A stretch of DNA of 64,000 nucleotides from Humisphaera borealis (GTDB lineage Bacteria > Planctomycetota > Phycisphaerae > Tepidisphaerales > Tepidisphaeraceae), in NCBI RefSeq assembly GCF_015169395.1, contig NZ_CP063458.1:186001-250000 (forward strand). The letters run 5' to 3'. Position numbers and translations under genes: made by a program. Within the stretch, counting starts at the first letter, position 1. The number at the start of each line of letters is the position of its first letter. The notes beneath the pieces are model-generated. The model did not search any database, had not been told where the DNA came from, and worked only from the letters and a program-made list of their open reading frames with translations. Below, piece by piece: positions 1-64,000 of the stretch.

Positions 1-227
1 ATGCCGAGGTGGATAAAGAAGCAGTCGCCGTTGTCGAGCACGAAGATAATCCGCTTGCCGCGCCGGCGGATGTCGCGAATGGAGCGGCCGCTAAGCAGCG
101 GCGGCAGGTCGGTGCCGGCGGGGCAGAGGATGTCCGTTCGGCGGAGATCGACGCGGGCAATCCGCCGGCCGATCAATCGCGGGCCGAGCGCGGCGACCAC
201 GGTCTGGACTTCGGGAAGTTCGGGCAT
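1..227 (-). CDS. mutM: Formamidopyrimidine-DNA glycosylase, N-terminal part (runs off the left edge)
   Basis: Base-excision repair enzyme that removes oxidised purines such as 8-oxoguanine and then nicks the strand. Translated leftward from the ATG at 225-227, the protein begins MPELPEVQTVVAALGPRL. This is the family signature: after removal of Met the N-terminal Pro is the Schiff-base nucleophile and the following Glu is the catalytic acid. About 75 residues are visible. The H2TH domain and the C-terminal zinc finger lie outside the window. It is divergent from the MoxR operon across a 326 bp gap. Identification is firm; only the Fpg/Nei subtype remains open, and PELPEV favours Fpg. Confidence 0.93.
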   Translation of the reverse strand, partial: MPELPEVQTVVAALGPRLIGRRIARVDLRRTDILCPAGTDLPPLLSGRSIRDIRRRGKRIIFVLDNGDCFFIHLG

Positions 228-553
228 GGCGTATTCCGCTGGATCGATGTTGCGACCGCTGCAACTTTTCCGCCTCGGCCGTATATAGTGGAATGGCGGG
301 ATTATAGGCGGTATAAGGTTGCCACCAATCGTGCCTCGGACGTTCGCAACCGCGAACGTCAGCCATATCGGGAGAGTTGCAGCACATGACGTGCCCTCCG
401 TACCCCGCATCGCCGCTGTGGGCACACTCCCGTTTCGATTTCTTCGTTCCTATTCGACAGCCCGGCAACCTTCGGAGCTGTCGTACGTCCAACAGGCCAA
501 CAGCATACGGGTCGCATACATCGCGCTGAAATGTCAGCCGCACAGGAGAGTTC
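228..553. other. Divergent intergenic region between mutM and the MoxR operon
   Basis: No gene seen. It must hold promoters for both flanking genes, but I could not fix convincing -35/-10 pairs. The one clear element is a perfect 9 bp inverted repeat, GACGTTCGC-aacc-GCGAACGTC (339-360), which could be an operator or a small hairpin. A likely Shine-Dalgarno (AGGAG near 545) precedes the moxR start. Confidence 0.5.
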
Positions 554-1645
<1,092 letters not shown>

Positions 1646-1713
1646 GCAGGGGCCGTCTCCCGGAAATGGTCGATCGATCCTTTTAGCGCCGGCCCGAAGG
1701 GCTGGGTCATTGC

Positions 1714-2646
1714 ATGACAGTCGTCCCCCAAACCACCGATTACCGCAAATACCTCGACCCCCGCGTGCTGGCGCGGGTGCATTCGCTCGACCTGCGCGCC
1801 CGGCTGGTCATCGAAGGCCTCATGACCGGCATGCACCGCTCGCCGCTGCAGGGCATCAGCGTCGAGTTCGCGCAGCACCGCCAGTACGTCTCAGGCGACG
1901 ACGTGCGACACGTGGACTGGAAGGTGTTCGGCAAGACCGACAAGATCTACCTCAAGCAGTACCTGCAGGAGACCAACCTGCAGCTCATCTGTGTCGTCGA
2001 CGCCAGCGAGTCGATGGCGTACGCCTCGGTCGGGGATCGCGACGCGCGGTGGAGCAAGTTCGACCACGCCACCGCGATCGCCGCCGCCTTGTCTTACATG
2101 GCGATCCAGCAGCAGGACTCGGCCGGGCTGGCGGTGTTCGATCAGGAACTCAAGCATTACATCAAGCCGAGCAACTCGCCGGGCCAGTGGAAAATAATTA
2201 CCCACGAGCTCTCGATCACGCCGCGGCTCAAGAAGACCAACACCGGCCGCATTCTCGACCAACTCGCCGAGAAGCTGCACCACCGCAGTGTGGTGGTGGT
2301 GCTGTCCGATTTCTTCGACGATATCGAGAGCATCAAGAAGGGGCTGCGGCACCTGCGATATAAGAAGCACGAGGTGATCGCGTTCCAGGTGCTCGACCCG
2401 CACGAGATCGAGTTCCCGTTCGAAGACACGACGCTCTTCAAGGGCCTGGAAGAACTGGGCGAGCTCCTGACCGAGCCCCAGGCGCTGCGTGACGGCTACA
2501 AGGCCGAGTTGCAGGCCTTCACCGAGCAGATGCAGAAGATCTGCCGCGGCATGCACATCGACTTCACCCGCATGAACAGCGGCGAGCCGCTCGACGTCGC
2601 GTTGAGCGGCTTCCTGGCGACACGGTCGGCGAGCATTAAAACGTGA
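1714..2646 (+). CDS. DUF58 domain protein with VWA-type MIDAS
   Basis: 310-residue soluble protein of the DUF58 family, the usual partner of MoxR. The N-terminus carries the family stretch GMHRSPLQGISVEF and DDVRHVDWKVFGKTDK. A metal-ion-dependent adhesion site motif DASES sits at about residue 95 inside a VWA-like fold (QLICVVDASESMAY), and VVVVLSDFFDD forms a later strand. It follows moxR by 68 bp and precedes the BatA-like gene by 94 bp. By family precedent it probably couples MoxR ATPase activity to a membrane or periplasmic target; that is inference. Confidence 0.93.
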   Translation: MTVVPQTTDYRKYLDPRVLARVHSLDLRARLVIEGLMTGMHRSPLQGISVEFAQHRQYVSGDDVRHVDWKVFGKTDKIYLKQYLQETNLQLICVVDASESMAYASVGDRDARWSKFDHATAIAAALSYMAIQQQDSAGLAVFDQELKHYIKPSNSPGQWKIITHELSITPRLKKTNTGRILDQLAEKLHHRSVVVVLSDFFDDIESIKKGLRHLRYKKHEVIAFQVLDPHEIEFPFEDTTLFKGLEELGELLTEPQALRDGYKAELQAFTEQMQKICRGMHIDFTRMNSGEPLDVALSGFLATRSASIKT

Positions 2647-2721
2647 TTTGTCACTGGTCACTTGTCACTTGCGGTGAAAAGTGACAACGATCAAGTGACC
2701 TATGACCAATGACGATTGACA
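2646..2721. repeat. Imperfect palindromic intergenic repeat made of GTCA/TGAC words
   Basis: The gap holds GTCACTGGTCACTTGTCACTT (from 2650), here split as GTCACTGGTCAC and TTGTCACTT, followed by AAGTGACAA, CAAGTGACC, ATGACCAATGAC (2679-2713). The two halves are imperfect reverse complements and could fold as a stem in the operon mRNA. Similar but non-identical structures fill the next two gaps of the same operon. Confidence 0.7.
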
Positions 2722-2740
2722 AATTCCGCAGGACGCACGT

Positions 2741-5092
2741 TTGACAGCACCCATGCCCAACATCCTCGCCATCACGCTCCTGAACCCCCTGTTCCTCGGG
2801 GGGCTGGCGCTGATCTCGATCCCGATCATCATCCACATCCTGAACCGCCAGCGGTTCAAGATCGTGGACTGGGCGGCGATGGAGTTTCTGCTCCGGGCGA
2901 TGCGGAAAAACCGCAAACGCCTGAAGCTCGAACAGCTCATCCTCCTGCTCACGCGGTGCGCCGTCGTCGGATTGATCGCCTTTGCGCTGGTCCGACCGAT
3001 GGGCGGGTGCGGCGGCGACGCGATCGCGGGTCTCGGCGGGCGGGCGGGCGTCAACGTGTTCGTCATCGATAACAGCTACTCGGCCGCGTACGAAACCACG
3101 CATACGCCGGTCCCCAGCGCCGACGGCACGCCGCTGCCCCCGGCCAAGACGCACCTCGAACAGCAGAAGCTGATGGCCAAGCGGCTGATCGACACGCTCG
3201 CCGGTGGCGGCGAATCGGTCGCGATCATCACCGCCGCCCGGCCGGCCTCGGCCGTCATCGCCAAGCCGGGTTACAACCTGGCCGAGGCCAAGGCCGTCAT
3301 CGACCGCATCGAACAGTCGTACGCCGGTACCGACTTGGCCGGTGCTCTCACGCTCGCCAACGGCATCGCCGACGACGACAAGAAGGTGCCCACCCGCACG
3401 CTGTACCTGTTCACCGACGGCACCCGCAGCGCCTGGGAAGGGGCCTCGACCGACGCCCTTAAGCGCCTCGGGCCCGAAGTCGCGGCGCGGTACAGCGTCA
3501 CGCACTTCAACATGACCGAAGGCAAGGCGCAGTGGAACGCCGCCGTCCTCGACGTCCGCCCGGCCACCAACCTGGTCACCACCCGCTTCGACAGCGACCT
3601 GCTGGGCACCGCCCGCGGCTACGGCACCGGCGGAAGCGGGGAATCGTCGCTGCAATGGCTGCTCGACGGCCAGCCGCTGGGCAAGGTGAAGACGCTTCGC
3701 CTCGAACCCGGCACGCCGCCCGATGCCGCCAAGGTGCTGCCGACGCAGGTGAAGGTAGGCGGGCCGCACCTGTTCACCGTTCAACTGAACACCGAGCAGC
3801 CCGCCGACAGCCTGAAGATCGACGACAAGCGGTACCGCGTCGTCGATGTCGCAAGCGAACTGAAGGTCCTCATCGTCGAAGGCGTTCGGGCCCAGAAGTT
3901 CATGGAAAGCAGCGGGGCGTTCCTGCAACTGGCGCTGGCTCCGCCGATCAAAGACCCCGTCGGCATCGGCGCCCCGCGGTCGGCGACCCACGTCAGCACC
4001 GAGCTGATCAGCGACGGCGAACTCGATCGCAAGGCGCTCGGCGACTACCGCGCGGTCGTGCTGTGCGGCGTGCCGCAGCTCAACAACATCCAGGCCGAGG
4101 CGCTCGCCGCGTTCGTTCAGAACGGCGGCACGCTCATGTTCTTCATGGGCGAGAAGGTCAACAAGGAAAACTACAACGCCAACCTCCTGCCGCTGAAGCT
4201 TCTGCCCGGCCCGCTCACCCGGCTCATCGACAACCGCGAGCAGGGCACGCCATTCGTTTTCGACTTCAGCCCCAACCCCAACGCTACGGTCCACCGCTAC
4301 CTGCAATCGTTCAAAGGCGTCGCCAACACCGGCCTGGACACCGCCCGCATCAATACCTTCTGGCAGGTGGACATCTCCGGGAACACCGGCGTCGAACGCG
4401 TGCTGAGCTACGTGCCCGCGCCCGACCCGGCGACGGGTGAAGTCAAGAAACTTCCCGAGGGTTACAAGCCCGACGCCGCCATCACCAGCCATTCGCTCGG
4501 CCTGGGGACGGTCGTCTTCGTCTCCACCACCGCCAGCCCGACAACCGACAAGGGCTGGCACAACCTGCCGGCCAAGGGCGCTTGGGTGCAACTGGCCCAC
4601 GAGATGCTCGCCGGCGGCGTTCGGCCGGGCGACACCTGGATGAATCTCTTCGCCGGTCAGCCGGTCGAGATCCCCAGCTACGTCAAACTCGGCGGCCAGC
4701 CGGAATTGAAGGACGAGGCCGGCCTGGTGATCGCGATCGACGCCGTCACCGACCCCGCCAGCCCCGTCACCTATCGCAGCCGTCCACTGGCCAAGCCCGG
4801 CGTCTATCAACTGAAGCTCAGCCCCACGCAGACGGTTCCGATCGCGGTCAATGTCGCGGTCGACGAAGCCGACGTCCGCACCGTCGGCAACGATTTCGTC
4901 CGCAAGTCGCTCGGCGACATCCAGATGACCACGCTCGGCGACGAACTGCCGATCGAAGCCGTCGTCGCCGCCAAAGAAGGCAACGACTGGGCCGGCGCAA
5001 TGCTGATCGCGCTATTGGTCCTGCTGGGTGCCGAGTGCTTTATGGCGATGTTCTTCGGGCACTATCGCCGAAGTGAAGCAGTGAGAACGTGA
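2741..5092 (+). CDS. BatA-like membrane protein with VWA domain
   Basis: 783-residue inner-membrane protein. The N-terminal ~90 residues match the BatA family: a first membrane segment ending IPIIIHILNRQRF, the linker VDWAAMEFLLRAMRKNRKRLKLEQL, and a second membrane segment (LILLLTRCAVVGLIAFALV). A VWA-type MIDAS, DNSYS, follows (VFVIDNSYSA), with LYLFTDGTRSAW later. One membrane helix lies near the C-terminus (MLIALLVLLGAECFMAMFFG). I prefer the TTG at 2741 because GCAGGAC lies 5-7 bases upstream; the next ATG (2753) is too far from it. Fourth conserved member type of MoxR operons is thereby present here as third gene. Role inferred: membrane-bound partner of the MoxR ATPase. Confidence 0.88.
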   Translation: MTAPMPNILAITLLNPLFLGGLALISIPIIIHILNRQRFKIVDWAAMEFLLRAMRKNRKRLKLEQLILLLTRCAVVGLIAFALVRPMGGCGGDAIAGLGGRAGVNVFVIDNSYSAAYETTHTPVPSADGTPLPPAKTHLEQQKLMAKRLIDTLAGGGESVAIITAARPASAVIAKPGYNLAEAKAVIDRIEQSYAGTDLAGALTLANGIADDDKKVPTRTLYLFTDGTRSAWEGASTDALKRLGPEVAARYSVTHFNMTEGKAQWNAAVLDVRPATNLVTTRFDSDLLGTARGYGTGGSGESSLQWLLDGQPLGKVKTLRLEPGTPPDAAKVLPTQVKVGGPHLFTVQLNTEQPADSLKIDDKRYRVVDVASELKVLIVEGVRAQKFMESSGAFLQLALAPPIKDPVGIGAPRSATHVSTELISDGELDRKALGDYRAVVLCGVPQLNNIQAEALAAFVQNGGTLMFFMGEKVNKENYNANLLPLKLLPGPLTRLIDNREQGTPFVFDFSPNPNATVHRYLQSFKGVANTGLDTARINTFWQVDISGNTGVERVLSYVPAPDPATGEVKKLPEGYKPDAAITSHSLGLGTVVFVSTTASPTTDKGWHNLPAKGAWVQLAHEMLAGGVRPGDTWMNLFAGQPVEIPSYVKLGGQPELKDEAGLVIAIDAVTDPASPVTYRSRPLAKPGVYQLKLSPTQTVPIAVNVAVDEADVRTVGNDFVRKSLGDIQMTTLGDELPIEAVVAAKEGNDWAGAMLIALLVLLGAECFMAMFFGHYRRSEAVRT

Positions 5093-5095
5093 CTG

Positions 5096-5220
5096 AGAGA
5101 CGAAGTCAGGAGTCGGTAGTCAGAAGTCAGTACAAAGCATCGAGCCGACTTCCGACTACTGACTACTGACTACTGACTACTGACTACTGACTACTGACTA
5201 CTGACTACTGACTACTGATT
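5096..5220. repeat. Nine-copy GACTACT tandem repeat with complementary upstream arm
   Basis: Bases 5154-5216 are nine perfect copies of the heptamer GACTACT. Just upstream, 5104-5132 (AGTCAGGAGTCGGTAGTCAG and following AAGTCAGTA) is an imperfect reverse complement of the array, so the transcript can fold into a long stem between two operon genes. It lies 14 bases before the next start codon. Confidence 0.9.
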
Positions 5221-5229
5221 TGGACCCCT

Positions 5230-7899
5230 ATGCAGCGTTTGCTCGAAATCCTCTTTGGCGCCGAACGCGCGGAGTTGCCTCCGGGTGCCGAGACTGCCGT
5301 CACTTTTGATCCGCCGCAATGGATGGGCGCCAACGCGGCGCTGATCAACACGCTGCTGATCGCCGGTGCCGCCGTCCTAGTGCTGTGGGTCTACGCGCGC
5401 GATGGCCGCCGGCCGGGCCCGCGTATCGGGCTGGCGGCGCTGCGGGTGGTGCTCTTTGCCTACCTGCTCACGCTCATCAACCGTCCGGTCCTCCGCGTCA
5501 CCGAAACCCGCAGCGAGCCGTCGGTCATCGCGGTGCTGATCGATACCAGTATCAGCGGCGTCGTTCGCGATACCGGGGCCGCGTCGTCCCTGGCGCTGCC
5601 GGCCGGCGAGCGGCCGAGTGCCCCGGCGACGCTTCCGACCGCCGTCGCTCCGACCACCTCGCCGTCCGATGCCGTCGCGTCCGCCACCCAGCCGTCGAAC
5701 GACGGCGTCGAACTCATCGGCGGCACCGGTCCCACCCGGCTCGACGCCGCGGTCGGCCTTCTCACCGGCGACCAGCAGGCCCTCATCCGCAAACTCGCCC
5801 AGACGCACGCGATCCACTTTTACCGCTTCAGCCGCGACGCCTCGTCGATCGGCACCGTCCCGCCGCCCGATGAGAAATCCCGCCAGGCCGCTGCCGATGG
5901 CAAAACCGCCGACCGCGTCATCGATCTCGATCCCAAGCTCCTCACCGCGATCAAGGCCCTTCAGCCCGACGGCGGGGCGACGCAGGTTGTGCCGTCGCTG
6001 CTGACCGTCCTCGGCGATCTGCAGGGTCAGCGGCTGGCCGGCGTGGTGGTCATCACCGACGGCCGCGAAACGCCGGCTTCGGCGCCGCCCTCGGTCGTCG
6101 ACCGGCTCAAGAAGTACGGCACCAAGATCTATTCAGTCCCCATCGGCGCCGAGTCGCCGCTGAAGAACGTCGTCGTCACCGGCTTGTCGCTCCAGGAAAG
6201 CGCGTTCAAGGACGACATGGTGACGGCCAAGGTCACCGTCCGTGCCGCCGGCTACGAGCCGGGCAAGACCGTCCGAGTCCGCCTGAAGGACAAGAAGAGC
6301 GGGCTCGTGCTGAAGAACGTCGACGGCCGCGAGGCCGAAGCCGTCGCCACGCTGCCCGATGATCGCACGCAGGATGTCGAGATCGTCTTCCAGCCGAAGG
6401 AAATCGGCACGATCGACATCGTCGCCGAGGCCGACATCGAAGAAGGCGAACTCAGCCGCAACGACAACGTCCTGGCGCAGCCGCTCGATGTGCTCGACGG
6501 TAAGATCAACGTGCTTTATGTCGACGGCTACCCGCGGTGGGAATACCGCTACATCAAGAACGAGCTGATCCGCGACAAGACGGTCAACATCTCCTGCCTG
6601 CTCACCAGCGCCGACCGCAACTTCTCCCAGGAAGGGGACCGCCCAGTTCCCGACTTCGGCCCGAACGACCCGGCCACCGGCAGCGAGTTCCCCGGCCCGA
6701 TCACCCGCTTCCCTGAAAAGATGGAGGAGCTGCGGAAGTATCACGTCATCCTCTTCGGCGACGTCGACCCGCGCCAGTTCACCGACCGCCAGATCCAGAT
6801 GCTGTCGGACTATGTCAGCACCGAGGCCGGCGGCTTCGGGATGATCTCCGGCCCGCAGTTCTCGCCGCTCGAATACCGCAACACCGCCCTGGAAGCTGTC
6901 CTGCCGGTGACGGTCGTCGGCGTGCAGCCGGAGCCGGAAGACGCGCTCTACCGCGATGGCTGGCGTCCGGTGGTGACCGATGAAGGCCGCCGGGGCGAGG
7001 CGGCGATGATGTTCCGCTTCTTCCCCGACAAGGAAAAGAACGAGAAGTACCTCCGCGAAGACCTCCAGCCGCTGTTCTGGTTCTGCCGGGGCATTGCCGC
7101 CAAGAGTGGCATCGGCCTGGTCTACGCCGAGCACCCCATCGCGACCGATCCCACCGGCCGCAAGGCGCCGCTGCTGGTCCTCGGCCGGTTCGGGGCCGGG
7201 CGGACGCTCTTCAGCGCGATCGACGATTCCTGGCGCTGGCGCTACTACACCGGCGAAAGCGTCTTCGATACCTACTGGGTGCAGCAGATCCGCTACCTCG
7301 CCCGCGGCAAGAAGCTGGCCGAACGCGGTATCCGCTTTGCTGTTGATCGGGAGAAGTACGAGCGAGGCGAGCAGGTGAAGGTCACGCTGACCGTCCTCGA
7401 CCCCACTTTGCTCATCGATCTGCCCCCGCAGATCCGAATTGATGTTGTGAACGATGCCGGCCAGCTCATCCGCCAGGAAGCATTGGTCCGCCAGGAGTCT
7501 CCGGACAACCTATACTCCGTCAGCTTCCCGGCGACCGACCGTTTCGGCAGCTACCGGGTGAAGCTCCCGGACCTGAATGAAAAGATCAAGGAGCAGCAGC
7601 GCAACTACCAGATCATCATTCCCAGGCTGGAGTTAGAGCGCCCTGAGGTGGACCGTGCCGGCCTGCTGCGGCTGATGCCCGCCGAGCAGGTCATCCCCGC
7701 GACCGAAGCCCGCGAGAAGCTGCCGCTGCTGCTGACCAGCGCTGCCAAGACGATTCCGATCATCCGCAGCATCCCGCTGTGGGACAATCCGCTGACGATC
7801 GGATCGCTGTCCGTCAGCTGGCTGCCGCACGCTTTGGCGATTTTCATGCTACTTCTGACGACGGAGTGGGTGTTACGTAAGGTGTTTGGGATGTTGTAA
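5230..7899 (+). CDS. Large membrane protein with VWA and glutamine-amidotransferase-like domains
   Basis: 889 residues. Two N-terminal membrane helices (ALINTLLIAGAAVLVLWVYA and GLAALRVVLFAYLLTLI) precede a VWA-type MIDAS (VLIDTSIS). A long Ala/Thr/Pro-rich insert (about residues 120-165) interrupts the VWA fold, which resumes with VVVITDGRETP. The region from INVLYVDGYPRWEYRYIKNE to the GMISGPQFSPLEYRNT stretch looks like the class I amidotransferase-like domain often attached to such proteins; I do not see a clear catalytic Cys. A last membrane helix (ALAIFMLLLTTEWVLRKVF) ends the protein. Third VWA protein of the MoxR operon. Start codon follows a weak ribosome site. Confidence 0.82.
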   Translation: MQRLLEILFGAERAELPPGAETAVTFDPPQWMGANAALINTLLIAGAAVLVLWVYARDGRRPGPRIGLAALRVVLFAYLLTLINRPVLRVTETRSEPSVIAVLIDTSISGVVRDTGAASSLALPAGERPSAPATLPTAVAPTTSPSDAVASATQPSNDGVELIGGTGPTRLDAAVGLLTGDQQALIRKLAQTHAIHFYRFSRDASSIGTVPPPDEKSRQAAADGKTADRVIDLDPKLLTAIKALQPDGGATQVVPSLLTVLGDLQGQRLAGVVVITDGRETPASAPPSVVDRLKKYGTKIYSVPIGAESPLKNVVVTGLSLQESAFKDDMVTAKVTVRAAGYEPGKTVRVRLKDKKSGLVLKNVDGREAEAVATLPDDRTQDVEIVFQPKEIGTIDIVAEADIEEGELSRNDNVLAQPLDVLDGKINVLYVDGYPRWEYRYIKNELIRDKTVNISCLLTSADRNFSQEGDRPVPDFGPNDPATGSEFPGPITRFPEKMEELRKYHVILFGDVDPRQFTDRQIQMLSDYVSTEAGGFGMISGPQFSPLEYRNTALEAVLPVTVVGVQPEPEDALYRDGWRPVVTDEGRRGEAAMMFRFFPDKEKNEKYLREDLQPLFWFCRGIAAKSGIGLVYAEHPIATDPTGRKAPLLVLGRFGAGRTLFSAIDDSWRWRYYTGESVFDTYWVQQIRYLARGKKLAERGIRFAVDREKYERGEQVKVTLTVLDPTLLIDLPPQIRIDVVNDAGQLIRQEALVRQESPDNLYSVSFPATDRFGSYRVKLPDLNEKIKEQQRNYQIIIPRLELERPEVDRAGLLRLMPAEQVIPATEAREKLPLLLTSAAKTIPIIRSIPLWDNPLTIGSLSVSWLPHALAIFMLLLTTEWVLRKVFGML

Positions 7900-7910
7900 G
7901 GGGAAAAGAG

Positions 7911-8016
7911 AAGCCGGGAGTCAGAAGCTGGAAGTCAGGAGCAAGAAGCAAAACCAGAAGAGCGCCTCTTGGGCAGTTCTTCCAGCTTCTGACTCCTGAC
8001 TCCTGACTTCTGCTCC
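7911..8016. repeat. Palindromic intergenic repeat made of AGTCAGGAG/CTCCTGACT words
   Basis: The left arm from 7917 contains GGAGTCAGAAGCTGGAA and the right arm TTCCAGCTTCTGACTCC lies at 7980-7996, followed by repeats of TGACTCC (to 8016). The 17 bp of pairing would put a strong stem just before the ribosome site (AAGGAG, 8018-8023) of the next gene. Structurally it resembles the two preceding gaps of the operon. Confidence 0.85.
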
Positions 8017-8029
8017 AAAGGAGCACACT

Positions 8030-11000
8030 ATGCCTCCAACCATGGACTATGCCGCCACCGGCGCGACCCTGCTCGACTCGCTGCGCAACCTGCGTCGGCG
8101 GGTCAAACTGCTGACCGTTGCCTACGGCGCGGGCATTGTGCTGGCGTCGGCGGTGGGGTTGATTCTTGCCGTCGTGCTGCTGGATTACATCCTGCAGTTG
8201 CCCGCCGGCCCGCGGGCGGCGGTGAACCTTGCCGCGCTGGCGGTGCTCGGTTACGCGGCGTGGGTGCGGCTCGTCCGCCCGGCGCTGGCGAGCATCACCC
8301 TCAGCGACCTGGCCGGCCGCATTGAAAACACCTTCCCCCAATTCGACGACACCCTCCGCAGCACCGTCGTCTTCACCGAAGCCAAAGACGTTCCCGGCTC
8401 GGAAGTGATGAAGTTCCGCACCGTCGAACGTGCCACCGAGGTCGCCAAGCAGGTGGACCTGAGCCAGGCCGTCGCGCTCAAGCCGGTCTGGGGCTCGATC
8501 GCCGTCGGGCTGGGGGCGCTCGCCGCGTTCATCCTCATCGCCGCGTTCGTCGACCCCAACCTGCGCAAGATCGCCGCCGACCGTCTTTTCGCCGGCGACG
8601 CCGTCTGGCCCAAGACCGTCGAGATCAGCATGATCGACTTTCCGTCCCAGCGGATTGCCGCCGGCGGCGACGTCAAGATCAGCATGAAGCTCGCCAAGGG
8701 GGACGTGAAGCAGGCGACCATCAAGTACCGCTACGACAACGGCGCCTGGCAGCAGGAAATCGTCCGCGCCGATGCCAACGGCGTCTTCGCCACCACCCTC
8801 AAGGCACAGCTCGATACCAACCGCGACCTGGCCAAGCTCCAGATCGCGATCGAGGCCGGCGACGACGAGAAGACTCTCCCCGGCGTCACCGTCGTGCCGC
8901 AGCTCGAAATCCGCCAGGCCGTCGCTACCGTCACCCCGCCGGCCTACAGCAAGCTGCCGCCGTCGCAGGTGAACCTCGCCGAGCGTCCAGTCGTCGCCGC
9001 CGTCGGCGCGACGGTGGACCTGGGCATCACCTTCAACAAGCCGCTCGACACCGCCAAGGGCATTCGCATCGTCCCGAGCGATTCGGCCCGCCAGGCTCCG
9101 CCGGTCGAATGGACCTTCCCGCGCAACGGGCAGGCCAGCGGCCGCTTCAACCTGACGACCGGCTTCAAGACCGAAGACTCGTTCCGGTTCACGCTCCGCG
9201 CGACCGACACCGACGGCTTCGAGAACCAGTCGGCCCTCGAATACCAGATCACCGTCCACGAAGACGCCAAGCCGATGGTCGTCATCGACGAGCCCCGCCA
9301 GAGCGAAGACCGCACGCCCAACGCGACGGTGCCGCTCCGCATCAGCGCCGACGACGACTACGGGTTCGACTCGGTCGACCTCGTCGTCGAAGGCAAGGGC
9401 CCGGCGCTGGCCAGCCGTCAGCCGTGGATCATCCCGCTCGTTCGGGAAGGCGTCGCCCAGGCCGGCGTGGACTGGCAGCTGTCGCCGAACAGCACCGTGG
9501 AGCGCAAGCGGTTCACCGCCGGCTTCGGGTGGGAACTGGACAAGCTCGCCGGCGTGACCCTCAAGCCCGGCGACAAGCTCGAGTTCTTCGTCCGCGTCCG
9601 CGACAACTTCGACCTGGCCGGTCAGCGGCACGACCCGGTCGACAGCTCGCGGCTGACGATCACCATCATCAGCCACGACCAGTTCGAAGCCTGGATGGAA
9701 GAGCGCATCAGCACCGTCCGCCAGGAACTGAGCGGCATCAAGAAGACGCAGGACGTGCTCAAGAGCACGACCGACGAGCAGTCGAAGGAGACCAAGGAAC
9801 GCGGCAAGCTGGACGACGCCCAGAAGGCGACCATGTCGCGGCTCGCCAACCAGCAGGCCACCGCTGCCAGCCAGACCAAGCAGTCGAGCCAGAAGCTGGC
9901 CGACCTGGTCAAGCGGGCGACGGAGAACAAGGCGTCCGAGGAAGGCCCGAAGAAGGCCGCCAACGAAGTCGCCAAGCAGCTCGACCGCACCGCCGAAGCC
10001 CCCATGAAGGAGGCGACGAGCAAGCTGAACGAAGCCAAGGACACCAAGTCGGACCCCAAGGGTTCGCCGCAGCAGCAGAAGCAGTCGGCCGAGCAGGCCT
10101 CGCAGTCGCTCGACCAGGCCTCGCAGCAGCAGAAGAACGCCAGCGAGCAGCTCGATCAGGCGATGGCGAAGCTGAACGAGTTCAGCGGGCTTCGCCCGGC
10201 GATCGAGAAGCTGGAAGACATCAAGAAGAAGCAGGACGCGGTCGCGAAGGAATACAAGGAGAAGCTGAAGGATGCCCTCGGCAAGAAGCCGGAGGACATG
10301 ACCACCGACCAGAAGAAAGACGCCAAGGAGCTGGCCGATCGCCAGGCCGAGCTTTCGAAGGAGACCGAGAAGGCGATCAAGGACATGGAAGCCAAGGCCG
10401 ACAAGATGGAGGCCAGCAAGTCCGATCCCGCCGCCGCCAAGGCGATGAAGGAATCGGCCCAGGCCGGCAAGAGCCAGTCGGTGCCGCAGAAGCAGTCCAA
10501 CCCGCAGGAGGACGACGGCGCTTCGCAGCAGATGCAGAAGAACCAGCAGGCCAACGCCCAGCAGAAGCACAAGGAAATCGAACTGGGCCTGGACATGATG
10601 ATCGAGAAGCTCAAGGCCGCCGAGCGGGCCAAGCTCGAAGAGCTCCAGAAGCAGCTCGCCGAGATGCAGGATCTGCTCAAGGCGCTGGTGGCCCGGCAGT
10701 CCGGCCACAACATCGACAACCTGCTGCTGCAGGACCCGTCGGCAAAGAAGATCACCGACATGACCGAGGCCGACCGCGTCAAGCTGTTCGAAGACGCCCG
10801 TCGGGATATCGCCAAGCTTGCCGAACTGAAGCCCGATCTGCCAGTGCTGACGCCGTCGCAGGAACAGACCCATCGCAACACCAAAGACGTGGCGCAGAAG
10901 GCGCAGTCGCTGCCGGACACCGCGCCGGCCGGCAAGATCTTCTCGGCGGCCACCAAGATGGAGCAGGCGATCGTGTTCCTGCGTCAGACGAAGCTGACGG

Positions 11001-12361
11001 ATGCCTATCAGCCGCCGCAGGTGGAAGCGCTCAAGAACCTGCTCGATGCCCTCAAGCTGGTGGACGAGGCCAAGAAGAAGGCCGACGACCAGGCCGACCA
11101 GGCCAAGGAAGAGTCGATCAAGCAGGCGTACGTGAAGATCCTGGAGAAGCAGAAGAAGATCGACGCCGAGACGCTGGACCTGGACAAGAACGGCCGTGAT
11201 GAAGAGGGGAACCTCAAGCGGTCTGCCGCCGTGCGGCTGAGCCCCGACGGCCTGCCGAAAGAGCAGGGCGAACTGTCTACCGAGGCCAAGAAGCTCGGCG
11301 AGCAGCTCGCGTCGATCAAGTCGATCGTCTACGTCTGGGCGAACAAGGACATCGTCAACTCGATGAACGAGGTGAAGGGTGACCTGGCCAAGCCGCAGAC
11401 GGACGTGATCGTCCAGACCCAGCAGAAGCGGATCGAAGAGCAGCTCGAGGCGATGATCAAGAACCTCGCCCAGAAGCCGCCGGAGAAGAAAGAGTTCGCC
11501 GATCGCAGTGGCGGCGGTGGCGGCGGTGGTGGCGGCAAGCCGCCGCCGAAGATGCCGACCGACGTCGAACTGCGTCTGCTGCAGGACCTGCAGTTGGCGG
11601 TCAATAAGGCGACCACGATCATCGACGCCGCCGTGAAGGCCGCCGGCGGCAAGAAGGACGCCGAGAAGGTGACGTCCCTCGGCGGTCGGCAGGGCGAACT
11701 GCGTAACCTGCTCGATACGCTGATCAAGGCCGCGTCGCAGGACAAGATCGCGTTGGCGCCCGAACCCAAGGACACCGAGAAGCTTCCCGAGGAAGCCAGC
11801 GCCCAGGACATCGAAGACCAGGAGTTCATGAAGGAACTCATGGAGAACAAGGTCACCGCGGACACCGTCGAGAAGACGATCAAGCTGATCGGCGACCGCA
11901 TGGGCCGTTCGCGGCAGCGGCTGGCGCTGGACAACGATCCGGGCAAGACGACCCAGGAGATCCAGAAGCGCATCATCATGGACTTGGACAACCTGATTAA
12001 GCTCGCCCAGCAACAGCAGCAGGGCGGCGGCAAGCCGCAGCCAGGCAAGCCCGGCGACAAACCGGGCGAGCCACAACCCGGTCAGGGCGAAGGCCCGCAG
12101 CAGGCCGGCAAGCCGGGACAGCAGCCCGGCCAGCAGACCGGCGGCACGACCGCCGCCGGCGAGTCGAGCCTGAGCCAGGGCGGAGCGCCCAACGAGGACC
12201 TGAGCAAGGAACTGAAGGAGAAGATGATGGAGTGGGGCATCATCACCGGCCGCGACCGTGGCGCGGTGATGGACTCCGCCGGCGAAACCACCGCCGAGAA
12301 GTACCGCAAGTATGTCGAGGACTACTATCGAGAACTCGGCAAGAAGGCGACTGAACGGTGA
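8030..12361 (+). CDS. Giant DUF4175-like membrane coiled-coil protein of the MoxR operon
   Basis: 1443 residues. Membrane helices lie near residues 27-55, 59-80 and 154-175. A periplasm-like beta-rich region follows (to about residue 540), then some 750 residues of Lys/Gln/Ala/Glu-rich predicted coiled coil with many KKQD, AKEL and EQLE words. A poly-Gly run (nine Gly) precedes KPPPKMP at about residue 1165, and a Gly/Pro/Gln-rich tract (PGKPGDKPGEPQPG) lies near the C-terminus, which ends in a conserved-looking WGIITGRDRGAVMDSAGE..YRKYVEDYYRELGK segment. The shape resembles DUF4175-type proteins found with MoxR/VWA genes. Strong AAGGAG ribosome site. Probable scaffold or stalk of the complex, by inference only. 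Confidence 0.8.
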   Translation: MPPTMDYAATGATLLDSLRNLRRRVKLLTVAYGAGIVLASAVGLILAVVLLDYILQLPAGPRAAVNLAALAVLGYAAWVRLVRPALASITLSDLAGRIENTFPQFDDTLRSTVVFTEAKDVPGSEVMKFRTVERATEVAKQVDLSQAVALKPVWGSIAVGLGALAAFILIAAFVDPNLRKIAADRLFAGDAVWPKTVEISMIDFPSQRIAAGGDVKISMKLAKGDVKQATIKYRYDNGAWQQEIVRADANGVFATTLKAQLDTNRDLAKLQIAIEAGDDEKTLPGVTVVPQLEIRQAVATVTPPAYSKLPPSQVNLAERPVVAAVGATVDLGITFNKPLDTAKGIRIVPSDSARQAPPVEWTFPRNGQASGRFNLTTGFKTEDSFRFTLRATDTDGFENQSALEYQITVHEDAKPMVVIDEPRQSEDRTPNATVPLRISADDDYGFDSVDLVVEGKGPALASRQPWIIPLVREGVAQAGVDWQLSPNSTVERKRFTAGFGWELDKLAGVTLKPGDKLEFFVRVRDNFDLAGQRHDPVDSSRLTITIISHDQFEAWMEERISTVRQELSGIKKTQDVLKSTTDEQSKETKERGKLDDAQKATMSRLANQQATAASQTKQSSQKLADLVKRATENKASEEGPKKAANEVAKQLDRTAEAPMKEATSKLNEAKDTKSDPKGSPQQQKQSAEQASQSLDQASQQQKNASEQLDQAMAKLNEFSGLRPAIEKLEDIKKKQDAVAKEYKEKLKDALGKKPEDMTTDQKKDAKELADRQAELSKETEKAIKDMEAKADKMEASKSDPAAAKAMKESAQAGKSQSVPQKQSNPQEDDGASQQMQKNQQANAQQKHKEIELGLDMMIEKLKAAERAKLEELQKQLAEMQDLLKALVARQSGHNIDNLLLQDPSAKKITDMTEADRVKLFEDARRDIAKLAELKPDLPVLTPSQEQTHRNTKDVAQKAQSLPDTAPAGKIFSAATKMEQAIVFLRQTKLTDAYQPPQVEALKNLLDALKLVDEAKKKADDQADQAKEESIKQAYVKILEKQKKIDAETLDLDKNGRDEEGNLKRSAAVRLSPDGLPKEQGELSTEAKKLGEQLASIKSIVYVWANKDIVNSMNEVKGDLAKPQTDVIVQTQQKRIEEQLEAMIKNLAQKPPEKKEFADRSGGGGGGGGGKPPPKMPTDVELRLLQDLQLAVNKATTIIDAAVKAAGGKKDAEKVTSLGGRQGELRNLLDTLIKAASQDKIALAPEPKDTEKLPEEASAQDIEDQEFMKELMENKVTADTVEKTIKLIGDRMGRSRQRLALDNDPGKTTQEIQKRIIMDLDNLIKLAQQQQQGGGKPQPGKPGDKPGEPQPGQGEGPQQAGKPGQQPGQQTGGTTAAGESSLSQGGAPNEDLSKELKEKMMEWGIITGRDRGAVMDSAGETTAEKYRKYVEDYYRELGKKATER

Positions 12362-12388
12362 GCTTGCGAATCGAGACGCCTGGTCCGA

Positions 12389-12478
12389 GTGCCATGGGCT
12401 GACGTAGTCGTCTGCCCGTGGCAGCGTTTCTGCGAAGTCGCATCGCCACGGGCAGCGGAGTACCGCAGCCCATGGCAC
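12389..12478. repeat. CATGGG palindromic element, copy 1
   Basis: Two 33-base arms, each beginning GTGCCATGGGCTG from its outer end and ending CTGCCCGTGG, flank a 24-base loop. The arms differ in their middles: the left reads ACGTAGTCGT, the right (reverse complemented) CGGTACTCCG. A second copy at 55632-55718 has the same two arms in the opposite order, and a lone right arm lies inside tsaD at 19215-19247. Confidence 0.92.
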
Positions 12479-12555
12479 CCAAATACACGAATTCGGCAAA
12501 TCAAAGCCACTGAACTATCAGCCGAGATTGCCGACGAAGGATCGCCACTGATCGA

Positions 12556-12616
12556 CACAGATGAACACAGATAAGAGGATCTCGATCCGACTTTCTCTTA
12601 TCTGTGTCCATCTGTG
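12556..12616. repeat. CACAGATGAACACAGAT inverted repeat
   Basis: Left arm 12556-12577 (CACAGATGAACACAGATAAG then AG) pairs with right arm 12595-12616 with one mismatch in 22, around a 17-base loop. The same repeat class is nested in the 15180-15399 palindrome. Confidence 0.9.
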
Positions 12617-12658
12617 TACATCCGTGGCTGTTCCCCCCGCGTTCCCGAAGAAAGGCCC

Positions 12659-13759
12659 ATGATGAAGCGAAAAGCATTACAGCGAATCACGGTGGCCGCC
12701 GCACTGGGCGCGATCGGTTTCGGCCTGGTCGGCTCCCTTCCGGCGCAGGAAGCGCCCAAGCCCAAGAAAGCCGGCGCGCTCGCCGACGAGGCCAACAAGG
12801 TCATCGGCAACGAGATCAACGACAAGCAGCGCAAGGCCGTCGAGAAGGGCCTGGCCTGGCTCGCCAAGCGGCAGGGCGAGCAGGGGAACTTCCAGCAGCA
12901 GGGGTATTCCAACCATGCCGGCATCACCTCGCTCGCCGGCCTCGCTTTCATGCAGGCGGGGAACCTGCCGGGCCGCGGCAAGTACGGCAAGGAAGTGCAG
13001 GCGGTCCTCGACTACGTGCTGGCCAACTGCCAGCGGTCGGGGCTGATCACCTCCGACTCCTCCTCCGGCCCGATGTACGGTCACGGCTTTGCCACGCTGT
13101 TCCTCGGCGAGGTCTACGGCATGACCGGCAACGAAGAGGTGAAGGAAAAGCTCCAGCGGGCCGTGCAACTGATCCAGAAAACCCAGAACCAGGAAGGCGG
13201 CTGGCGCTACCAGCCCGCGCCCTACGACGCCGACATCTCCGTCACCATCTGCCAGGTGATGGGCCTTCGTGCCGCCCGCGACGCGGGCATCAAGGTGGAA
13301 AAGGAAGTCGTCGACAAGGCGGTCGAGTATTGCCGCCGCTGCCAGAACCCCGACGGCGGGTTCAACTACATGGCCGGCCAGGGCCCCGGCGGCAGCGGCT
13401 TCCCGAGGTCTGCCGCCGGCGTCGCCGCGCTTTACTACGCCGGCATCTTCGAAGGCAAAGAGGTCGAGAACGGCCTGAACTACCTCAAGCAGTTCATCCC
13501 CGGCAAGAACAGCGGCCGCAACGAAGGGCACTACTTCTACGGCCACTACTACGCCGTCCAGGCCAACTTCCTCGCCGGCGGCGACTACTGGGCCAAGTGG
13601 TACCCCGCAATCCGCGACGAACTGTGCAACAGCCAGCAGGACAACGGTGCCTGGTCCGGCGACTTCAGCGAAGACTACGCGACGGCGATGGCGCTGATCA
13701 TCCTGCAGATGCCGAACCGGTATCTCCCGGTGTACGCAGGCAAAGGGCCGGGTTCGTAG
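12659..13759 (+). CDS. Secreted prenyltransferase/squalene-oxidase-repeat protein
   Basis: 366 residues with a signal peptide (about residues 1-30, MMKRKALQRITVAAALGAIG). The rest is an alpha/alpha toroid with the repeat signatures QNQEGGW and QNPDGGF. The Asp-X-Asp-Asp motif of class II terpene cyclases is absent; the nearest string is YDADISVT. A cyclase function is therefore unlikely, and a binding role, as known for complement- and TonB-associated toroids, is more plausible. I chose the ATG pair at 12659/12662, which follows GAAGAAAGG, because a longer reading frame runs back into repeat DNA. Last gene of the MoxR run, though separated by 297 bp. Confidence 0.85.
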   Translation: MMKRKALQRITVAAALGAIGFGLVGSLPAQEAPKPKKAGALADEANKVIGNEINDKQRKAVEKGLAWLAKRQGEQGNFQQQGYSNHAGITSLAGLAFMQAGNLPGRGKYGKEVQAVLDYVLANCQRSGLITSDSSSGPMYGHGFATLFLGEVYGMTGNEEVKEKLQRAVQLIQKTQNQEGGWRYQPAPYDADISVTICQVMGLRAARDAGIKVEKEVVDKAVEYCRRCQNPDGGFNYMAGQGPGGSGFPRSAAGVAALYYAGIFEGKEVENGLNYLKQFIPGKNSGRNEGHYFYGHYYAVQANFLAGGDYWAKWYPAIRDELCNSQQDNGAWSGDFSEDYATAMALIILQMPNRYLPVYAGKGPGS

Positions 13760-13789
13760 GTTTCCAGCAGTCGGCGTTCGGTTTTGGGG

Positions 13790-13823
13790 TGGCATGGGCA
13801 AGCGTATTCGCTTGCCCATGCCA
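13790..13823. terminator. Perfect 15 bp stem, four-base loop, after the toroid gene
   Basis: TGGCATGGGCAAGCG, loop TATT, CGCTTGCCCATGCCA. It lies 30 bases after the stop. There is no U run, so it may stop decay or aid termination rather than be a classical intrinsic terminator. It could also be another dispersed palindrome. Confidence 0.6.
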
Positions 13824-13853
13824 TTCCGTCCTGACGAGAAATCGAGTTTATTG

Positions 13854-13958
13854 GTAGGGTGAGCGTACTCGCCCACGCGTTTGTGCGCGGCGACTTGTGA
13901 GTCGAGTTTTCGTCCAGGGCGTGGACGGGTAAAGCGTGGGCGAGTACGCCCACCCTAC
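13854..13958. repeat. GTAGGGT palindromic element with 25-base arms
   Basis: The left arm at 13854-13878 starts GTAGGGTGAGCGTACTCG and the right arm at 13934-13958 is its reverse complement with one mismatch. The loop holds a further small hairpin CGTCCA-gggcg-TGGACG. The outer end GTAGGGT is shared with elements at 20188 and 22302. Confidence 0.9.
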
Positions 13959-13983
13959 GAAGCAGCCGTGTGAGAGGAATCGA

Positions 13984-15162
13984 ATGAAGCGACTTATCAC
14001 CATTCTCTTCGTCGCGATTCTGTCGCCCGTTGCCGCTGCGGAGGACGCCTGGACGCTTACCACCGCCGACCTCAAATCCGAATCCGTCGCCGTCAAGGCT
14101 TTCGACGGGGACAAGGGCCTGACCGTCACGCCGCTGGCCGGCGGGGCGGATCGCACGGTGGCCGTCGATCGCTTCGTGGATCTGGCCCGCCCGGTCGCGG
14201 CGATCAAGCCGGTCGGCGCGTACGACCTGCACCTGGTCGGCGGCGACCACATCAACGGCGACCCGGCCGGCATGAAAGGCGAGAGCATCGTCTGGAAGAC
14301 CGCCGCCGCCGGCGACGTCGCCGTCCCGCTGACGCGGATCGCCGGCATCGGCAAGGCCGGCGCGCGGTTCCTGGCCGAGCGCCGACGGGACGACCTGGTC
14401 GTCTTCACCAACGGCGACACCGCCCGCGGCACGCTGATGGACCTCACGCCGGAGCAGATCGTCGTCAAGACCGACGCCGGTAACACGCCGGTCCCGTTCG
14501 CGTCGCTGTCGCGCGTGGCGCTGGCGTCGACGGTGCAGCCGTCGGGCAAGAACCTCAAGCCGACGTTTCGCATCCAGGTGGACGACGGCTCGGTCCTGTC
14601 GGCGACCACTGCGAAGATCGCCGACGGCAAGCTCGAAGCGACCATCGGCGGGGCAGCCCGGAGCATCGACCTGGCCCGCGTCGCCGGCATCGAACAGGTG
14701 AACGGCCCGGTCGCGTTCCTGTCGACACGGCAGCCGTCGGCGAATGTGTATACGCCGTTCCTCGGGTCGGACCAGCGGTTCGTCGCCCGGATGAACAGCG
14801 ACTTTGAAGGCGGGCCGATCCGCTTCCGCGACCGCGTCTATCCGCGGGCGATCGCCGCCCATTCCTACTCCAAGATCACCTGGCCGCTGGACGGCTCCTA
14901 CAGCGCGTTCCGCACCCGTTACGCGCTCGACCCCAAGGCCTCCGGCGGTAACGGCGGCGACGTCACGGTACGCATCAAGCTCGACGACAAGGTCGTCCAC
15001 GAGAAGACCGGCGTCCGCCCGGGACAGTTGTTCGACCCGGTCATCGTCGACCTCGGCTCGGCCAAGGAACTGACGCTCGAAGTGGACTATGGCGCGATGA
15101 TCGACAGCAACGACCGCCTGAACTGGCTCGAACCGGCGCTGCTGAAGTTCAAGCCGGAGTAG
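13984..15162 (+). CDS. Secreted NPCBM-domain-like protein
   Basis: 392 residues with a signal peptide (MKRLITILFVAILSPVAAAEDAW). The central part contains two short repeats of a beta-rich module (residues about 120-160 and 190-220: GDTARGTLMDLTPEQIVVKT, DGSVLSATTAKIADGKLEAT). The C-terminal ~150 residues look like an NPCBM/NEW2 carbohydrate-binding-type domain (ITWPLDGSYSAFRTRYALDP, then DVTVRIKLDDKVVHEKTG and DYGAMIDSNDRLNWLEPALL). GAGAGG precedes the start. I chose this ATG, since the longer frame reads back into the repeat arm. Likely an exported or cell-surface protein; substrate unknown. Confidence 0.8.
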   Translation: MKRLITILFVAILSPVAAAEDAWTLTTADLKSESVAVKAFDGDKGLTVTPLAGGADRTVAVDRFVDLARPVAAIKPVGAYDLHLVGGDHINGDPAGMKGESIVWKTAAAGDVAVPLTRIAGIGKAGARFLAERRRDDLVVFTNGDTARGTLMDLTPEQIVVKTDAGNTPVPFASLSRVALASTVQPSGKNLKPTFRIQVDDGSVLSATTAKIADGKLEATIGGAARSIDLARVAGIEQVNGPVAFLSTRQPSANVYTPFLGSDQRFVARMNSDFEGGPIRFRDRVYPRAIAAHSYSKITWPLDGSYSAFRTRYALDPKASGGNGGDVTVRIKLDDKVVHEKTGVRPGQLFDPVIVDLGSAKELTLEVDYGAMIDSNDRLNWLEPALLKFKPE

Positions 15163-15179
15163 CTCGAAGACGGTGGGAT

Positions 15180-15399
15180 CACCACGGAGGCACGGAGACA
15201 CGGAGGGCAACTCGACCAACGTGTCCGGCCCGGCTGCAGAGCTCATCAATGAAGGCAGCCAAAGATGAACACAGATGGCCCACGGATAGGGATCGCGGCT
15301 TCATCTGTGTAGATCTGTGTGCATCTGTGGTTCTCTGCTTTCTCAGCCCGATACGGGGTTTGGCCAATAGGTCGAGTTGCCCTCCGTGTCTCCGTGGTG
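15180..15399. repeat. ACACGGAGG palindrome enclosing a CACAGATG palindrome
   Basis: Outer arms: the left ends ACACGGAGGGCAACTCGACC (15198-15217), and its exact 20-base reverse complement starts at 15370. Inside, GATGAACACAGATGG (from 15264) faces CATCTGTGTAGATCTGTGTG (from 15302), the same class as the repeat at 12556-12616. Confidence 0.9.
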
Positions 15400-15424
15400 A
15401 TCCCTCTTTTTCGGCGCGCAAAAA

Positions 15425-15457
15425 AAGAGGTCGGTGCTCGCCGCGCACCGACCTCTT
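15425..15457. terminator. Terminator-like hairpin
   Basis: AAGAGGTCGGTGC, a seven-base loop, GCACCGACCTCTT: a perfect 13 bp stem. An A run precedes it, so the best U tract would be for leftward transcripts. There is no leftward gene nearby, so its function is uncertain. Confidence 0.55.
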
Positions 15458-15696
15458 GTATCAAGGCTGTCCGCACATCAGATGATGTTCGGTGACCCAC
15501 AGCCTATGTTCAAAGTTATCGGAAGAATGTTCGCGACTTCTGCACACTTTTCGTCGGGATTGTGGACAAGGGGTGGATAGATGACGGGGGATTTGCCAAA
15601 GGCCATGGTCGCTGAAGCGACCATGCCGAAGCGACCATGCCGGGCGATGGGGATTGGGTGTCGGGCTCGTTCCTTCGGGCCGTCTTCTGCTTCTCC

Positions 15697-15724
15697 TTCA
15701 CCGCTGATCCATTCCTTGTATACT
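15697..15724 (+). promoter_or_regulatory. Likely carA promoter giving a nearly leaderless mRNA
   Basis: TTCACC (15697-15702), 16-base spacer, TATACT (15719-15724). The carA ATG is at 15735, only ten bases past the -10 box, so transcription would start about four bases before the start codon. No Shine-Dalgarno is visible, as expected for a leaderless transcript. Confidence 0.5.
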
Positions 15725-15734
15725 CCCGCTCCCG

Positions 15735-16925
15735 ATGACCACGACCGCCCCTAAAACCGCTCAGTCCGTTGCCAAGCTCGCTCTCGAAGACGGGACCGTC
15801 TTCACCGGCCGTGCCTTCGGGTATGCCGGGACGACCGAAGGGGAGGTCGTCTTCAACACCTCCATGACCGGCTACCAGGAGATCCTGACTGATCCGTCCT
15901 ACAAGGGGCAGATCGTCACGATGACCTACCCGCTGATCGGCAACTACGGCGTCAACCTGCAGGACGTCGAGAGCAAACAGCCGCACGTGGCGGGGTTCAT
16001 CGTCAAGGAGCTCTCGCCGTTGCACTCGAACTACCGGGCTAACATGAGCCTGGACGAGTACTTGAAGCAGAACCGCATCATCGGCATCGAGGGGATCGAC
16101 ACCCGCGCCCTGACGCGAAAGCTCCGCATCAGCGGGTCGATGCGAGGCGTGCTGTCGACCGAAACCCTGGACGATGCCGCACTCGTCGCCAAGGCACGGG
16201 GTGCCAAGCAGATGAAAGGCGCTGACTGGGTGCAGGCCGTCAAGCCGACGGCCAACTACGGCTGGGACGAGAAGCAGGGCGAGTGGGGCCTGGGCAAGGT
16301 CGAGCGTGGCGACGGCCTGCACGTGGTCGCGATGGACTGCGGTGCCAAGAGCAACATCCTGCGGCATCTCGCCGAGCGCGGCGTGAAGGTGACCGTCCTT
16401 CCGCCGGACACGACTGCCGAGGAGATCCTTCGCCACAAGCCCGACGGCCTGTTCGTCAGTAACGGCCCCGGCGACCCGGCCGTGCTCGACTACGCCGTCA
16501 AGCCGATCCAGGGCGTGCTCAACCATTTGCCGACCTTCGGCATCTGCCTCGGGCACCAGCTGCTGGGCCGGGCGATCGGCGCGAGCACCTACAAGCTGAA
16601 GTTCGGCCATCGCGGCGGGAACCAGCCGGTGAAGAACCTCGATACCGGCCGCGTCGAGATCACCAGCCAGAACCATGGCTTCGCCGTCGACCAGGCGACG
16701 CTCGAAGCCAACGGCGGCGTGGTGACCCACATCAACCTGAACGACGGCACCGTCGAAGGCTTCCGCCACAGCAAGCTGCCGGTCTTCAGCGTGCAGTACC
16801 ACCCCGAGGCCAGCCCGGGTCCGCACGATGCGGCGTATCTGTTCGATGCGTTCATCGAGATGATGAAGACGAAGACCGCGCCGACGGGGAAGCGGCTGGC
16901 GGAGTTGCAAGCGCTGCGGGATTAG
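15735..16925 (+). CDS. carA: Carbamoyl-phosphate synthase small subunit
   Basis: Glutaminase subunit of carbamoyl-phosphate synthase, supplying ammonia for arginine and pyrimidine synthesis. 396 residues, normal length. The N-terminal domain shows [13 protein letters not shown] and [21 protein letters not shown]. The class I amidotransferase domain has the nucleophile-elbow [10 protein letters not shown] (Cys), NGPGDP, and the His/Glu pair [10 protein letters not shown] Thr/Ala-rich ~12-residue N-terminal extension precedes the conserved start. No carB or other pyrimidine gene is adjacent. Confidence 0.97.
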
Positions 16926-16992
16926 CACCGCTTGGCCTGACCTTGAGAATCGTTCGACGACTAAGACCAATCGCGCGGCCACCCTTTCGTTG

Positions 16993-17298
16993 CTATCTCC
17001 GTCGGTGTGGGCGAAGCGCCCACGCGACGAGAAACGCAACTCCGCAGGCGATAAACAGCAGCCCGCCAAAGAAAAACGCCGCATCAATTCAGTGCCGGTG
17101 GCCGAGGTCGCCCCACGCCAGGGCAATCCAGGCGAAGAATCCAAGCGCCACAAGTAGTCCGCCGGTTCCCCAAAGATGCACTTCCTTTCCGGCATTCGAA
17201 TGCAGGCGTTGAACCGGCTCGACATGGTAATCCAGTGGCCGGTGCTCGTTGGAGGTCTCGTCAATCTTCGATTGATCAGGTCTATCGTGAATCGTCAT
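16993..17298 (-). pseudogene. Small two-helix membrane protein gene with an in-frame TGA
   Basis: From the ATG at 17296-17298, preceded by GGAGAAGGA, a 69-residue protein is encoded down to TGA at 17089-17091, ending with one membrane helix (GTGGLLVALGFFAWIALAW). The same frame continues with no other stop to a TAG at 16993, adding a second good membrane helix (FFFGGLLFIACGVAFLVAWA) and a basic tail. The two parts look like one membrane hairpin broken by a nonsense codon. Alternatives: a genuine 69-residue protein (17089-17298), translational readthrough, or a sequencing error. It is divergent from the S41 protease gene. Function unknown. Confidence 0.55.
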
Positions 17299-17362
17299 TC
17301 CTTCTCCGCGTCGCAGGCGTCGACTAGAATTGTCACAGAATTTTCTTTTGCCGAGACGTCTT

Positions 17363-18745
17363 ATGACCCCACTCACCCGTGAACGCGTCGCCTGGCTGAC
17401 GGCTACCGTCATGATCGGCACGCTTGCGTTCCAGCTCAACGGCACGCTCGCGCATCGCGAGGACGACTACGCCTTTGTCCGCACGCTGGTGGATATCCAT
17501 CGCCAGGTGGCGCGGAACTACGTCGAGCCGATCGACGAAAGCAAGCTGCGGCAGGGGGCGATCGACGGGCTGTTGGGGCAGCTCGACCCCTACACCAACT
17601 ACGTTCCGCCGGCTAAGCAGGAAGACTTCGACCGCCATCTCGAAGGCAGCTTCAAGGGTATCGGCGTGCAGATGGACCAGAATGAGGCCGGCGAAATCCG
17701 CGTGATCTCGCCGATCGAAGGCAGCCCGGCATTCAAGGCAGGCGTGATGGCGGGGGACATCATCCTTCGCGTCAACGGGGACGACATCAAGGGGCTGAAG
17801 ATCGACCAGGTGCAGGAGAAGATCAAGAACGGCCCGCTCGAAGTCCGCCTGCGCGTGCGACATGAGACCGGCACCGAGGTCGATCTGCCCGTGATGACCC
17901 GCCAGGAAATCATCATGTCGACCGTCAAGGGCTACAAGCGCAACGCCGACGCGAGCTGGAACTGGTTCGTCAACGCCAAGCCCAAGATCGGCTACCTGCG
18001 GATCACGCAGTTCACGCCCGACACGTTCGACCGCGTCAAAGCCGCACTCGATGGCATGCTCGCCGACGGCATGGAGGCGTTCATCCTCGACCTGCGGTTC
18101 AATCCCGGCGGACAGCTCGATCAGTCGGAGAAGATCGTCGACCTGTTCGTCGAGGAAGGTGTGATCGTCGTCACCCGCGGCCGCAACCGGCCGGAGCGCA
18201 TCGAACGCGCCGAGAAAGCCGGCACGCTGCCGAACTTCCCGATGATCGTGCTGGTGAACGAGCATTCCGCCAGCGCTAGCGAAGTCGTCGCTGGCAGCCT
18301 GCAGGACAACGGCCGGGCACTCGTTCTCGGCCAGCGAAGCTACGGCAAGGGATCGGTGCAGGAGGTCATGCAGCTCGACAACCAGGAGGGCAAGCTGAAG
18401 ATGACGGTCGCATACTACTACCTGCCGAGCGGCCGGCTGGTGCACAAGAAGCCCGGCGCGACCGACTGGGGCGTGGAGCCGCAGATCAAGATCGAGATGA
18501 CCGAAGACCAGCAGCGACGGCTGGTGATCGCGCAGGCCGACAGCGAGATCATCGGCACGCCGCCCACGCGACCCGCCGCGACACAGCCGGCAACAGGCCC
18601 ATCGAGCACGCAGCCGACGACAATGCCGCTCAGCGGTTCGGTCGATCCGCAGCTCGACGCCGCCGTCAGCACGCTGATCGGGCATATACTGCTGAAGAAC
18701 AAGCCGCTGCCCCCGGCGACGACGCAGGCGGCGCCAGTGCCGTGA
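17363..18745 (+). CDS. S41 family C-terminal processing peptidase
   Basis: Exported serine protease with PDZ domain, related to CtpA/Prc, which trims or degrades envelope proteins. 460 residues from the ATG at 17363. An N-terminal helix (VAWLTATVMIGTLAFQL) acts as signal or anchor. The PDZ domain is at about residues 85-170 (GSFKGIGVQM, AFKAGVMAGDIILRVNG). The catalytic Ser is in NEHSASASEVVAGSLQD and the Lys in RSYGKGSVQEV. The C-terminus has a Thr/Pro/Ala-rich tract (PAATQPATGPSSTQP). An earlier TTG at 17330 is possible but lies close to a TAGAAT -10-like box. Confidence 0.92.
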   Translation: MTPLTRERVAWLTATVMIGTLAFQLNGTLAHREDDYAFVRTLVDIHRQVARNYVEPIDESKLRQGAIDGLLGQLDPYTNYVPPAKQEDFDRHLEGSFKGIGVQMDQNEAGEIRVISPIEGSPAFKAGVMAGDIILRVNGDDIKGLKIDQVQEKIKNGPLEVRLRVRHETGTEVDLPVMTRQEIIMSTVKGYKRNADASWNWFVNAKPKIGYLRITQFTPDTFDRVKAALDGMLADGMEAFILDLRFNPGGQLDQSEKIVDLFVEEGVIVVTRGRNRPERIERAEKAGTLPNFPMIVLVNEHSASASEVVAGSLQDNGRALVLGQRSYGKGSVQEVMQLDNQEGKLKMTVAYYYLPSGRLVHKKPGATDWGVEPQIKIEMTEDQQRRLVIAQADSEIIGTPPTRPAATQPATGPSSTQPTTMPLSGSVDPQLDAAVSTLIGHILLKNKPLPPATTQAAPVP

Positions 18746-18772
18746 TTGAATAGATGGAACGAGGCGAGCTTA

Positions 18773-18974
18773 CTCCCTCTCCCCTGTACTCGGGGGAGTG
18801 GGTTGGGGTGAGGGACCGAACGTACGGCGTTGTAGTTTCGCGAAAAGCGATCCGCACTTTGAGGGTCGAACGTTCCCCATCCGGCGGACACGGTTTAAGA
18901 GGTTTGCCACGGAACAACGCCCGACGTTCGGCCCCTCACCCCGGCCCTCTCCCCCGAGTACAGGGGAGAGGGGG
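18773..18974. repeat. CTCCCTCTCCCCTGTACTC palindrome between the protease gene and tsaD
   Basis: The left arm (18773-18832) begins CTCCCTCTCCCCTGTACTCG and the right arm (18914-18974) ends CGAGTACAGGGGAGAGGGGG. About 55 of 60 bases can pair when a few small bulges are allowed. It occupies almost the whole 255 bp gap and ends 26 bases before the tsaD start. Confidence 0.88.
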
Positions 18975-19000
18975 CAAGACCCGTCGCCAATACCACGAAA

Positions 19001-20191
19001 ATGCCTCGCATCCTCGCCATTGAATCCACCTGCGACGAAACCGCCGCCGCCGTCGTTGAAGACGGCTGGCGGGTGCTCTCCAACGTCGTTGCGACGCAGA
19101 TCGATCTGCATGCCAAGTACCGTGGCGTCGTTCCGGAGATCGCGTGCCGGGCGCACATTGAGAATATCCTGCCGGTCATTCAGGAGGCGATCGCCCACGG
19201 GCAGGTCGCGCCGGCCACGGGCAGCGGAGTATCGCAGCCCATGGCACCCGAAGTCGGTCTGACCGAGTCCCGTGCTTCCGCCTCCGATTCATCCTTTATC
19301 CTTCCTCCTTCATCCTTTGATTTCGACGCCGTCGCCGTCGCCCACCGCCCGGGTCTTGTCGGCTCGCTGCTCATCGGCGTGACCGCCGCCAAGACGCTCG
19401 CGTGGTCGCTCGGCAAGCCTTTGATTGGCGTCGATCATGTGCACGCGCACCTCTACAGCGTCGTGCTGGAGAAGAACGAGCACCCGCCCATGCCCGCGAT
19501 TGGGCTGGTCTGTTCCGGCGGGCACACGGCGTTGTACCTCGTGAAGAGCTGGACCGACGTCACGCTCATCGGCTCGACCATCGACGACGCCGTCGGCGAG
19601 GCCTACGACAAGGTCGCCGCGATCCTGGGCCTGGGCTACCCCGGCGGGCCGCACATCGACCGCCTGGCCGCGACCGGCGATCCCAAGGCGATCGCCTTTC
19701 CGCGGCCGTTGCTTGGTCCGGGTTCGCTCGACTTCTCCTTCAGCGGCCTGAAGACGGCGGTGCTGTACGCCGTCCGCGGCGTGCCGACGAAGGACGGCCC
19801 GCACATCCGCGACGAACGCCATCAACCCCCAGCCCCCACGGGCCAACGGCTCGCCGACGTCTGCGCCAGCTTCCAGCAGGCCTGCGTCGATGTGATCGTC
19901 AAGAAGCTCAAGCGCGCCGCCGAGAAGTACGGCGCGAAATCGATCCTCATCGGCGGCGGCGTGTCGGCCAACCGTGGCCTGCGGGCCGCGCTCCAAGGCG
20001 GCGGCACGGCCAGCACCTCTGGTGGCACCGTCGTCTCGCCGGTGTTGCGACTGCCGGTCTATTTCCCACCCCTCAAGTACTGCACCGACAACGCGGCCAT
20101 GAGCGGCGGCCTGGCGCACGTCTACTTCGAGCAACGCCGCTTCAGCGAACTCTCGCTCGACGCGATCACATTCAGCCAGTTCGCTAGGTAG
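19001..20191 (+). CDS. tsaD: tRNA N6-adenosine threonylcarbamoyltransferase, with repeat-derived insertion
   Basis: Transfers the threonylcarbamoyl group to A37 of ANN-reading tRNAs. 396 residues against a usual ~340. Clear family motifs: IESTCDETAAAVV, HADY-like HAKYRGVVPEIACR, the metal-binding HVHAHLY (HxxxH), GLVCSGGHTAL, and the C-terminal CTDNAAM metal ligand. Residues about 68-107 are extra compared with the family. That stretch is encoded by repeat DNA: a 33-base arm of the CATGGG element (19215-19247) and a TTCATCCTT-type tract (19288-19320). The frame stays open. The stop codon TAG lies in a GTAGGGT repeat end. Confidence 0.93.
   Translation: MPRILAIESTCDETAAAVVEDGWRVLSNVVATQIDLHAKYRGVVPEIACRAHIENILPVIQEAIAHGQVAPATGSGVSQPMAPEVGLTESRASASDSSFILPPSSFDFDAVAVAHRPGLVGSLLIGVTAAKTLAWSLGKPLIGVDHVHAHLYSVVLEKNEHPPMPAIGLVCSGGHTALYLVKSWTDVTLIGSTIDDAVGEAYDKVAAILGLGYPGGPHIDRLAATGDPKAIAFPRPLLGPGSLDFSFSGLKTAVLYAVRGVPTKDGPHIRDERHQPPAPTGQRLADVCASFQQACVDVIVKKLKRAAEKYGAKSILIGGGVSANRGLRAALQGGGTASTSGGTVVSPVLRLPVYFPPLKYCTDNAAMSGGLAHVYFEQRRFSELSLDAITFSQFAR
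19215..19247. repeat. Single arm of the CATGGG element inside tsaD
   Basis: Thirty-three bases starting CCACGGGCAGCGGAGTATCG match the right arm of the 12389-12478 element with one mismatch. The length is exactly eleven codons, so the frame of tsaD is kept. A related GGGCAGG string lies immediately upstream (19200-19206). Confidence 0.9.
19288..19320. repeat. CATCCTT tract inside tsaD
   Basis: Reads TTCATCCTTTATCCTTCCTC then CTTCATCCTTT, which resembles the right arm of the palindrome at 25295-25375 that lies inside another gene. It encodes SSFILPPSSF. Confidence 0.75.
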
Positions 20192-20290
20192 GGTCCCGCC
20201 TTGGCGGACGCGAGCCGGACCGAGAACATCGTTCGGAGCGTCGCTCGACTACGGCGTCGCTCGCACGGGCTGGAAGCCCGTGTCACTGGC
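20188..20290. repeat. GTAGGGTCC and CACGGGCT palindromes after tsaD
   Basis: GTAGGGTCCCGCCTTGGCGG begins at 20188 and includes the tsaD stop. A second hairpin, CACGGGCT-gga-AGCCCGTG, lies at 20264-20282; the same hairpin recurs at 35877-35895 before the DUF1501 gene. Confidence 0.85.
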
Positions 20291-20340
20291 GACCGATTTC
20301 TCGGATGAAATCCGACTCGCCATCGGGACAATATCGCACC

Positions 20341-22305
20341 ATGCAACGGCTCTTCCTTTTCGGGCGTACCACGCGTGCCCTGGTTTTCGCCTGTATCGCC
20401 GGGCTGCTCACCGCAAGCCTCATTCACTCGGCGGATCATCCGTACGCCGCGAAGCCCGCAACCGCGCCGTCGCCCGCGGCCACCGCCACAGCGCCGATCG
20501 ATCCGGTCCTGGCCCGCATCCGCGAAGAGGGCCTGACCCGCTCGCAAGCGCCGCAGACGATCGACTACCTTTGCAACGTCATCGGCCCGCGGCTGACTGC
20601 GTCTCCCGGCATGCACAAAGCCGCCGCCTGGACACGCGACACACTGTCGAGCTGGGGTCTGACCAACGCCCACCTGGAAACCTGGGGTCCGTTCGGTCGT
20701 GGATGGTCGCTCAAGCAGTTCTCCATCCAGGTGACGGAACCGACGCCATTCGTTCTCAACGGCTTTCCGAAGGCCTGGTCCACCGGGTTCGACCAGCCGT
20801 TGGAAGCGGAGGTCGTCTATGTCGATGCGACCACCGAAGCCGGCCTTGCACCGTACAAGGGAAAGCTGGCGGGGAAGATCGTGCTGCTCGGGCAGATTCG
20901 CGAACTGGAACTGCCAATGACCGCGCCGGCGACAAGGCTGAGCGACGACCAGCTCGCCAAGCTGGCCGCCAGCCGGCCGAGCGAGATGAACGATGAGCCG
21001 ACGACCGGGCCGAGCACCACACCGGCGACCTCACGCACGACGACCACGACGTCATCACCAGCCACTTCACACTCCGGCGATCTGCTCGTCCCGCGCACCG
21101 GCCCGGATGCCGCACCCGCCACCGGTCCGTCGTCCCCGGCAGGACAGCTCGCCGCCGCCCGCATGGCGACGCGGATGTTCGCGTTCGTGGCGGCCGAGTC
21201 ACCGGCGCTGGTCCTGTCCCCCACCGCCAAGGGCGACGGCGGGATCCACTTCGTCACCGGCGTGGCGTTGCCGACCGATCCGCTGGGTGGCGGCACCGGG
21301 CCCGCAACCGGCCCCTCCACTTCGCCAACAACCGGTCCCGCCGCACCCGCCACAAGCCCGGCCGCCACCAAGCCCGCGCCCTGGTCGCCAAACGCCCCCA
21401 AAACCCCGCCTCAGGTCGTGCTGTCCACGGAAGACTTCAACCGCCTGGCGCGGATCGCCCGGCGGAACATTGCGATCAAGGTTCGGGTGGATCTGAAGGT
21501 GCAGTTTCACGACGACGACCCGATGGTCCCCAACGTGATCGCCGAGATCCCCGGTACTGATTTGGCCGACGAGATCGTGATGGTCGGCGCTCATCTGGAC
21601 AGTTGGCACAGCGGCACCGGCGCGACCGACAACGCCGCCGGCTCAGTCGCGGCGATGGAGGCAGTGCGCATCATCAAGGCGCTGGGCTTGAAACCCCGCC
21701 GCACGATTCGCATCGCCCTCTGGACGGGTGAAGAGCAGGGCCTGTTCGGCTCGGCCGCGTATGTGAAGAAGCATTTCGGCCGACTGGAAGACCCCGCCAC
21801 GCGGCCCACCACCGGCCCCGCGACAACCGGCGTCGCCAGCCCCGCAACGAAGCCCGCATCAGTCCCTGCCAGTGGTCCGGCGAGCCGACCGCCGACCCTG
21901 ATCAAAGGCCCCGACTACGAGAAGCTGTCGGCGTACTTCAACCTCGACAACGGCACCGGCCGTATCCGCGGCATCTACTGCCAGGGCAACGAAGCGGCGA
22001 TGCCGATCTTCAAACAGTGGATCGAACCCTTCGCCGACTTGGACGCCCGCACGGTGACGCTCTCCAACACCGGCGGCACCGACCACCTGTCCTTTGACCG
22101 CATCGGCCTGCCCGGCTTCCAGTTCATCCAGGACCCGATGGACTACCGCACCCGCACGCACCATTCGAACCAGGACAACTTCGACCGCATCCAGATGCAG
22201 GACTTGAAACAATCGTCCACGATCATGGCATGGTTCGTCTGGAAAGCCGCGAATGAGCCGGAGCGTTTCCCCAGAAAGCCCTTGGCGGCGACGCGACGAT
22301 CGTAG
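20341..22305 (+). CDS. M28 family zinc aminopeptidase with low-complexity insertions
   Basis: 654 residues, exported (signal peptide MQRLFLFGRTTRALVFACIA). The M28 zinc site is clear: MVGAHLDSWHSGTGATDNAAG supplies His and Asp, WTGEEQGLFGS supplies Glu, and THHSNQDNFDRI the last His. A PA-type domain precedes it (EAEVVYVDAT, YKGKLAGKIVLLGQ). Three Thr/Pro/Ala/Gly-rich tracts with ATGPST-like words interrupt the fold: two between the PA part and the catalytic domain (about residues 217-275 and 318-350), and one inside the catalytic domain (about 478-515). Start chosen for its signal peptide. The stop TAG is part of a repeat end (GTAGGGT). Confidence 0.9.
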   Translation: MQRLFLFGRTTRALVFACIAGLLTASLIHSADHPYAAKPATAPSPAATATAPIDPVLARIREEGLTRSQAPQTIDYLCNVIGPRLTASPGMHKAAAWTRDTLSSWGLTNAHLETWGPFGRGWSLKQFSIQVTEPTPFVLNGFPKAWSTGFDQPLEAEVVYVDATTEAGLAPYKGKLAGKIVLLGQIRELELPMTAPATRLSDDQLAKLAASRPSEMNDEPTTGPSTTPATSRTTTTTSSPATSHSGDLLVPRTGPDAAPATGPSSPAGQLAAARMATRMFAFVAAESPALVLSPTAKGDGGIHFVTGVALPTDPLGGGTGPATGPSTSPTTGPAAPATSPAATKPAPWSPNAPKTPPQVVLSTEDFNRLARIARRNIAIKVRVDLKVQFHDDDPMVPNVIAEIPGTDLADEIVMVGAHLDSWHSGTGATDNAAGSVAAMEAVRIIKALGLKPRRTIRIALWTGEEQGLFGSAAYVKKHFGRLEDPATRPTTGPATTGVASPATKPASVPASGPASRPPTLIKGPDYEKLSAYFNLDNGTGRIRGIYCQGNEAAMPIFKQWIEPFADLDARTVTLSNTGGTDHLSFDRIGLPGFQFIQDPMDYRTRTHHSNQDNFDRIQMQDLKQSSTIMAWFVWKAANEPERFPRKPLAATRRS

Positions 22306-22437
22306 GGTCCGCCTTGGCGGACGGGGTGACGTTCCGAAGCGCGCGGCATTGTGGTGCAGCCGTCTCGGCTGCAATTGCAGGCGGGACGCCTGCACCACAA
22401 TCGCTTGTGCCGCCGCGTCCGTAAAGGCGGAACCTAC
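22302..22437. repeat. Nested palindrome that supplies both stop codons of two convergent genes
   Basis: Outer arms: GTAGGGTCCGCCTTGGCGGA (22302-) and its imperfect complement ending GGCGGAACCTAC (22437), three mismatches in 22. The left GTAG holds the TAG of the M28 gene and the right CTAC (read leftward) the TAG of purK. An inner palindrome (22348-22401) has arms ATTGTGGTGCAG and CTGCACCACAAT; its outer sequence is shared with the element at 54296-54351. Confidence 0.93.
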
Positions 22438-23570
22438 AGCGCCTCTCTTGCCGCGATCGCCTTTTTCGCGGCCTCCTGGGGAGTGTCGCCGAGCGCGGTC
22501 AGGTGGCCCATCTTTCGCCCCTTCCTCGGCTCCGCTTTTCCGTAGAGGTGCAGCTTGACGCCGGGGATGGCGCACGCGGCGGCCCAGTCGGGTTCGCCGT
22601 CTTGCCAGATGTCGCCTAACAGGTTGCTCATCGCGGCGCAGCTGTGGCGGGTGGTATCGCCCAGCGGCAGGCCGCAGACTGCGCGCAGCTGCTGCTCGAA
22701 CTGGCTGGTAACGCTGTTGTCGATCGTCAGGTGGCCGCTGTTGTGCGGGCGGGGGGCCAACTCGTTGATCATCAGTTTGCCGTTCGCGGCGACGAAATAC
22801 TCGACGCACAACACGCCGACGACGTCCAGCTCCTCGCACACGCCTCGGGCGATGTTGAGCGCGTCGTGCTGCGCCTGCGGGCCGAGGACGGCGGGGGAGA
22901 TGGAGAGGTCCAGGATGTGGTTCGCGTGGCGGTTCTCGATTACGCCCCATTGGCGGAAACTGCCGTCCACACCCCGCGCGGCGACCACGCTGACTTCCTT
23001 CTCGAAGTTAATGAACGCCTCGTAGATCCATTCCGTCCCAGGCGAGGCGGCAATGGCGGCTTCTCCTTCGGCGGCGGTCTTGAGCTTCACCTGCCCCTTG
23101 CCGTCGTAGCCGAAGCTGGCGGTTTTCAGCACCGCCGGCAGGCCGAGCTCGGCGATCGCGGTGTGCAGGTCGGCGATCGTTCGCACAGCGCGAAACGGCG
23201 TCACCGGGAAGCCGGCCTTGGCCAGTGCGGTCTTCTCGCGAAGGCGGTGCTGCGTGGTGTGCAACACCAGTCCGCCGGGACGGACGGGGACGATCTCGGC
23301 GGCGGCGGTGGCGGTGGCGAACGGCACGTTCTCGAACTCGAACGTCACCACCTGCACGTTGCGCGCGAAGTCGCGGACGGCGTCCAGGTCGTCGTACGCG
23401 GCGACGATCTCCTTGTCGGCAACCTGGCCGGTCGGGGTGTCGCTGTCAGGGCTGAACGTGTGCACTCGGTAGCCCATCTGCCGGGCGGCAATCGCGAACA
23501 TGCGCCCGAGTTGCCCGCTGCCGAGCACACCGACGGTCGAGCCGGGAAGAATTGGAGAAGGATTGGCCAT
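22434..23570 (-). CDS. purK: N5-carboxyaminoimidazole ribonucleotide synthase
   Basis: ATP-grasp enzyme that makes N5-CAIR from AIR and bicarbonate in purine synthesis; PurE then isomerises the product. 378 residues. Visible signatures: VGVLGSGQLGRMFAIAARQ, FEFENVP, the ATP-grasp strand PAVLKTASFGYDGKGQ, EAFINFEKEVSVV, and NELAPRPHNSGH. The start ATG at 23568-23570 follows no strong ribosome site. The partner purE is 37 kb away rather than adjacent. Confidence 0.96.
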   Translation of the reverse strand: MANPSPILPGSTVGVLGSGQLGRMFAIAARQMGYRVHTFSPDSDTPTGQVADKEIVAAYDDLDAVRDFARNVQVVTFEFENVPFATATAAAEIVPVRPGGLVLHTTQHRLREKTALAKAGFPVTPFRAVRTIADLHTAIAELGLPAVLKTASFGYDGKGQVKLKTAAEGEAAIAASPGTEWIYEAFINFEKEVSVVAARGVDGSFRQWGVIENRHANHILDLSISPAVLGPQAQHDALNIARGVCEELDVVGVLCVEYFVAANGKLMINELAPRPHNSGHLTIDNSVTSQFEQQLRAVCGLPLGDTTRHSCAAMSNLLGDIWQDGEPDWAAACAIPGVKLHLYGKAEPRKGRKMGHLTALGDTPQEAAKKAIAAREAL

Positions 23571-23723
23571 GAGGACGCGGAGTGTAAGGGAGAGAAATCA
23601 AGAATACAGAACGAAGATCGGATAGCGACGAACAAAGGAGAAAATTCGACCTTCTACATTAAACGGAGCGTCTCTGCCGCCGCTATTGCCAAAGCCGGCT
23701 TAGCCACCGATCGTCCTTGCTTC

Positions 23724-24185
23724 ATGCCCACAGTCGCTCCACATACATTCTACAGCAATGATCTCCGCGTGGAGCTGGGGCATCCGACGTCTGGATGGGT
23801 CACGATGTGCCTCACGTCAGCGTCCGCGAATCAAATGGCAGTGGTCCATTGCTCAAACGTCTTTGAGCCTTTCACTGACCTCGTGGAGTGGCTGTTTGAA
23901 ATCGCCGATCGCAGTTGGCCCGCGATGTTGAAAATCGACGAAGAAGTGCGTTTCAAGCGTTTGATCGTCGATAGCGTCGATGCCTCCGCGGACCTGGTCG
24001 AGATCCACGTTGTCGATAATGACCGATCTACGTTAATGCGTTGTCGCCTTACACGGGTCAGCTTGCTACACGAGTTCGCGCGGTCCATTTCTGATTGGCT
24101 CGCTACAAAGTACGACGTGGTTGAGTTTACAACGCGGTCTGACCTTCGCAGCTTAGAAGCGGTAGTGTCGACATTGAGGGTTTAG
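23724..24185 (+). CDS. Uncharacterised soluble protein, unusual composition
   Basis: 153 residues from the ATG at 23724; not recognised. It contains predicted mixed alpha/beta structure, acidic overall (EWLFEIADRSWPAML, FKRLIVDSVDASADLVEIHV). The codon use is visibly less GC-rich than its neighbours, which suggests transfer or relaxed expression. It sits alone between two leftward genes. The shape (about 150 residues, isolated, low GC) fits small accessory proteins such as immunity-type proteins, but that is a guess. Confidence 0.55.
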   Translation: MPTVAPHTFYSNDLRVELGHPTSGWVTMCLTSASANQMAVVHCSNVFEPFTDLVEWLFEIADRSWPAMLKIDEEVRFKRLIVDSVDASADLVEIHVVDNDRSTLMRCRLTRVSLLHEFARSISDWLATKYDVVEFTTRSDLRSLEAVVSTLRV

Positions 24186-24210
24186 CGCCTCCTGAAGAAG
24201 AGTTGGATCG

Positions 24211-26145
24211 CTACTTCTTTCTCTTTTTAATTCTGGTCGGAGGTGGTGCGTCGGGGACGGGAACGACCTGAGGCGAACGCGGCGCGGTCAGTCCCTTGAA
24301 CAAAAGGAACGCCATCATCGCCCCGGCGAGGAACTGCAGCGTGGGGAGGCCGCCGTCGCGGAAGCGGTCGCCCCAGAAGTCTCGCGGGGAATCAACGGAG
24401 AGCCGCAGGCGGTCACCGGCGTTGTTCTGGGCGGCGCGGCTGGGGTTGTCGGGTGCTTCGATGACGTCGTACGCGACAATCGGCGTTCCGGCCGGGCCGG
24501 GGACCTGGACGACCTGTATCTGTGGAATCTGGTGCTGCAGCGTCATCTGCAGCATGACGCCGATACTGAAATCCAGGAGCAGGCCGACGAGCAAGACCCC
24601 GCGCAGCCGCAGCGAAATGCGCCAGACGCCGCCGGCGACGAGCGCGACGCCGATGAGGACCATCGGCTGAAGGCAGATATGGGCGACGCCGAAGCGGTCG
24701 ACACCGCCGTACACCGCGACGCCGGCGAAGAAGACGATCGGGATGAACGCGAGCCAGAATCGCCGGACGGGTCGGACGGTCGGGTCTTTGCCGGCGAGGG
24801 CGCGGACGATCAGCAGCACGGCGACGACGCACCCGGCCGATCCCAGCCCGCCGGGCAGGCTCACCTGGTAAATGAGAAACGCAGAATCGCGCAGCTTGCC
24901 GGCGAACGACGGCTGGTCGAGGTCTGGGTCGCGCTGGCTCACGTCCGCCGCCCAGATCAGGCCGGGCTTCTGCACGATCGTCGGCACGAGCGTGTTGCGG
25001 ATGTTCTTCACGATGTTGCCGACGTTCTCGGTCGGCGTCATTTTCACCGAGTCGCTGACGGCGCTGGTCGAGGTGAAGGTGGTGGTGACGCCGTAGTGAC
25101 GGATCGACCAGGGGAACCACGCCGCGAACACGAGCAGGCTGACGGCGGCGATGGTGGCCGCCTCCCGGAACTTGTTCGGCCGACGCCACCAGACGGCCGC
25201 GACGTAGTGCAACCCGAGGAACAAGCCGTAAGGGCCGACGGAGAAGTGGACGAGGAAGCCGATGCAGAGGAGCGCGAAGGCGAGAGGGAAGAGTAAGGAT
25301 GAAGGATGAAGGGTGAAGGATGAAGCAGGAGAAGCGACCTCTTCCTTCATCCCTCCGACTTCATCCTTCATCCTTTGGCGGCGGAACGCCGTCAAGTACA
25401 CCGCGATCGCCGCGATCGCGTAGTACGCGGCGAACAGCTTGGTCCAGGTGTAGGTCAGGTTCTGGGCGAACATCGGGCTAGCCGCCAGAAGGGCGGCGAG
25501 GGTCCAGGGCGTCTTGCGGACGACGCGGGGCGAGAGCCTGATCAGCCGGGGAACGAGAATCGCCAAGGGCAGAAAGACGAGCGAGTTCAGGAAGACGAAG
25601 ACGACCTGATACCCCTCCATCATCTGTTCCATCGGCGCGGCTTGCGACAGCAGGCTGGCCGTGAGCACGTTCATCATCGGCGGCCGCATGGGGAGCGGGT
25701 ACTGGCCGATGAACTTGAAGGCATAGTCGCCGCCGCCGAAGAAGAAGCTGAACCGCTGGTAGTGTTCCACCCAGTCGCCGCCCCAGGTGCCGCCACCGAA
25801 GTTTCGGACCATCGACAGCAGCACCATGCCCCAGACGAACAGCAGCCCCCAGATGATCAGCAGCTGGCGGACCTGCCTACACCGAAGCAGTTGCAGCCAG
25901 TCCTTCCATGCCGCGAGCGCGAGCACCATCGACAGAAATGCGATCGCGATATGCCCCGGGATGTCGGCGATGAAGGTGAGGTCGGCGACGAAGAGGCCGA
26001 ACCCCAGGACGTAGTTCAGGAAGAGGCCCAGACCGATCGCAACGACCAGTCTTTCGCGCGGCGCCAGCCGCAACGGCCGGACCAGCAGCAGGCCGGGGCC
26101 GAACGTGTAGACGATCAGGAGAAACAGGAGGTGCGGGAACCACAT
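24211..26145 (-). CDS. Polytopic membrane protein, glycosyltransferase-39-like shape, with repeat-encoded loop
   Basis: 644 residues with about 12-14 predicted membrane helices and a long extracytoplasmic loop after residue ~330. The overall pattern recalls GT-C fold sugar transferases or O-antigen-ligase-like proteins, but no diagnostic motif is certain. Residues encoded by 25375-25295 (27 codons, rich in K, E, S and P) are a palindromic repeat read in frame and fall in the loop after the helix ending YLTAF. The C-terminus is basic (TRIKKRKK). It is followed 34 bp upstream on the same strand by the acetyltransferase gene. Confidence 0.7.
   Translation of the reverse strand: MWFPHLLFLLIVYTFGPGLLLVRPLRLAPRERLVVAIGLGLFLNYVLGFGLFVADLTFIADIPGHIAIAFLSMVLALAAWKDWLQLLRCRQVRQLLIIWGLLFVWGMVLLSMVRNFGGGTWGGDWVEHYQRFSFFFGGGDYAFKFIGQYPLPMRPPMMNVLTASLLSQAAPMEQMMEGYQVVFVFLNSLVFLPLAILVPRLIRLSPRVVRKTPWTLAALLAASPMFAQNLTYTWTKLFAAYYAIAAIAVYLTAFRRQRMKDEVGGMKEEVASPASSFTLHPSSLLFPLAFALLCIGFLVHFSVGPYGLFLGLHYVAAVWWRRPNKFREAATIAAVSLLVFAAWFPWSIRHYGVTTTFTSTSAVSDSVKMTPTENVGNIVKNIRNTLVPTIVQKPGLIWAADVSQRDPDLDQPSFAGKLRDSAFLIYQVSLPGGLGSAGCVVAVLLIVRALAGKDPTVRPVRRFWLAFIPIVFFAGVAVYGGVDRFGVAHICLQPMVLIGVALVAGGVWRISLRLRGVLLVGLLLDFSIGVMLQMTLQHQIPQIQVVQVPGPAGTPIVAYDVIEAPDNPSRAAQNNAGDRLRLSVDSPRDFWGDRFRDGGLPTLQFLAGAMMAFLLFKGLTAPRSPQVVPVPDAPPPTRIKKRKK
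25295..25375. repeat. AAGGATGAAGGATGAAG palindrome inside a membrane-protein gene
   Basis: Left arm AAGGATGAAGGATGAAG (25295-25311) and its perfect 17-base complement (25359-25375). Total length is 81 bases, exactly 27 codons, so the host frame is kept. More AGGATGAAG words lie between. Confidence 0.92.
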
Positions 26146-26179
26146 GGGCGGCGTCGCTGGAGCGAGGGATGATGGCGTC

Positions 26180-26680
26180 TTACGTGGACGGCACGGGTTC
26201 GATGGGCAGCAGCATCTCCATCACGCTCGGCCGGAAGCCGCAGGTTTCAAACAGCTTGCGCGCCGGTTCGTTGGTGAGCAACACATCGAGCCGGATCTGC
26301 TCGACCCCCAGCCGGGTGAAGCGCTCGATCGCCTCGGTGACCAACTGCCGGGCGACGCCTTCGTTGCGGTAGGTTTCGTCAACCCACAGGTCGTTGATAA
26401 ACCCGTATTCCTTCAGGCGATAGATGGGGATCTCGCGATCGACGGTGCCGATGAGCATGCCGACGATCGCGGGCGGGTCGTCGCGGCCGGCGGCGTCGGC
26501 GATGAGGATCGCTGAGCGACCGCTGGCGATCTGCCCACCCAGCCAGTTGCGGTACCGCTCGCCGACGTCCCCTTCAATGGTGTACTTGTGCGGGTCCCGG
26601 TCCTGCATGAAGGCGGCAACCTTGCGGACCAGCGGGAGAATGGCCGGGATATCGTCTGCGGTGGCATCGCGGATGGTCAT
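26180..26680 (-). CDS. GNAT family N-acetyltransferase
   Basis: 166 residues with the GNAT fold: MTIRDATADDIPAILPLV at the start, acetyl-CoA-binding motif A in LWVDETYRNEGVARQLVTEAI (V-x-x-x-x-R-x-x-G-x-A), and the C-terminal LDVLLTNEPARKLFETCGFR. Substrate not deducible. It lies between the membrane protein and a receiver-like gene on the same strand, 34 and 12 bp away, so co-transcription is likely. Confidence 0.93.
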   Translation of the reverse strand: MTIRDATADDIPAILPLVRKVAAFMQDRDPHKYTIEGDVGERYRNWLGGQIASGRSAILIADAAGRDDPPAIVGMLIGTVDREIPIYRLKEYGFINDLWVDETYRNEGVARQLVTEAIERFTRLGVEQIRLDVLLTNEPARKLFETCGFRPSVMEMLLPIEPVPST

Positions 26681-26692
26681 GACGCCAAAACG

Positions 26693-27163
26693 TTAGGACG
26701 GAAGCGTGTTCGCTGCAATCGAGGGCGGGTTGCCGGCGGCCGTGGCCGGACGCGGCGTGGGGAGATTGGCTGTGATGGCGGCCAGAAATTCCTTCGGATC
26801 GATCGGCAACGCCGCGATAACGCTTACCGTGCCGCCGTGCAGGATTGGGATCAGCTCCGGCAGTTGGTCGGGCGCGGCCAGCAGAACGCGGTGGACGGCG
26901 GGGCAGCGGATTCGGGCGGCTTCGAGCAGCGCGGCCGCCCCCGGGCCGGTGGATTGCGGTGCTTCGTGACCGTCGTCACAGCGGGGGGTTTGCTCGGCCA
27001 CGATCACTGCCGACGCCCCGGCCGCCTGTATCGCCGCAAGCGCCGCCGGCGCCGAGTATTCGACCATCACTTCGAATCGTGGCGACGCCAGACGAAGAAT
27101 ATCGCGGGCGGTGCGGGGGTTGACGACAAAGGCGACGAGCCTGGGTGGATTCAGTAACGGCAT
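26693..27163 (-). CDS. Receiver-like protein without clear phosphoacceptor
   Basis: About 156 residues if started at the ATG at 27163; starts at 27214 and 27283 are also open. The pattern of alternating strands and helices (LVAFVVNPRTARDILRLA, VIVAEQTP, HRVLLAAPDQLPELI, VSVIAALPIDPKEFLAAI) resembles a response-regulator receiver domain ending in the beta5-Pro-alpha5 LPIDPKEF motif. The usual acidic pair and Asp phosphorylation site are replaced (AEQTP), so it may be a pseudo-receiver. The C-terminus is a Pro/Ala-rich tail. No output domain or histidine kinase is adjacent. Confidence 0.55.
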   Translation of the reverse strand: MPLLNPPRLVAFVVNPRTARDILRLASPRFEVMVEYSAPAALAAIQAAGASAVIVAEQTPRCDDGHEAPQSTGPGAAALLEAARIRCPAVHRVLLAAPDQLPELIPILHGGTVSVIAALPIDPKEFLAAITANLPTPRPATAAGNPPSIAANTLPS

Positions 27164-27399
27164 CAGAGTTACGTCAAGAAATCGGGGCGGACCAAGTTCC
27201 GTCGGGCACGTCATTCCGGTCGCTTCGAATCGGTGCAGGTCGCGACCGGCGTGAAGTCGGCCGCGGGGGATTGGCCGCCGCACTGTTGTATCGGTCGATG
27301 GTACGCTCGCATGAGCGACTGGTGAGCATATGGGGAGTCCCCGCGCCTTACGACGCTATGCTGTCGCGGTGTGTCGGCGACTGTCAAAAGATAAAAAAT

Positions 27400-27837
27400 T
27401 TATGACAGTAGCGGCGCTGTCAGCCGGGCAAACTCGGCACCGATCAGCTGTTCTTCGGAGACCACATCTTCGGCACCTCGCCGCGATGCCTCCAGTGCGG
27501 TGGATACCCGACGGCACCGTGCCAGAATTCGAGCCGCCGGGTTCAGTCTTCGGATCAGATCGACGGCCCGCAGGACTGCGGCGTCGTCGGGAATCGCCAG
27601 TGCGACGAGGGTTGCCCGATCGATCCCGGCATTTCGGAGCACCTGCTCATCGGCGATATCGCCTTGCACGATATTCAGGCCCGCGGTCTGGCAGCGGGTC
27701 ACGGTGGCGGGGTTCAACTCGACGACGACAAAGGCAATCTTGCGGCGCGCAAGCAGATTGACGACTTCCCGTCCCGGAATTCCGAAGCCGGCCACGATCA
27801 CGAAAGGCGAAGTTTTTTCCGGCTTCTCGTCCGCCAA
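27400..27837 (-). CDS. Stand-alone TrkA-N (RCK) NAD-binding domain protein
   Basis: 145 residues forming a single Rossmann domain: GFGIPGREVV (G-x-G-x-x-G), VVELNP with the acidic residue at the end of strand 2, NIVQGDIADEQVL, and LALAIPDDAAVLRAV. These domains gate K+ channels and transporters in response to NAD(H). Here there is no channel or transporter segment and no RCK-C domain. The start is a TTG at 27837 with no strong ribosome site, so the gene may be a C-terminal remnant of a Kef-type antiporter or a free regulatory subunit. Confidence 0.75.
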   Translation of the reverse strand: MADEKPEKTSPFVIVAGFGIPGREVVNLLARRKIAFVVVELNPATVTRCQTAGLNIVQGDIADEQVLRNAGIDRATLVALAIPDDAAVLRAVDLIRRLNPAARILARCRRVSTALEASRRGAEDVVSEEQLIGAEFARLTAPLLS

Positions 27838-27981
27838 GTTCTCGCCACCGCCTGAAGCCTCATTCGGAGAACGCAGGACACGTCCCTGCGTACACGTCTG
27901 ATCTAAAATATCTCGCGCAGCTCGTGGGCGGCGGGCGAGCCCGCCGGCTAAACGGGGTGCGCGTCGTCGTCGCCGAGGATT

Positions 27982-29160
27982 CTATCGATCTGTCTCGCCC
28001 ATGACGATATCGATCGAGCCGATGATCGCCGGAACGTCCGCCAGCAGCACACCGCGGCAGAGCTCGCTCAGGCAGGCCAGGTTCACGAAGCTGGGCCCGC
28101 GAATCTTCACGCGGTAAGGAATGGTACCGCCCTGGCTCTCGATAAAGAAACCGAGGTGCCCGCGCGGGTTCTCCGCTTCAAAATAGACCTCGCCCGGCGG
28201 AACCTTCAATGACTTGGGCAGCTTCGCCCGGTAAGGCCCATCGGGCACCTGCGCGATCGCCTGCCGCAGGATGCGGATGCACTGCTTCATCTCCTGCATC
28301 TTGACCCAATACCGGTCCCAGCAATCGCCGAGCTGCCCGACCTGGCCGTCGCCGACGCAGACGTCGAATTCGAGCTTCGGGTAGACGCTGTAAGGGCGAT
28401 CTCGCCGCAGGTCCATCGGAATGCCGGAGCCGCGGATCATCGGCCCTGACAGGGCATAGTCGATTGCGAGCTGCTTGCTCACCACGCCGATGTTCGCCGT
28501 CCGCTTGATGAAGATGTGGTTGCGGGTCAGCAGGGCGTTGTACTCGTCGACCTTGGGCTCGAAGTAATCGAGGAACTCGGTGAGCTTTTCGAGAAACAGC
28601 GGTGGCAAATCCCACGTCACACCGCCGACGTTGATGTAACTGAGCGTCAGCCGAGCACCGCAAAGCTGCTCGAACAAGTCGAGGATGTATTCGCGCTCGC
28701 GAAACGCGTAGAGGAACGGGCTGAATGCTCCCATGTCCAGGCCGTAGGTGCCGAAGCTGACCAGGTGTGATGCGATGCGGTTGAGTTCCGCCGCGATGAC
28801 GCGGATGTATTCGGCCCGCTGGGGCACTTCGATGTTCGCAAGCTTCTCGACCGCCATCGACCAGGCGTGGTTGTTGTTCATCGCCGACAGGTAGTCCAGC
28901 CGGTCGGTGTAGGGCATGAACTGAAAGTAGGCGAGGTTCTCGGCGATCTTCTCCTTGCAGCGGTGGAGGTAGCCCAGGTGCGCGACGGCGTCTAGGACCA
29001 TTTCGCCGTCGGTCCGCAGGACGACACGCAGCACGCCGTGGGTGGACGGATGCTGCGGGCCCATGTTGACGAGCATTTCCTCGGTGGCGACATCGATCTG
29101 GTCGTCCCCACCGCCGGGGAGGAGGTCGTAGGCGAGGGTTTTGGGGGACGACGTCGTCAT
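27982..29160 (-). CDS. nuoD: NADH-quinone oxidoreductase subunit D
   Basis: 49 kDa subunit of complex I in the hydrophilic arm near the quinone site. 392 residues. Family motifs: NMGPQHPSTHGVLR with the quinone-site His, VAHLGYLHRCKEKIAEN, TDRLDYLSAMNNNHAW, ELNRIASHLV, GVTWDLPP, and the C-terminal DIVMGETDR. The start ATG at 29158-29160 leaves a ~20-residue N-terminal extension. No other nuo gene is near, so complex I genes must be split in this genome or this is a lone paralogue. Confidence 0.95.
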   Translation of the reverse strand: MTTSSPKTLAYDLLPGGGDDQIDVATEEMLVNMGPQHPSTHGVLRVVLRTDGEMVLDAVAHLGYLHRCKEKIAENLAYFQFMPYTDRLDYLSAMNNNHAWSMAVEKLANIEVPQRAEYIRVIAAELNRIASHLVSFGTYGLDMGAFSPFLYAFREREYILDLFEQLCGARLTLSYINVGGVTWDLPPLFLEKLTEFLDYFEPKVDEYNALLTRNHIFIKRTANIGVVSKQLAIDYALSGPMIRGSGIPMDLRRDRPYSVYPKLEFDVCVGDGQVGQLGDCWDRYWVKMQEMKQCIRILRQAIAQVPDGPYRAKLPKSLKVPPGEVYFEAENPRGHLGFFIESQGGTIPYRVKIRGPSFVNLACLSELCRGVLLADVPAIIGSIDIVMGETDR

Positions 29161-29215
29161 GGGTAGGGCTCGCGAGTGGCTTGGTCCGCATTGCGGACCC
29201 AACACAACGCGCCGT

Positions 29216-30412
29216 TCACACCTTCGAAAACGACGCCCCGAGGTCCGCACTTGTCGGAGCCTTCGTCTCGAGCTTCTTCCGTCCGCCGTACTGCTTGGCC
29301 ATGTCCACATGGAACGCGTCGAGCTTCGCGCCGTCCAGCGGCAGGTCGACCGGGGTTCGCGTGAGCGCGGCCATCTGCATGGCGTTGCCGAGTTCAAGTG
29401 CCTTGGCACCGTCTTCGCCGGGGGCGACCATCGGTTCGTCCTTCAGAATGGCCTTGCAGAAGTTCTCGGTGATCGCGCGGTGCAGGTTCTCGGGGTCCTT
29501 CGGCGCGGTCGGGGTGAGATCGATCTCCCACGTCTCCATCCGATGGAACGCCTCGGGCGTGGTCTCGCGGGTTTCCTTGACGCTCTTTCGGGTGCGTGTC
29601 CAGGTCAGCTTGGCGTTCTCGACGACGATTCGGCCCTGGTCGCCGATGATCTCAAAGCGGTTCGTGCCGGGGGCTTCGCCGGTGGTCGTGATGAAGTGGC
29701 CAATCGCGCCGTTGGGGTACTCCATGATCGCGCTGATTTCGTCCTCGACCTCGATCGGATGGGTCTTGCCGACGAAACCGACGGCGGAGATGCGGCTGGG
29801 CGTCAGGCCGGTGGTCCAGAGGAGCAGGTCGAGGTTGTGCGGGCACTGGTTGATCAGCACGCCGCCGCCTTCGCCTTTCCACGTCGCCCGCCAGCCGCCG
29901 GACGCGTAGTAGGCCCACGGGCGGAACCAGTCGGTCATGATCCAGGTGATACGGCTGATCTCGCCGAGTTCGCCGTCTTTGATCAGTTCGCGGAGCTTGC
30001 GGTACAGCCCGATCGTCCGCTGGTTCAGCATGACGCCGTACTTCACCTTGGGGTTCTTCTTCGCGGCGGCGATCGCGGCGTCGTTCATGGCGCGGGCCTG
30101 GGTGATACTGATCGCCACCGGCTTCTCGCAGAGCACGCTCACGCCGGCGTTAAACGCGGCGATCGCGACATCGGGGTGGAACGGGTGGGGCGTCGCGATG
30201 AGCACCGCATCCACCAGGCCGCTCTTGAGCATCTCATCGCTGCTGGTGAACTTGGCCACGCCGGGGGCATCGACCTTGTCCATCCGCGCCTGATCGTTGT
30301 CGCAGATCGCGGTGAGCTTGGCTTCCGTCATCTTCTGGATGTAGGAGATGTGGTAGTTGCCCATGCCCCCGACACCGACCACGCCCATCCGAACCTGAGT
30401 TGCGTCTGCCAT
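29216..30412 (-). CDS. Gfo/Idh/MocA family oxidoreductase
   Basis: 398-residue NAD(P)-dependent sugar or cyclitol dehydrogenase family protein. The Rossmann fold starts MGVVGVGGMGNYHISYIQ; the catalytic-domain EKP motif is in VLCEKPVAISITQ. The C-terminal domain has GEGGGVLINQCPHNLDLLLW and TTGEAPGTNRFEIIGDQG. Substrate unknown. The start ATG at 30410-30412 follows AGGGAAC. It is divergent from rhaB across a palindrome-rich 387 bp gap, so a shared sugar-degradation role is possible but not shown. Confidence 0.92.
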   Translation of the reverse strand: MADATQVRMGVVGVGGMGNYHISYIQKMTEAKLTAICDNDQARMDKVDAPGVAKFTSSDEMLKSGLVDAVLIATPHPFHPDVAIAAFNAGVSVLCEKPVAISITQARAMNDAAIAAAKKNPKVKYGVMLNQRTIGLYRKLRELIKDGELGEISRITWIMTDWFRPWAYYASGGWRATWKGEGGGVLINQCPHNLDLLLWTTGLTPSRISAVGFVGKTHPIEVEDEISAIMEYPNGAIGHFITTTGEAPGTNRFEIIGDQGRIVVENAKLTWTRTRKSVKETRETTPEAFHRMETWEIDLTPTAPKDPENLHRAITENFCKAILKDEPMVAPGEDGAKALELGNAMQMAALTRTPVDLPLDGAKLDAFHVDMAKQYGGRKKLETKAPTSADLGASFSKV

Positions 30413-30799
30413 GAGAGTTCCCTGCTGTTTTCCGCTGGTTTGCCGGACACAAGCCGACGATGAGTTGTTGATAGGGGTTCGGGGGGATGATGTCAACGAC
30501 CTTGGCCGCCTTGGCCGCGCAGGGCCTAAGCGTTGTATTGATGGTGGGGCAGACATTCTTGTCTGCCGCGTTTCGGCGACGTCGGCATTCTTGCCGGCAG
30601 GAGCGGAAACGCACCGATCGTCTGGTTGCCCATCGTTCGCATGGCTCGACCGGGCAGGAATGCCCGGCACTCGGCCACGCGTGGCAGACAAGAATGTCTG
30701 CCCCACCAGAGAACGTCCACGCCTCCTGTCTTCCGATCCCCATCAGCGTTACTATTCCGGTCCGTTTTCTATACCACACACGGCGTTTGAGGAGTTGGC
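30413..30799. other. Divergent region between the oxidoreductase gene and rhaB
   Basis: No gene is seen. The middle is a palindrome of palindromes (30543-30707). A weak -10-like TATACC lies at 30770-30775 before rhaB. No operator for a rhamnose regulator could be recognised. Confidence 0.6.
30543..30707. repeat. GGTGGGGCAGACATTCTTG palindrome with perfect 25-base arms
   Basis: Arms at 30543-30567 and 30683-30707 are exact reverse complements over 25 bases. Each arm itself contains the hairpin GGCAGACA-ttct-TGTCTGCC. Between them lie two further hairpins, CGGCA-ttct-TGCCG and CCGGGCA-ggaa-TGCCCGG. Confidence 0.95.
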
Positions 30800-32287
30800 A
30801 TGTCGGTTCGGAACTTCGTTGCATTCGATCTCGGGGCCGAGAGCGGCCGAGCCCTGCTGGGCCGGCTGGATGGCGGACGGTTGACGCTGGAAGAAAAGCA
30901 CCGCTTCCCCAACCCCAACGGCCGAATCAACGGACACCTCCACTGGAACCTCCTCCAGCAGTGGGAAGAACTCAAAACCGGCCTCCGCAAGAGCTCTGCC
31001 GACGTTCATGGCGGGCACATCCAGATTCACGGCATCGGCGTCGATACCTGGGGCGTCGACTACGGACTGATCGCCCCCGACGGCGATATCCTTTCCAACC
31101 CGTTCCACTACCGCGATGCCCGCACCGATGGCGCGATGGAAAAGGCGTACAAGATCGTCTCCAAAGACGACATCTTCGCCGCCACCGGCATCCAATTCAT
31201 GCAGTTCAACACGCTGTTTCAGCTCTTCTCGATGCTGGACTCGAAGAAGGCGCTGCTGTCGGCTGCCAAGACGATGCTCTTCATGCCCGACCTGCTGAAC
31301 TACCTGTTCACCGGCGTCGCCAAGGCCGAGTTTTCCATCGCATCGACCAGCCAGATGCTCGACCCGACGACCGGGCAGTGGGCATTGCCGCTGCTGGAGA
31401 AGCTGGGCATCCCCACGCACATTCTGCCGCCGATCGTGCCCTCGGGAACGATTCTCGGGCAGCTTCGCGCCGACGTCGCAACTGAGTGTGGCGTGCCGGC
31501 GATGCCGGTGATCGCGCCCGCCTGCCATGACACCGCATCCGCCGTCGCGGCCGTGCCGGTCGAAGGCACGAGCGACGACTGGTGCTACATCTCTTCCGGC
31601 ACCTGGTCGCTGATGGGCGTGGAGATCGCCAAACCGCTGATCAATGAGAAGGTCAAGCAATACAACTACACCAACGAAGGCGGCGTCGGCGGGACGATCC
31701 GGTTCCTCAAGAACATCATGGGCCTCTGGCTGGTGCAGGAATGCCGCCGGCACTGGCTGCGCGAAGGGTACGAACACAGCTACAGCGAGCTAACGCAGAT
31801 GGCCGCCCGCACGCGTGGCTTTGGCGCGGTGATCGACCCCGACCACAAGCCGTTCGGCTCGCCCGGTGAGATGCCTCTGAAGATCGAACAGTACTGCCGC
31901 GAGACCGGCCAGCGCCCGCCGCAAACCCGCAGCGAAACGGTCCGCTGCTGCCTGGAGAGCCTGGCGCTGACATACCGCCGCACCGTGGAGGGCTTGGAAG
32001 ACATCCTCGGCCGCAAGATCAATACGATTCACATCGTCGGCGGCGGCTGTCAGAACGAACTGCTCAACCAGATGACGGCTGATGCCACCGGCAGAAAGGT
32101 CGTCGCCGGCCCCATCGAAGCCACCGCGATCGGCAACATCCTCGTACAGGCAATGGCGACCGGCGACATCAAGTCGCTCGCCGAAGCACGCGAGGTGGTA
32201 CGGAACAGTTTTGACGTCAAGGTGTTTGAGCCGACGGATACCAAGCCATGGGAAGAGGCGTATGCGCGGTATCGCGCGTTGAAGTAG
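30800..32287 (+). CDS. rhaB: Rhamnulokinase
   Basis: FGGY-family sugar kinase that phosphorylates L-rhamnulose. 495 residues, normal length. Motifs: FDLGAESGRALLGRLDGGRL at the N-terminal phosphate loop, GIGVDTWGVDYGLI, HDTASAVAAVP, ISSGTWSLMGVE, and the C-terminal nucleotide site HIVGGGCQNELLNQMTADATGR. Those are the RhaB forms of the FGGY signatures. No rhamnose isomerase, aldolase or regulator is adjacent, so the pathway must be dispersed. Confidence 0.92.
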   Translation: MSVRNFVAFDLGAESGRALLGRLDGGRLTLEEKHRFPNPNGRINGHLHWNLLQQWEELKTGLRKSSADVHGGHIQIHGIGVDTWGVDYGLIAPDGDILSNPFHYRDARTDGAMEKAYKIVSKDDIFAATGIQFMQFNTLFQLFSMLDSKKALLSAAKTMLFMPDLLNYLFTGVAKAEFSIASTSQMLDPTTGQWALPLLEKLGIPTHILPPIVPSGTILGQLRADVATECGVPAMPVIAPACHDTASAVAAVPVEGTSDDWCYISSGTWSLMGVEIAKPLINEKVKQYNYTNEGGVGGTIRFLKNIMGLWLVQECRRHWLREGYEHSYSELTQMAARTRGFGAVIDPDHKPFGSPGEMPLKIEQYCRETGQRPPQTRSETVRCCLESLALTYRRTVEGLEDILGRKINTIHIVGGGCQNELLNQMTADATGRKVVAGPIEATAIGNILVQAMATGDIKSLAEAREVVRNSFDVKVFEPTDTKPWEEAYARYRALK

Positions 32288-32322
32288 TGGTTAGTCGCCC
32301 TTGTAGTTCGCCCAATGGGGAA

Positions 32323-32688
32323 GTGTTGGCCAAGAAGCCGAAGCAACTCGACGGTCGTCAAGAAGTGATGCGCGGCTTCGCGGAATCTGCCGCCGAGCGC
32401 GGCCAGCACTTCTTCTACGTCCTCATTCACGAACCGCTCGGTCCAATGGATCGGGGCGAGAAGTACGAAGACCCATTGAATGGCGCGCTCGGCGAGCTTG
32501 GTGAGGTCACCGGCGGCGGATCACAGCTTGGCGAAGGTGATACGATTGCGTTTTGCGGTCTCGATGTAGTCGTGAATCATCGAGATAATGGCTTGACGGT
32601 CATCCGCGAATGCCTGCGGTCGTGCGGCGCACCGCCCAACACCGTCATCGAAGAGTACGTGCCGGAGTTTGCGGAATTGTCGCTGTAG
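32323..32688 (+). CDS. Small uncharacterised protein
   Basis: 121 residues from a GTG at 32323, just after rhaB; a TTG at 32326 and an ATG at 32368 are alternatives. Not recognised. The C-terminal half has conserved-looking text: YEDPLNGALGELGEVTGGGS, FCGLDVVVNHRDNGLTVI, and SCGAPPNTVIEE. Such a pattern, alpha/beta with a Gly-rich turn, could be a small regulatory or immunity-type protein. Its stop TAG begins a GTAGGG string. Confidence 0.6.
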   Translation: MLAKKPKQLDGRQEVMRGFAESAAERGQHFFYVLIHEPLGPMDRGEKYEDPLNGALGELGEVTGGGSQLGEGDTIAFCGLDVVVNHRDNGLTVIRECLRSCGAPPNTVIEEYVPEFAELSL

Positions 32689-32807
32689 GGCCGGGCGACT
32701 AACTCGCCGATGGAGCGGACCGCGACGACGGTACACTCCACCTGCGGTCGAGCGTCGCGCGTGCGACGCCGCGGCCCTTCCACGGCATTCCGTTCGGCCA
32801 CATCCGT

Positions 32808-33203
32808 ATGGACTCCAACAGCCAAGTCGTCGTTGACTTCCTCATTGCGATGCTTCCCGTTCGACAGGCGTTGGACGACCTTCTGCGACAGCTCTATAGA
32901 CGGGCCGAGGTAAAACTCGTTCACACGTACGCCGTAGAAGTCTCCCCCTCGCCGGACTTTGGACTGTCGGCAGATTTGCACAATGGTGCAGTGGTCGACT
33001 TCTGGCTCGAGTTAACATTCGAGCGTGAATGCTGGCAATTGGAGTATTCGGTACAGCGGCACGATCCCGATGAGGACGGGTCTCATGCGGAGAAGTCATT
33101 TCCTCCACAGTCCGTCCGCTCCGCTCAGGACCTGCCGATGACTCTAATCAACGCAATCCGAGAACTGGAACGTGCGAGTGGCGACGACACGCTGTACAGG
33201 TGA
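32808..33203 (+). CDS. Small uncharacterised acidic protein
   Basis: 131 residues beginning MDSNSQVVVDFLIAMLPVRQ. Not recognised. It has an N-terminal helical part and a central beta stretch (VDFWLELTFERECWQLEYSV) followed by an acidic loop. Composition is less GC-rich than flanking genes. It lies alone between the preceding small gene and the cytochrome gene. Could belong to a toxin/immunity or transferred cassette with it, but nothing proves this. Confidence 0.55.
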   Translation: MDSNSQVVVDFLIAMLPVRQALDDLLRQLYRRAEVKLVHTYAVEVSPSPDFGLSADLHNGAVVDFWLELTFERECWQLEYSVQRHDPDEDGSHAEKSFPPQSVRSAQDLPMTLINAIRELERASGDDTLYR

Positions 33204-33343
33204 GACGTCCATGGAGAGTGTTCGCGGCGATTGATGTCACGGCACCCAGCACCGCGTCGCGTCCAGACCGACTGTGCGACCCCGAAATACTTGTCAACTT
33301 CCGACGTTTGCGGAACTAGTTAGCAGACACGGAGGCTCACGTC

Positions 33344-35776
<2,433 letters not shown>

Positions 35777-35789
35777 TCTGACGCTCATC

Positions 35790-35899
35790 AGCGACACGGG
35801 CTTCCAGGTTCGTGCCTGGTGCGCCATGCGAAAGAGATTACGCGCTAGGCGAACTTTTCGACTTTGGCATCGCTGGCACGGGCTGGAAGCCCGTGTCAC
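35790..35899. repeat. CACGGGCT palindrome between the cytochrome and DUF1501 genes
   Basis: The left arm reads GACACGGGCTTCCAGGTTCG and the right arm contains CACGGGCT-gga-AGCCCGTG (35877-35895). The two arms are imperfect complements over about 28 bases. Same family as 20264-20282. Confidence 0.82.
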
Positions 35900-35929
35900 T
35901 GACAGAGCAACCCGAGACGAGGCGATCTT

Positions 35930-37378
35930 ATGACCGACTCCATTCCATCCAACCTCTCCCGCCGTGCGATGCTCCAGACCGCCTCGTGCGGGTTCGGCTA
36001 TCTCGCGCTCGCCGGGCTTTGCAATCCTTCCGGCGGGGCGACGGTTACGGCGCCGCTCGCTGGCGCGACCAAGTCGTTCAGCCCGATGGCCCCCAAGCAA
36101 CCGCCGCTTCAGGCGCGGGCGAAGCGCGTCATCATGCTCTTCATGCGCGGGGGTCCGTCTCACCTGGACGGCTTCGACTACAAACCGTCGCTGGAAAAAT
36201 TCCACGACAAGTCGATGCAGGCCGACCAGTTCCCCGAAGGTGCCAAGGCAAAGAGCAGCAACCTGATTCTCATGAGGTCGCCGTTCGAGTTCACGCCGCA
36301 CGGCAAAAGCGGGCTGCCGATATCGAGCGTGTTCCCCAATCTCGCCAAGCATGCCGACGATCTGTGCCTGATCAACAGCATGCACCACAAGACGCCGATC
36401 CATCTGCAGGGCGTCCAGATGATGCACACGGGGCACTTCCAGTTCATCCGCCCGAGCACCGGCTCGTGGGTCACCTACGGCCTGGGTGCCGAGACGACCG
36501 ACCTGCCCGGTTATGTGGTCATGAACCCGCTCCGCGAAGCAATGCAGTGCTACAACTCGGCGTTCCTGCCGGCGGCGTATGGGGCGACGCCGATCAACGT
36601 CAGCGGTGAAGCGTCCAAGTCGATTCGGAACGTCGCCAACCCCCGGCTGACCGCCGACCAGCAGAAGGCGCAGCTCGCGCTCATCCAGTCGATGAACCGC
36701 AAGTTTGCTTCGCAGGCCCCCGGCGCGTCTGAGCTGGAAGCGGTCATCGAATCGTACGAGCGCGGATTTGCGATGCAGTCGGGCGTGCCGCGCGTGCTCG
36801 ACATGACCGGCGAAAGCCCGGCGACGCTCGAAGCGTATGGCGTCGGCAAGGGTGGGAAGGGCGGCACCGGCGGCTTCGGATTGCAATGCCTGATGGCCCG
36901 CCGGTTCGCCGAGCAGGGCGTTCGGTTCATCGAGCTCAATCACGGCTCGTGGGATCACCACGGCGACATCAACAAGAGCTACGCCAGCGCCGCCAAGGCG
37001 ATCGATCAGCCCATCGCCGCACTGCTTCAGGATCTGAAGGACCGCGGTATGCTGGATGAGACACTGGTCATCTGGGGCGGTGAGTTCGGCCGTACAAGCT
37101 GGAAGGACGGCGCCGCCGAGCGCCAGGGTCGCGGCCATAACTCCGCCGGCTTCACCTATTGGATGGCCGGCGGCGGCATCAAGGGTGGCATGCGATACGG
37201 TGCGACGGATGAGACCGGCACTTTCGCCGCCGAGAACAAGGTATCTGTCCACGATCTGCAGGCGACGATCCTCCATCAGCTGGGTCTGGATCACTGGAAC
37301 CTGACCTACAAGTATGGCGGCCGCGACTACCGTCTGAGCGATGTCGACGGCAAGGTGGTCAACGGCATCATTGCGTGA
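35930..37378 (+). CDS. DUF1501 family exported protein
   Basis: 482 residues with a Tat-like N-terminus (SRRAMLQTASCGFG). DUF1501 is related to the alkaline phosphatase/sulfatase superfamily. Visible family text: KRVIMLFMRGGPSHLDGFDYKP, CLINSMHHKTPIHLQG, RFIELNHGSWDHHGDIN, and VIWGGEFGRTSWKDG with GRGHNSAGFTYWMAGGGIKG. The Asp/His-rich clusters suggest a metal site. Forms a unit with the preceding cytochrome gene, 153 bp upstream. Confidence 0.94.
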   Translation: MTDSIPSNLSRRAMLQTASCGFGYLALAGLCNPSGGATVTAPLAGATKSFSPMAPKQPPLQARAKRVIMLFMRGGPSHLDGFDYKPSLEKFHDKSMQADQFPEGAKAKSSNLILMRSPFEFTPHGKSGLPISSVFPNLAKHADDLCLINSMHHKTPIHLQGVQMMHTGHFQFIRPSTGSWVTYGLGAETTDLPGYVVMNPLREAMQCYNSAFLPAAYGATPINVSGEASKSIRNVANPRLTADQQKAQLALIQSMNRKFASQAPGASELEAVIESYERGFAMQSGVPRVLDMTGESPATLEAYGVGKGGKGGTGGFGLQCLMARRFAEQGVRFIELNHGSWDHHGDINKSYASAAKAIDQPIAALLQDLKDRGMLDETLVIWGGEFGRTSWKDGAAERQGRGHNSAGFTYWMAGGGIKGGMRYGATDETGTFAAENKVSVHDLQATILHQLGLDHWNLTYKYGGRDYRLSDVDGKVVNGIIA

Positions 37379-37454
37379 CCGGCGCAGACGCATCGACTGC
37401 GCAAGGACAGTTCTACAGCGGCGACAGGTTGTCCATCAGGACCCGCTCCGCACG

Positions 37455-37487
37455 ACCGCCTCCCTCTCGGGGAGGCGGTTTTGTTTT
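37455..37487 (+). terminator. Rho-independent terminator after the DUF1501 gene
   Basis: ACCGCCTCCC, loop tctc, GGGGAGGCGGT, then TTTTGTTTT. A ten-pair GC-rich stem followed by a T-rich run; the clearest intrinsic terminator of the window, 77 bases after the stop. Confidence 0.92.
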
Positions 37488-37606
37488 GCCCAACCGGCGT
37501 CTCCGGCAGGACTTCGAAGCCTGAGCAGGGTTTCATGCGCCGGCGGGTACCCGGTTTGCCACGTCGCATTCCGTATCGAGGCAGTTCAACTTTACGGAGG
37601 CAGACG

Positions 37607-38197
37607 ATGGCGAATACACCCAATCGAACGGATTCACAGAATCGCAAAGCGGTTGATCCCGACATGAGCCGCGCGGAATTGCGCGAACGCGACACCAACC
37701 CCGATCCCATCACGGGAGCGCCGGGATCACATCCCGGCGGTACGGCAGTCGGAACGACCGGCGGCGGCTTGGCCGGCGCGGCCGCAGGCGCAGCGATCGG
37801 CTCGGTTGTCCCGGGTATCGGCACGGTTGTCGGCGGCATCGCCGGTGCGGTGATCGGCGGGGTGGGTGGCGGTCTGGCCGGCAAGGCGGTCGCCGAGCAC
37901 TTCGACCCCACCGCCGAGGACGCCTACTGGCGCGACAGTCACCGGTCCCGGCCTTACTACGCCGCCGAGTACGACTATGAGACGGACTACGCCCCAGCGT
38001 ATCGCTACGGCTACACCACCAGCTCCCAGTACGCTGGCGAGTCCTACGACAGCCGCGAACGTGACTTGGAAACCGGCTGGGAAAAGGCCAAGGGCAAGTC
38101 CCGTCTGACCTGGGATAAAGCCAAGGCGGCGACGCGCGATGCGTGGCACCGGGTCGAGCGAAAGCTGCCCGGCGACGCCGACCGCGACGGCCGCTGA
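37607..38197 (+). CDS. Glycine-zipper protein
   Basis: 196 residues. A hydrophilic N-terminus (RAELRERDTNPDPITGAPG) leads into a long Gly/Ala-rich segment with glycine-zipper spacing (GGGLAGAAAGAAIGSVVPGI, GTVVGGIAGAVIGGVGGGLAG, each at most twenty residues quoted), followed by a Tyr-rich acidic part and a basic C-terminal helix (KAKAATRDAWHRVERKLPGD). Such zippers insert in or span membranes, often in stress proteins. GGAGG lies six bases before the ATG, and a terminator precedes it, so it is its own unit. Confidence 0.82.
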   Translation: MANTPNRTDSQNRKAVDPDMSRAELRERDTNPDPITGAPGSHPGGTAVGTTGGGLAGAAAGAAIGSVVPGIGTVVGGIAGAVIGGVGGGLAGKAVAEHFDPTAEDAYWRDSHRSRPYYAAEYDYETDYAPAYRYGYTTSSQYAGESYDSRERDLETGWEKAKGKSRLTWDKAKAATRDAWHRVERKLPGDADRDGR

Positions 38198-38340
38198 TTG
38201 CAAGCGGTTCGAGGGTTCTAAGGTCATTCACTTCGAGCGGGACGGAAGCGGCAACCGGCTGCCTCCGTCCCGCTCGCTTTGCGTCTCACACGTGCCAACT
38301 GGCTTCGACACGGCTATCCTTAAAGCAAGGAGGTCATGTA

Positions 38341-38622
38341 ATGCCTGTGTACGTGTATCGCATCATTCAGGACGACAAAGACGCACCCGAGCAGACGTTT
38401 GAGGTCAGGCAGTTGATGAGCGAGCCACCCCTCACCCACGACCCCGATACCGGCAGGCCGGTGGAACGCGTGATCTGCGCGCCCAACATCTACAGCGACA
38501 AGCTCGGCAATGCGGCGATTTCGGGTAGCGGACTGACCAAGTACGTGAAGACGTCCGACGGCACCTACGAGCGGCAGGCCGGTGGGGCGGGGCCGAAGAT
38601 GATCAATCCGCATGACGATTAA
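38341..38622 (+). CDS. FmdB-like protein lacking the zinc-ribbon cysteines
   Basis: 93 residues beginning MPVYVYRIIQDDKDAPEQTF, then EVRQLMSEPPLTHDPDTGRP and VERVICAPNIYSDKLG. This lines up with FmdB/zinc-ribbon regulatory proteins (MPIYEYRC..CG..FE..Q.MSDPPLT.CP.CG), including the C-terminal Gly-rich tail (SGSGLTKYVK). However, all four ribbon cysteines are replaced; the only Cys is in VIC. Strong AAGGAGG ribosome site. The protein probably keeps the fold or a partner surface without binding zinc. Confidence 0.8.
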   Translation: MPVYVYRIIQDDKDAPEQTFEVRQLMSEPPLTHDPDTGRPVERVICAPNIYSDKLGNAAISGSGLTKYVKTSDGTYERQAGGAGPKMINPHDD

Positions 38623-38702
38623 GGTCGGCCAGACGCACCAGTCGCAACCGCGCAAATAAATCGCATTTAAGAGGCGAGCGGGCGAGTGCCAGGGGCCTAC
38701 CG

Positions 38703-38741
38703 TTTCTCCGTAGTAATGAACGTAGTCATTCAACGGAGAAA
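38703..38741 (+). promoter_or_regulatory. Hairpin that masks the ribosome site of the PfpI/DJ-1 gene
   Basis: TTTCTCCGT (38703-38711) is the exact complement of ACGGAGAAA (38733-38741), which contains the Shine-Dalgarno ACGGAG of the gene starting at 38745. A second stem, AATGA/TCATT (38715-38719 and 38726-38730), closes a six-base loop. If the transcript includes it, ribosome access depends on melting this hairpin. Confidence 0.72.
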
Positions 38742-38744
38742 TAC

Positions 38745-39383
38745 ATGGCAAGCGAACTGAATGGGAAAAGAGTGGCGATCCTGGTCGCCGACGGTTTCGA
38801 ACAGGTCGAGATGACCGAACCCCGCAAAGCGCTGAAGGACGCCGGTGCCCGGACCGATCTGGTCTCCCCGGTGACGAAGTCGGTACAGGGCGTGCATCAC
38901 GACAAGCCCGGCGAGCAGTTCACGGTTGACGTCGCGCTGAGCAAAGCCAACCCGGACGACTACGACGCGCTACTGCTGCCGGGAGGGGTCTTCAATCCGG
39001 ATACGCTTCGTGCCGACGACAGCGCTGTGGAGTTCGTGAAGTCGTTCGTCGACGCCGGCAAGCCGGTTGCGGCAATCTGCCACGGCCCGTGGACGCTGAT
39101 CGAGACGGGTGCCGTCAAAGGCCGCAGGATGACCAGTTGGCCCAGCCTTAAGACCGACCTGCGCAACGCAGGAGCGGAATGGGTTGACCAGGAGGTGGTT
39201 ACCGATCGCGGATTGGTCACCAGCCGTAACCCGGACGATATCCCGGCGTTTAACCGGAAGATGATTGAAGAGTTCGCCGAAGGGCGACACGGCCACGGCT
39301 TGCAAGCCGGCGCTCGCGGCAACGCGATGAGCGCGAAAACCGCCGACTCGAAGGAACCTTTCGTAGCCGGTTCGTCGCTGTAA
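38745..39383 (+). CDS. PfpI/DJ-1 family protein (protein deglycase/stress protease type)
   Basis: 212 residues of the class I amidotransferase-like superfamily: RVAILVADGFEQVEMTEP with the conserved Glu, DDYDALLLPGGVFNPD, and the nucleophile elbow AICHGPWTLIE (Cys-His). The family includes YhbO/PfpI, protective in heat, acid and oxidative stress, reported as protease or deglycase. The C-terminal ~25 residues are an extension past the domain (HGHGLQAGARGNAMSAKTAD). Translation may be controlled by the hairpin just upstream. Confidence 0.93.
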   Translation: MASELNGKRVAILVADGFEQVEMTEPRKALKDAGARTDLVSPVTKSVQGVHHDKPGEQFTVDVALSKANPDDYDALLLPGGVFNPDTLRADDSAVEFVKSFVDAGKPVAAICHGPWTLIETGAVKGRRMTSWPSLKTDLRNAGAEWVDQEVVTDRGLVTSRNPDDIPAFNRKMIEEFAEGRHGHGLQAGARGNAMSAKTADSKEPFVAGSSL

Positions 39384-39586
39384 GCGGGATTTCTCACTGG
39401 GCGTGCGAGTCCGGTAGGTCTCACGTCGGGACGGCGTGATTGCAGTAATGATGTTTTGATGCCGCGCAATCGGCGACGCAGACCGCACCACCATGTCGGC
39501 CTGCGTTGCCGATCCTTCGTTGATCAACGGCGGGGCACCTTCGTATCTACCACTGGAGCGGGGTGCTGGTCGCGAGGAGACGCTAC

Positions 39587-40726
39587 ATGATCCATCGAGT
39601 CGTCCGTGGTGCGATGTGCTGCCTGCTCACCCTCCTGGTGAGCGGACCAGTTTTCTCGGAAGCGGCATCGCGATCGCTCAGGCCGATGGACGAATCACTG
39701 GTCCGGCATTTTGCAGTGCCGCCGGCCTTCGTGGGTAAGCTGGGCACCTATCGGTCGCCGCTCTTGTTCGACGATGGCACGTCGGTCAAGACGCCGCAAG
39801 ACTGGCAGCGACGCCGGCAGGAGATCCTTGGGTACTGGCACAAGACCATGGGCGCCTGGCCCGCGGTGATCGACAAGCCAAGGATCGAGTATCTGGAAAA
39901 GTCGCAGCGAGAGGGCTTTACCCAGCACAAGGTGAAAGTGGAGACCGCCGTCGGCCAAATGACCGGCGGCTATCTGCTGGTGCCGCCTGGCGAAGGACCC
40001 TTCCCGGCGGTGTTTGTTCCGTTCTACGATGCCGAGACCAGCGCGGGTATCAACCCCAAGGCCAAGACGTTTCGCGACTTTGCCTACCAACTGACCAGGC
40101 GTGGGTTTGTCACGCTGTCGATCGGTTCGCCCGGCGGTGACGCACGCAAGCCCGATACGGCCGGGAACGTTCTTCAGCCGCTGAGCTATCTCGGCTACAT
40201 CGCCGCCAACGGATACCAAGCGCTCGCATCGCTGCCGTACGTGGATGGCCGGCGGATCGGCATCGTCGGCCACAGCTACGGCGGGAAGTGGGCGATGTTC
40301 GGAAGCTGTCTTTACGAGAAGTACGCCGCCGGGGTTTGGAGCGATGGCGGCATTGTCTGGGATGAGCCACGATCGAATGTGAATTATTGGGAGCCGTGGT
40401 ACCTGGGACTGGAGGCCGGCAAGACGCGCAAGCCCGGCCTGCTCAACCCCGAGAACCCGCGGATGGGCGCGTACAAGACACTGGTCGAAACGGGCCACGA
40501 TCTGCACGAGTTGCACGCCCTGATGGCGCCCCGGCCATTCCTGGTGTCAGGCGGATCGGAGGATCAGCCGTCGCGGTGGGTGCCGCTGAATCACGCCGTC
40601 GCGGTGAACAAGTTGCTGGGCCACGAAAACCGCGTGGCGATGACGAACCGGCCGAAGCACGATCCGACGGAGGAATCCAATGGGGTGATTTACGCCTTTT
40701 TCGAGTACTTTCTGGGTCGAGAGTGA
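39587..40726 (+). CDS. Secreted alpha/beta hydrolase, acetyl-xylan-esterase-like
   Basis: 379 residues from the ATG at 39587, chosen because GAGGAGA lies six bases upstream and a signal peptide follows (MIHRVVRGAMCCLLTLLVSG). The hydrolase fold shows the nucleophile elbow GHSYGG (Ser), then APRPFLVSGGSEDQPSRWVP near the acid and a His-containing MTNRPKHDPTEESNG end. The middle has VPPGEGPFPAVFVPFYDAET. Similar to exported esterases found near sugar-degrading genes in planctomycetes; substrate unknown. Confidence 0.87.
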   Translation: MIHRVVRGAMCCLLTLLVSGPVFSEAASRSLRPMDESLVRHFAVPPAFVGKLGTYRSPLLFDDGTSVKTPQDWQRRRQEILGYWHKTMGAWPAVIDKPRIEYLEKSQREGFTQHKVKVETAVGQMTGGYLLVPPGEGPFPAVFVPFYDAETSAGINPKAKTFRDFAYQLTRRGFVTLSIGSPGGDARKPDTAGNVLQPLSYLGYIAANGYQALASLPYVDGRRIGIVGHSYGGKWAMFGSCLYEKYAAGVWSDGGIVWDEPRSNVNYWEPWYLGLEAGKTRKPGLLNPENPRMGAYKTLVETGHDLHELHALMAPRPFLVSGGSEDQPSRWVPLNHAVAVNKLLGHENRVAMTNRPKHDPTEESNGVIYAFFEYFLGRE

Positions 40727-40771
40727 CAAAACCCCGAACGCCTGCGGTTCGCCGTCCACACCCGACTCCTT

Positions 40772-41509
40772 ATGCCCCGCCCAGCGCCCCTAAAAGTGAC
40801 GAACCGCCGTGGGCGGGTTGAAGCGATCCTGCCGATTCTAAAATCGCTGTATCCCGATGCGACCTGCCGTCTTGACCACAGTTCTCCGCTGGAGCTGCTG
40901 GTTGCGACGATTCTGTCGGCGCAGTGCACCGACGACCGGGTGAACATCGTGACCAGGACGCTGTTCAAGAAGTACAGGACTGCCGCCGACTACGCCAGGG
41001 TTTCGCAGGAAGAGCTGGAGAAGGACATCCAGACGACCGGCTTCTTCCGCAACAAGGCCAGGAGCATCCGGGGAATGGCGGCGGCCCTGATCAGCGATCA
41101 CGGCGGCAAAGTGCCAGACACCATGGAACAGCTCACGCCCCTCCCCGGTGTCGGTCGCAAGACCGCGAACGTGGTCCTGGGCAACGCCTTCGGCAAGAAC
41201 GTCGGCGTGACGGTCGATACGCACGTCACCCGTTTGTCCAACCGCCTGGGTTTGACCGACCACGAGGAAGACGCGGTCAAGATCGAGCAGGATCTCATCA
41301 AGATCGTCCCGCAGGAAGACTGGGCGCTCTGGTCGCACCTGCTCATCTTCCATGGCCGTAAGGTGTGCATGGCCCGTAATCCGCTGTGCTCGCAGTGCCC
41401 CTTGCTCTCACATTGTCCTTCGGGGCCGAAGATCATCAAAGACAAGGCCCGGACCGAGGCGGCGCGCTCTGTGGCAAAGCGGAAAAAGCCGGGAAGTCGC
41501 GCAGACTAG
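40772..41509 (+). CDS. nth: Endonuclease III
   Basis: Bifunctional DNA glycosylase/AP lyase for oxidised pyrimidines. 245 residues. Helix-hairpin-helix LPGVGRKTANVVLGNAFG with the catalytic Lys (GRKTA) and Asp (VDTHVTRLSNRLG). The iron-sulfur cluster cysteines are in the correct spacing C-x6-C-x2-C-x5-C (VCMARNPLCSQCPLLSHC). A basic C-terminal tail (KRKKPGSRAD) is extra. It sits 45 bp after the esterase gene. Confidence 0.97.
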   Translation: MPRPAPLKVTNRRGRVEAILPILKSLYPDATCRLDHSSPLELLVATILSAQCTDDRVNIVTRTLFKKYRTAADYARVSQEELEKDIQTTGFFRNKARSIRGMAAALISDHGGKVPDTMEQLTPLPGVGRKTANVVLGNAFGKNVGVTVDTHVTRLSNRLGLTDHEEDAVKIEQDLIKIVPQEDWALWSHLLIFHGRKVCMARNPLCSQCPLLSHCPSGPKIIKDKARTEAARSVAKRKKPGSRAD

Positions 41510-41591
41510 CCGCTGCGATGGGCGTGCTCGTCGTCTGCAAGGCGTCGCTCTCCGCATGGACACGGTCCGTCCGCCATCGCACCATACGCAA

Positions 41592-42719
41592 ATGCCCCAA
41601 CGGATACTCGTACTCTCCGCGTCGGTCGGCGCAGGCCACATGCGCGCAGCCCAGGCGGTCGAACTGGCGATTCGGAAGCTCGCCCCGCACGTTTATGTGC
41701 GCAACGTCGACATCCTCACGCTGACCAATGCCGCATTCCGAAGAGTGTACGGAAAGGCGTACCTCGACCTGGTCAACCTTGCGCCGCATGTACTGGGATT
41801 CTTTTACGACCACCTCGACAAGCCACGACGCAAGGACAGCAGCCGGGATCGATTCCGGCTGGCGGTGGAAAAGCTGAACCTCCGCAAGTTCGAATCGCTG
41901 CTGAAAGATGAACCCTGGGATCTGGTCGTCAACACGCACTTTCTGCCGGCCGAGATCATTGCAAGTCTGCGGAGCAAAAAGGAACTCGCGCTTCCTCAGA
42001 TGACGGTGACGACGGATTTCGAAACGCACCGGCTGTGGGTCAATCAGCCGTGCGATCTATACACGACGGCAACCGAAGAAGGCGCGCAGTACCTCAGGCA
42101 CTGGGGAGTCCCGCAGGATGATCTGCGCGTTACCGGCATACCCATCCACCCCGTGTTTGCAGACACCAAGTCGCGTGAACGGTGCCTGAAAAGCCAGGGC
42201 CTCGTCGGCGATCGTCCGGTCGTGCTGCAACTGGCCGGCGGGTTCGGTGTCGGACCGATCGCGAAGATCTACCAGGCGGTGCTTTCCATGCCGTCGCCGG
42301 TCGAACTGGTTGTTGTCTGCGGGAAGAACGCCGGTGCCAAAGAGGAGCTGGCCGCGATCGGCGTTCCGAAGCAGCATCGCGTGAAGCTCCTCGGTTTCAC
42401 CGATCAGATGGACGAGTTGATGGCGGTTGCCGATGTCGTGCTGAGCAAACCGGGCGGGCTGACGACGAGCGAAGTACTCGCCCGCGGCGCCGCGATGGCG
42501 ATCATCAACCCGATCCCGGGGCAGGAAAGCCGTAACAGCGACTACCTGCTCGAGAACGGCGCTGCGATCAAGATCAATAACATTGGTACGCTCGCGTACA
42601 AGCTGCAGTCGCTGCTGGCCGACCGGAAGCGGCTGGCTTCGATCAGGGCCAACGCGCTGCGCATCAGCCGGCCGCGGGCGGCGTTTGACGTGGCCGAGAT
42701 CGCGCTGGGTTGGAAGTAA
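41592..42719 (+). CDS. MGDG-synthase-like lipid glycosyltransferase
   Basis: 375 residues beginning MPQRILVLSASVGAGHMRAA, the MGDG-synthase N-terminal motif of diacylglycerol glycosyltransferases (GT28). The nucleotide-sugar half contains VVLQLAGGFGVGPI, LVVVCGKNAGAKEEL and the donor-binding PGGLTTSEVLARGAAMAI plus PGQESRNSDYL. It probably transfers a sugar to diacylglycerol or a related lipid in the membrane. Start chosen at the motif; longer frames lack a ribosome site. It converges on the kelch gene with 21 bp between. Confidence 0.9.
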   Translation: MPQRILVLSASVGAGHMRAAQAVELAIRKLAPHVYVRNVDILTLTNAAFRRVYGKAYLDLVNLAPHVLGFFYDHLDKPRRKDSSRDRFRLAVEKLNLRKFESLLKDEPWDLVVNTHFLPAEIIASLRSKKELALPQMTVTTDFETHRLWVNQPCDLYTTATEEGAQYLRHWGVPQDDLRVTGIPIHPVFADTKSRERCLKSQGLVGDRPVVLQLAGGFGVGPIAKIYQAVLSMPSPVELVVVCGKNAGAKEELAAIGVPKQHRVKLLGFTDQMDELMAVADVVLSKPGGLTTSEVLARGAAMAIINPIPGQESRNSDYLLENGAAIKINNIGTLAYKLQSLLADRKRLASIRANALRISRPRAAFDVAEIALGWK

Positions 42720-42740
42720 TGACAGTGCGATCGACGTGCT

Positions 42741-45700
42741 TCAGGCGAACACCGGCGAGCCGATCCAGGTGGTTTTGCTGGCCCCGGGGTTGTTGCCGGT
42801 CGAGGAGATGAAGCGACCGTCTGGCAGAAGGCCGGCGACCGCAGTGCTGCGGTTCTCCGGAAGCTGCCCGATGATCGTCCATGTATCGTAAGCCGGATCG
42901 TACGCCAGCAGATCGCGCTGCGGATTGTCGTAGCCGTTCTCGCCGCCGACGATGACCATGCGTCCGCGATAGGCGAACACCGCGTTGGTGGTGTGCGTTC
43001 GCGCCGAGGGGAGGCTCGCCACCTGCTTCCAGACATTGGTCAGCGGGTCGTATTGGTGAACCAGCGACAGCGGCGCGTTGGTCGACTGTTGTCCGGTCTG
43101 CCCGCCAATCGCGTACAACTTGCCGCCAATCGCGTAGACGGCCAGATGGTTGCGCGGCGTCGGCAGCGACGCGACCTTCTTCCAGCCCTGGCTTTGTTGA
43201 GAGAGGTTGAGCTTGTAGGTATCGCCCACGCTCGCGGTGCGGGCGGCATTGGTGCCGGCGACGAAGTAGATCGTGTTGCCGATCACGGTTGCTCCGCCGG
43301 CCCCCTGCGCGACCGGCAGGTTCGGCCCGCGTGACCAGGCGTTGGTCGTCGTGTTGTAGATGTTCACGCGATTGTGTCCGCCGCCGACCGGCTGGTTGCC
43401 GGTGTACCCGCCGACGAACCAGATGGCATCGCCGACCACCACGCTGCTGGTGTGGGTCAGTGCTTCGGGAACGTCGGCGATGCGCGTCCAGGTGTTGGTC
43501 GCGGGGTTAAAGACGTCGGCCCGTTTCATCGCGACGAAGTTTGCCGTACCCGGTACGACCGACCCGTCGAGCCCGCCGAACACGTAGAGCTTGCCGTTGA
43601 CCAGTGTTCCGAGCGATTCGGCGCGGTTCACCGGGCCATTGGTGACGGTCGTCCAGTTAAAGCCGACCGGAAGTGCCGTCGGCGTCTGAGCGCTGCCGTT
43701 GAGGTCGATGACCGTAAAGCGAATCACCGTCGCTTCGCCGGCGGTTCCGGTGCCATCGGCTCCGGTATAGGGGACCACACGCAACTCGTGAGCGCCGGCC
43801 GTAGGCGTCCAATCGGAAAACTTGCGGTAACCCGGGTCTTCGCCGAGCGAGTAGGGCGTATCCGTCTGCGTCGTGACGTTCTTCCCGTCGATGTAGAAAA
43901 CCAGGCTCCCCACCGGCGATGCCGGAACCGCTTCAATATTGAGGCGCGAACCCACCTGTCGCATGTCGATCGTCATGTTGTTGGTCAACGCGCCCAGCGA
44001 CTGGTCGGTCGTCGAGTTGATCAGCGACAATCCGATCGCGTTCAACGCCGGCGGCGACGGAGGACCCGACGGCGGCGACGGCGGCGGCGACACCGCCAGC
44101 ACCTCGATGGACGTCATCCGCGTTTCACCCGTCGGCGACTGGCCGAATTCGAGCGTCAGGCGGCCGTCATTGACGGTGACGACCTTGGGATTCTTCAGGA
44201 ACTGGTTGGCACCCAGGGTGACATACTGGTAGTGCCAGTTGCCTTCAATCCAGACGTTGTCCCGCGACGCCGCCGACGAGTCGCCGACGCCGACCGCGAC
44301 GGTGTACTGACCGTTGGGGACGGCCAACTCCCACTTCGACGCCGCCTTCACTGCTACCTGCGTATCAAGGACCTGATCGGCATTCACATTGCGGTCGAAG
44401 ACGGCATCCGTGTGGCTGGTTGACCAGCCATACGACAAAGTACCCCGGCTGCCGTAAACCTCACCGGAATCGATCACGTAGCCCGCGGCCGTCGGGGCCG
44501 TGGCGGGCTGAAAGTTCACCTTGATCGGTACCGCGCCGGACGGCGGCGAAACCGGTGGCGGCGACACGGGCGGCGGGGATGCCGGCGGCGGCGACACCGG
44601 GGGGGGAGATACGGGAGGCGGTGAAACCGGCGGCGGTGAGACTGGTGGGGGCGAAACGGGCGGCGACGTCGTCGCTGATGTTACTTCAATGTAATTGATC
44701 CGGGTCGCACCGGTCGCCGCTCCGCCGATCGCCAGCGACAAACGCCCGTCGGTGACCGTGACGTTGACCGGCACGGCGGCGAACTGGTTGGCCGCGAGGT
44801 TGACGTAATTGTAATGCCAGACGTTCTCGACCCAGAGGTTCTGTCGGGTTGCGGCGGCGGCATCGCCGACGCTGACCTTGACGGTGTATTGGCCGTTGGG
44901 AACGGCCAGCTCCCAACGCGCGCCGGCCTTCACGGCGACGTAGGTATCGACGAGCTGATCGGCAGCGACATCCCGGTCGATCGCCGAGTCGGTGTGTGAA
45001 GTCGTCCAGCCATAGGTCAGGCCGTTGCGATCGCCGTACAAGCCGCCGGAATCCACCTGGTAGCCGCTGACCGTCGAAGCGGTCGAAGGCTGGAAGTTGA
45101 TGTTGATTCCGGAAGTCACCGGCGGGGGAGATACCGGTGGTGAGACTGGTGGTGGCGGCGGCGGGGAGACCGGCGGCGGAGATACAGGCGGCGGCGAAAC
45201 GGGCGGCGGCGAAACGGGGGGTGGCGAAACGGGGGGTGGCGAAACCGGCGGCGATGTCGTCGCCGATGTTACTTCAATGTAATTGATCCGGGTCGCACCG
45301 GTCGCCGCTCCGCCGATCGCCAGCGACAAACGCCCGTCGGTGACCGTGACGTTGACCGGCACGGCGGCGAACTGGTTGGCCGCGAGGTTGACGTAATTGT
45401 AATGCCAGACGTTCTCGACCCAGAGATTCTGTCGGGTTGCGGCGGCGGCATCGCCGACGCTGACCTTGACGGTGTACTGGCCGTTGGGGACGGCCAACTC
45501 CCAGCGTGCGCCGGCCTTCACGGCGACGTAGGTATCGACGAGCTGATCGGCAGCGACATCCCGGTCGATCGCCGAGTCGGTGTGTGAAGTCGTCCAGCCA
45601 TAGGTCAGGCCGTTGCGATCGCCGTACAAGCCGCCGGAATCCACCTGGTAGCCACTGACCGTCGAAGCGGTCGAAGGCTGGAAGTTGATGTTGATTCCGG

Positions 45701-46862
45701 AAGTCACCGGCGGGGGCGACACAGGTGGCGACACCGGCGGGGGAGAGACTGGTGGTGGTGGCGGGGAGACCGGCGGTGGCGATTCCGGTGGCGGCGGAGA
45801 TACGGGCGGCGGTGACACCGGTCCGCTGTCAACCACCGTGAAAATCACCGTATACGCCGCGCCCGCCACGTCCGTCCCGCCCGGGCCAGAGAAAGGCGTC
45901 ACGACCAGCGTGTGGGCGCCGATCGTCGGTGTCCATGCCAGGTAGTCCCCGGCGAGGTCCCCGGCAATGGCAAATGGCGCGGCGCTGTCGATCGTTGGCG
46001 TGCCGCCGTCGAGGACGAACTGCACGCTGCCGATCGCCCCGACCGCATTGGCCCGCAACGTCAACTGGTTTCCGATGGACGCCAGGTCGAGCGTCGCGCC
46101 GTCCGACAGGAGGGCGATGTCCTGGTCCGTTTGCGCGTTCACGAGGGTCAGGCTTCCCAGCACAGGACCTTCGACGGCCCGGCCGTTCCCTGACGTTGCC
46201 GCCGGCGGGACTGCCGGGCTGCTCAACTCCTGTGAACCCGATACCGCGACGTCGATGAAGTTAATCTTCCCGGGCTTGGCACCGGCGAGCGATTCGACGG
46301 TTAACCGACCGTCCGTCACGGCAACGGTCAGGGTCGTCTCGAGCCAGCGCTGCTGTTTCGAAACGCTGCCGTTGATCGCCGTAATGCCTTCGACCGAGAA
46401 CGCAAAGCTGCCCTTGGTGCTGCGGGCGTCTCCGGATGCGATGCGAACCGTGTAGATGCCGTTCGGGGCGTCAAGCTCCCAGGTCGCGCCGGAAGCGGGG
46501 GTGACCAGAAACGAATCGTAGCGGTCGTCCTGAGAGCGCAACGACCTTCGCACCTTGCCCGATTCCGGCTCGTTTTCCGTCCAGCCATACGACAGACCTG
46601 CCGTACGCGGCCCGAAGCTCAGGCCGGAATCCTTGGCGTAGCCGGGGACGGCACGGGTTCGCTCGGGGCCGAAGTTAACGCGAGCAAGATAGTTGGGGGC
46701 GTCCACACCCATGAGGCGGGCGGTCGGATCGAAAACATCGCCCACCCCGTAATGGAGGGAACAGAAGAGCACACGGTCTTCCATCCGCTCAACAGATGGG
46801 GCCGCGTTGGCCACGGCAGCCCGGAGGACTGCGTGTTTAGAATGCTCCCCAACAACCTGCAT
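42741..46862 (-). CDS. Giant exported kelch/malectin-like modular protein
   Basis: 1373 residues from the ATG at 46860-46862, which follows GGAAGGGAAG. The N-terminus (about 15-40) contains an LEPR-XLL-like ERMEDRVLFCS motif of planctomycete exoproteins. Then come a malectin-like domain (YAKDSGLSFG..SYGW), an Ig-like domain, three further malectin-like domains separated by long (SPPPV)n linkers, a second Ig-like domain, and six or so C-terminal kelch repeats (YVFGGLDGS, WFVGGYTG, YAIGGQTG, VIVGGENG). Malectin-like copies 2 and 3 are a 588 bp tandem duplication. Probably binds cell-surface glycans. Confidence 0.88.
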   Translation of the reverse strand: MQVVGEHSKHAVLRAAVANAAPSVERMEDRVLFCSLHYGVGDVFDPTARLMGVDAPNYLARVNFGPERTRAVPGYAKDSGLSFGPRTAGLSYGWTENEPESGKVRRSLRSQDDRYDSFLVTPASGATWELDAPNGIYTVRIASGDARSTKGSFAFSVEGITAINGSVSKQQRWLETTLTVAVTDGRLTVESLAGAKPGKINFIDVAVSGSQELSSPAVPPAATSGNGRAVEGPVLGSLTLVNAQTDQDIALLSDGATLDLASIGNQLTLRANAVGAIGSVQFVLDGGTPTIDSAAPFAIAGDLAGDYLAWTPTIGAHTLVVTPFSGPGGTDVAGAAYTVIFTVVDSGPVSPPPVSPPPPESPPPVSPPPPPVSPPPVSPPVSPPPVTSGININFQPSTASTVSGYQVDSGGLYGDRNGLTYGWTTSHTDSAIDRDVAADQLVDTYVAVKAGARWELAVPNGQYTVKVSVGDAAAATRQNLWVENVWHYNYVNLAANQFAAVPVNVTVTDGRLSLAIGGAATGATRINYIEVTSATTSPPVSPPPVSPPPVSPPPVSPPPVSPPPVSPPPPPPVSPPVSPPPVTSGININFQPSTASTVSGYQVDSGGLYGDRNGLTYGWTTSHTDSAIDRDVAADQLVDTYVAVKAGARWELAVPNGQYTVKVSVGDAAAATRQNLWVENVWHYNYVNLAANQFAAVPVNVTVTDGRLSLAIGGAATGATRINYIEVTSATTSPPVSPPPVSPPPVSPPPVSPPPVSPPPASPPPVSPPPVSPPSGAVPIKVNFQPATAPTAAGYVIDSGEVYGSRGTLSYGWSTSHTDAVFDRNVNADQVLDTQVAVKAASKWELAVPNGQYTVAVGVGDSSAASRDNVWIEGNWHYQYVTLGANQFLKNPKVVTVNDGRLTLEFGQSPTGETRMTSIEVLAVSPPPSPPSGPPSPPALNAIGLSLINSTTDQSLGALTNNMTIDMRQVGSRLNIEAVPASPVGSLVFYIDGKNVTTQTDTPYSLGEDPGYRKFSDWTPTAGAHELRVVPYTGADGTGTAGEATVIRFTVIDLNGSAQTPTALPVGFNWTTVTNGPVNRAESLGTLVNGKLYVFGGLDGSVVPGTANFVAMKRADVFNPATNTWTRIADVPEALTHTSSVVVGDAIWFVGGYTGNQPVGGGHNRVNIYNTTTNAWSRGPNLPVAQGAGGATVIGNTIYFVAGTNAARTASVGDTYKLNLSQQSQGWKKVASLPTPRNHLAVYAIGGKLYAIGGQTGQQSTNAPLSLVHQYDPLTNVWKQVASLPSARTHTTNAVFAYRGRMVIVGGENGYDNPQRDLLAYDPAYDTWTIIGQLPENRSTAVAGLLPDGRFISSTGNNPGASKTTWIGSPVFA
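44681..45856 (-). repeat. 588 bp tandem duplication within the kelch gene
   Basis: Two units offset by exactly 588 bases (196 codons): the domain parts 44681-45120 and 45269-45708 are almost identical, with only scattered third-position differences. The proline linkers that follow differ in their SPPPV count. A third, much more diverged copy of the same domain lies at about 44091-44520. Confidence 0.9.
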
Positions 46863-47304
46863 CTTCCCTTCCAATCTTTCACTGTCGATTGACCAGACTC
46901 GGCACCAGCGGTCGAAGCCGCCGGGTACATCGCCTTCAAGGCTACCGTGGTCAACTGCAATCCCCGCGATCAACTCGTGGTCTCGGGCTTTCCCCGATAT
47001 AGCACTCGAAGACTAACCGCTAGTGTTACGACGAAACAACGTAGAAAACAGTTCCCCGTGAAAAAGTCTAGTCCAGCAAATCCTTCACCCGGTTGGCGTG
47101 TACAGGGTACGCCGGATGTGCTGTGGCCAGTGTTAAGACAGGTAAGCCGTAGGGCATACGAGGGTTCCGCTTGAATGCCGTCCACCCCGCCCCGGCCGGT
47201 TCAGCTGCCGACCCTTACAACCCTCGGCGAACGTGGTATCCTGCCGCTTCTGGCCGGGCCGAAACTGTTTCTCCTGAAATCGAAAGACCTCCTTCAGAGT
47301 TCAA
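46863..47304. other. Divergent region between the kelch gene and the next gene
   Basis: No gene, strong palindrome or terminator is seen in these 442 bp, which are less GC-rich than the surroundings. It must contain the promoters of both flanking genes. The string AGACCTCCTTCAG (47288-47300) is an anti-Shine-Dalgarno-like sequence just before the next ATG, with no proper ribosome site, so that start is not certain. Confidence 0.5.
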
Positions 47305-48303
47305 ATGCCGACTGAAGCGGATCAAACACAGGCACGGTCATTCGTCCGGCGGCTTCTCGTCGGAACGGGCAGGCTACTGCTGCTCGTCATCTTATTGCTC
47401 GTACTGGCGATCGGTTTCGGCCTCAGCCCCGGCGACCAGACCAAGCTCTCGACGTTCGTCGATTCGGTCGAACAGTGGCAGAACAACACCGAGTTCCGGC
47501 AGGTGGCGGCTCAGTACGTCACGCGCGGAAGCGACGCGATGCGAAGCCGGCCGATGGGAATCCGGTCCGCCGACTGGATCATGTGGATCCGCTCGCTGCC
47601 GGTGATGCCGAAAGAGTTCGCTGTTAACGACACCTCCAAGGCCCATTACGAGAACTTCAGCAAGGGGCCGCTGAGCGCTTACCTTCACCTGTGCACGGAA
47701 GTCGACCTCCTCAACGCCGACGGCAAAGGCGGCTACCTCGGCGAGTTCGAAGGACGCTTCGGCCGATCGTCCAGCCCGCCGTCGAGGGAAGACGTCCGCG
47801 ACTGGTTGAAAGGTTTGAAGTGGGATTACCCGGTCGTCTACGACGAGGGCGCAGTTCAGAGCCTGCAATCGGCGATCGCCGATGTTGAACCCTACCGGCC
47901 TCTCACCAAGCGAGCTCGGCATATCGATGACCTCCTGAAGCCTCACATTGCCGTCATTGCGGCCGGGCTTAAACTCCCATCGACCGACGTCGAGCACATG
48001 ACACCGCTCCAGCAGTACGCCGTGCTCGACAGACTCGACAGCCATCTGCGTCAGACCGACCCCGAGCTGTGGCGGACCAAGCAGGTCAGCGACGTCTGCG
48101 GCGGCATCTGGGGTCAGGTCTTCAGCCCTCCCTATCTCACCCTCCTTACGCCGTACCTTCAGGTCGCAACCACCTGCCGCTGGGTGGCGGTTGGGCTGCT
48201 CGGTTTGCTTCTGCTGCTCACGGCTCGACGGCTTCGTCAACTGTCTCAGGGCCCGGTGACACTCGTCTCGTCAGACCGCCCGGTGAGTGCCGAGCCGGCT
48301 TGA
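47305..48303 (+). CDS. Uncharacterised two-helix membrane protein
   Basis: 332 residues. One membrane helix near the N-terminus (GRLLLLVILLLVLAIGFGL) and one near the C-terminus (WVAVGLLGLLLLLTARRL), with about 230 residues between them outside the membrane. The loop contains conserved-looking WIRSLPVMPKEF and WDYPVVYDEGA. Not recognised. It lies 82 bp before isocitrate dehydrogenase and could be in the same transcript. Confidence 0.75.
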   Translation: MPTEADQTQARSFVRRLLVGTGRLLLLVILLLVLAIGFGLSPGDQTKLSTFVDSVEQWQNNTEFRQVAAQYVTRGSDAMRSRPMGIRSADWIMWIRSLPVMPKEFAVNDTSKAHYENFSKGPLSAYLHLCTEVDLLNADGKGGYLGEFEGRFGRSSSPPSREDVRDWLKGLKWDYPVVYDEGAVQSLQSAIADVEPYRPLTKRARHIDDLLKPHIAVIAAGLKLPSTDVEHMTPLQQYAVLDRLDSHLRQTDPELWRTKQVSDVCGGIWGQVFSPPYLTLLTPYLQVATTCRWVAVGLLGLLLLLTARRLRQLSQGPVTLVSSDRPVSAEPA

Positions 48304-48385
48304 GCCGAATCGTTCGTGAAACCGCAGTTCACTTCTGCCCGCTTGTAGTAACCCGCCTGCGCTGTGCTTATAGTCGCGGTTCGTT

Positions 48386-49396
48386 ATGGCTAAGCACACC
48401 ATCGTTTTGATTCCCGGCGACGGCATCGGTCCTGAAGTCACATTCGCGGCGAAGCGCGTCCTTGAGGCCGCCGGTCTGTCGGCGGATTGGGTCGAACTGC
48501 CCGCCGGCGCATCAGCCCTGGAACAGGGCTTCGAGAATGTTCTCCCCGAACGCACACTCGCTGCGATTCGCGCACACAAGATCGCGCTGAAGGGGCCGGT
48601 CACCACGCCCGTCGGCAAAGGCTTTCAGTCGGTGAACGTGCAGTTGCGCAAGAAGCTCAACCTGTACGCCGCCGTCCGGCCGGTGCAGAACATGCCGGGC
48701 ATCAAGACGCGGTTCGAAAACGTTGACATCGTCGTCGTCCGCGAGAACACCGAAGGCCTCTACAGCGGCATCGAGAACGAGATCATCCCCGGCGTCGTCA
48801 CGTCGCTGAAGGTGGCGACGGAAGTCGCCTGCACGCGAATCGCCCGCTACGCGTTCGAATACGCCGTCCGACGCAACCGCAAGAAAGTCACGGTGTTCCA
48901 CAAGGCGAACATCATGAAGCTCACCGACGGCATGTTCATCAAGGCCTCGCGAAAGGTCGCCGAGGAAGAGTTCCCGCAGATCGGCTACGACGAGGTCATC
49001 ATCGACGCCGGCTGCATGAAGCTTGTGCAGGACCCCAGCAAGTTCGACATCCTGCTGATGGAGAACCTCTACGGCGACCTCATGAGCGACCTGTGCGCCG
49101 GTCTGGTCGGCGGGCTCGGTGTCGTCCCCGGCAGCAACATCGGCGAAGACACCGCGGTCTTCGAAGCCGTCCACGGTTCCGCCCCCGACATCGCCGGCAA
49201 AGGCGTCGCCAATCCGCTCGCGGTCATCATGTCGGGCGTCATGATGCTGCGGCACATGGGCGAAATGGCAACCGCCGACAAGGTACGAACGGCGTACCGA
49301 GAAGTACTCGCCGAAGGCACCACCCTGACGCGCGACCTCGGCGGAACGGCCGGAACCGATCAGTTCGCCGACGCGATCATCAAGAAGCTGGGATAG
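48386..49396 (+). CDS. Isocitrate dehydrogenase, NAD-type isocitrate/isopropylmalate family
   Basis: 336 residues. Oxidative decarboxylation of isocitrate in the TCA cycle is the best call: LIPGDGIGPEVTFAAKRVLE, LKGPVTTPVGKGFQSVNVQLRK (Ser in the substrate loop), VVRENTEGLYSGIENEI, ENLYGDLMSDLCAGLVGGLG, and HGSAPDIAGKGVANPLAVI. The substrate loop and the ENTEGLYSG motif favour the isocitrate over the isopropylmalate branch. It converges on the aconitase gene, the preceding enzyme of the cycle, which supports this. Confidence 0.9.
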   Translation: MAKHTIVLIPGDGIGPEVTFAAKRVLEAAGLSADWVELPAGASALEQGFENVLPERTLAAIRAHKIALKGPVTTPVGKGFQSVNVQLRKKLNLYAAVRPVQNMPGIKTRFENVDIVVVRENTEGLYSGIENEIIPGVVTSLKVATEVACTRIARYAFEYAVRRNRKKVTVFHKANIMKLTDGMFIKASRKVAEEEFPQIGYDEVIIDAGCMKLVQDPSKFDILLMENLYGDLMSDLCAGLVGGLGVVPGSNIGEDTAVFEAVHGSAPDIAGKGVANPLAVIMSGVMMLRHMGEMATADKVRTAYREVLAEGTTLTRDLGGTAGTDQFADAIIKKLG

Positions 49397-49403
49397 CTTC
49401 AGC

Positions 49404-49472
49404 ACGCTCCGCTGCGCGTCGTGACTAACCCGATCTTCGATCGTTGGTTAGCCGCGACGCGCAGCGGAGCGT
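49404..49472. terminator. Bidirectional hairpin between convergent isocitrate dehydrogenase and aconitase genes
   Basis: ACGCTCCGCTGCGCGTCG (49404-49421) pairs perfectly with CGACGCGCAGCGGAGCGT (49455-49472), and the inner TAACC/GGTTA extend the stem. Both genes end against it, so it probably stops transcription from both sides. No long U run is present. Confidence 0.75.
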
Positions 49473-49495
49473 AATCGCTCTTCTTCCCCACCCGC

Positions 49496-52153
<2,658 letters not shown>

Positions 52154-52255
52154 AGTTTTCGTAGGGTTGGCAGGGCGTTAAAGCGAAAGGCCGATCCTAT
52201 GCGCGGCGGGCGGGTTTACAAGAGTAACCCGGCCAACGAGATGCTCTGATCGGCT

Positions 52256-52460
52256 TTGCCGAACGAACCCAGGAACGCCAAACGAACCCAAAACGTCGAA
52301 CGAACCCGAGGCGGTTTGGTGCCCGGTGCCACGGGTCGGCCCGCAGACCCGTGCGCAAAGGGCGACCGACAGCACGGGTCTCTGGAGTACCGGGGACGCC
52401 GTGGCACCGGGACGCTCACCCGCATGCGCTCGTTTCGCCGAACGAACCCGAGAACGACTT
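52256..52460. repeat. GAACGAACCC block, copy 1
   Basis: Starts and ends with GCCGAACGAACCC and contains GGTGCCACGGGTC and, 70 bases later, GACGCCGTGGCACCG, an inverted pair. The same order of elements occurs in copy 2. Confidence 0.85.
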
Positions 52461-52784
52461 GCGAATATGCCGTAATCCATAGACCCCGACAGGGGTCAAC
52501 GACGCTTGCCACAGGTGGAGCGATGGCGGCGGAGCCGACATCGCGCAACCCGTGGATCACGGTCCCAACTAACCACCTGCCCCGGCGGGGTAGAGGAACC
52601 GTCCGTTGGCGGAAAGTCTTCGGGCGTTTGACCGCTCCTCCGCCCCTGCCGGGGCGGGGGACGGGATGTCCGTCACCACGGGTTCCGCGGCGTCGGCTTC
52701 GCCGTTGCCGCTCCACCCGAGGCTAGCGGCGTCGGCCCCGCCGGGGCCGGAGGCAAACCCGCGACTGAATGGTCATCTCGCCTC

Positions 52785-52998
52785 CGCCGAACGAACCCAA
52801 CACGGCTCCGCCGAACGAACCCGGGAACTTCCGGTGCCACGGGTCGGTGGTACACCGCAGACCGGTGCGCAAAGGGCGGCCGACGCACGGGTCTCCGGAG
52901 TACCGGCGACGCCGTGGCACCAGGTCGCTCAACCACTTGCGCTCGTTTCGCCGAACGAACCCGATAACGCCGAACGAACCCGACGCGATCCGCCGAAC
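52785..52998. repeat. GAACGAACCC block, copy 2
   Basis: Same element order as copy 1 (GCCGAACGAACCC, GGTGCCACGGGTC, GTGCGCAAAGGGCG, GACGCCGTGGCACC, GCGCTCGTTTCGCCGAACG). It has three extra GAACGAACCC words at its right end. Confidence 0.85.
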
Positions 52999-53620
52999 GA
53001 ACCCGAGAACAGCCGTCCAAACCCGGGGCGTCGCGGGAACGTAATTCCCGCGGCTCGCTTACCCATCGGCGGACCCATCAACCGCAACACCTCCGTCCTT
53101 CAATGGCGGTCGTCCAAAACCAAACCCTCGGCGCGACCGTAAGCGGTCGCCCGAGACGTCGTGCTCCGCGGAGTACACGCCGGTCCAACAGACCACACCC
53201 GTCGGGCGGCGCGCGAAGCGAGATTGCCGCCGGTCTTCAACGAAGACATCCGCAGGCGGGCAAGTCAGATTTTGTACGGTATATGTTAAGTCGCGGGCGA
53301 AAAAATGCAACCCAAAACAGCGAGAGGTTTGCCGCGCGAGCAGGGGGGTTGCATCCGCATTCCACGGGCCGACGTCGCTCTGTGCGGCTTTACCCGGCCT
53401 GATCGCTGACATGCAGGTTTCAGAGCAGCCTGCAATCTGAACCGGTAGTTGTCTGACACTGGCACGGCGACAGTTATCGGACCGGACGAGGCGGCCTTAC
53501 CGGGCGTTCACATACAGCTTAAAACCCCTCAAGCAGGGCCGAAACAAGGGCCGATGAGCCTCCTTGTCCCGGTCGCAGACTGCTGCATGTCCGGGCGAGG
53601 TCCTGAGAACGGGCGTGCCT

Positions 53621-54292
53621 ATGTCATGCTGGGTTGTACCAACGTTGGCGGCAGAGCTGTGGGGTGTGCCGCTGGAACAGGTGATGGGCGAGATCCGCGC
53701 CGGCGCGGTGGTCTCCAAGCTGGACTACGGGTTCATGCTGGTGGATGTCGCTCCCGACAGCTGCGAACTCGCGCCGCCGCCGATCCGCAAGCCGGTCCCG
53801 GCCCCGATGACCTTCGTCCCCGCCGGCGCGATCGAAGAAGCCGAGGCAGTCGCTGCGGAGCTGGTTTCTGATCTGGTCGCGGCCCCGGCCGCCGCCAGCG
53901 ACAGCGTTGACGCCGTTCCGCAATCGACGGCCGATCTCGTCGCATCAGTGGATGTCGTCCCGCCTGTTGATGTCGTCTCGCCCGTTGAGTTTGTCGCACC
54001 AGCAGAGGGTGCGGTACCAGTAGAGGGTGTCGTACCGCTCGATTACGCCGTCCCGGTCGAGTGCGTCATTCCGGTCGAACGCGTGATGGCGATGGGGTCG
54101 GCAAAGCCCAAGGGCCGAGCGCGGTTCACGCCATCGCTTCCTCCTCCGGAGTCATCGCACGCCGATGACGAATCCGAAGACGGCCCGGACCCCAATTTCG
54201 GCGAGCCCGACGACGGCAAGCCGCTCGACTGGCGCGCCGCCCGCGCCCGCGCCGCCACCCAGCGCCGTCGCCCGCCGACTCGCTTTAACTAG
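53621..54292 (+). CDS. Excisionase-like HTH protein with Val/Pro repeats
   Basis: 223 residues from the ATG at 53621; an earlier start at 53564 is possible. The first ~45 residues resemble a MerR/excisionase helix-turn-helix (VPTLAAELWGVPLEQVMGEI then RAGAVVSKLDYGFMLVDVAP). A Val/Pro/Ala/Asp-rich stretch follows, made of degenerate eight-residue units such as PVDVVSPV, PVEGVVPL, PVECVIPV. The C-terminus is acidic then basic (DWRAARARAATQRRRPPTRF). No integrase or phage gene is adjacent. Could bind DNA; not further recognised. Confidence 0.6.
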   Translation: MSCWVVPTLAAELWGVPLEQVMGEIRAGAVVSKLDYGFMLVDVAPDSCELAPPPIRKPVPAPMTFVPAGAIEEAEAVAAELVSDLVAAPAAASDSVDAVPQSTADLVASVDVVPPVDVVSPVEFVAPAEGAVPVEGVVPLDYAVPVECVIPVERVMAMGSAKPKGRARFTPSLPPPESSHADDESEDGPDPNFGEPDDGKPLDWRAARARAATQRRRPPTRFN

Positions 54293-54295
54293 GAT

Positions 54296-54351
54296 TTGTG
54301 GTGCGGGCTTCAGCCTGCACATTCGGGTGCAGGCTAAAGCCCGCACCACAA
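54296..54351. repeat. TTGTGGTGC palindrome
   Basis: TTGTGGTGCGGGCTTCAGCC and its complement GGCTAAAGCCCGCACCACAA with one mismatch around a short loop. The outer words (TTGTGGTGC/GCACCACAA) match the inner palindrome at 22348-22401, so it is a second family member. It starts four bases after the stop of the HTH gene. Confidence 0.93.
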
Positions 54352-54606
54352 TAATGCTGTCCAAGCGATCCGCTTGCCCGATCTTGCGTTGCCTGCCGGC
54401 AACACGCTCGAACGCTCGTCACCCTCCGACAGGCCTGTTTGATGCTTTAACGCATCATCCGTCATAAACGGAACGGCTGACATCGATCGCCCTTCTGGCG
54501 ATCGATTCCTTCAAATTCCCTGAATTCCCCCTCAAGTTCGCGGCTTCTCGTCGCCCGTTTGTGCTCGGCCGCCGGCGGCATACGCCCGGTTTGCTCTGGC
54601 ATTGCC

Positions 54607-55071
54607 GTGAGTCCTGCGGACACGGCCAGCCTGATCATCGCGACCTTCGACTTGGGCGTGGTCCGCTCGATTCGCGGCGCGATGCTGGCCGCGGATATCG
54701 CCTCGGGCAGGGGTCAACCGGCCTCGGGACTCGGCCCGGCCCCGAACCCGCGCTTCGAAGACCGCCGGCACTTCCACCCCGGGCCGCGGTATGAACCCCG
54801 GCCGCACATCCACCCGACGCCGAAGTACGAGCCTCGGACGATCCACTACACCGTCCGGTACGAAGTCGGCCTGGAGCAGCAGCACAATGCGTGCACTGCG
54901 GTCGTGCCGTCGGTCGAAGTCGATAGCGTCGCGAAGGTCGCCGGCGTGCCGGCGGTCTGGAAATCACTGCCGCCGGTCGAACACGACGAGCCAATTCGAA
55001 GGCCGATCAAGGTGATCCGTCATCATCCCGATATTCGTCACAGAGGGATCGTGATCGACGTGCACGCCTGA
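54607..55071 (+). CDS. Small uncharacterised protein with His/Pro-rich repeats
   Basis: 154 residues if started at the GTG at 54607; a GTG at 54559 gives 170. An Ala-rich helix (ADTASLIIATFDLGVVRSIR) is followed by a His/Pro/Arg/Tyr-rich segment with repeated xPxPRYEPRP/HPTPKYEPR units, then an alpha/beta C-terminus. The histidine-rich repeats could bind metal. Not recognised. The strand is the same as the HTH gene upstream and the small gene downstream. Confidence 0.45.
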   Translation: MSPADTASLIIATFDLGVVRSIRGAMLAADIASGRGQPASGLGPAPNPRFEDRRHFHPGPRYEPRPHIHPTPKYEPRTIHYTVRYEVGLEQQHNACTAVVPSVEVDSVAKVAGVPAVWKSLPPVEHDEPIRRPIKVIRHHPDIRHRGIVIDVHA

Positions 55072-55186
55072 TCGGATTCCTCCCGGTTGCCCAACGCGAG
55101 GCGGAAAGTCGTGTCTATTAAAACAGGCGCGGGCGAAGAAAGCCCGGGCCGACACGCCTCAGGCGAGAGTCCTGTCGGGAGAGTCC

Positions 55187-55429
55187 ATGTTGCACGCCCA
55201 GCAAGTCGAAGAGTTGCTCTGCCTGGTGGCCCGGATGGATCGCCAGACGATCGCCCGGCGGTTGTCTGATGTCCGCGCCACGTTCCCCATCGACTTCACG
55301 CCTCAGTTCATCGAAACCACCGAGTTGGACCGCCTGCGCCACATCTTCCTGGCGCTCTGCCTTCAGACCCACCACATTCCCGAGTGCGACGAAGACGAGA
55401 TCGATGTCGTCATGGAACATGTGGCGTGA
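55187..55429 (+). CDS. Small helical uncharacterised protein
   Basis: 80 residues with a good ribosome site (GGGAGAG, six bases before the ATG). Leu-rich helices (LHAQQVEELLCLVARM, LDRLRHIFLALCLQ) and an acidic end (CDEDEIDVVMEHVA). Not recognised. It is the last of three small rightward genes. Confidence 0.6.
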   Translation: MLHAQQVEELLCLVARMDRQTIARRLSDVRATFPIDFTPQFIETTELDRLRHIFLALCLQTHHIPECDEDEIDVVMEHVA

Positions 55430-55512
55430 GATGGCAGGATGGAGGATGGAAGATCGAGGGTGGCGGCGTTGGGGATGCCTTGTGCTCTGTCACACCTTGA
55501 TTTTGATTTAGA

Positions 55513-55621
55513 CTCTGTCTGAAAACTCGATTCGTGTGCCATGCCCACGCGGGACGATTCAGAAGGTCCAATGCCTCAGCCCGGCGTGGGCATGGCACAC
55601 AACTGGGGTTATCAGACAGAG
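55513..55621. repeat. CTCTGTCTGA palindrome enclosing a perfect 17 bp palindrome
   Basis: Outer arms CTCTGTCTGA (55513-55522) and TCAGACAGAG (55612-55621). Inner arms GTGTGCCATGCCCACGC (55534-55550) and GCGTGGGCATGGCACAC (55584-55600) are exact complements. Confidence 0.93.
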
Positions 55622-55631
55622 CCTGGATTGG

Positions 55632-55718
55632 GTGCCATGGGCTGCGGTACTCCGCTGCCCGTGGTACGACGTTCCTCGCGCGAAACCACGGGCAGGCGAC
55701 TACGCCAGCCCATGGCAC
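55632..55718. repeat. CATGGG palindromic element, copy 2 (inverted arm order)
   Basis: The left arm GTGCCATGGGCTGCGGTACT and following TCCGCTGCCCGTGG is identical to the complement of the right arm of copy 1 at 12389-12478. The right arm here matches the complement of copy 1's left arm with two mismatches. So the whole element is inverted relative to copy 1. Confidence 0.93.
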
Positions 55719-55797
55719 CCACTTTTAATTCTTGGCTTTGACAGAGCGAGGCAATGTCCGCGCCATCCTCCATCCTCAATCTTCAATCCTCTTCCCC

Positions 55798-56811
55798 TCA
55801 CCCCCTCGGATGATACTTCTTGTGAACTGACTTCAGTCGGTCCTGGTCCACGTGCGTGTAGATCTGCGTTGTGGCGATATCGCTGTGGCCCAGTAGCTCC
55901 TGGACGACGCGCAGGTCTGCTCCGCCGCTGATGAGATGGGTCGCGAAGCAGTGCCGCAGGGTATGGGGTGAGATGCGCTTCAGCAGTCCGCTCTTTCGGC
56001 CGTACCGTTCGACGAGCATCCAGAGCGCGATGCGATCCAGTGGCTTACCGGTGCGGCTGAGGAACGCCTCCTCGCGCGGCGACTTCTGCAGCTTCGGGCG
56101 GCATTCCATCAGGTAGCTTGTCAGCGCGTCGTGGGCGGCTTTGCCCAGCGGGACGATCCGCTCCTTGTTCCCCTTGCCGATGACCCTCACGCAGTTCACC
56201 TGAAGGTTCAGGTCGCGCAGCTTCAGCTCGCACAGTTCCGTCGCCCGCAGGCCGCTCGCGTACAGAAGTTCGAGGATCGCGACGTCGCGCCAGAATAGCG
56301 TGGACTTCGGATCAGGCGACGCGATGAGCTGATTCACCATCGCCCGGCTCAGCACCTTGGGGAGCGAGCTTTCGGGCTTGGGCCGTTCCAGTTGTTGCAG
56401 GATGCCGTCGCGGTCGTGCCCCTCTGCGATCAGGAACCGCAGGAAGACGCGCAGCGCCGCCAACCGCCGGGCGACGGTGCGGGTGGACTGGCCGTGCCGG
56501 CTCTGGTCCTGCAAATAGGCGCGGTAGTCGTCGGCCGATGCTGAGAGAAAGTTCAGGCCGCGGGCGGTGAGAAAGTCGTCGGTGTCTTCCAGGTCGCGGC
56601 GATAGGCATGGAGCGTGTTCTCCGCTAGGCCGCGCTCAGCGGCCAGGTGCATAAGGAAGAGCCGCAGGGTGGGCTGCGTGCTCCGCGTGGTGGTGACCGG
56701 CTGTTTCGGCTTCTTACGCGTGGTGCGGGGCGGCGCTTCGCCGGACCAGGTCGGAGGCGGCTCGTCCGGCGAGCGTGAGGGGGACGATCGTGACGTCTGG
56801 GGTTTTGCCAT
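55798..56811 (-). CDS. xerD: Tyrosine site-specific recombinase
   Basis: 337 residues. Xer-type recombinase that resolves chromosome dimers with its partner at dif. All catalytic residues are visible: Arg in SGLRATELCEL, Lys in GKGNKERIVPLG, His-x-x-Arg in SPHTLRHCFATHL, His in LLGHSDIATT, and Tyr in QIYTHVDQDRL. The N-terminal ~45 residues are a Pro/Ser/Thr-rich extension beyond the usual XerC/D start. XerD rather than XerC is favoured but not certain. Its 5' end overlaps the Cys-rich gene by 98 bp in another frame. Confidence 0.9.
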   Translation of the reverse strand: MAKPQTSRSSPSRSPDEPPPTWSGEAPPRTTRKKPKQPVTTTRSTQPTLRLFLMHLAAERGLAENTLHAYRRDLEDTDDFLTARGLNFLSASADDYRAYLQDQSRHGQSTRTVARRLAALRVFLRFLIAEGHDRDGILQQLERPKPESSLPKVLSRAMVNQLIASPDPKSTLFWRDVAILELLYASGLRATELCELKLRDLNLQVNCVRVIGKGNKERIVPLGKAAHDALTSYLMECRPKLQKSPREEAFLSRTGKPLDRIALWMLVERYGRKSGLLKRISPHTLRHCFATHLISGGADLRVVQELLGHSDIATTQIYTHVDQDRLKSVHKKYHPRG

Positions 56812-57049
56812 CGGACCGGCTCGAACGGTGAACGACTGTTCGTTCGCCCGGTCGCCTTGAGACTTGCGCCATCACCGGTTCCCCGCGCCGCAGGCGGCGT
56901 TCGGCGAGAAGCTCAAGATAGACCGGGCAGTTCTGGTACGCGTCCATGCACTGCTCGAAGGCATCGCTCAGGTGGTCCAGCGAAAAGTGGGACGAACAAC
57001 GAGTGTCGGAGCGGTTGAGAAACGGGCAATGAATGGCGCGGTCCGGCAT
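56714..57049 (-). CDS. Small Cys-rich protein overlapping xerD
   Basis: 111 residues beginning MPDRAIHCPFLNRSDTRCSS. Cysteines at about 8, 18, 34 and 41 (HCPFLNRSDTRCSS, FEQCMDAYQNCPVYLELL) could form a metal site. A good ribosome site, GGAGGG, precedes the ATG. The Cys-rich half lies upstream of xerD, whereas the last ~30 residues overlap the xerD N-terminal extension, so the two genes probably evolved together. I recall similar short Cys-rich proteins in planctomycetes, but have no function for them. Confidence 0.7.
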   Translation of the reverse strand: MPDRAIHCPFLNRSDTRCSSHFSLDHLSDAFEQCMDAYQNCPVYLELLAERRLRRGEPVMAQVSRRPGERTVVHRSSRSDGKTPDVTIVPLTLAGRAASDLVRRSAAPHHA

Positions 57050-57109
57050 CTGGCCCTCCGACGGTTAGTCTTCAGGGCTCTATCGGCCAGCCGGATCGCC
57101 GGCCAATAG

Positions 57110-58159
57110 TTACGGCTTCTCTGGGGTGAAATCGATCTTTTCCACCTTCTTGCCCAGGATGAAGTCAATCGTCCGCTGCCGGATGTTGGGCAGGAAGAAC
57201 ACGGCCCCGTAATGCCCGACGGGGATCGTCAGCATCTGCGGCATGCCAATGGCTTTGCGCAACGCGGCGGTGGTGGCCGGGGGGATCACTTCGTCGCGCA
57301 CCGCGTTGATCATGAGGCAACCGCGGGGGTCGATTCGGCTGGCGAAGGTCAACGGATCGACGGGGCGAAGAATCTCGGCAAGCCGGGCCTGGTCGATCCC
57401 CTTGGCTTCGCACGCCTGGCGGATGCGCCGGGTTTCACGTGCGTCGTGGAAGCAGATCGCCGCGATATCCCCGCCGGCAAGAATCGGCACTACGCGCCAG
57501 AAGGTGCCATCCACACCGGCCGCGAGCGACGTCATGATGCCGCCGAGGCTGACCCCGGTAATGGAGATTCGTCCGGCATCCACCTCGGGAAGCGAAGCCA
57601 GCAGCGCCTTGGCCCGGCGGATGTCCATGACGGTTTGTCGAAGGTTATCGGGCGTCTTCTCGGGGTGCTCGGCGAAGTACTTGAAGTGTGCCCCGTCGGC
57701 GGGCCGCCGAACGCCGTAGCACGCCATGGGAATGTAGATCGCGGCGACGCCTTGCTCGGCCAATCCCCTGGCGATGCCGCGCGGCACCAGCGCCGAGCCG
57801 TCCATGATGTCGAGCACGATCGCACCGGGAACTTTGCCGGTCATGTTCTTGGGCAGGTAAAGCTCGCCGGGAACGGTGTTGTTCTGCGCCCAGGGCGTTT
57901 GGACCGGCGACGCGAACGATGTGCGGAAGAACCGCCAGTGGTCGTCGTCAGCGCCTTGCCGGAGGCTCGCTTCGAAGCGTCGTTCGGCCGGAAGATAGGT
58001 ATTGAGATGTTTGACTTGTTCCGGCGTGGCCCCGGTCAGCACAATCTCCGGCTCGGTGACGACAATCCGCTGCTCGGCCGGCTGAGCCGGCGTATCGGCC
58101 AGGAGCCCGATCGGTGCGATGAGAAGGAACAGGACGATCGATCGAATCATCGCAGACAT
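57110..58159 (-). CDS. Exported alpha/beta hydrolase
   Basis: 349 residues with a signal peptide (MSAMIRSIVLFLLIAPIGLL). The hydrolase fold shows ITGVSLGGIMTSLAAG (Ser nucleophile), MINAVRDEVIPPATTAAL (acid) and VGHYGAVFFLPN (His). Prolyl-oligopeptidase/esterase-like. Substrate unknown. It lies 35 bp after the UvrC-like gene and 60 bp before the Cys-rich gene, all on the same strand, so they may share a transcript. Confidence 0.88.
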   Translation of the reverse strand: MSAMIRSIVLFLLIAPIGLLADTPAQPAEQRIVVTEPEIVLTGATPEQVKHLNTYLPAERRFEASLRQGADDDHWRFFRTSFASPVQTPWAQNNTVPGELYLPKNMTGKVPGAIVLDIMDGSALVPRGIARGLAEQGVAAIYIPMACYGVRRPADGAHFKYFAEHPEKTPDNLRQTVMDIRRAKALLASLPEVDAGRISITGVSLGGIMTSLAAGVDGTFWRVVPILAGGDIAAICFHDARETRRIRQACEAKGIDQARLAEILRPVDPLTFASRIDPRGCLMINAVRDEVIPPATTAALRKAIGMPQMLTIPVGHYGAVFFLPNIRQRTIDFILGKKVEKIDFTPEKP

Positions 58160-58194
58160 GGTCAGTCATTGTAGCAACGGCAGACGACGGGACG

Positions 58195-59367
58195 TCACTC
58201 GATTCCCTGCAATTCCTTGACGATCCCTTCCCCGTCGAACTCCTCCGGCCGCTTCTGCTTCATCAGGTCGCGGTATGCCCGGGCCAGTGTCTTGTCCTCG
58301 ACATCGGCCAGGGGCAGGAAGACGCCGTGGTGTGATTTGGCAGTGAACAGATGATGGCTCACGACGCCGATGCGCTCGGTGTCTTCCAGGGAAGGCGGCG
58401 ACGGGGTGGGGCGTTCGGCCTGCTCGAAGACGAGTCGCAGAAGGCTCGGCGCCGTCACCGGCGCGTCGATCAGGCTGGCGATATGATCGATCGAACCGGG
58501 TGTCACTACGAAGACCTTCGCCGAGCCGGTTTTGGGGCCGTGCTGCAGGCAGAGGTACCGAAAATCAGGCAGTGGGCGCAGGTGTCGGAACGGCCCTTTG
58601 CCGAGCTGCGATAACTGCTCGATGTGCTGCTTGATCTTCGCCGCGGACTCGAACCGAAGTTCCGCCGCGGCGGCTTTCATGCGCGATTCCTGGTCGCGGA
58701 TCAGCGGCCGCGGGTCGATCAGCGTCCGCAGGCTCCAGTCGACCACCTTCCGGTAGGACTCCATGCTGACACTGCCGTCGCACGGCGCGGGACACTTGCC
58801 CATCTCCTTGTAAGCGCACGCCTTGCCGTGCGGGGCTTCGACCAGGATGTGGTAGTAGCGGCACAGGTCGAACGCGTCTTCGACCAGTTCCATCAGCCGG
58901 GCGGCGGCGTGTTTGTCTTCGAGCGGGCCGAGGTGGACGCCCGTCCTTCCGCTGATGTCGACGGTCTTGGTGTAGCGCGGAAAGGTCGCCGCCGGGTCGA
59001 TATGAACGAACCACGCCGGGCGGAAGCCGACCATGCCCTGATAGGTTTTGGGAAAGAGCCGCCGGGCGGCTTCGTAATAGGTCCAGTCGGCTTCGAAGTC
59101 GCTGTCGATCCTGCGAAAGTGAATCCGCCGCACCAGGTCGCGGTAGTCGATGCGCTTGCTGGGCAGTGCGCCGGGCTCGGGCGGGCCGAGCCGGCGCTTG
59201 AGGCTGACGCGCAGATTCTTCACGCACAGAAGCTGGACCGGCAGGTCGGCTTCGTCGGCCAGGAGGTAGACCGCACCCTTTGCCGGCACCTGCTTCAGGA
59301 ATGCGTCGAAATCGACCGTCGGGTCGAACGACACAACCTGCTCGAAAATGCCGGCGGCTTCGGTCAT
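58195..59367 (-). CDS. UvrC N-terminal-half homologue
   Basis: 390 residues from the ATG at 59365-59367; 59430 is an alternative start. It has the UvrC order of parts: a degenerate GIY-YIG domain ([20 protein letters not shown] then [12 protein letters not shown]), the Cys-rich zinc-like motif ([20 protein letters not shown]), a UVR domain ([20 protein letters not shown]), then a shorter C-terminal part. The RNase H-like and helix-hairpin-helix half of real UvrC is missing. The tyrosines and glycines of GIY-YIG are only partly kept (AVYLL; the second YIG is lost), so 3' incision may be lost. Could be a Cho-like or regulatory paralogue. Confidence 0.8.
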
Positions 59368-59569
59368 GGGGCGACAGATGGTAGGATCGTTTGCCGTAAA
59401 CGAAAGTGCTGCAACGGTTGTGTCTGACAAAAAGACTTCCGGTCGCCGGCTGCCCGGGCCTGCGGCGCGCGGTTTCCGTCATACGCCCCGTCATACGCCC
59501 TTGGTTCGTTGGTCTGGATTGATATCGAATACCCGGTGCCCTGCGTCCACCTCGCGGCCCCTACAACCG

Positions 59570-60073
59570 ATGCCCCACAACGCAAACTCCTCACTCGTCG
59601 CCGTCATCATGGGCTCCAAGAGCGATTGGGACACGATGTCCCACGCGCACGAGATGCTCGAGAAATTCGGTGTGCCCCATGAATGCCACATCGTTTCGGC
59701 ACACCGCACCCCCGACTGGCTGAAGGAGTTTGCCAATACCGCAGAGGCCAGGGGGCTGCAGGTCGTGATTGCCGGTGCCGGCGGGGCGGCCCATTTGCCC
59801 GGCATGTGCGCGGCGCAAACGATCCTTCCGGTCCTTGGCGTGCCGGTGCAAAGTGCGGCACTGAACGGCATGGATTCGCTCCTGTCGATCGTTCAGATGC
59901 CCAGCGGAATTCCCGTCGGAACGCTCGCGATCGGCAAGGCCGGTGCGGCGAACGCCGCGCTGCTGGCGATCGCGATGCTGGCGACGGCCAACCCGGAACT
60001 GCGCGAGAAGCTCCGAAAGTTCCGCCAGGAGCAGGAAGCAAAGGTTCGGAATGACGAACTGCCGGGGAAATGA
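59570..60073 (+). CDS. purE: N5-carboxyaminoimidazole ribonucleotide mutase
   Basis: 167 residues, the usual small class I PurE. Motifs: [58 protein letters not shown], and [20 protein letters not shown]. Moves the carboxyl group made by PurK to carbon in purine synthesis. The start at 59570 is the family start; the frame upstream is not conserved. It is divergent from the UvrC-like gene. Confidence 0.97.
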
Positions 60074-60104
60074 TGGGGCGGGCGGCAGTCATCGCAGGGG
60101 GCAA

Positions 60105-60674
60105 TCATCCCTGCGTGGTGATGACCACGGTTCTGCCCATCGACGTGCTGAACAGGATCAGCGCTGACAAGACCGTTGCCAGAGCAAGTTGAACGATCTC
60201 GCTTTCTCGGTAGAGCCTGGTGAGCTGGTCGCGGGCGGGGAGTGCGACTTCAGGGTCGTCGGCGTTGTCGATGTAGGTTCGTCGCTGTTCTGCCATTCGC
60301 GGCCAGACGCTTCGCCAGCCGTAGATGAGGAGTCCGATCGCCGCCAGCAGCAATGCCGAGCGTAGCGCGTTGATGAAGATCGCCTGCTCGGATCGTCCGG
60401 CGAGAAACCACTGGATTGCGATCGACACCAGCAGACCGCCCGCACAGACGAGTTGGAGCCAGAGCAGTCGGGTCAGAATCTGCGCGTTGATGGTCATCGC
60501 GAGCAATGCCCCGTGCTGGCCGTCGAGGTTGACGGACAGGACGGTGGGGAGGGTGGGGTCTGCTTCCTGAACCGTCTTGAAGATGGCCGGTGATGCCATC
60601 GCACCGAAGAGGACCAGTCCGAACCAGGCCGAGAGCAGTAGCCAGTAGATCAACTGAACGATGTCGAACGCCAT
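60105..60674 (-). CDS. Four-helix membrane protein, DUF4149-like
   Basis: 189 residues with four membrane helices (IVQLIYWLLLSAWFGLVLFG, ILTRLLWLQLVCAGGLLVSI, ALRSALLLAAIGLLIYGW, VQLALATVLSALILFSTS). The first helix with GAMASPAIFKTV resembles the DUF4149/TMEM205 family; tentative. It follows moaE by 48 bp on the same strand. Function unknown. Confidence 0.7.
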   Translation of the reverse strand: MAFDIVQLIYWLLLSAWFGLVLFGAMASPAIFKTVQEADPTLPTVLSVNLDGQHGALLAMTINAQILTRLLWLQLVCAGGLLVSIAIQWFLAGRSEQAIFINALRSALLLAAIGLLIYGWRSVWPRMAEQRRTYIDNADDPEVALPARDQLTRLYRESEIVQLALATVLSALILFSTSMGRTVVITTQG

Positions 60675-60722
60675 GGGTCGGATTGTGACGGGTTTGGGAT
60701 GCGTTGTCACATGTCGGGGGTA

Positions 60723-61169
60723 TCAGCGATGGACCCACGTTCCTTCGCCGTCGGCCCAGATCTCTTTCTTCCAGATGGGTACGTCGGCTTTGAGGGTGTC
60801 GATGAGCCAGCGGCAGGCCGCGAACGCCTCGGCGCGGTGTCCGCACGCGACGGCGATCGCGACCGACGGTTCGCCGACGGGGACCCGGCCGGTGCGGTGC
60901 AGGATCGCCAGCTTGACGATCGGCCACTGCCGCCGGGCGTCGGCGGCGAGCCTTCGGAGGCGATCGATCGCCATTTCGACGTACGCTTCGTAGTCGAGCG
61001 CGACCAGTTCGCGGCCGTCGCCGGCCTGTTCTGCCCGGGTGGTGCCGACGAACAGGTCGATTCCGCCGGCCAGCGGCGACGCGACGAACGCCAGTGCCGC
61101 GGCGATATCGAGATCGGCTGCCGTCAGCTCGATCCGGTCGAATTGCGAATAGGCGACGGAATGTTCCAT
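60723..61169 (-). CDS. moaE: Molybdopterin synthase catalytic subunit
   Basis: 148 residues. Transfers sulfur from MoaD thiocarboxylate to make molybdopterin. Motifs: GIDLFVGTTRAEQAGDGREL, LDYEAYVEMAIDRLRRL, ILHRTGRVPVGEPSVAIAVA, CRHR-like HRAEAFAACRWLID, and the active-site Lys in VPIWKKEIW. Just downstream of moaD on the same strand. Confidence 0.95.
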   Translation of the reverse strand: MEHSVAYSQFDRIELTAADLDIAAALAFVASPLAGGIDLFVGTTRAEQAGDGRELVALDYEAYVEMAIDRLRRLAADARRQWPIVKLAILHRTGRVPVGEPSVAIAVACGHRAEAFAACRWLIDTLKADVPIWKKEIWADGEGTWVHR

Positions 61170-61208
61170 GAGCGGTGGGTTGTATCCGAAGGAGCGTCAA
61201 TGCCGTAA

Positions 61209-61454
61209 TCAGCCGCCGCTGACTGGGGGGATGAGCGCCAGCTCGTCCCCGTCGTGGAGGATGGTTTGTCCGTCTGCGTATTCGCGGTTGACGGCAAATG
61301 CGATCCGGGACACCGCCCCGACGATCGCCGGGAACTGCGCGGTCAACCGATCCACCGCCTGCTCGACGGTCATGCCGTCTGGCAGCGACACCTTTGTTTC
61401 GCCGACACCGGCGCGGTCGCGGAGCAGGGCGAAGAATTGAACGGTGATCGTCAT
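61209..61454 (-). CDS. moaD: Molybdopterin synthase sulfur carrier subunit
   Basis: 81 residues, beta-grasp fold ending in the diglycine needed for thiocarboxylation (LALIPPVSGG). It starts MTITVQFFALLRDRAGVGET at the ATG 61452-61454. 39 bp before moaE, and 62 bp after lpxI. No other molybdenum-cofactor gene is near. Confidence 0.95.
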   Translation of the reverse strand: MTITVQFFALLRDRAGVGETKVSLPDGMTVEQAVDRLTAQFPAIVGAVSRIAFAVNREYADGQTILHDGDELALIPPVSGG

Positions 61455-61516
61455 TCGGAGAAACGTCGCCCCCATCGGATGTACCCCCGACCACGGGCCC
61501 GCCTGCAACGTAGCGG

Positions 61517-62380
61517 CTAGCGGGCGTTGCCGGCGGCTGCGTCGTACCCGACGACGGCGATCTTGTAGCGGTCGGCCAGCTCCAGCACCTTCGGCTTCTC
61601 CAGGATGATGGTCTTGCCGGGTTCCAGAACGACACACCCGGCCCGGGCGGCGGCGAGCTTTTCAATCGTTACCGTGCCGATCGTCGGCACGTCGACACGC
61701 ATGTCCTGCTTGCTGTTGGAGACCTTGATCATCGTCCAGCCGCCGACCCGACACAGCTTGCCGGCACGCTCGATCATGGCGTTGGTGCCTTCCAGCGCTT
61801 CCACGGCGATTACGTCGCGGTCCACCACGCCAATCGACTGGCCGATGTCGAGTCGACTGATGGTCTGGCAGACGTCCCAGCCGAAACGGATGTCGGCCCA
61901 TTGGCTGTCGGTCGGCTGCCGCCGGGTCAGCACGCCGGGGGTTACCAGGTGGTCCGTGCAGTAGTGGGTTGAGTCGATCAAGGTAATACCCTGGTGGCCG
62001 AGATGATCGACCAAAGCCTGCAGGACCGCCTGCGGGCGTTTGTCGTGCCGGAGGGCGCGGACGGCCAGTTTGACTGTTTGCCAGTCGGGAATGTACCTGA
62101 AATAGCGCCAGCGGTCGTACATCGCACTTTTGGCGACCCGACCGACCATGATTGCCTCATGACACCCGGCCTGCCGCAGCGTGCGAATCCACTGGCCCAT
62201 CCGCACGATGCCGACCCAGCGGAAGGTGTCGCACTCTTCGCGAAGTTCCGGCCAGGCATGGCCGGAGAAGGCGCAGCAAACCACCTTGCGGCCGGCCGCA
62301 CGTGCACCACGCGCGACCAGCAACGGGAAAATCCCTTCACCGGCGATCAGTCCCAACGGTTCAGTGGCCGGCGATTCCAT
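61517..62380 (-). CDS. lpxI: UDP-2,3-diacylglucosamine pyrophosphatase
   Basis: 287 residues. Hydrolyses UDP-diacylglucosamine to lipid X in lipid A synthesis; LpxI replaces LpxH in many bacteria. Motifs: EPLGLIAGEGIFPLLVARGA at the N-terminus, IMVGRVAKSAMYD, GVVDRDVIAVEALEGTNAMI, and SNSKQDMRVDVPTIGT with TIEKLAAARAGCVVLEP. The start is the ATG at 62378-62380 at the family start. It shows that this organism can make lipid A. Confidence 0.94.
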   Translation of the reverse strand: MESPATEPLGLIAGEGIFPLLVARGARAAGRKVVCCAFSGHAWPELREECDTFRWVGIVRMGQWIRTLRQAGCHEAIMVGRVAKSAMYDRWRYFRYIPDWQTVKLAVRALRHDKRPQAVLQALVDHLGHQGITLIDSTHYCTDHLVTPGVLTRRQPTDSQWADIRFGWDVCQTISRLDIGQSIGVVDRDVIAVEALEGTNAMIERAGKLCRVGGWTMIKVSNSKQDMRVDVPTIGTVTIEKLAAARAGCVVLEPGKTIILEKPKVLELADRYKIAVVGYDAAAGNAR

Positions 62381-62648
62381 AGGTGCGTTCGCGGTTAATG
62401 CTTCGGGCGAAGGCCCTGTGAACCTGCGCCGCCAAACATCCACATTGCCGGCGACCGCGTCAAGCAGGCGGAACCCCGATACCCAGCCTTCTGGACGACC
62501 CAGAACCGGGGTGTCGGCTCGCAAAGACCTGCTGCCGAGCCCGGGACGCGCGAAACCTGAAGTCCTACGGCGGGAAGAGTCGGTTGCCATTGACCTACGG
62601 ACGGCGTCGTGTGCTTGCAGGTTACGCTTCGTATCGAGCAAACACCTT

Positions 62649-63719
62649 CTAAGACGCGCCGTCCGTCCTTCGTGCGAGCATGGCGGCGATTTCCAGCTGC
62701 GGCTTGGAGACAGGATGTTCCGACAACTCACCGAGCCGAACCCACCGGAATGGACCGTCAATCCGCGGCTCTTCGTTGCCAAGGGAGATCCCGACCCTGG
62801 CGTCGAAGACATAGGACCGGTGTGTCAACTGATGGCGGACCTCGCCCAGCGGCGTGAACCGCCGGACCTTCACGGGAGTAACCGCGGCAGGTCCACGAGG
62901 TTCGTCCGGCCGGGTGACGAACTGCCAGAGTCCCGCCCATCGCCCCTTGGCCGGGCGCTGCTCGATCAGCCACCGATCGCCGCGACGGATGCACAAGACA
63001 ATCCGACGTTCGACGGGCGTCACCTTCGCTTTTCGCGGCGGGGGGATTCGATCGGCCAAACCCGCCGCCAAGGCCTGGCAGTGCTTCGAGACCGGACAAA
63101 GCAGGCAGTTGGGCGCGCGTGGCGTGCAGACGGTCGCCCCCAATTCCATGAGCGACGAGTTAAAGTCGCCCGCCCGCGCATCGGGTAACAGTTCGGCTGC
63201 CCGCAACCAGAGCTGCTTCTGGACCGCGGGGGTCCGGGGGTCGGCCTCGATTGCATCGAGCCGACAGATCACCCGCATCACATTCCCGTCGAGAATGGGT
63301 GCCTTCTGGTCGAATGCGATCGAGGCAATCGCGCCGGCGGTGTACCTGCCGACGCCGGGAAGCTTCGTCAGCGCCTCGACCGACGAGGGCAACCTGCCGC
63401 CAAATTCCTCCATCACCATGCGAGCGGCCCGCCGAAGATTGCGTGCCCGCGAGTAGTAACCAAGCCCCTGCCAAAGCTTTAAGACGTCCTGCTCGTCGGC
63501 CTCGGCGAGTCGGGCGATGGTGGGCAGGTGCCCGACAAAGCGGTGGAAATAAGGGATCACCGTCGCCACCTGGGTTTGCTGCAGCATCAGCTCGCTGACG
63601 AGCACGAAGTAGGGGTCAGGTGGGGGGCTCAAGAGAGGGGGACGCCAGGGAAGGTTCCGCCGCGCGCGGTCATACCAGGACAGGAGGGAGGTCGCGAACC
63701 GAATCGAAGTGCCGACCAT
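62649..63719 (-). CDS. mutY: A/G-specific adenine DNA glycosylase
   Basis: 356 residues. Removes A opposite 8-oxoG. Motifs: NLPWRPP, VSELMLQQTQVATVIPYF with catalytic Glu, LWQGLGYYSRARNLRRAA, LPGVGRYTAGAIASIAFDQ, DGNVMRVICRL (Asp), FNSSLMELGATVCTPRAPNC then LLCPVSKHC, giving the four cluster cysteines. The C-terminal Nudix-like domain is present (WLIEQRPAKGRWAGLWQF). The third glycosylase gene in the window after mutM and nth. Confidence 0.97.
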   Translation of the reverse strand: MVGTSIRFATSLLSWYDRARRNLPWRPPLLSPPPDPYFVLVSELMLQQTQVATVIPYFHRFVGHLPTIARLAEADEQDVLKLWQGLGYYSRARNLRRAARMVMEEFGGRLPSSVEALTKLPGVGRYTAGAIASIAFDQKAPILDGNVMRVICRLDAIEADPRTPAVQKQLWLRAAELLPDARAGDFNSSLMELGATVCTPRAPNCLLCPVSKHCQALAAGLADRIPPPRKAKVTPVERRIVLCIRRGDRWLIEQRPAKGRWAGLWQFVTRPDEPRGPAAVTPVKVRRFTPLGEVRHQLTHRSYVFDARVGISLGNEEPRIDGPFRWVRLGELSEHPVSKPQLEIAAMLARRTDGAS

Positions 63720-63799
63720 CGAACGCGGATCATAGCGCCGACGCCCGGTGGAGGACCATCTCCCCAGGAACCGTGGCGGAAAATTCGCGGAAAAAATCG

Positions 63800-63829
63800 T
63801 TGCATTGCCGCTTTTACCGGACGTAAAGT
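63800..63829 (+). promoter_or_regulatory. Possible sigma-70 promoter
   Basis: TTGCAT (63800-63805), 18-base spacer, TAAAGT (63824-63829), about 67 bases before the DUF4926 start. The surroundings are AT-rich for this window. Confidence 0.4.
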
Positions 63830-63896
63830 TAGTGAATCCGGTGGCTCTGGGAAGGAATCCGACTCGGTTCGACTCTCAACTCATGGAGGTAACCTA

Positions 63897-64000
63897 TGCG
63901 AACTCCCCATGTCGATGACGTCGTACGTCTGACGAAAGACATTCCCGAACTGTTCCTGTCGCGGGGCGAGATTGGGGTGGTGTGCAGCACCTGGTTCTCG
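63897..64000 (+). CDS. DUF4926-domain protein, N-terminal part (runs off the right edge)
   Basis: Thirty-four codons starting MRTPHVDDVVRLTKDIPELF, LSRGEIGVVCSTWFS. This matches the DUF4926 pattern (D.V.L..D.PE..L..G..GVVV..W), short proteins commonly linked to toxin-antitoxin or accessory loci, usually about 70-90 residues. A perfect GGAGGT lies five bases before the ATG. Whether a partner gene follows lies outside the window. Confidence 0.75.

Follow-up and report, generated by a model that had tools for sequence, protein, structure and literature searches.

The closest described counterparts of the locus reported here are the Rickettsia palindromic elements (RPE) and the protein-coding palindromes of Wolbachia (Ogata 2000, 2002, 2005; reviewed in PMC2229807), and an RPE-bearing guanylate kinase is translated and active (PMC2229807). 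These elements are short, occur between genes as well as in frame inside conserved genes, and leave the gene in place, all of which is also true of the heptad palindromes described below. The hairpins of the REP/RAYT systems are likewise short, mostly intergenic and sometimes found inside genes (PMC3733652, PMC3116915), and Correia/NEMIS and other MITEs resemble the heptad palindromes in being non-autonomous inverted repeats (PMC2229807). Among MITEs of the Correia/NEMIS type, only the version with an open frame occurs inside ORFs (PMC2229807). Repeats with a seven-base unit are also known. One study describes GGGAATC and GGGGAYT of Xanthomonas and Nostoc as G-quadruplex repeats that occur in one or two genera; like AAGGATG they are tandem 7-base units and mostly intergenic, and about 70 inverted heptamer pairs are reported from Xanthomonas campestris (PMC4692102). 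The TAACTGA repeats of Beggiatoaceae, Cyanobacteria and Bacteroidetes resemble those of AAGGATG in being based on one exact heptad, in their patchy distribution across phyla and in the presence of some copies in ORFs (PMC4679880).

The genome of Humisphaera borealis is a single contig of 7.19 Mb, from which a window of 64,000 nt was analyzed; positions are those of the window unless a contig is named. A palindrome of 81 bp, assigned to neither strand and built from degenerate copies of the tandem unit AAGGATG, occupies positions 25295..25375. Its first arm (25295..25331, plus strand) is purine-rich on the plus strand (AAGGATG AAGGATG AAGGGTG AAGGATG AAG...); on the minus strand, which is the coding strand, it forms the pyrimidine arm and translates as SSFTLHPSS. 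A spacer of 7 nt (25332..25338, no strand) separates it from the second arm (25339..25375, minus strand), which is purine-rich on the minus strand and translates as RMKDEVGGMKEE. The second arm consists of the heptads AAGGATG AAGGATG, a break, GGATGAA and GGAAGAG, and the variant stretch GTCGGAGG interrupts the heptads ahead of the TGA register. An earlier note on this DNA had the coordinates, the length and the perfect 17-nt outer arms (AAGGATGAAGGATGAAG / CTTCATCCTTCATCCTT) exactly right, but the palindrome as a whole is larger than those arms, with ungapped full arms of 37 nt that are 84% complementary. RNA of the coding strand is predicted to fold at -51.8 kcal/mol (z of -8.2 against dinucleotide shuffles). 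The element ends in AAGGATG / CATCCTT with no CGTC end, its foot carries no GTAG or CGTC tag, and its unit contains GG only, without G3 runs.

The palindrome lies within a gene of 644 codons (24211..26145, minus strand) that encodes a polytopic membrane protein of 644 aa, and the ORF is open across the entire tract. The insert corresponds to about residues 257-284, at the junction of two predicted membrane helices. A Pfam search of the protein gave no match. An AlphaFold model based on a 5-sequence alignment (mean pLDDT 67) places helices at 234-267 and 281-299, with a dip in confidence at 261-280, where the insert is located. The claim that frame and topology are both preserved is upheld by the open ORF and by the helix-loop-helix arrangement retained in the predicted model. 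The best Foldseek matches were the GT-C glycosyltransferases AglB, Pmt4, EmbB and ArnT, at E values of about 0.02 or worse, and the likeness of the modelled protein to a GT-C-type glycosyltransferase fold may be taken as a lead only.

A search of the genomes of relatives, chosen at the level of genus, family and class, yielded four homologous genes in 3 of 60 relatives, at 31-41% identity; a separate related-locus search with the host protein returned no relative. None of the four homologues contains the insert, and 5-6 residues are found there instead. In two split-match homologue pairs, the alignment ends at query residue 254/257 and restarts at 287/288. The homologues read WTKL...WQKQ-EPWRI-IAALA where the host protein reads FRRQ-RMKDEVGGMKEEVASPASSFTLHPSSLL-FPLAF. 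The earlier note expected orthologues to lack 27 residues and regarded the same residues in distant orthologues as evidence against its reading. No such orthologue was seen and the residues are absent from all four homologues, but the protein has gained some 22 residues net rather than 27, a length that homologues of this identity fix only to within a few residues. Because the gain is smaller than the 27 codons of the palindrome, either the target sequence was partly replaced or the loop was already variable.

That insertion of a repeat occurred at this site is almost certain. Our preferred reading, to which we give a probability of about 75%, is that the 81-bp tract is a dispersed, non-autonomous palindromic repeat that was inserted in the membrane-protein gene and tolerated there. 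It is based on the absence of the tract from homologues, its position at an inter-helix junction, the preserved frame, and the presence of copies between and inside genes both here and in other phyla. An artefact of assembly or gene calling might be suspected, as repeats are prone to misassembly and the gene caller used was simple. Such an artefact is scarcely credible in a single-contig genome with an ORF that runs uninterrupted through the tract and with homologues aligning on both sides of it, and the same pattern recurs in many independent assemblies.

The AAGGATG word matches the window 11 times against 1.3 expected, and the word pair has 18 exact matches in the whole genome against none for a reversed control. 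The sequence used as the reversed control, (GTAGGAA)n, is itself a further heptad word, with 22 repeats in the genome of another planctomycete (G342). Over 570 kb of the H. borealis genome, there are 35 period-7 runs compared with 2 in a Markov shuffle, with a similar excess at periods of 14, 21 and 28, and 82 inverted repeats compared with 1. Other heptad words that occur in hairpin arms include AGTAGTC, AGTAGGC, AGTGCTG, GAATGAC, GAACATC and AGATCTG, among more, and the remaining hairpins belong to REP-like families (GTAGGGTCCGCC..., GGGTGGCATGGGC..., TTGTGGTGCGGGC...) or have arms of 9- or 10-mers. The 81-bp palindrome is one member of this large hairpin population. A heptad hairpin of a different word lies at 5104-5218, where a perfect (GACTACT)9 array has AGTCAGA/AGTCAGT units just upstream, and REP-type hairpins of several families (GCCATGGGC, GTAGGGTGAGCG, TTGTGGTGCGGGC and others) are found at 12389-12478, 13854-13958, 54296-54351, 55513-55621 and 55629-55721. 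Elsewhere in the genome, inverted pairs of REP type are in frame in the genes for valyl-tRNA synthetase (ValS; G000:C1:1038458-1041676), an AroD-AroE fusion (G000:C1:1915396-1917072) and a hydantoinase (G000:C1:934666-936702). A low-scoring ORF (G000:C1:1527883-1530108) contains three REP hairpins plus heptad tracts and is probably a repeat-rich or decaying gene.

Genome-scale hairpin counts covered 2.17 Mb of contiguous sequence and selected 20-kb stretches, with genes called by a simple codon-bias caller made for this analysis. The 2.17 Mb contain 33 heptad hairpins, of which 25 are intergenic, 5 are at a gene end and 3 are in ORFs, although 84% of the bases are coding; this deficit points to purging from genes. 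The count of copies inside and outside genes that the earlier note had called for thus does find copies in genes, but as exceptions. Intergenic heptad hairpins sit near stops and starts and are over-represented between genes of the same direction (22 of 25 against 14.4 expected, p 0.002), and the other hairpins favour convergent gaps (44 against 19.7 expected). This placement, together with the high stability of the hairpin and the proposal that TAACTGA heptads upstream of starts are regulator sites (PMC4679880), could be explained if the hairpin were a functional RNA or DNA element, such as an attenuator, an mRNA stabiliser or a protein-binding site, with a regulatory role for copies in genes. 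We consider this improbable, given that words, lengths and spacers vary freely, that the host genes have no common function, and that copies in genes erode, as in tsaD and in the pseudouridine synthase of the same-genus relative.

We examined 18 AAGGATG blocks in the genome, of which nine are intergenic, three overlap a gene end and six were called inside ORFs, namely the host gene, TsaD, MiaB, an RluA-type pseudouridine synthase, a weak multi-REP ORF and a doubtful gene start. The tsaD gene (19001..20191, plus strand) has a compound insert that adds 34 residues, which are missing from 13 aligned relatives of other genera. A single heptad arm at 19288..19318 (plus strand; TTCATCC TTTATCC TTCCTCC TTCATCC TTT) translates as SSFILPPSSF, and half of a REP-type repeat, GCCACGGGCAGCGGAGTATCGCAGCCCATGGCACCC, lies in the same loop (19214..19249, plus strand). 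The 'similar tract' reported earlier from tsaD is therefore real as a heptad arm, but it is a single arm adjoining a half REP and not a second copy of the palindrome. In the same-genus relative, the TsaD insert is shorter, and its DNA still shows eroded heptads. Immediately upstream of tsaD, at 18775-18972, is a 198-bp inverted repeat with arms of 59 nt (CCCTCTCCCCTGTACTCGGGGGAG...). The tsaD match in a class relative (L341, genome G026) contains an in-frame TGA.

MiaB carries an AAGGATG element in frame, in a loop of variable length across the family, and the same loop in the MiaB of another genus (genome G004) is occupied by an unrelated palindrome of heptads, GTGATCG/GTGATCA, with arms of 30 nt. 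In the pseudouridine synthase, the element is present in both species of the genus and is more eroded in the second, and the alignment gaps are of three. A putative U32-type peptidase gene, named by sequence, contains a heptad palindrome in the same-genus relative (L365, G001 contig C812), and the same gene here (G000:C1:2122850-2125573) has a REP pair at another site. The view that the repeat family enters genes in a tolerated way is supported by in-frame copies in TsaD, MiaB and the pseudouridine synthase and, in other phyla, in MurD, ValS, GH31, DUF2298 and further proteins.

Inside genes, the heptad unit constrains the reading frame. On the purine strand, a run of three AAGGATG units is closed in all but one of the three frames, but on the pyrimidine strand every frame is open. 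Any frame that crosses a palindrome meets one purine and one pyrimidine arm, so that copies in genes must read RMKDE...SSFILHPSS. In both the host gene and MiaB, a variant heptad in the purine arm breaks the run ahead of the TGA register. The words AGTAGTC, AGTAGGC and GAATGAC have no open frame on one of the strands, a possible reason why none was encountered inside genes, but GAACATC is open and shows that closure is not the whole story. The suggestion that the lengths of palindromes within genes are always multiples of three failed, as this is true of only 7 of 17 and 3 of 8 spans, so that 81 = 27 x 3 does not reflect a rule. It is the net change alone that has to be divisible by three, and failing cases go unseen because the gene is lost.

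In order to find copies in other phyla, AAGGATGAAGGATGA-N(4-34)-TCATCCTTCATCCTT was searched for with exact 15-nt arms in 257 Gb, comprising one genome per species. At least 119 stretches in at least 8 phyla matched, compared with about 1e-5 expected by chance according to our own arithmetic for an even base composition. The taxa among the matches listed are Planctomycetota, Acidobacteriota, Chloroflexota, Hydrogenedentes, Sumerlaeota, Nitrospirae, Ignavibacteriae and Betaproteobacteria; many carriers are metagenome-assembled genomes, and Herpetosiphon geysericola DSM 7119 is also among them. The distribution is patchy, with three perfect AAGGATG units in only 5 of 294 planctomycete genomes. 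Among the matches listed, the 121 copies are 43-96 bp in length and have constant outer ends, AAGGATG in 65 and CATCCTT in 66. Seventeen of these 121 lie in long ORFs, all reading RMKDE in the single open frame. Among these listed copies in ORFs, 12 have Pfam matches (MurD twice, ValS, an oligopeptide ABC transporter, a radical-SAM protein, PSD1/PSCyt2, GH31, a histidine kinase, an FMN oxidoreductase, DUF2298, a molybdopterin enzyme and a MalT-type regulator), and three others look like antisense frames. In two Anaerolineae-related genomes (L178 and L229), the element is at a similar site in murD. That the 27 residues are a selected addition with a new function for the membrane protein would fit the kept frame and the retention of the insert, but this is very improbable when the same peptide recurs at unrelated sites of unrelated proteins, as expected of a by-product of a DNA repeat. 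It is highly probable instead that the insert is tolerated without function for the protein. We considered phages as the vehicle and rejected them, as 2.9 million viral contigs gave only 17 stretches, some contigs having several copies.

How the copies arise is less clear-cut. No excess of target-site duplication was detected at k = 2-9 among the 121 elements listed. Most spacers are unique among the 121 copies, although some are common within a genome (L173/L228/L243, L170/L180 and neighbours in L205). Variants in the outer heptads are identical between the two arms in 13 of 16 cases against 6.4 when permuted, a result that is independent of how elements were selected; the own arm is the best match in 23 of 33 elements, which is partly circular since elements were chosen as inverted repeats. 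The 11 Y1_Tnp loci of the genome have no AAGGATG or other tested heptad within roughly 3.3 kb, and a link of the heptad palindromes to neighbouring RAYT genes was rejected; REP-type words do occur at these loci. Sampling was of one genome per species, and the nearest relative stands at 77-79% protein identity.

Unique spacers are also compatible with generation in place, in which a short chance heptad expands by polymerase slippage and template switching then makes the palindrome, independently at each site and with no mobile unit. The strong enrichment of runs at periods of 7, 14, 21 and 28 in many unrelated words, the lack of target duplication, the mirroring of the two arms and the existence of single arms, as in tsaD, are all consistent with such an origin, and polymerase slippage has been discussed as the cause of heptamer excess in bacteria (PMC4692102). 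We regard it as a serious rival, though clearly less probable than the preferred reading. Copies from at least 8 phyla agree in both the word and the outer ends, AAGG...CCTT, some copies within one genome have a common spacer, and slippage in conserved coding loops would require a seed, which relatives do not show. Selfish dispersal is favoured over generation in place, with some reserve, and the spacers common to L173/L228/L243 and to L170/L180, and those in L205, point to copying of whole elements.

Under the preferred reading of a dispersed and tolerated repeat, insertion would be roughly indifferent to genes, and copies that break genes would be purged. To survive, a copy would have to change the length by a net multiple of three, present its purine arm in the only frame without TGA (RMKDE...), and lie in a surface loop or at a domain junction that tolerates it. 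After insertion, the arms would drift within the limits of the frame. The least certain step is the spread itself, which may proceed by single-strand hairpin copying, through a HUH-type transposase or template switching during replication. A single-strand mechanism is suggested by the lack of target duplication, the mostly unique spacers and the arms that mirror each other's variants, and we put it forward tentatively, at somewhat less than even odds. It is more doubtful still that a mobile family of AAGGATG palindromes, with sister words in the same genomes, crosses phyla in the form of single-stranded hairpins and with no known transposase to move them, repeatedly adding RMKDE...SSFILHPSS loops to conserved proteins. 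The findings make testable how short repeats spread without a transposase, why bacterial genomes so often show a period of seven bases, and to what extent conserved enzymes gain new loops from DNA repeats. They also call for caution in annotation, where peptides such as SSFILHPSS or RMKDEG signal repeat DNA and not protein homology.

Among the papers listed by a limited search of the open-access literature, none describes the repeat under AAGGATGAAGG, CCTTCATCCTT, SFILHPSS or FILHPSSF, and no account came up of palindromes made of heptads within the coding genes of several phyla. REP-type hairpins are abundant in this genome, which also has Y1 transposases, but REP units consist of one stem with a tag, GTAG or CGTC, whereas the heptad palindromes have untagged arms of tandem heptads and none was found at a Y1 transposase. 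MITEs of the Correia/NEMIS type show target duplications and conserved interiors, neither of which was seen in the heptad palindromes. The heptamers of Xanthomonas and Nostoc are of G-quadruplex type, unlike AAGGATG with its lack of G3 runs, and in-frame insertion in conserved proteins does not appear to be a subject of that study (PMC4692102). The TAACTGA repeats are direct and not palindromic, with one inverted case in the main genome (PMC4679880).

RPE are 105-146 bp in length and occur in Rickettsia only, whereas heptad palindromes are 43-96 bp (81 bp here) and occur in free-living bacteria of many phyla. The RPE of R. conorii end in CGTC (PMC3733652), whereas the heptad palindromes have arms of tandem heptads and end in AAGG/CCTT. 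The heptad palindromes work like RPE but probably do not belong to that group, as their length and ends set them apart from the published descriptions. The best-known protein-coding palindromes are those of Rickettsia and Wolbachia; in the present analysis such palindromes are found in a planctomycete with a large genome and in Acidobacteriota, Chloroflexota, Hydrogenedentes and others, and the carriers across these phyla have one seven-base word in common.

Follow-up and report, generated by a model that had tools for sequence, protein, structure and literature searches.

A repeat zone in Humisphaera borealis read as a miniature copy of a dispersed polar unit with a putative LexA-type promoter

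Within the 64,000-nt stretch of the Humisphaera borealis genome analysed here (‘the window’; contig NZ_CP063458.1, positions 186,001 to 250,000), a zone of short repeats is one of about 65 dispersed copies of a directional unit. The best explanation of this zone, to which we attach a probability of about 0.55, is that it represents a dispersed polar unit in miniature, lacking an ORF and derived from an SOS-controlled gene of the HGL family (a name given here, after the motif of its proteins). Judging by the sequence comparisons described below, the ORF-less units as a class are probably miniature, once-mobile derivatives of an HGL gene, and from the same comparisons we infer unit mobility, SOS induction and binding of the repeated word.

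The initial annotation had described nine near-identical words and two ordered blocks in a gene-free stretch downstream of aconitase. The words are real and all lie on the plus strand, at 52258, 52277, 52295, 52437, 52786, 52810, 52950, 52969 and 52992; eight of the nine contain the exact GAACGAACCC and the ninth reads AAACGAACCC, the consensus being GCC(G/A)AACGAACCC, with one copy that opens GTC-. The two blocks were likewise recovered (107 nt at 83% identity, 52372-52478 against 52885-52991), as were the inverted GGTGCCACGG/CCGTGGCACC pairs at 52325/52399 and 52833/52912, and a simple gene caller placed no gene between 52153 and 53644, where the next called gene begins on the plus strand. 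The position relative to aconitase has to be reversed: aconitase is encoded on the minus strand, where its ORF opens with a start codon at 52153, and the zone is therefore upstream (5′) of it. The extent given to the zone, 52256-52998, ends too early, as the unit promoter is found at 53273-53310. The unit is polar, beginning at this minus-strand promoter (53310-53273), with the words and hairpins as its far end. Its features in the window are the following:

52258..53004, plus strand: terminal array of nine 13-nt words GCC(G/A)AACGAACCC, then often (G/A)AG, in a single orientation and antisense to the predicted transcript
52323..52411, unstranded: hairpin A, copy 1, predicted at -58 kcal/mol
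52482..52748, unstranded: element B, an imperfect inverted repeat of ~266 bp, found at at least seven places in the genome including the window
52831..52923, unstranded: hairpin A, copy 2, predicted at -67 kcal/mol
53127..53222, minus strand: conserved structured leader domain, matching covariance model R1 at 85.6 bits and itself among the 16 sequences from which the model was built
53273..53291, minus strand: AT-rich 19-nt site TGTACGGTATATGTTAAGT, read on the minus strand as ACTTAACATATACCGTACA; it has the form TAAC-N7-GTAC of a putative LexA operator and overlaps the -10 box TAACAT
53305..53310, minus strand: putative -35 box TTGCAT, 16 bp from the -10 box and near the frequent end of inter-copy homology

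Some of the genomic places of element B adjoin word arrays. Successive words in the window are spaced 19, 18, 142, 349, 24, 140, 19 and 23 nt apart, and the regular spacing of a CRISPR is not found, which rules out a CRISPR-like array. Because spacings of 18, 19, 23 and 24 nt occur, no single reading frame runs across the words, and a protein-coding reading of the array is ruled out by word spacing and orientation. A gene broken by frameshifts across the zone, which would have overturned the original description, is likewise not indicated: the spacings break the frame and the covariance model places a non-coding leader at 53127-53222. A search of Rfam with window positions 52000-53800 gave no match up to E = 1. 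Two of the interpretations first offered for the zone, a composite repeat and a remnant of a larger element, fit, since the zone is one of the dispersed ORF-less copies of a polar unit that in its full form includes a gene; the third, a protein-binding array, is possible for the window words.

Across the 7.19-Mb genome, the search proposed in the initial annotation found GAACGAACCC 427 times (181 + 246 on the two strands) against 5 (2 + 3) for the word read backwards, and GCCRAACGAACCC 211 + 297 times against 0 in the reversed control; the repeat zone is far beyond chance. When up to two mismatches were allowed, exact, one-off and two-off copies of the word numbered 127, 59 and 45-46, compared with 0, 1 and 13 for the reversed word. 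The conserved stretch, as defined from 142 exact cores in 41 sources, is the 13 nt plus (G/A)A(G/C), with weakly conserved flanks, and the 13-nt word is non-palindromic. No mixing of strands within an array was seen among 31 arrays, and a replichore-oriented motif was rejected, arrays on both strands being interspersed among the places listed (first 3 Mb). Several individual arrays have features of their own. At L193 (3450-3633; genome 846949-847132), ten words follow one another with a 19-nt period and no LexA-type site was found within 700 nt. A near-identical IS-like element adjoins or lies inside the word arrays of L095, L096 and L242 (406-aa ORF, 100% between copies; L095-L242 DNA match 98.7%), and at L078 (2490-3623) two overlapping ORFs, which we take to be IS3-like, separate one word cluster from another, as though they had been inserted in an array.

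The AT-rich 19-nt site was first spotted beside arrays. A genome scan for the site alone (at most one mismatch), in which places were located without reference to the words, returned 71 places against 0 for the reversed pattern. At 65 of the 71, words of the same orientation lie within 1.5 kb on the same side, and at 0 of the 71 do same-orientation words lie on the opposite side; one remaining place has inverted words (L100) and five have no words (L080, L231, L248, L307, L308). The genes adjacent to the word-less LexA-type sites at L080 (5725), L231 (3014) and L307 (2903) might belong to an ordinary SOS regulon. For 48 arrays, the site at up to three mismatches and within 700 nt was to the right in the same orientation in 33, to the right and inverted in 4 and to the left in 0, and 11 of the 48 had no site within that distance. 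The 65 units contain 391 words, the nearest of which lies a median of 210 nt from the site (range 40-1126). Gene neighbours of the 48 arrays, read in word orientation, were ++ in 17, -+ in 15, +- in 8 and -- in 8, so that the gene past the promoter end is oriented outward from the unit in 32/48 and the other neighbour is unbiased. Hairpin A, about 90 bp in length, has 27 copies in 15 arrays, every one in word orientation, and 18 more copies were seen in fetched loci with no words within 300 nt. In pairwise comparison of units (best 60 rows), homology often starts ~26 nt outside the site, alignments that span site and leader reach only 85-90% identity, and the rows at 98-99% fall in flanking DNA past the leader.

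The 19-nt site overlaps a sigma70-like -10 box. Read toward the array, a TTG box stands 13 nt ahead of the site in 30 of 41 units with TAACAT and 12 nt ahead in 11 of 24 units with TACAAT, which in both classes gives a 16-bp spacer between TTG box and -10 box; in 9 of the 24 TACAAT-class units the TTG box is absent in range. At 13-16 nt from the site it is present in 43/65 units, against a shuffled mean of 4.5. The first half-site of the operator is TAAC (39) or GTAC (21) in 60 of the 65 units, and the second is GAAC (25), GTAC (24) or TAAC (11). A GTTC-N7-GTTC LexA box is reported for alphaproteobacteria in the available text of one study (PMC3323433), and because the unit site resembled it, the lexA gene of this genome, found via PF01726, was examined. 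Upstream of lexA lies GAACAATATCCGAAC, plus two more N7 repeats, GTTCGCCTGCCGAAC and GAACCTGTTTCGAAC. With a matrix built from the 65 unit sites, GAACAATATCCGAAC scored 16.1 bits, and 0 of 123,928 background windows reached this score (top background 8.9); the unit sites themselves average 28 bits on the same matrix. The unit promoters thus carry the operator type present at the organism's own lexA gene, and since the site in the lexA promoter outscores all background windows, the 19-nt site is read as a putative LexA (SOS) operator.

A profile search identified 11 HGL genes in this genome. Words, in antisense, are found in or after the 3′ end of 10 of the 11, and the site lies upstream of all 11, at no more than one mismatch in six and at two mismatches in five (L202, L309, L310, L311, L312). 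Ten unit copies enclose an HGL ORF with words at its 3′ end and the other copies are ORF-less. Within one homology group, six of seven units enclose an ORF read from the unit promoter; the seventh, L204, has kept the promoter and start region with no HGL ORF, as a gene-less intermediate would. The conserved features of HGL proteins include N...S.GP....GK.....NA..HG and, later, RYE. Searches of Pfam and NCBIfam gave just weak matches, far below curated cut-offs; for six HGL proteins, Pfam gave no Y1 tyrosine transposase match at E up to 1, the single protein compared with PDB sequences had no match, and five gave nothing below E 0.017 in PHROGs. Two predicted models of the domain are all-helical (pLDDT 74 and 76); neither had a Foldseek match below E 0.001, and the fold matches obtained were mid-Z helical hairpins only. 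With no near-cut-off family, no PDB match for the one protein compared and no informative fold match, no activity can be assigned to HGL.

HGL proteins are common in soil bacteria. Word pairs were found in 43 stretches of GTDB genomes (Bryobacterales, Isosphaeraceae, Phycisphaerae and others), many of them low-complexity or coding look-alikes, and those that resembled the word in context were followed. Among 244 genomes of its phylum (completeness 80 or more), this genome alone has more than one 15-mer, and 25 other genomes of its family have 0-2 words each. The 15-mer is present in 9 of 15 genomes checked, this one included, with counts, for example, of 40 in Isosphaeraceae 338R, 25 in Acidobacteriia Kiruna2, 15 in Phycisphaerae OFTM321, 14 in Bryobacterales bog_224 and 10 in Geminicoccaceae. 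HGL matches number 67 in Kiruna2, 23 in 338R, 13 in Geminicoccaceae, 7 in Solibacter, 5 in bog_224 and 5, 2, 2 and 1 in four further genomes; there are 0 in OFTM321, which has words, and in two more genomes.

In MAGs of Acidobacteriota, Isosphaeraceae and Geminicoccaceae, the word is found at the ends of HGL genes. In the Kiruna2 MAG, 11 of 17 word places directly follow the 3′ side of an HGL domain, on its own strand; the probability of this by chance is put at about 1e-20, an overstated value since some are paralogs. In the bog_224 and Solibacter MAGs, the word places listed fall elsewhere than the HGL genes, and in 338R, Geminicoccaceae and Pseudolabrys the link was checked at fetched HGL loci only. 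Translated, the word can give the peptide NEP, which occurs in 10 of 23 HGL tails from other genomes against 1.05 expected, although L160, L185 and L167 had been fetched for holding the word and the first two are among the ten positives. In the same ten ORFs, the NEP codon triplets are AACGAACCC in 22/23 cases, where codon use predicts 14% (P about 4e-18 on the assumption of independence, which paralogs violate). The reading frame of the word varies within one protein (QTNP and PNEP), and the word runs in one direction relative to the HGL gene in this genome and in the reverse direction in the other genomes; on these two grounds, the sequence comparison argues that it is the DNA word, not the peptide, that is conserved at HGL gene ends. 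The flip in orientation also argues against a role of the word as an mRNA signal. Two multi-copy arrangements were seen elsewhere: in the Bryobacteraceae MAG ACI1, a compact cassette of tandem GAACGAACCC-like words, nearly identical across its five places where shown (L115, L125, L135, L144, L145), and in an Isosphaeraceae MAG, a segment (L116, L138, L153, L155) with words in the frame that would give PNEP.

None of 24 HGL genes from other genomes showed a strict operator upstream, compared with 6/10 in the same test here; together with the near-absence of words in the 25 relatives, this suggests that the units expanded, and the SOS link arose, recently or locally. A link of the word to viruses was rejected: in viral contigs the 16-mer had 37 single matches and the paired pattern one low-complexity match, numbers close to chance by our own estimate. 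With one query each, HGL had no match in phage records and two partial matches in viral contigs; on plasmids, two queries gave three partial matches in two records.

The leaders of the 65 units fall into groups of 23, 13, 7, 3, 2 and 2, plus 15 singles. For the first group, 16 of the 23 copies were used for a structure of 36 pairs in which 97.9% of cells are paired, with 15 double-change cells against 5.2 ± 2.1 in shuffled alignments, an excess that relatedness of the copies can inflate; many of the changes are G-C to G-U, as RNA would tolerate. Run over 100 sources, the model built from the core of this group has matches at E below 0.01 in 23 units, seven of them outside the training set (L220, L247, L191, L246, L114, L223, L234). 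The second group, for which 8 of the 13 copies were used, has an unfavourable covariation term (+4.68). Among 72 loci of other genomes, the leader model gave five matches (E 0.68-0.92), read as chance.

One alternative, which we consider rather improbable, is that the ORF-less units are now host genes forming a domesticated family of SOS-inducible non-coding RNAs, whose leader and words act as RNA (for example as a protein or RNA sponge) and which have no present mobility. Such a family would agree with promoter boxes that are conserved while the spacer drifts, with the G-U-tolerant helices of the one structured leader group and with the seven matches outside the training set. It accords poorly with a model that reaches only 23 units, with the second leader group, which has no favourable covariation term, and with a word whose orientation to the HGL gene flips between genomes, which would be odd for an RNA motif.

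A less probable reading, and one that we regard as unlikely, takes the AT-rich site as a transposase-bound end of a transposable element and regards its resemblance to the lexA promoter as incidental. Some transposons have subterminal repeats. The asymmetric ends and short-site array of the units recall these, and the homology of copies that often begins ~26 nt outside the site (best 60 rows) could be taken in the same sense. However, no background window comes close to the 16.1 bits of the lexA promoter site, the spacing of the boxes is that of a sigma70 promoter, and the site is upstream of every one of the 11 HGL genes, five of them at two mismatches. Plain decay, in which repeatedly duplicated HGL genes lost their frames and left promoter and tail behind with neither transposition nor function, seems very unlikely. 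HGL genes are indeed multi-copy and variable, aligned copies differ by 10-35% (best 60 rows) and L204 resembles a gene-less intermediate, but neutral decay would not hold a 13-nt word and promoter boxes near-invariant while spacers diverge, nor would it yield groups of 23 and 13 copies whose leaders are related and which lack an HGL ORF.

The preferred reading is that of ORF-less miniatures derived from an SOS-controlled HGL gene. The full unit (10 copies) consists of a sigma70-like promoter overlapped by a LexA-type operator, followed by the HGL gene and by the 13-nt word in and after its 3′ end. Miniature copies retain the promoter and word array with a leader in place of the gene, a subset of these leaders sharing an RNA-like structured domain. 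The sequence comparisons show this architecture, the copy number, the match to the lexA promoter, the association of HGL with the word in several phyla and the conservation of the word as nucleotides. On this reading, DNA damage would relieve LexA repression and the unit would be transcribed toward the array. The word may be a double-strand recognition site at the HGL 3′ end, and the units may have spread by duplication acting in trans, possibly aided by HGL proteins; candidate routes of movement are HGL action, other transposases or recombination. Several observations count against this reading: alignments of site and leader that reach only 85-90% identity (best 60 rows), HGL proteins whose matches point to no activity, arrays with no site or an inverted one, TACAAT-class units with no TTG box in range, the strict operator seen at none of 24 foreign HGL genes and at only 6/10 here, a leader model with nothing convincing elsewhere, words and HGL genes that do not go together in bog_224, Solibacter and OFTM321, and leader covariation that is unfavourable in the second group and weakened by relatedness in the first. 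In the simplest account, ORF-less copies arose from word-tailed HGL genes, retained the promoter and array, and then multiplied.

A wider proposal, to be held only tentatively, is that HGL and the (R)AACGAACCC word represent an undescribed class of genetic system: a gene with its own 3′ recognition word, which may spread words and ORF-less units in at least three phyla and may in this species have come under SOS control, so that ~70 loci would be fired at once by DNA damage. A literature search, mostly outside subscription journals, found no description of the NALKHGL peptide or of a unit system of word, HGL and SOS promoter. HGL is a family present in several phyla which is without a Pfam or NCBIfam model and whose genes end in a conserved nucleotide word; this link offers a concrete handle on what HGL proteins bind or do. 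In one genome, many loci with SOS-type promoters appear to be its gene-less derivatives, a case of scattered non-coding units for which a single regulator may act as a common switch.

Several known systems share features with the units. MITEs are short, ORF-less, dispersed copies of a coding element, and in this they resemble the miniatures described here; of terminal inverted repeats, such as MITEs have, none was found in the window unit, the one unit considered, where no inverted pair joins both ends. Neisserial dRS3/NIME arrays are intergenic and consist of short repeated words separating diverse fillers, a likeness to the arrays described here, whereas the units here have a different word, one fixed orientation and a linked promoter and gene. 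SOS-controlled integrons and integrases, as portrayed in the available text of PMC3323433, are also array-bearing elements under LexA control; the words of the units are in contrast short and non-palindromic, and among the ORFs noticed in the units none was integrase-like. With RAYT/REPIN systems, as far as described in the available text of PMC3116915 and PMC3733652, the likeness is that of a gene family tied to a short repeat, with miniature copies across intergenic DNA. REP sequences are palindromic repeats of 20-40 bp, whereas the word is a non-palindromic 13-nt sequence, and hairpin A exceeds the length of a REP palindrome and also occurs without words. The ORF linked to the unit is without a Y1 transposase match, and the units differ further from RAYT/REPIN in having long arrays, a LexA-type promoter and a leader.
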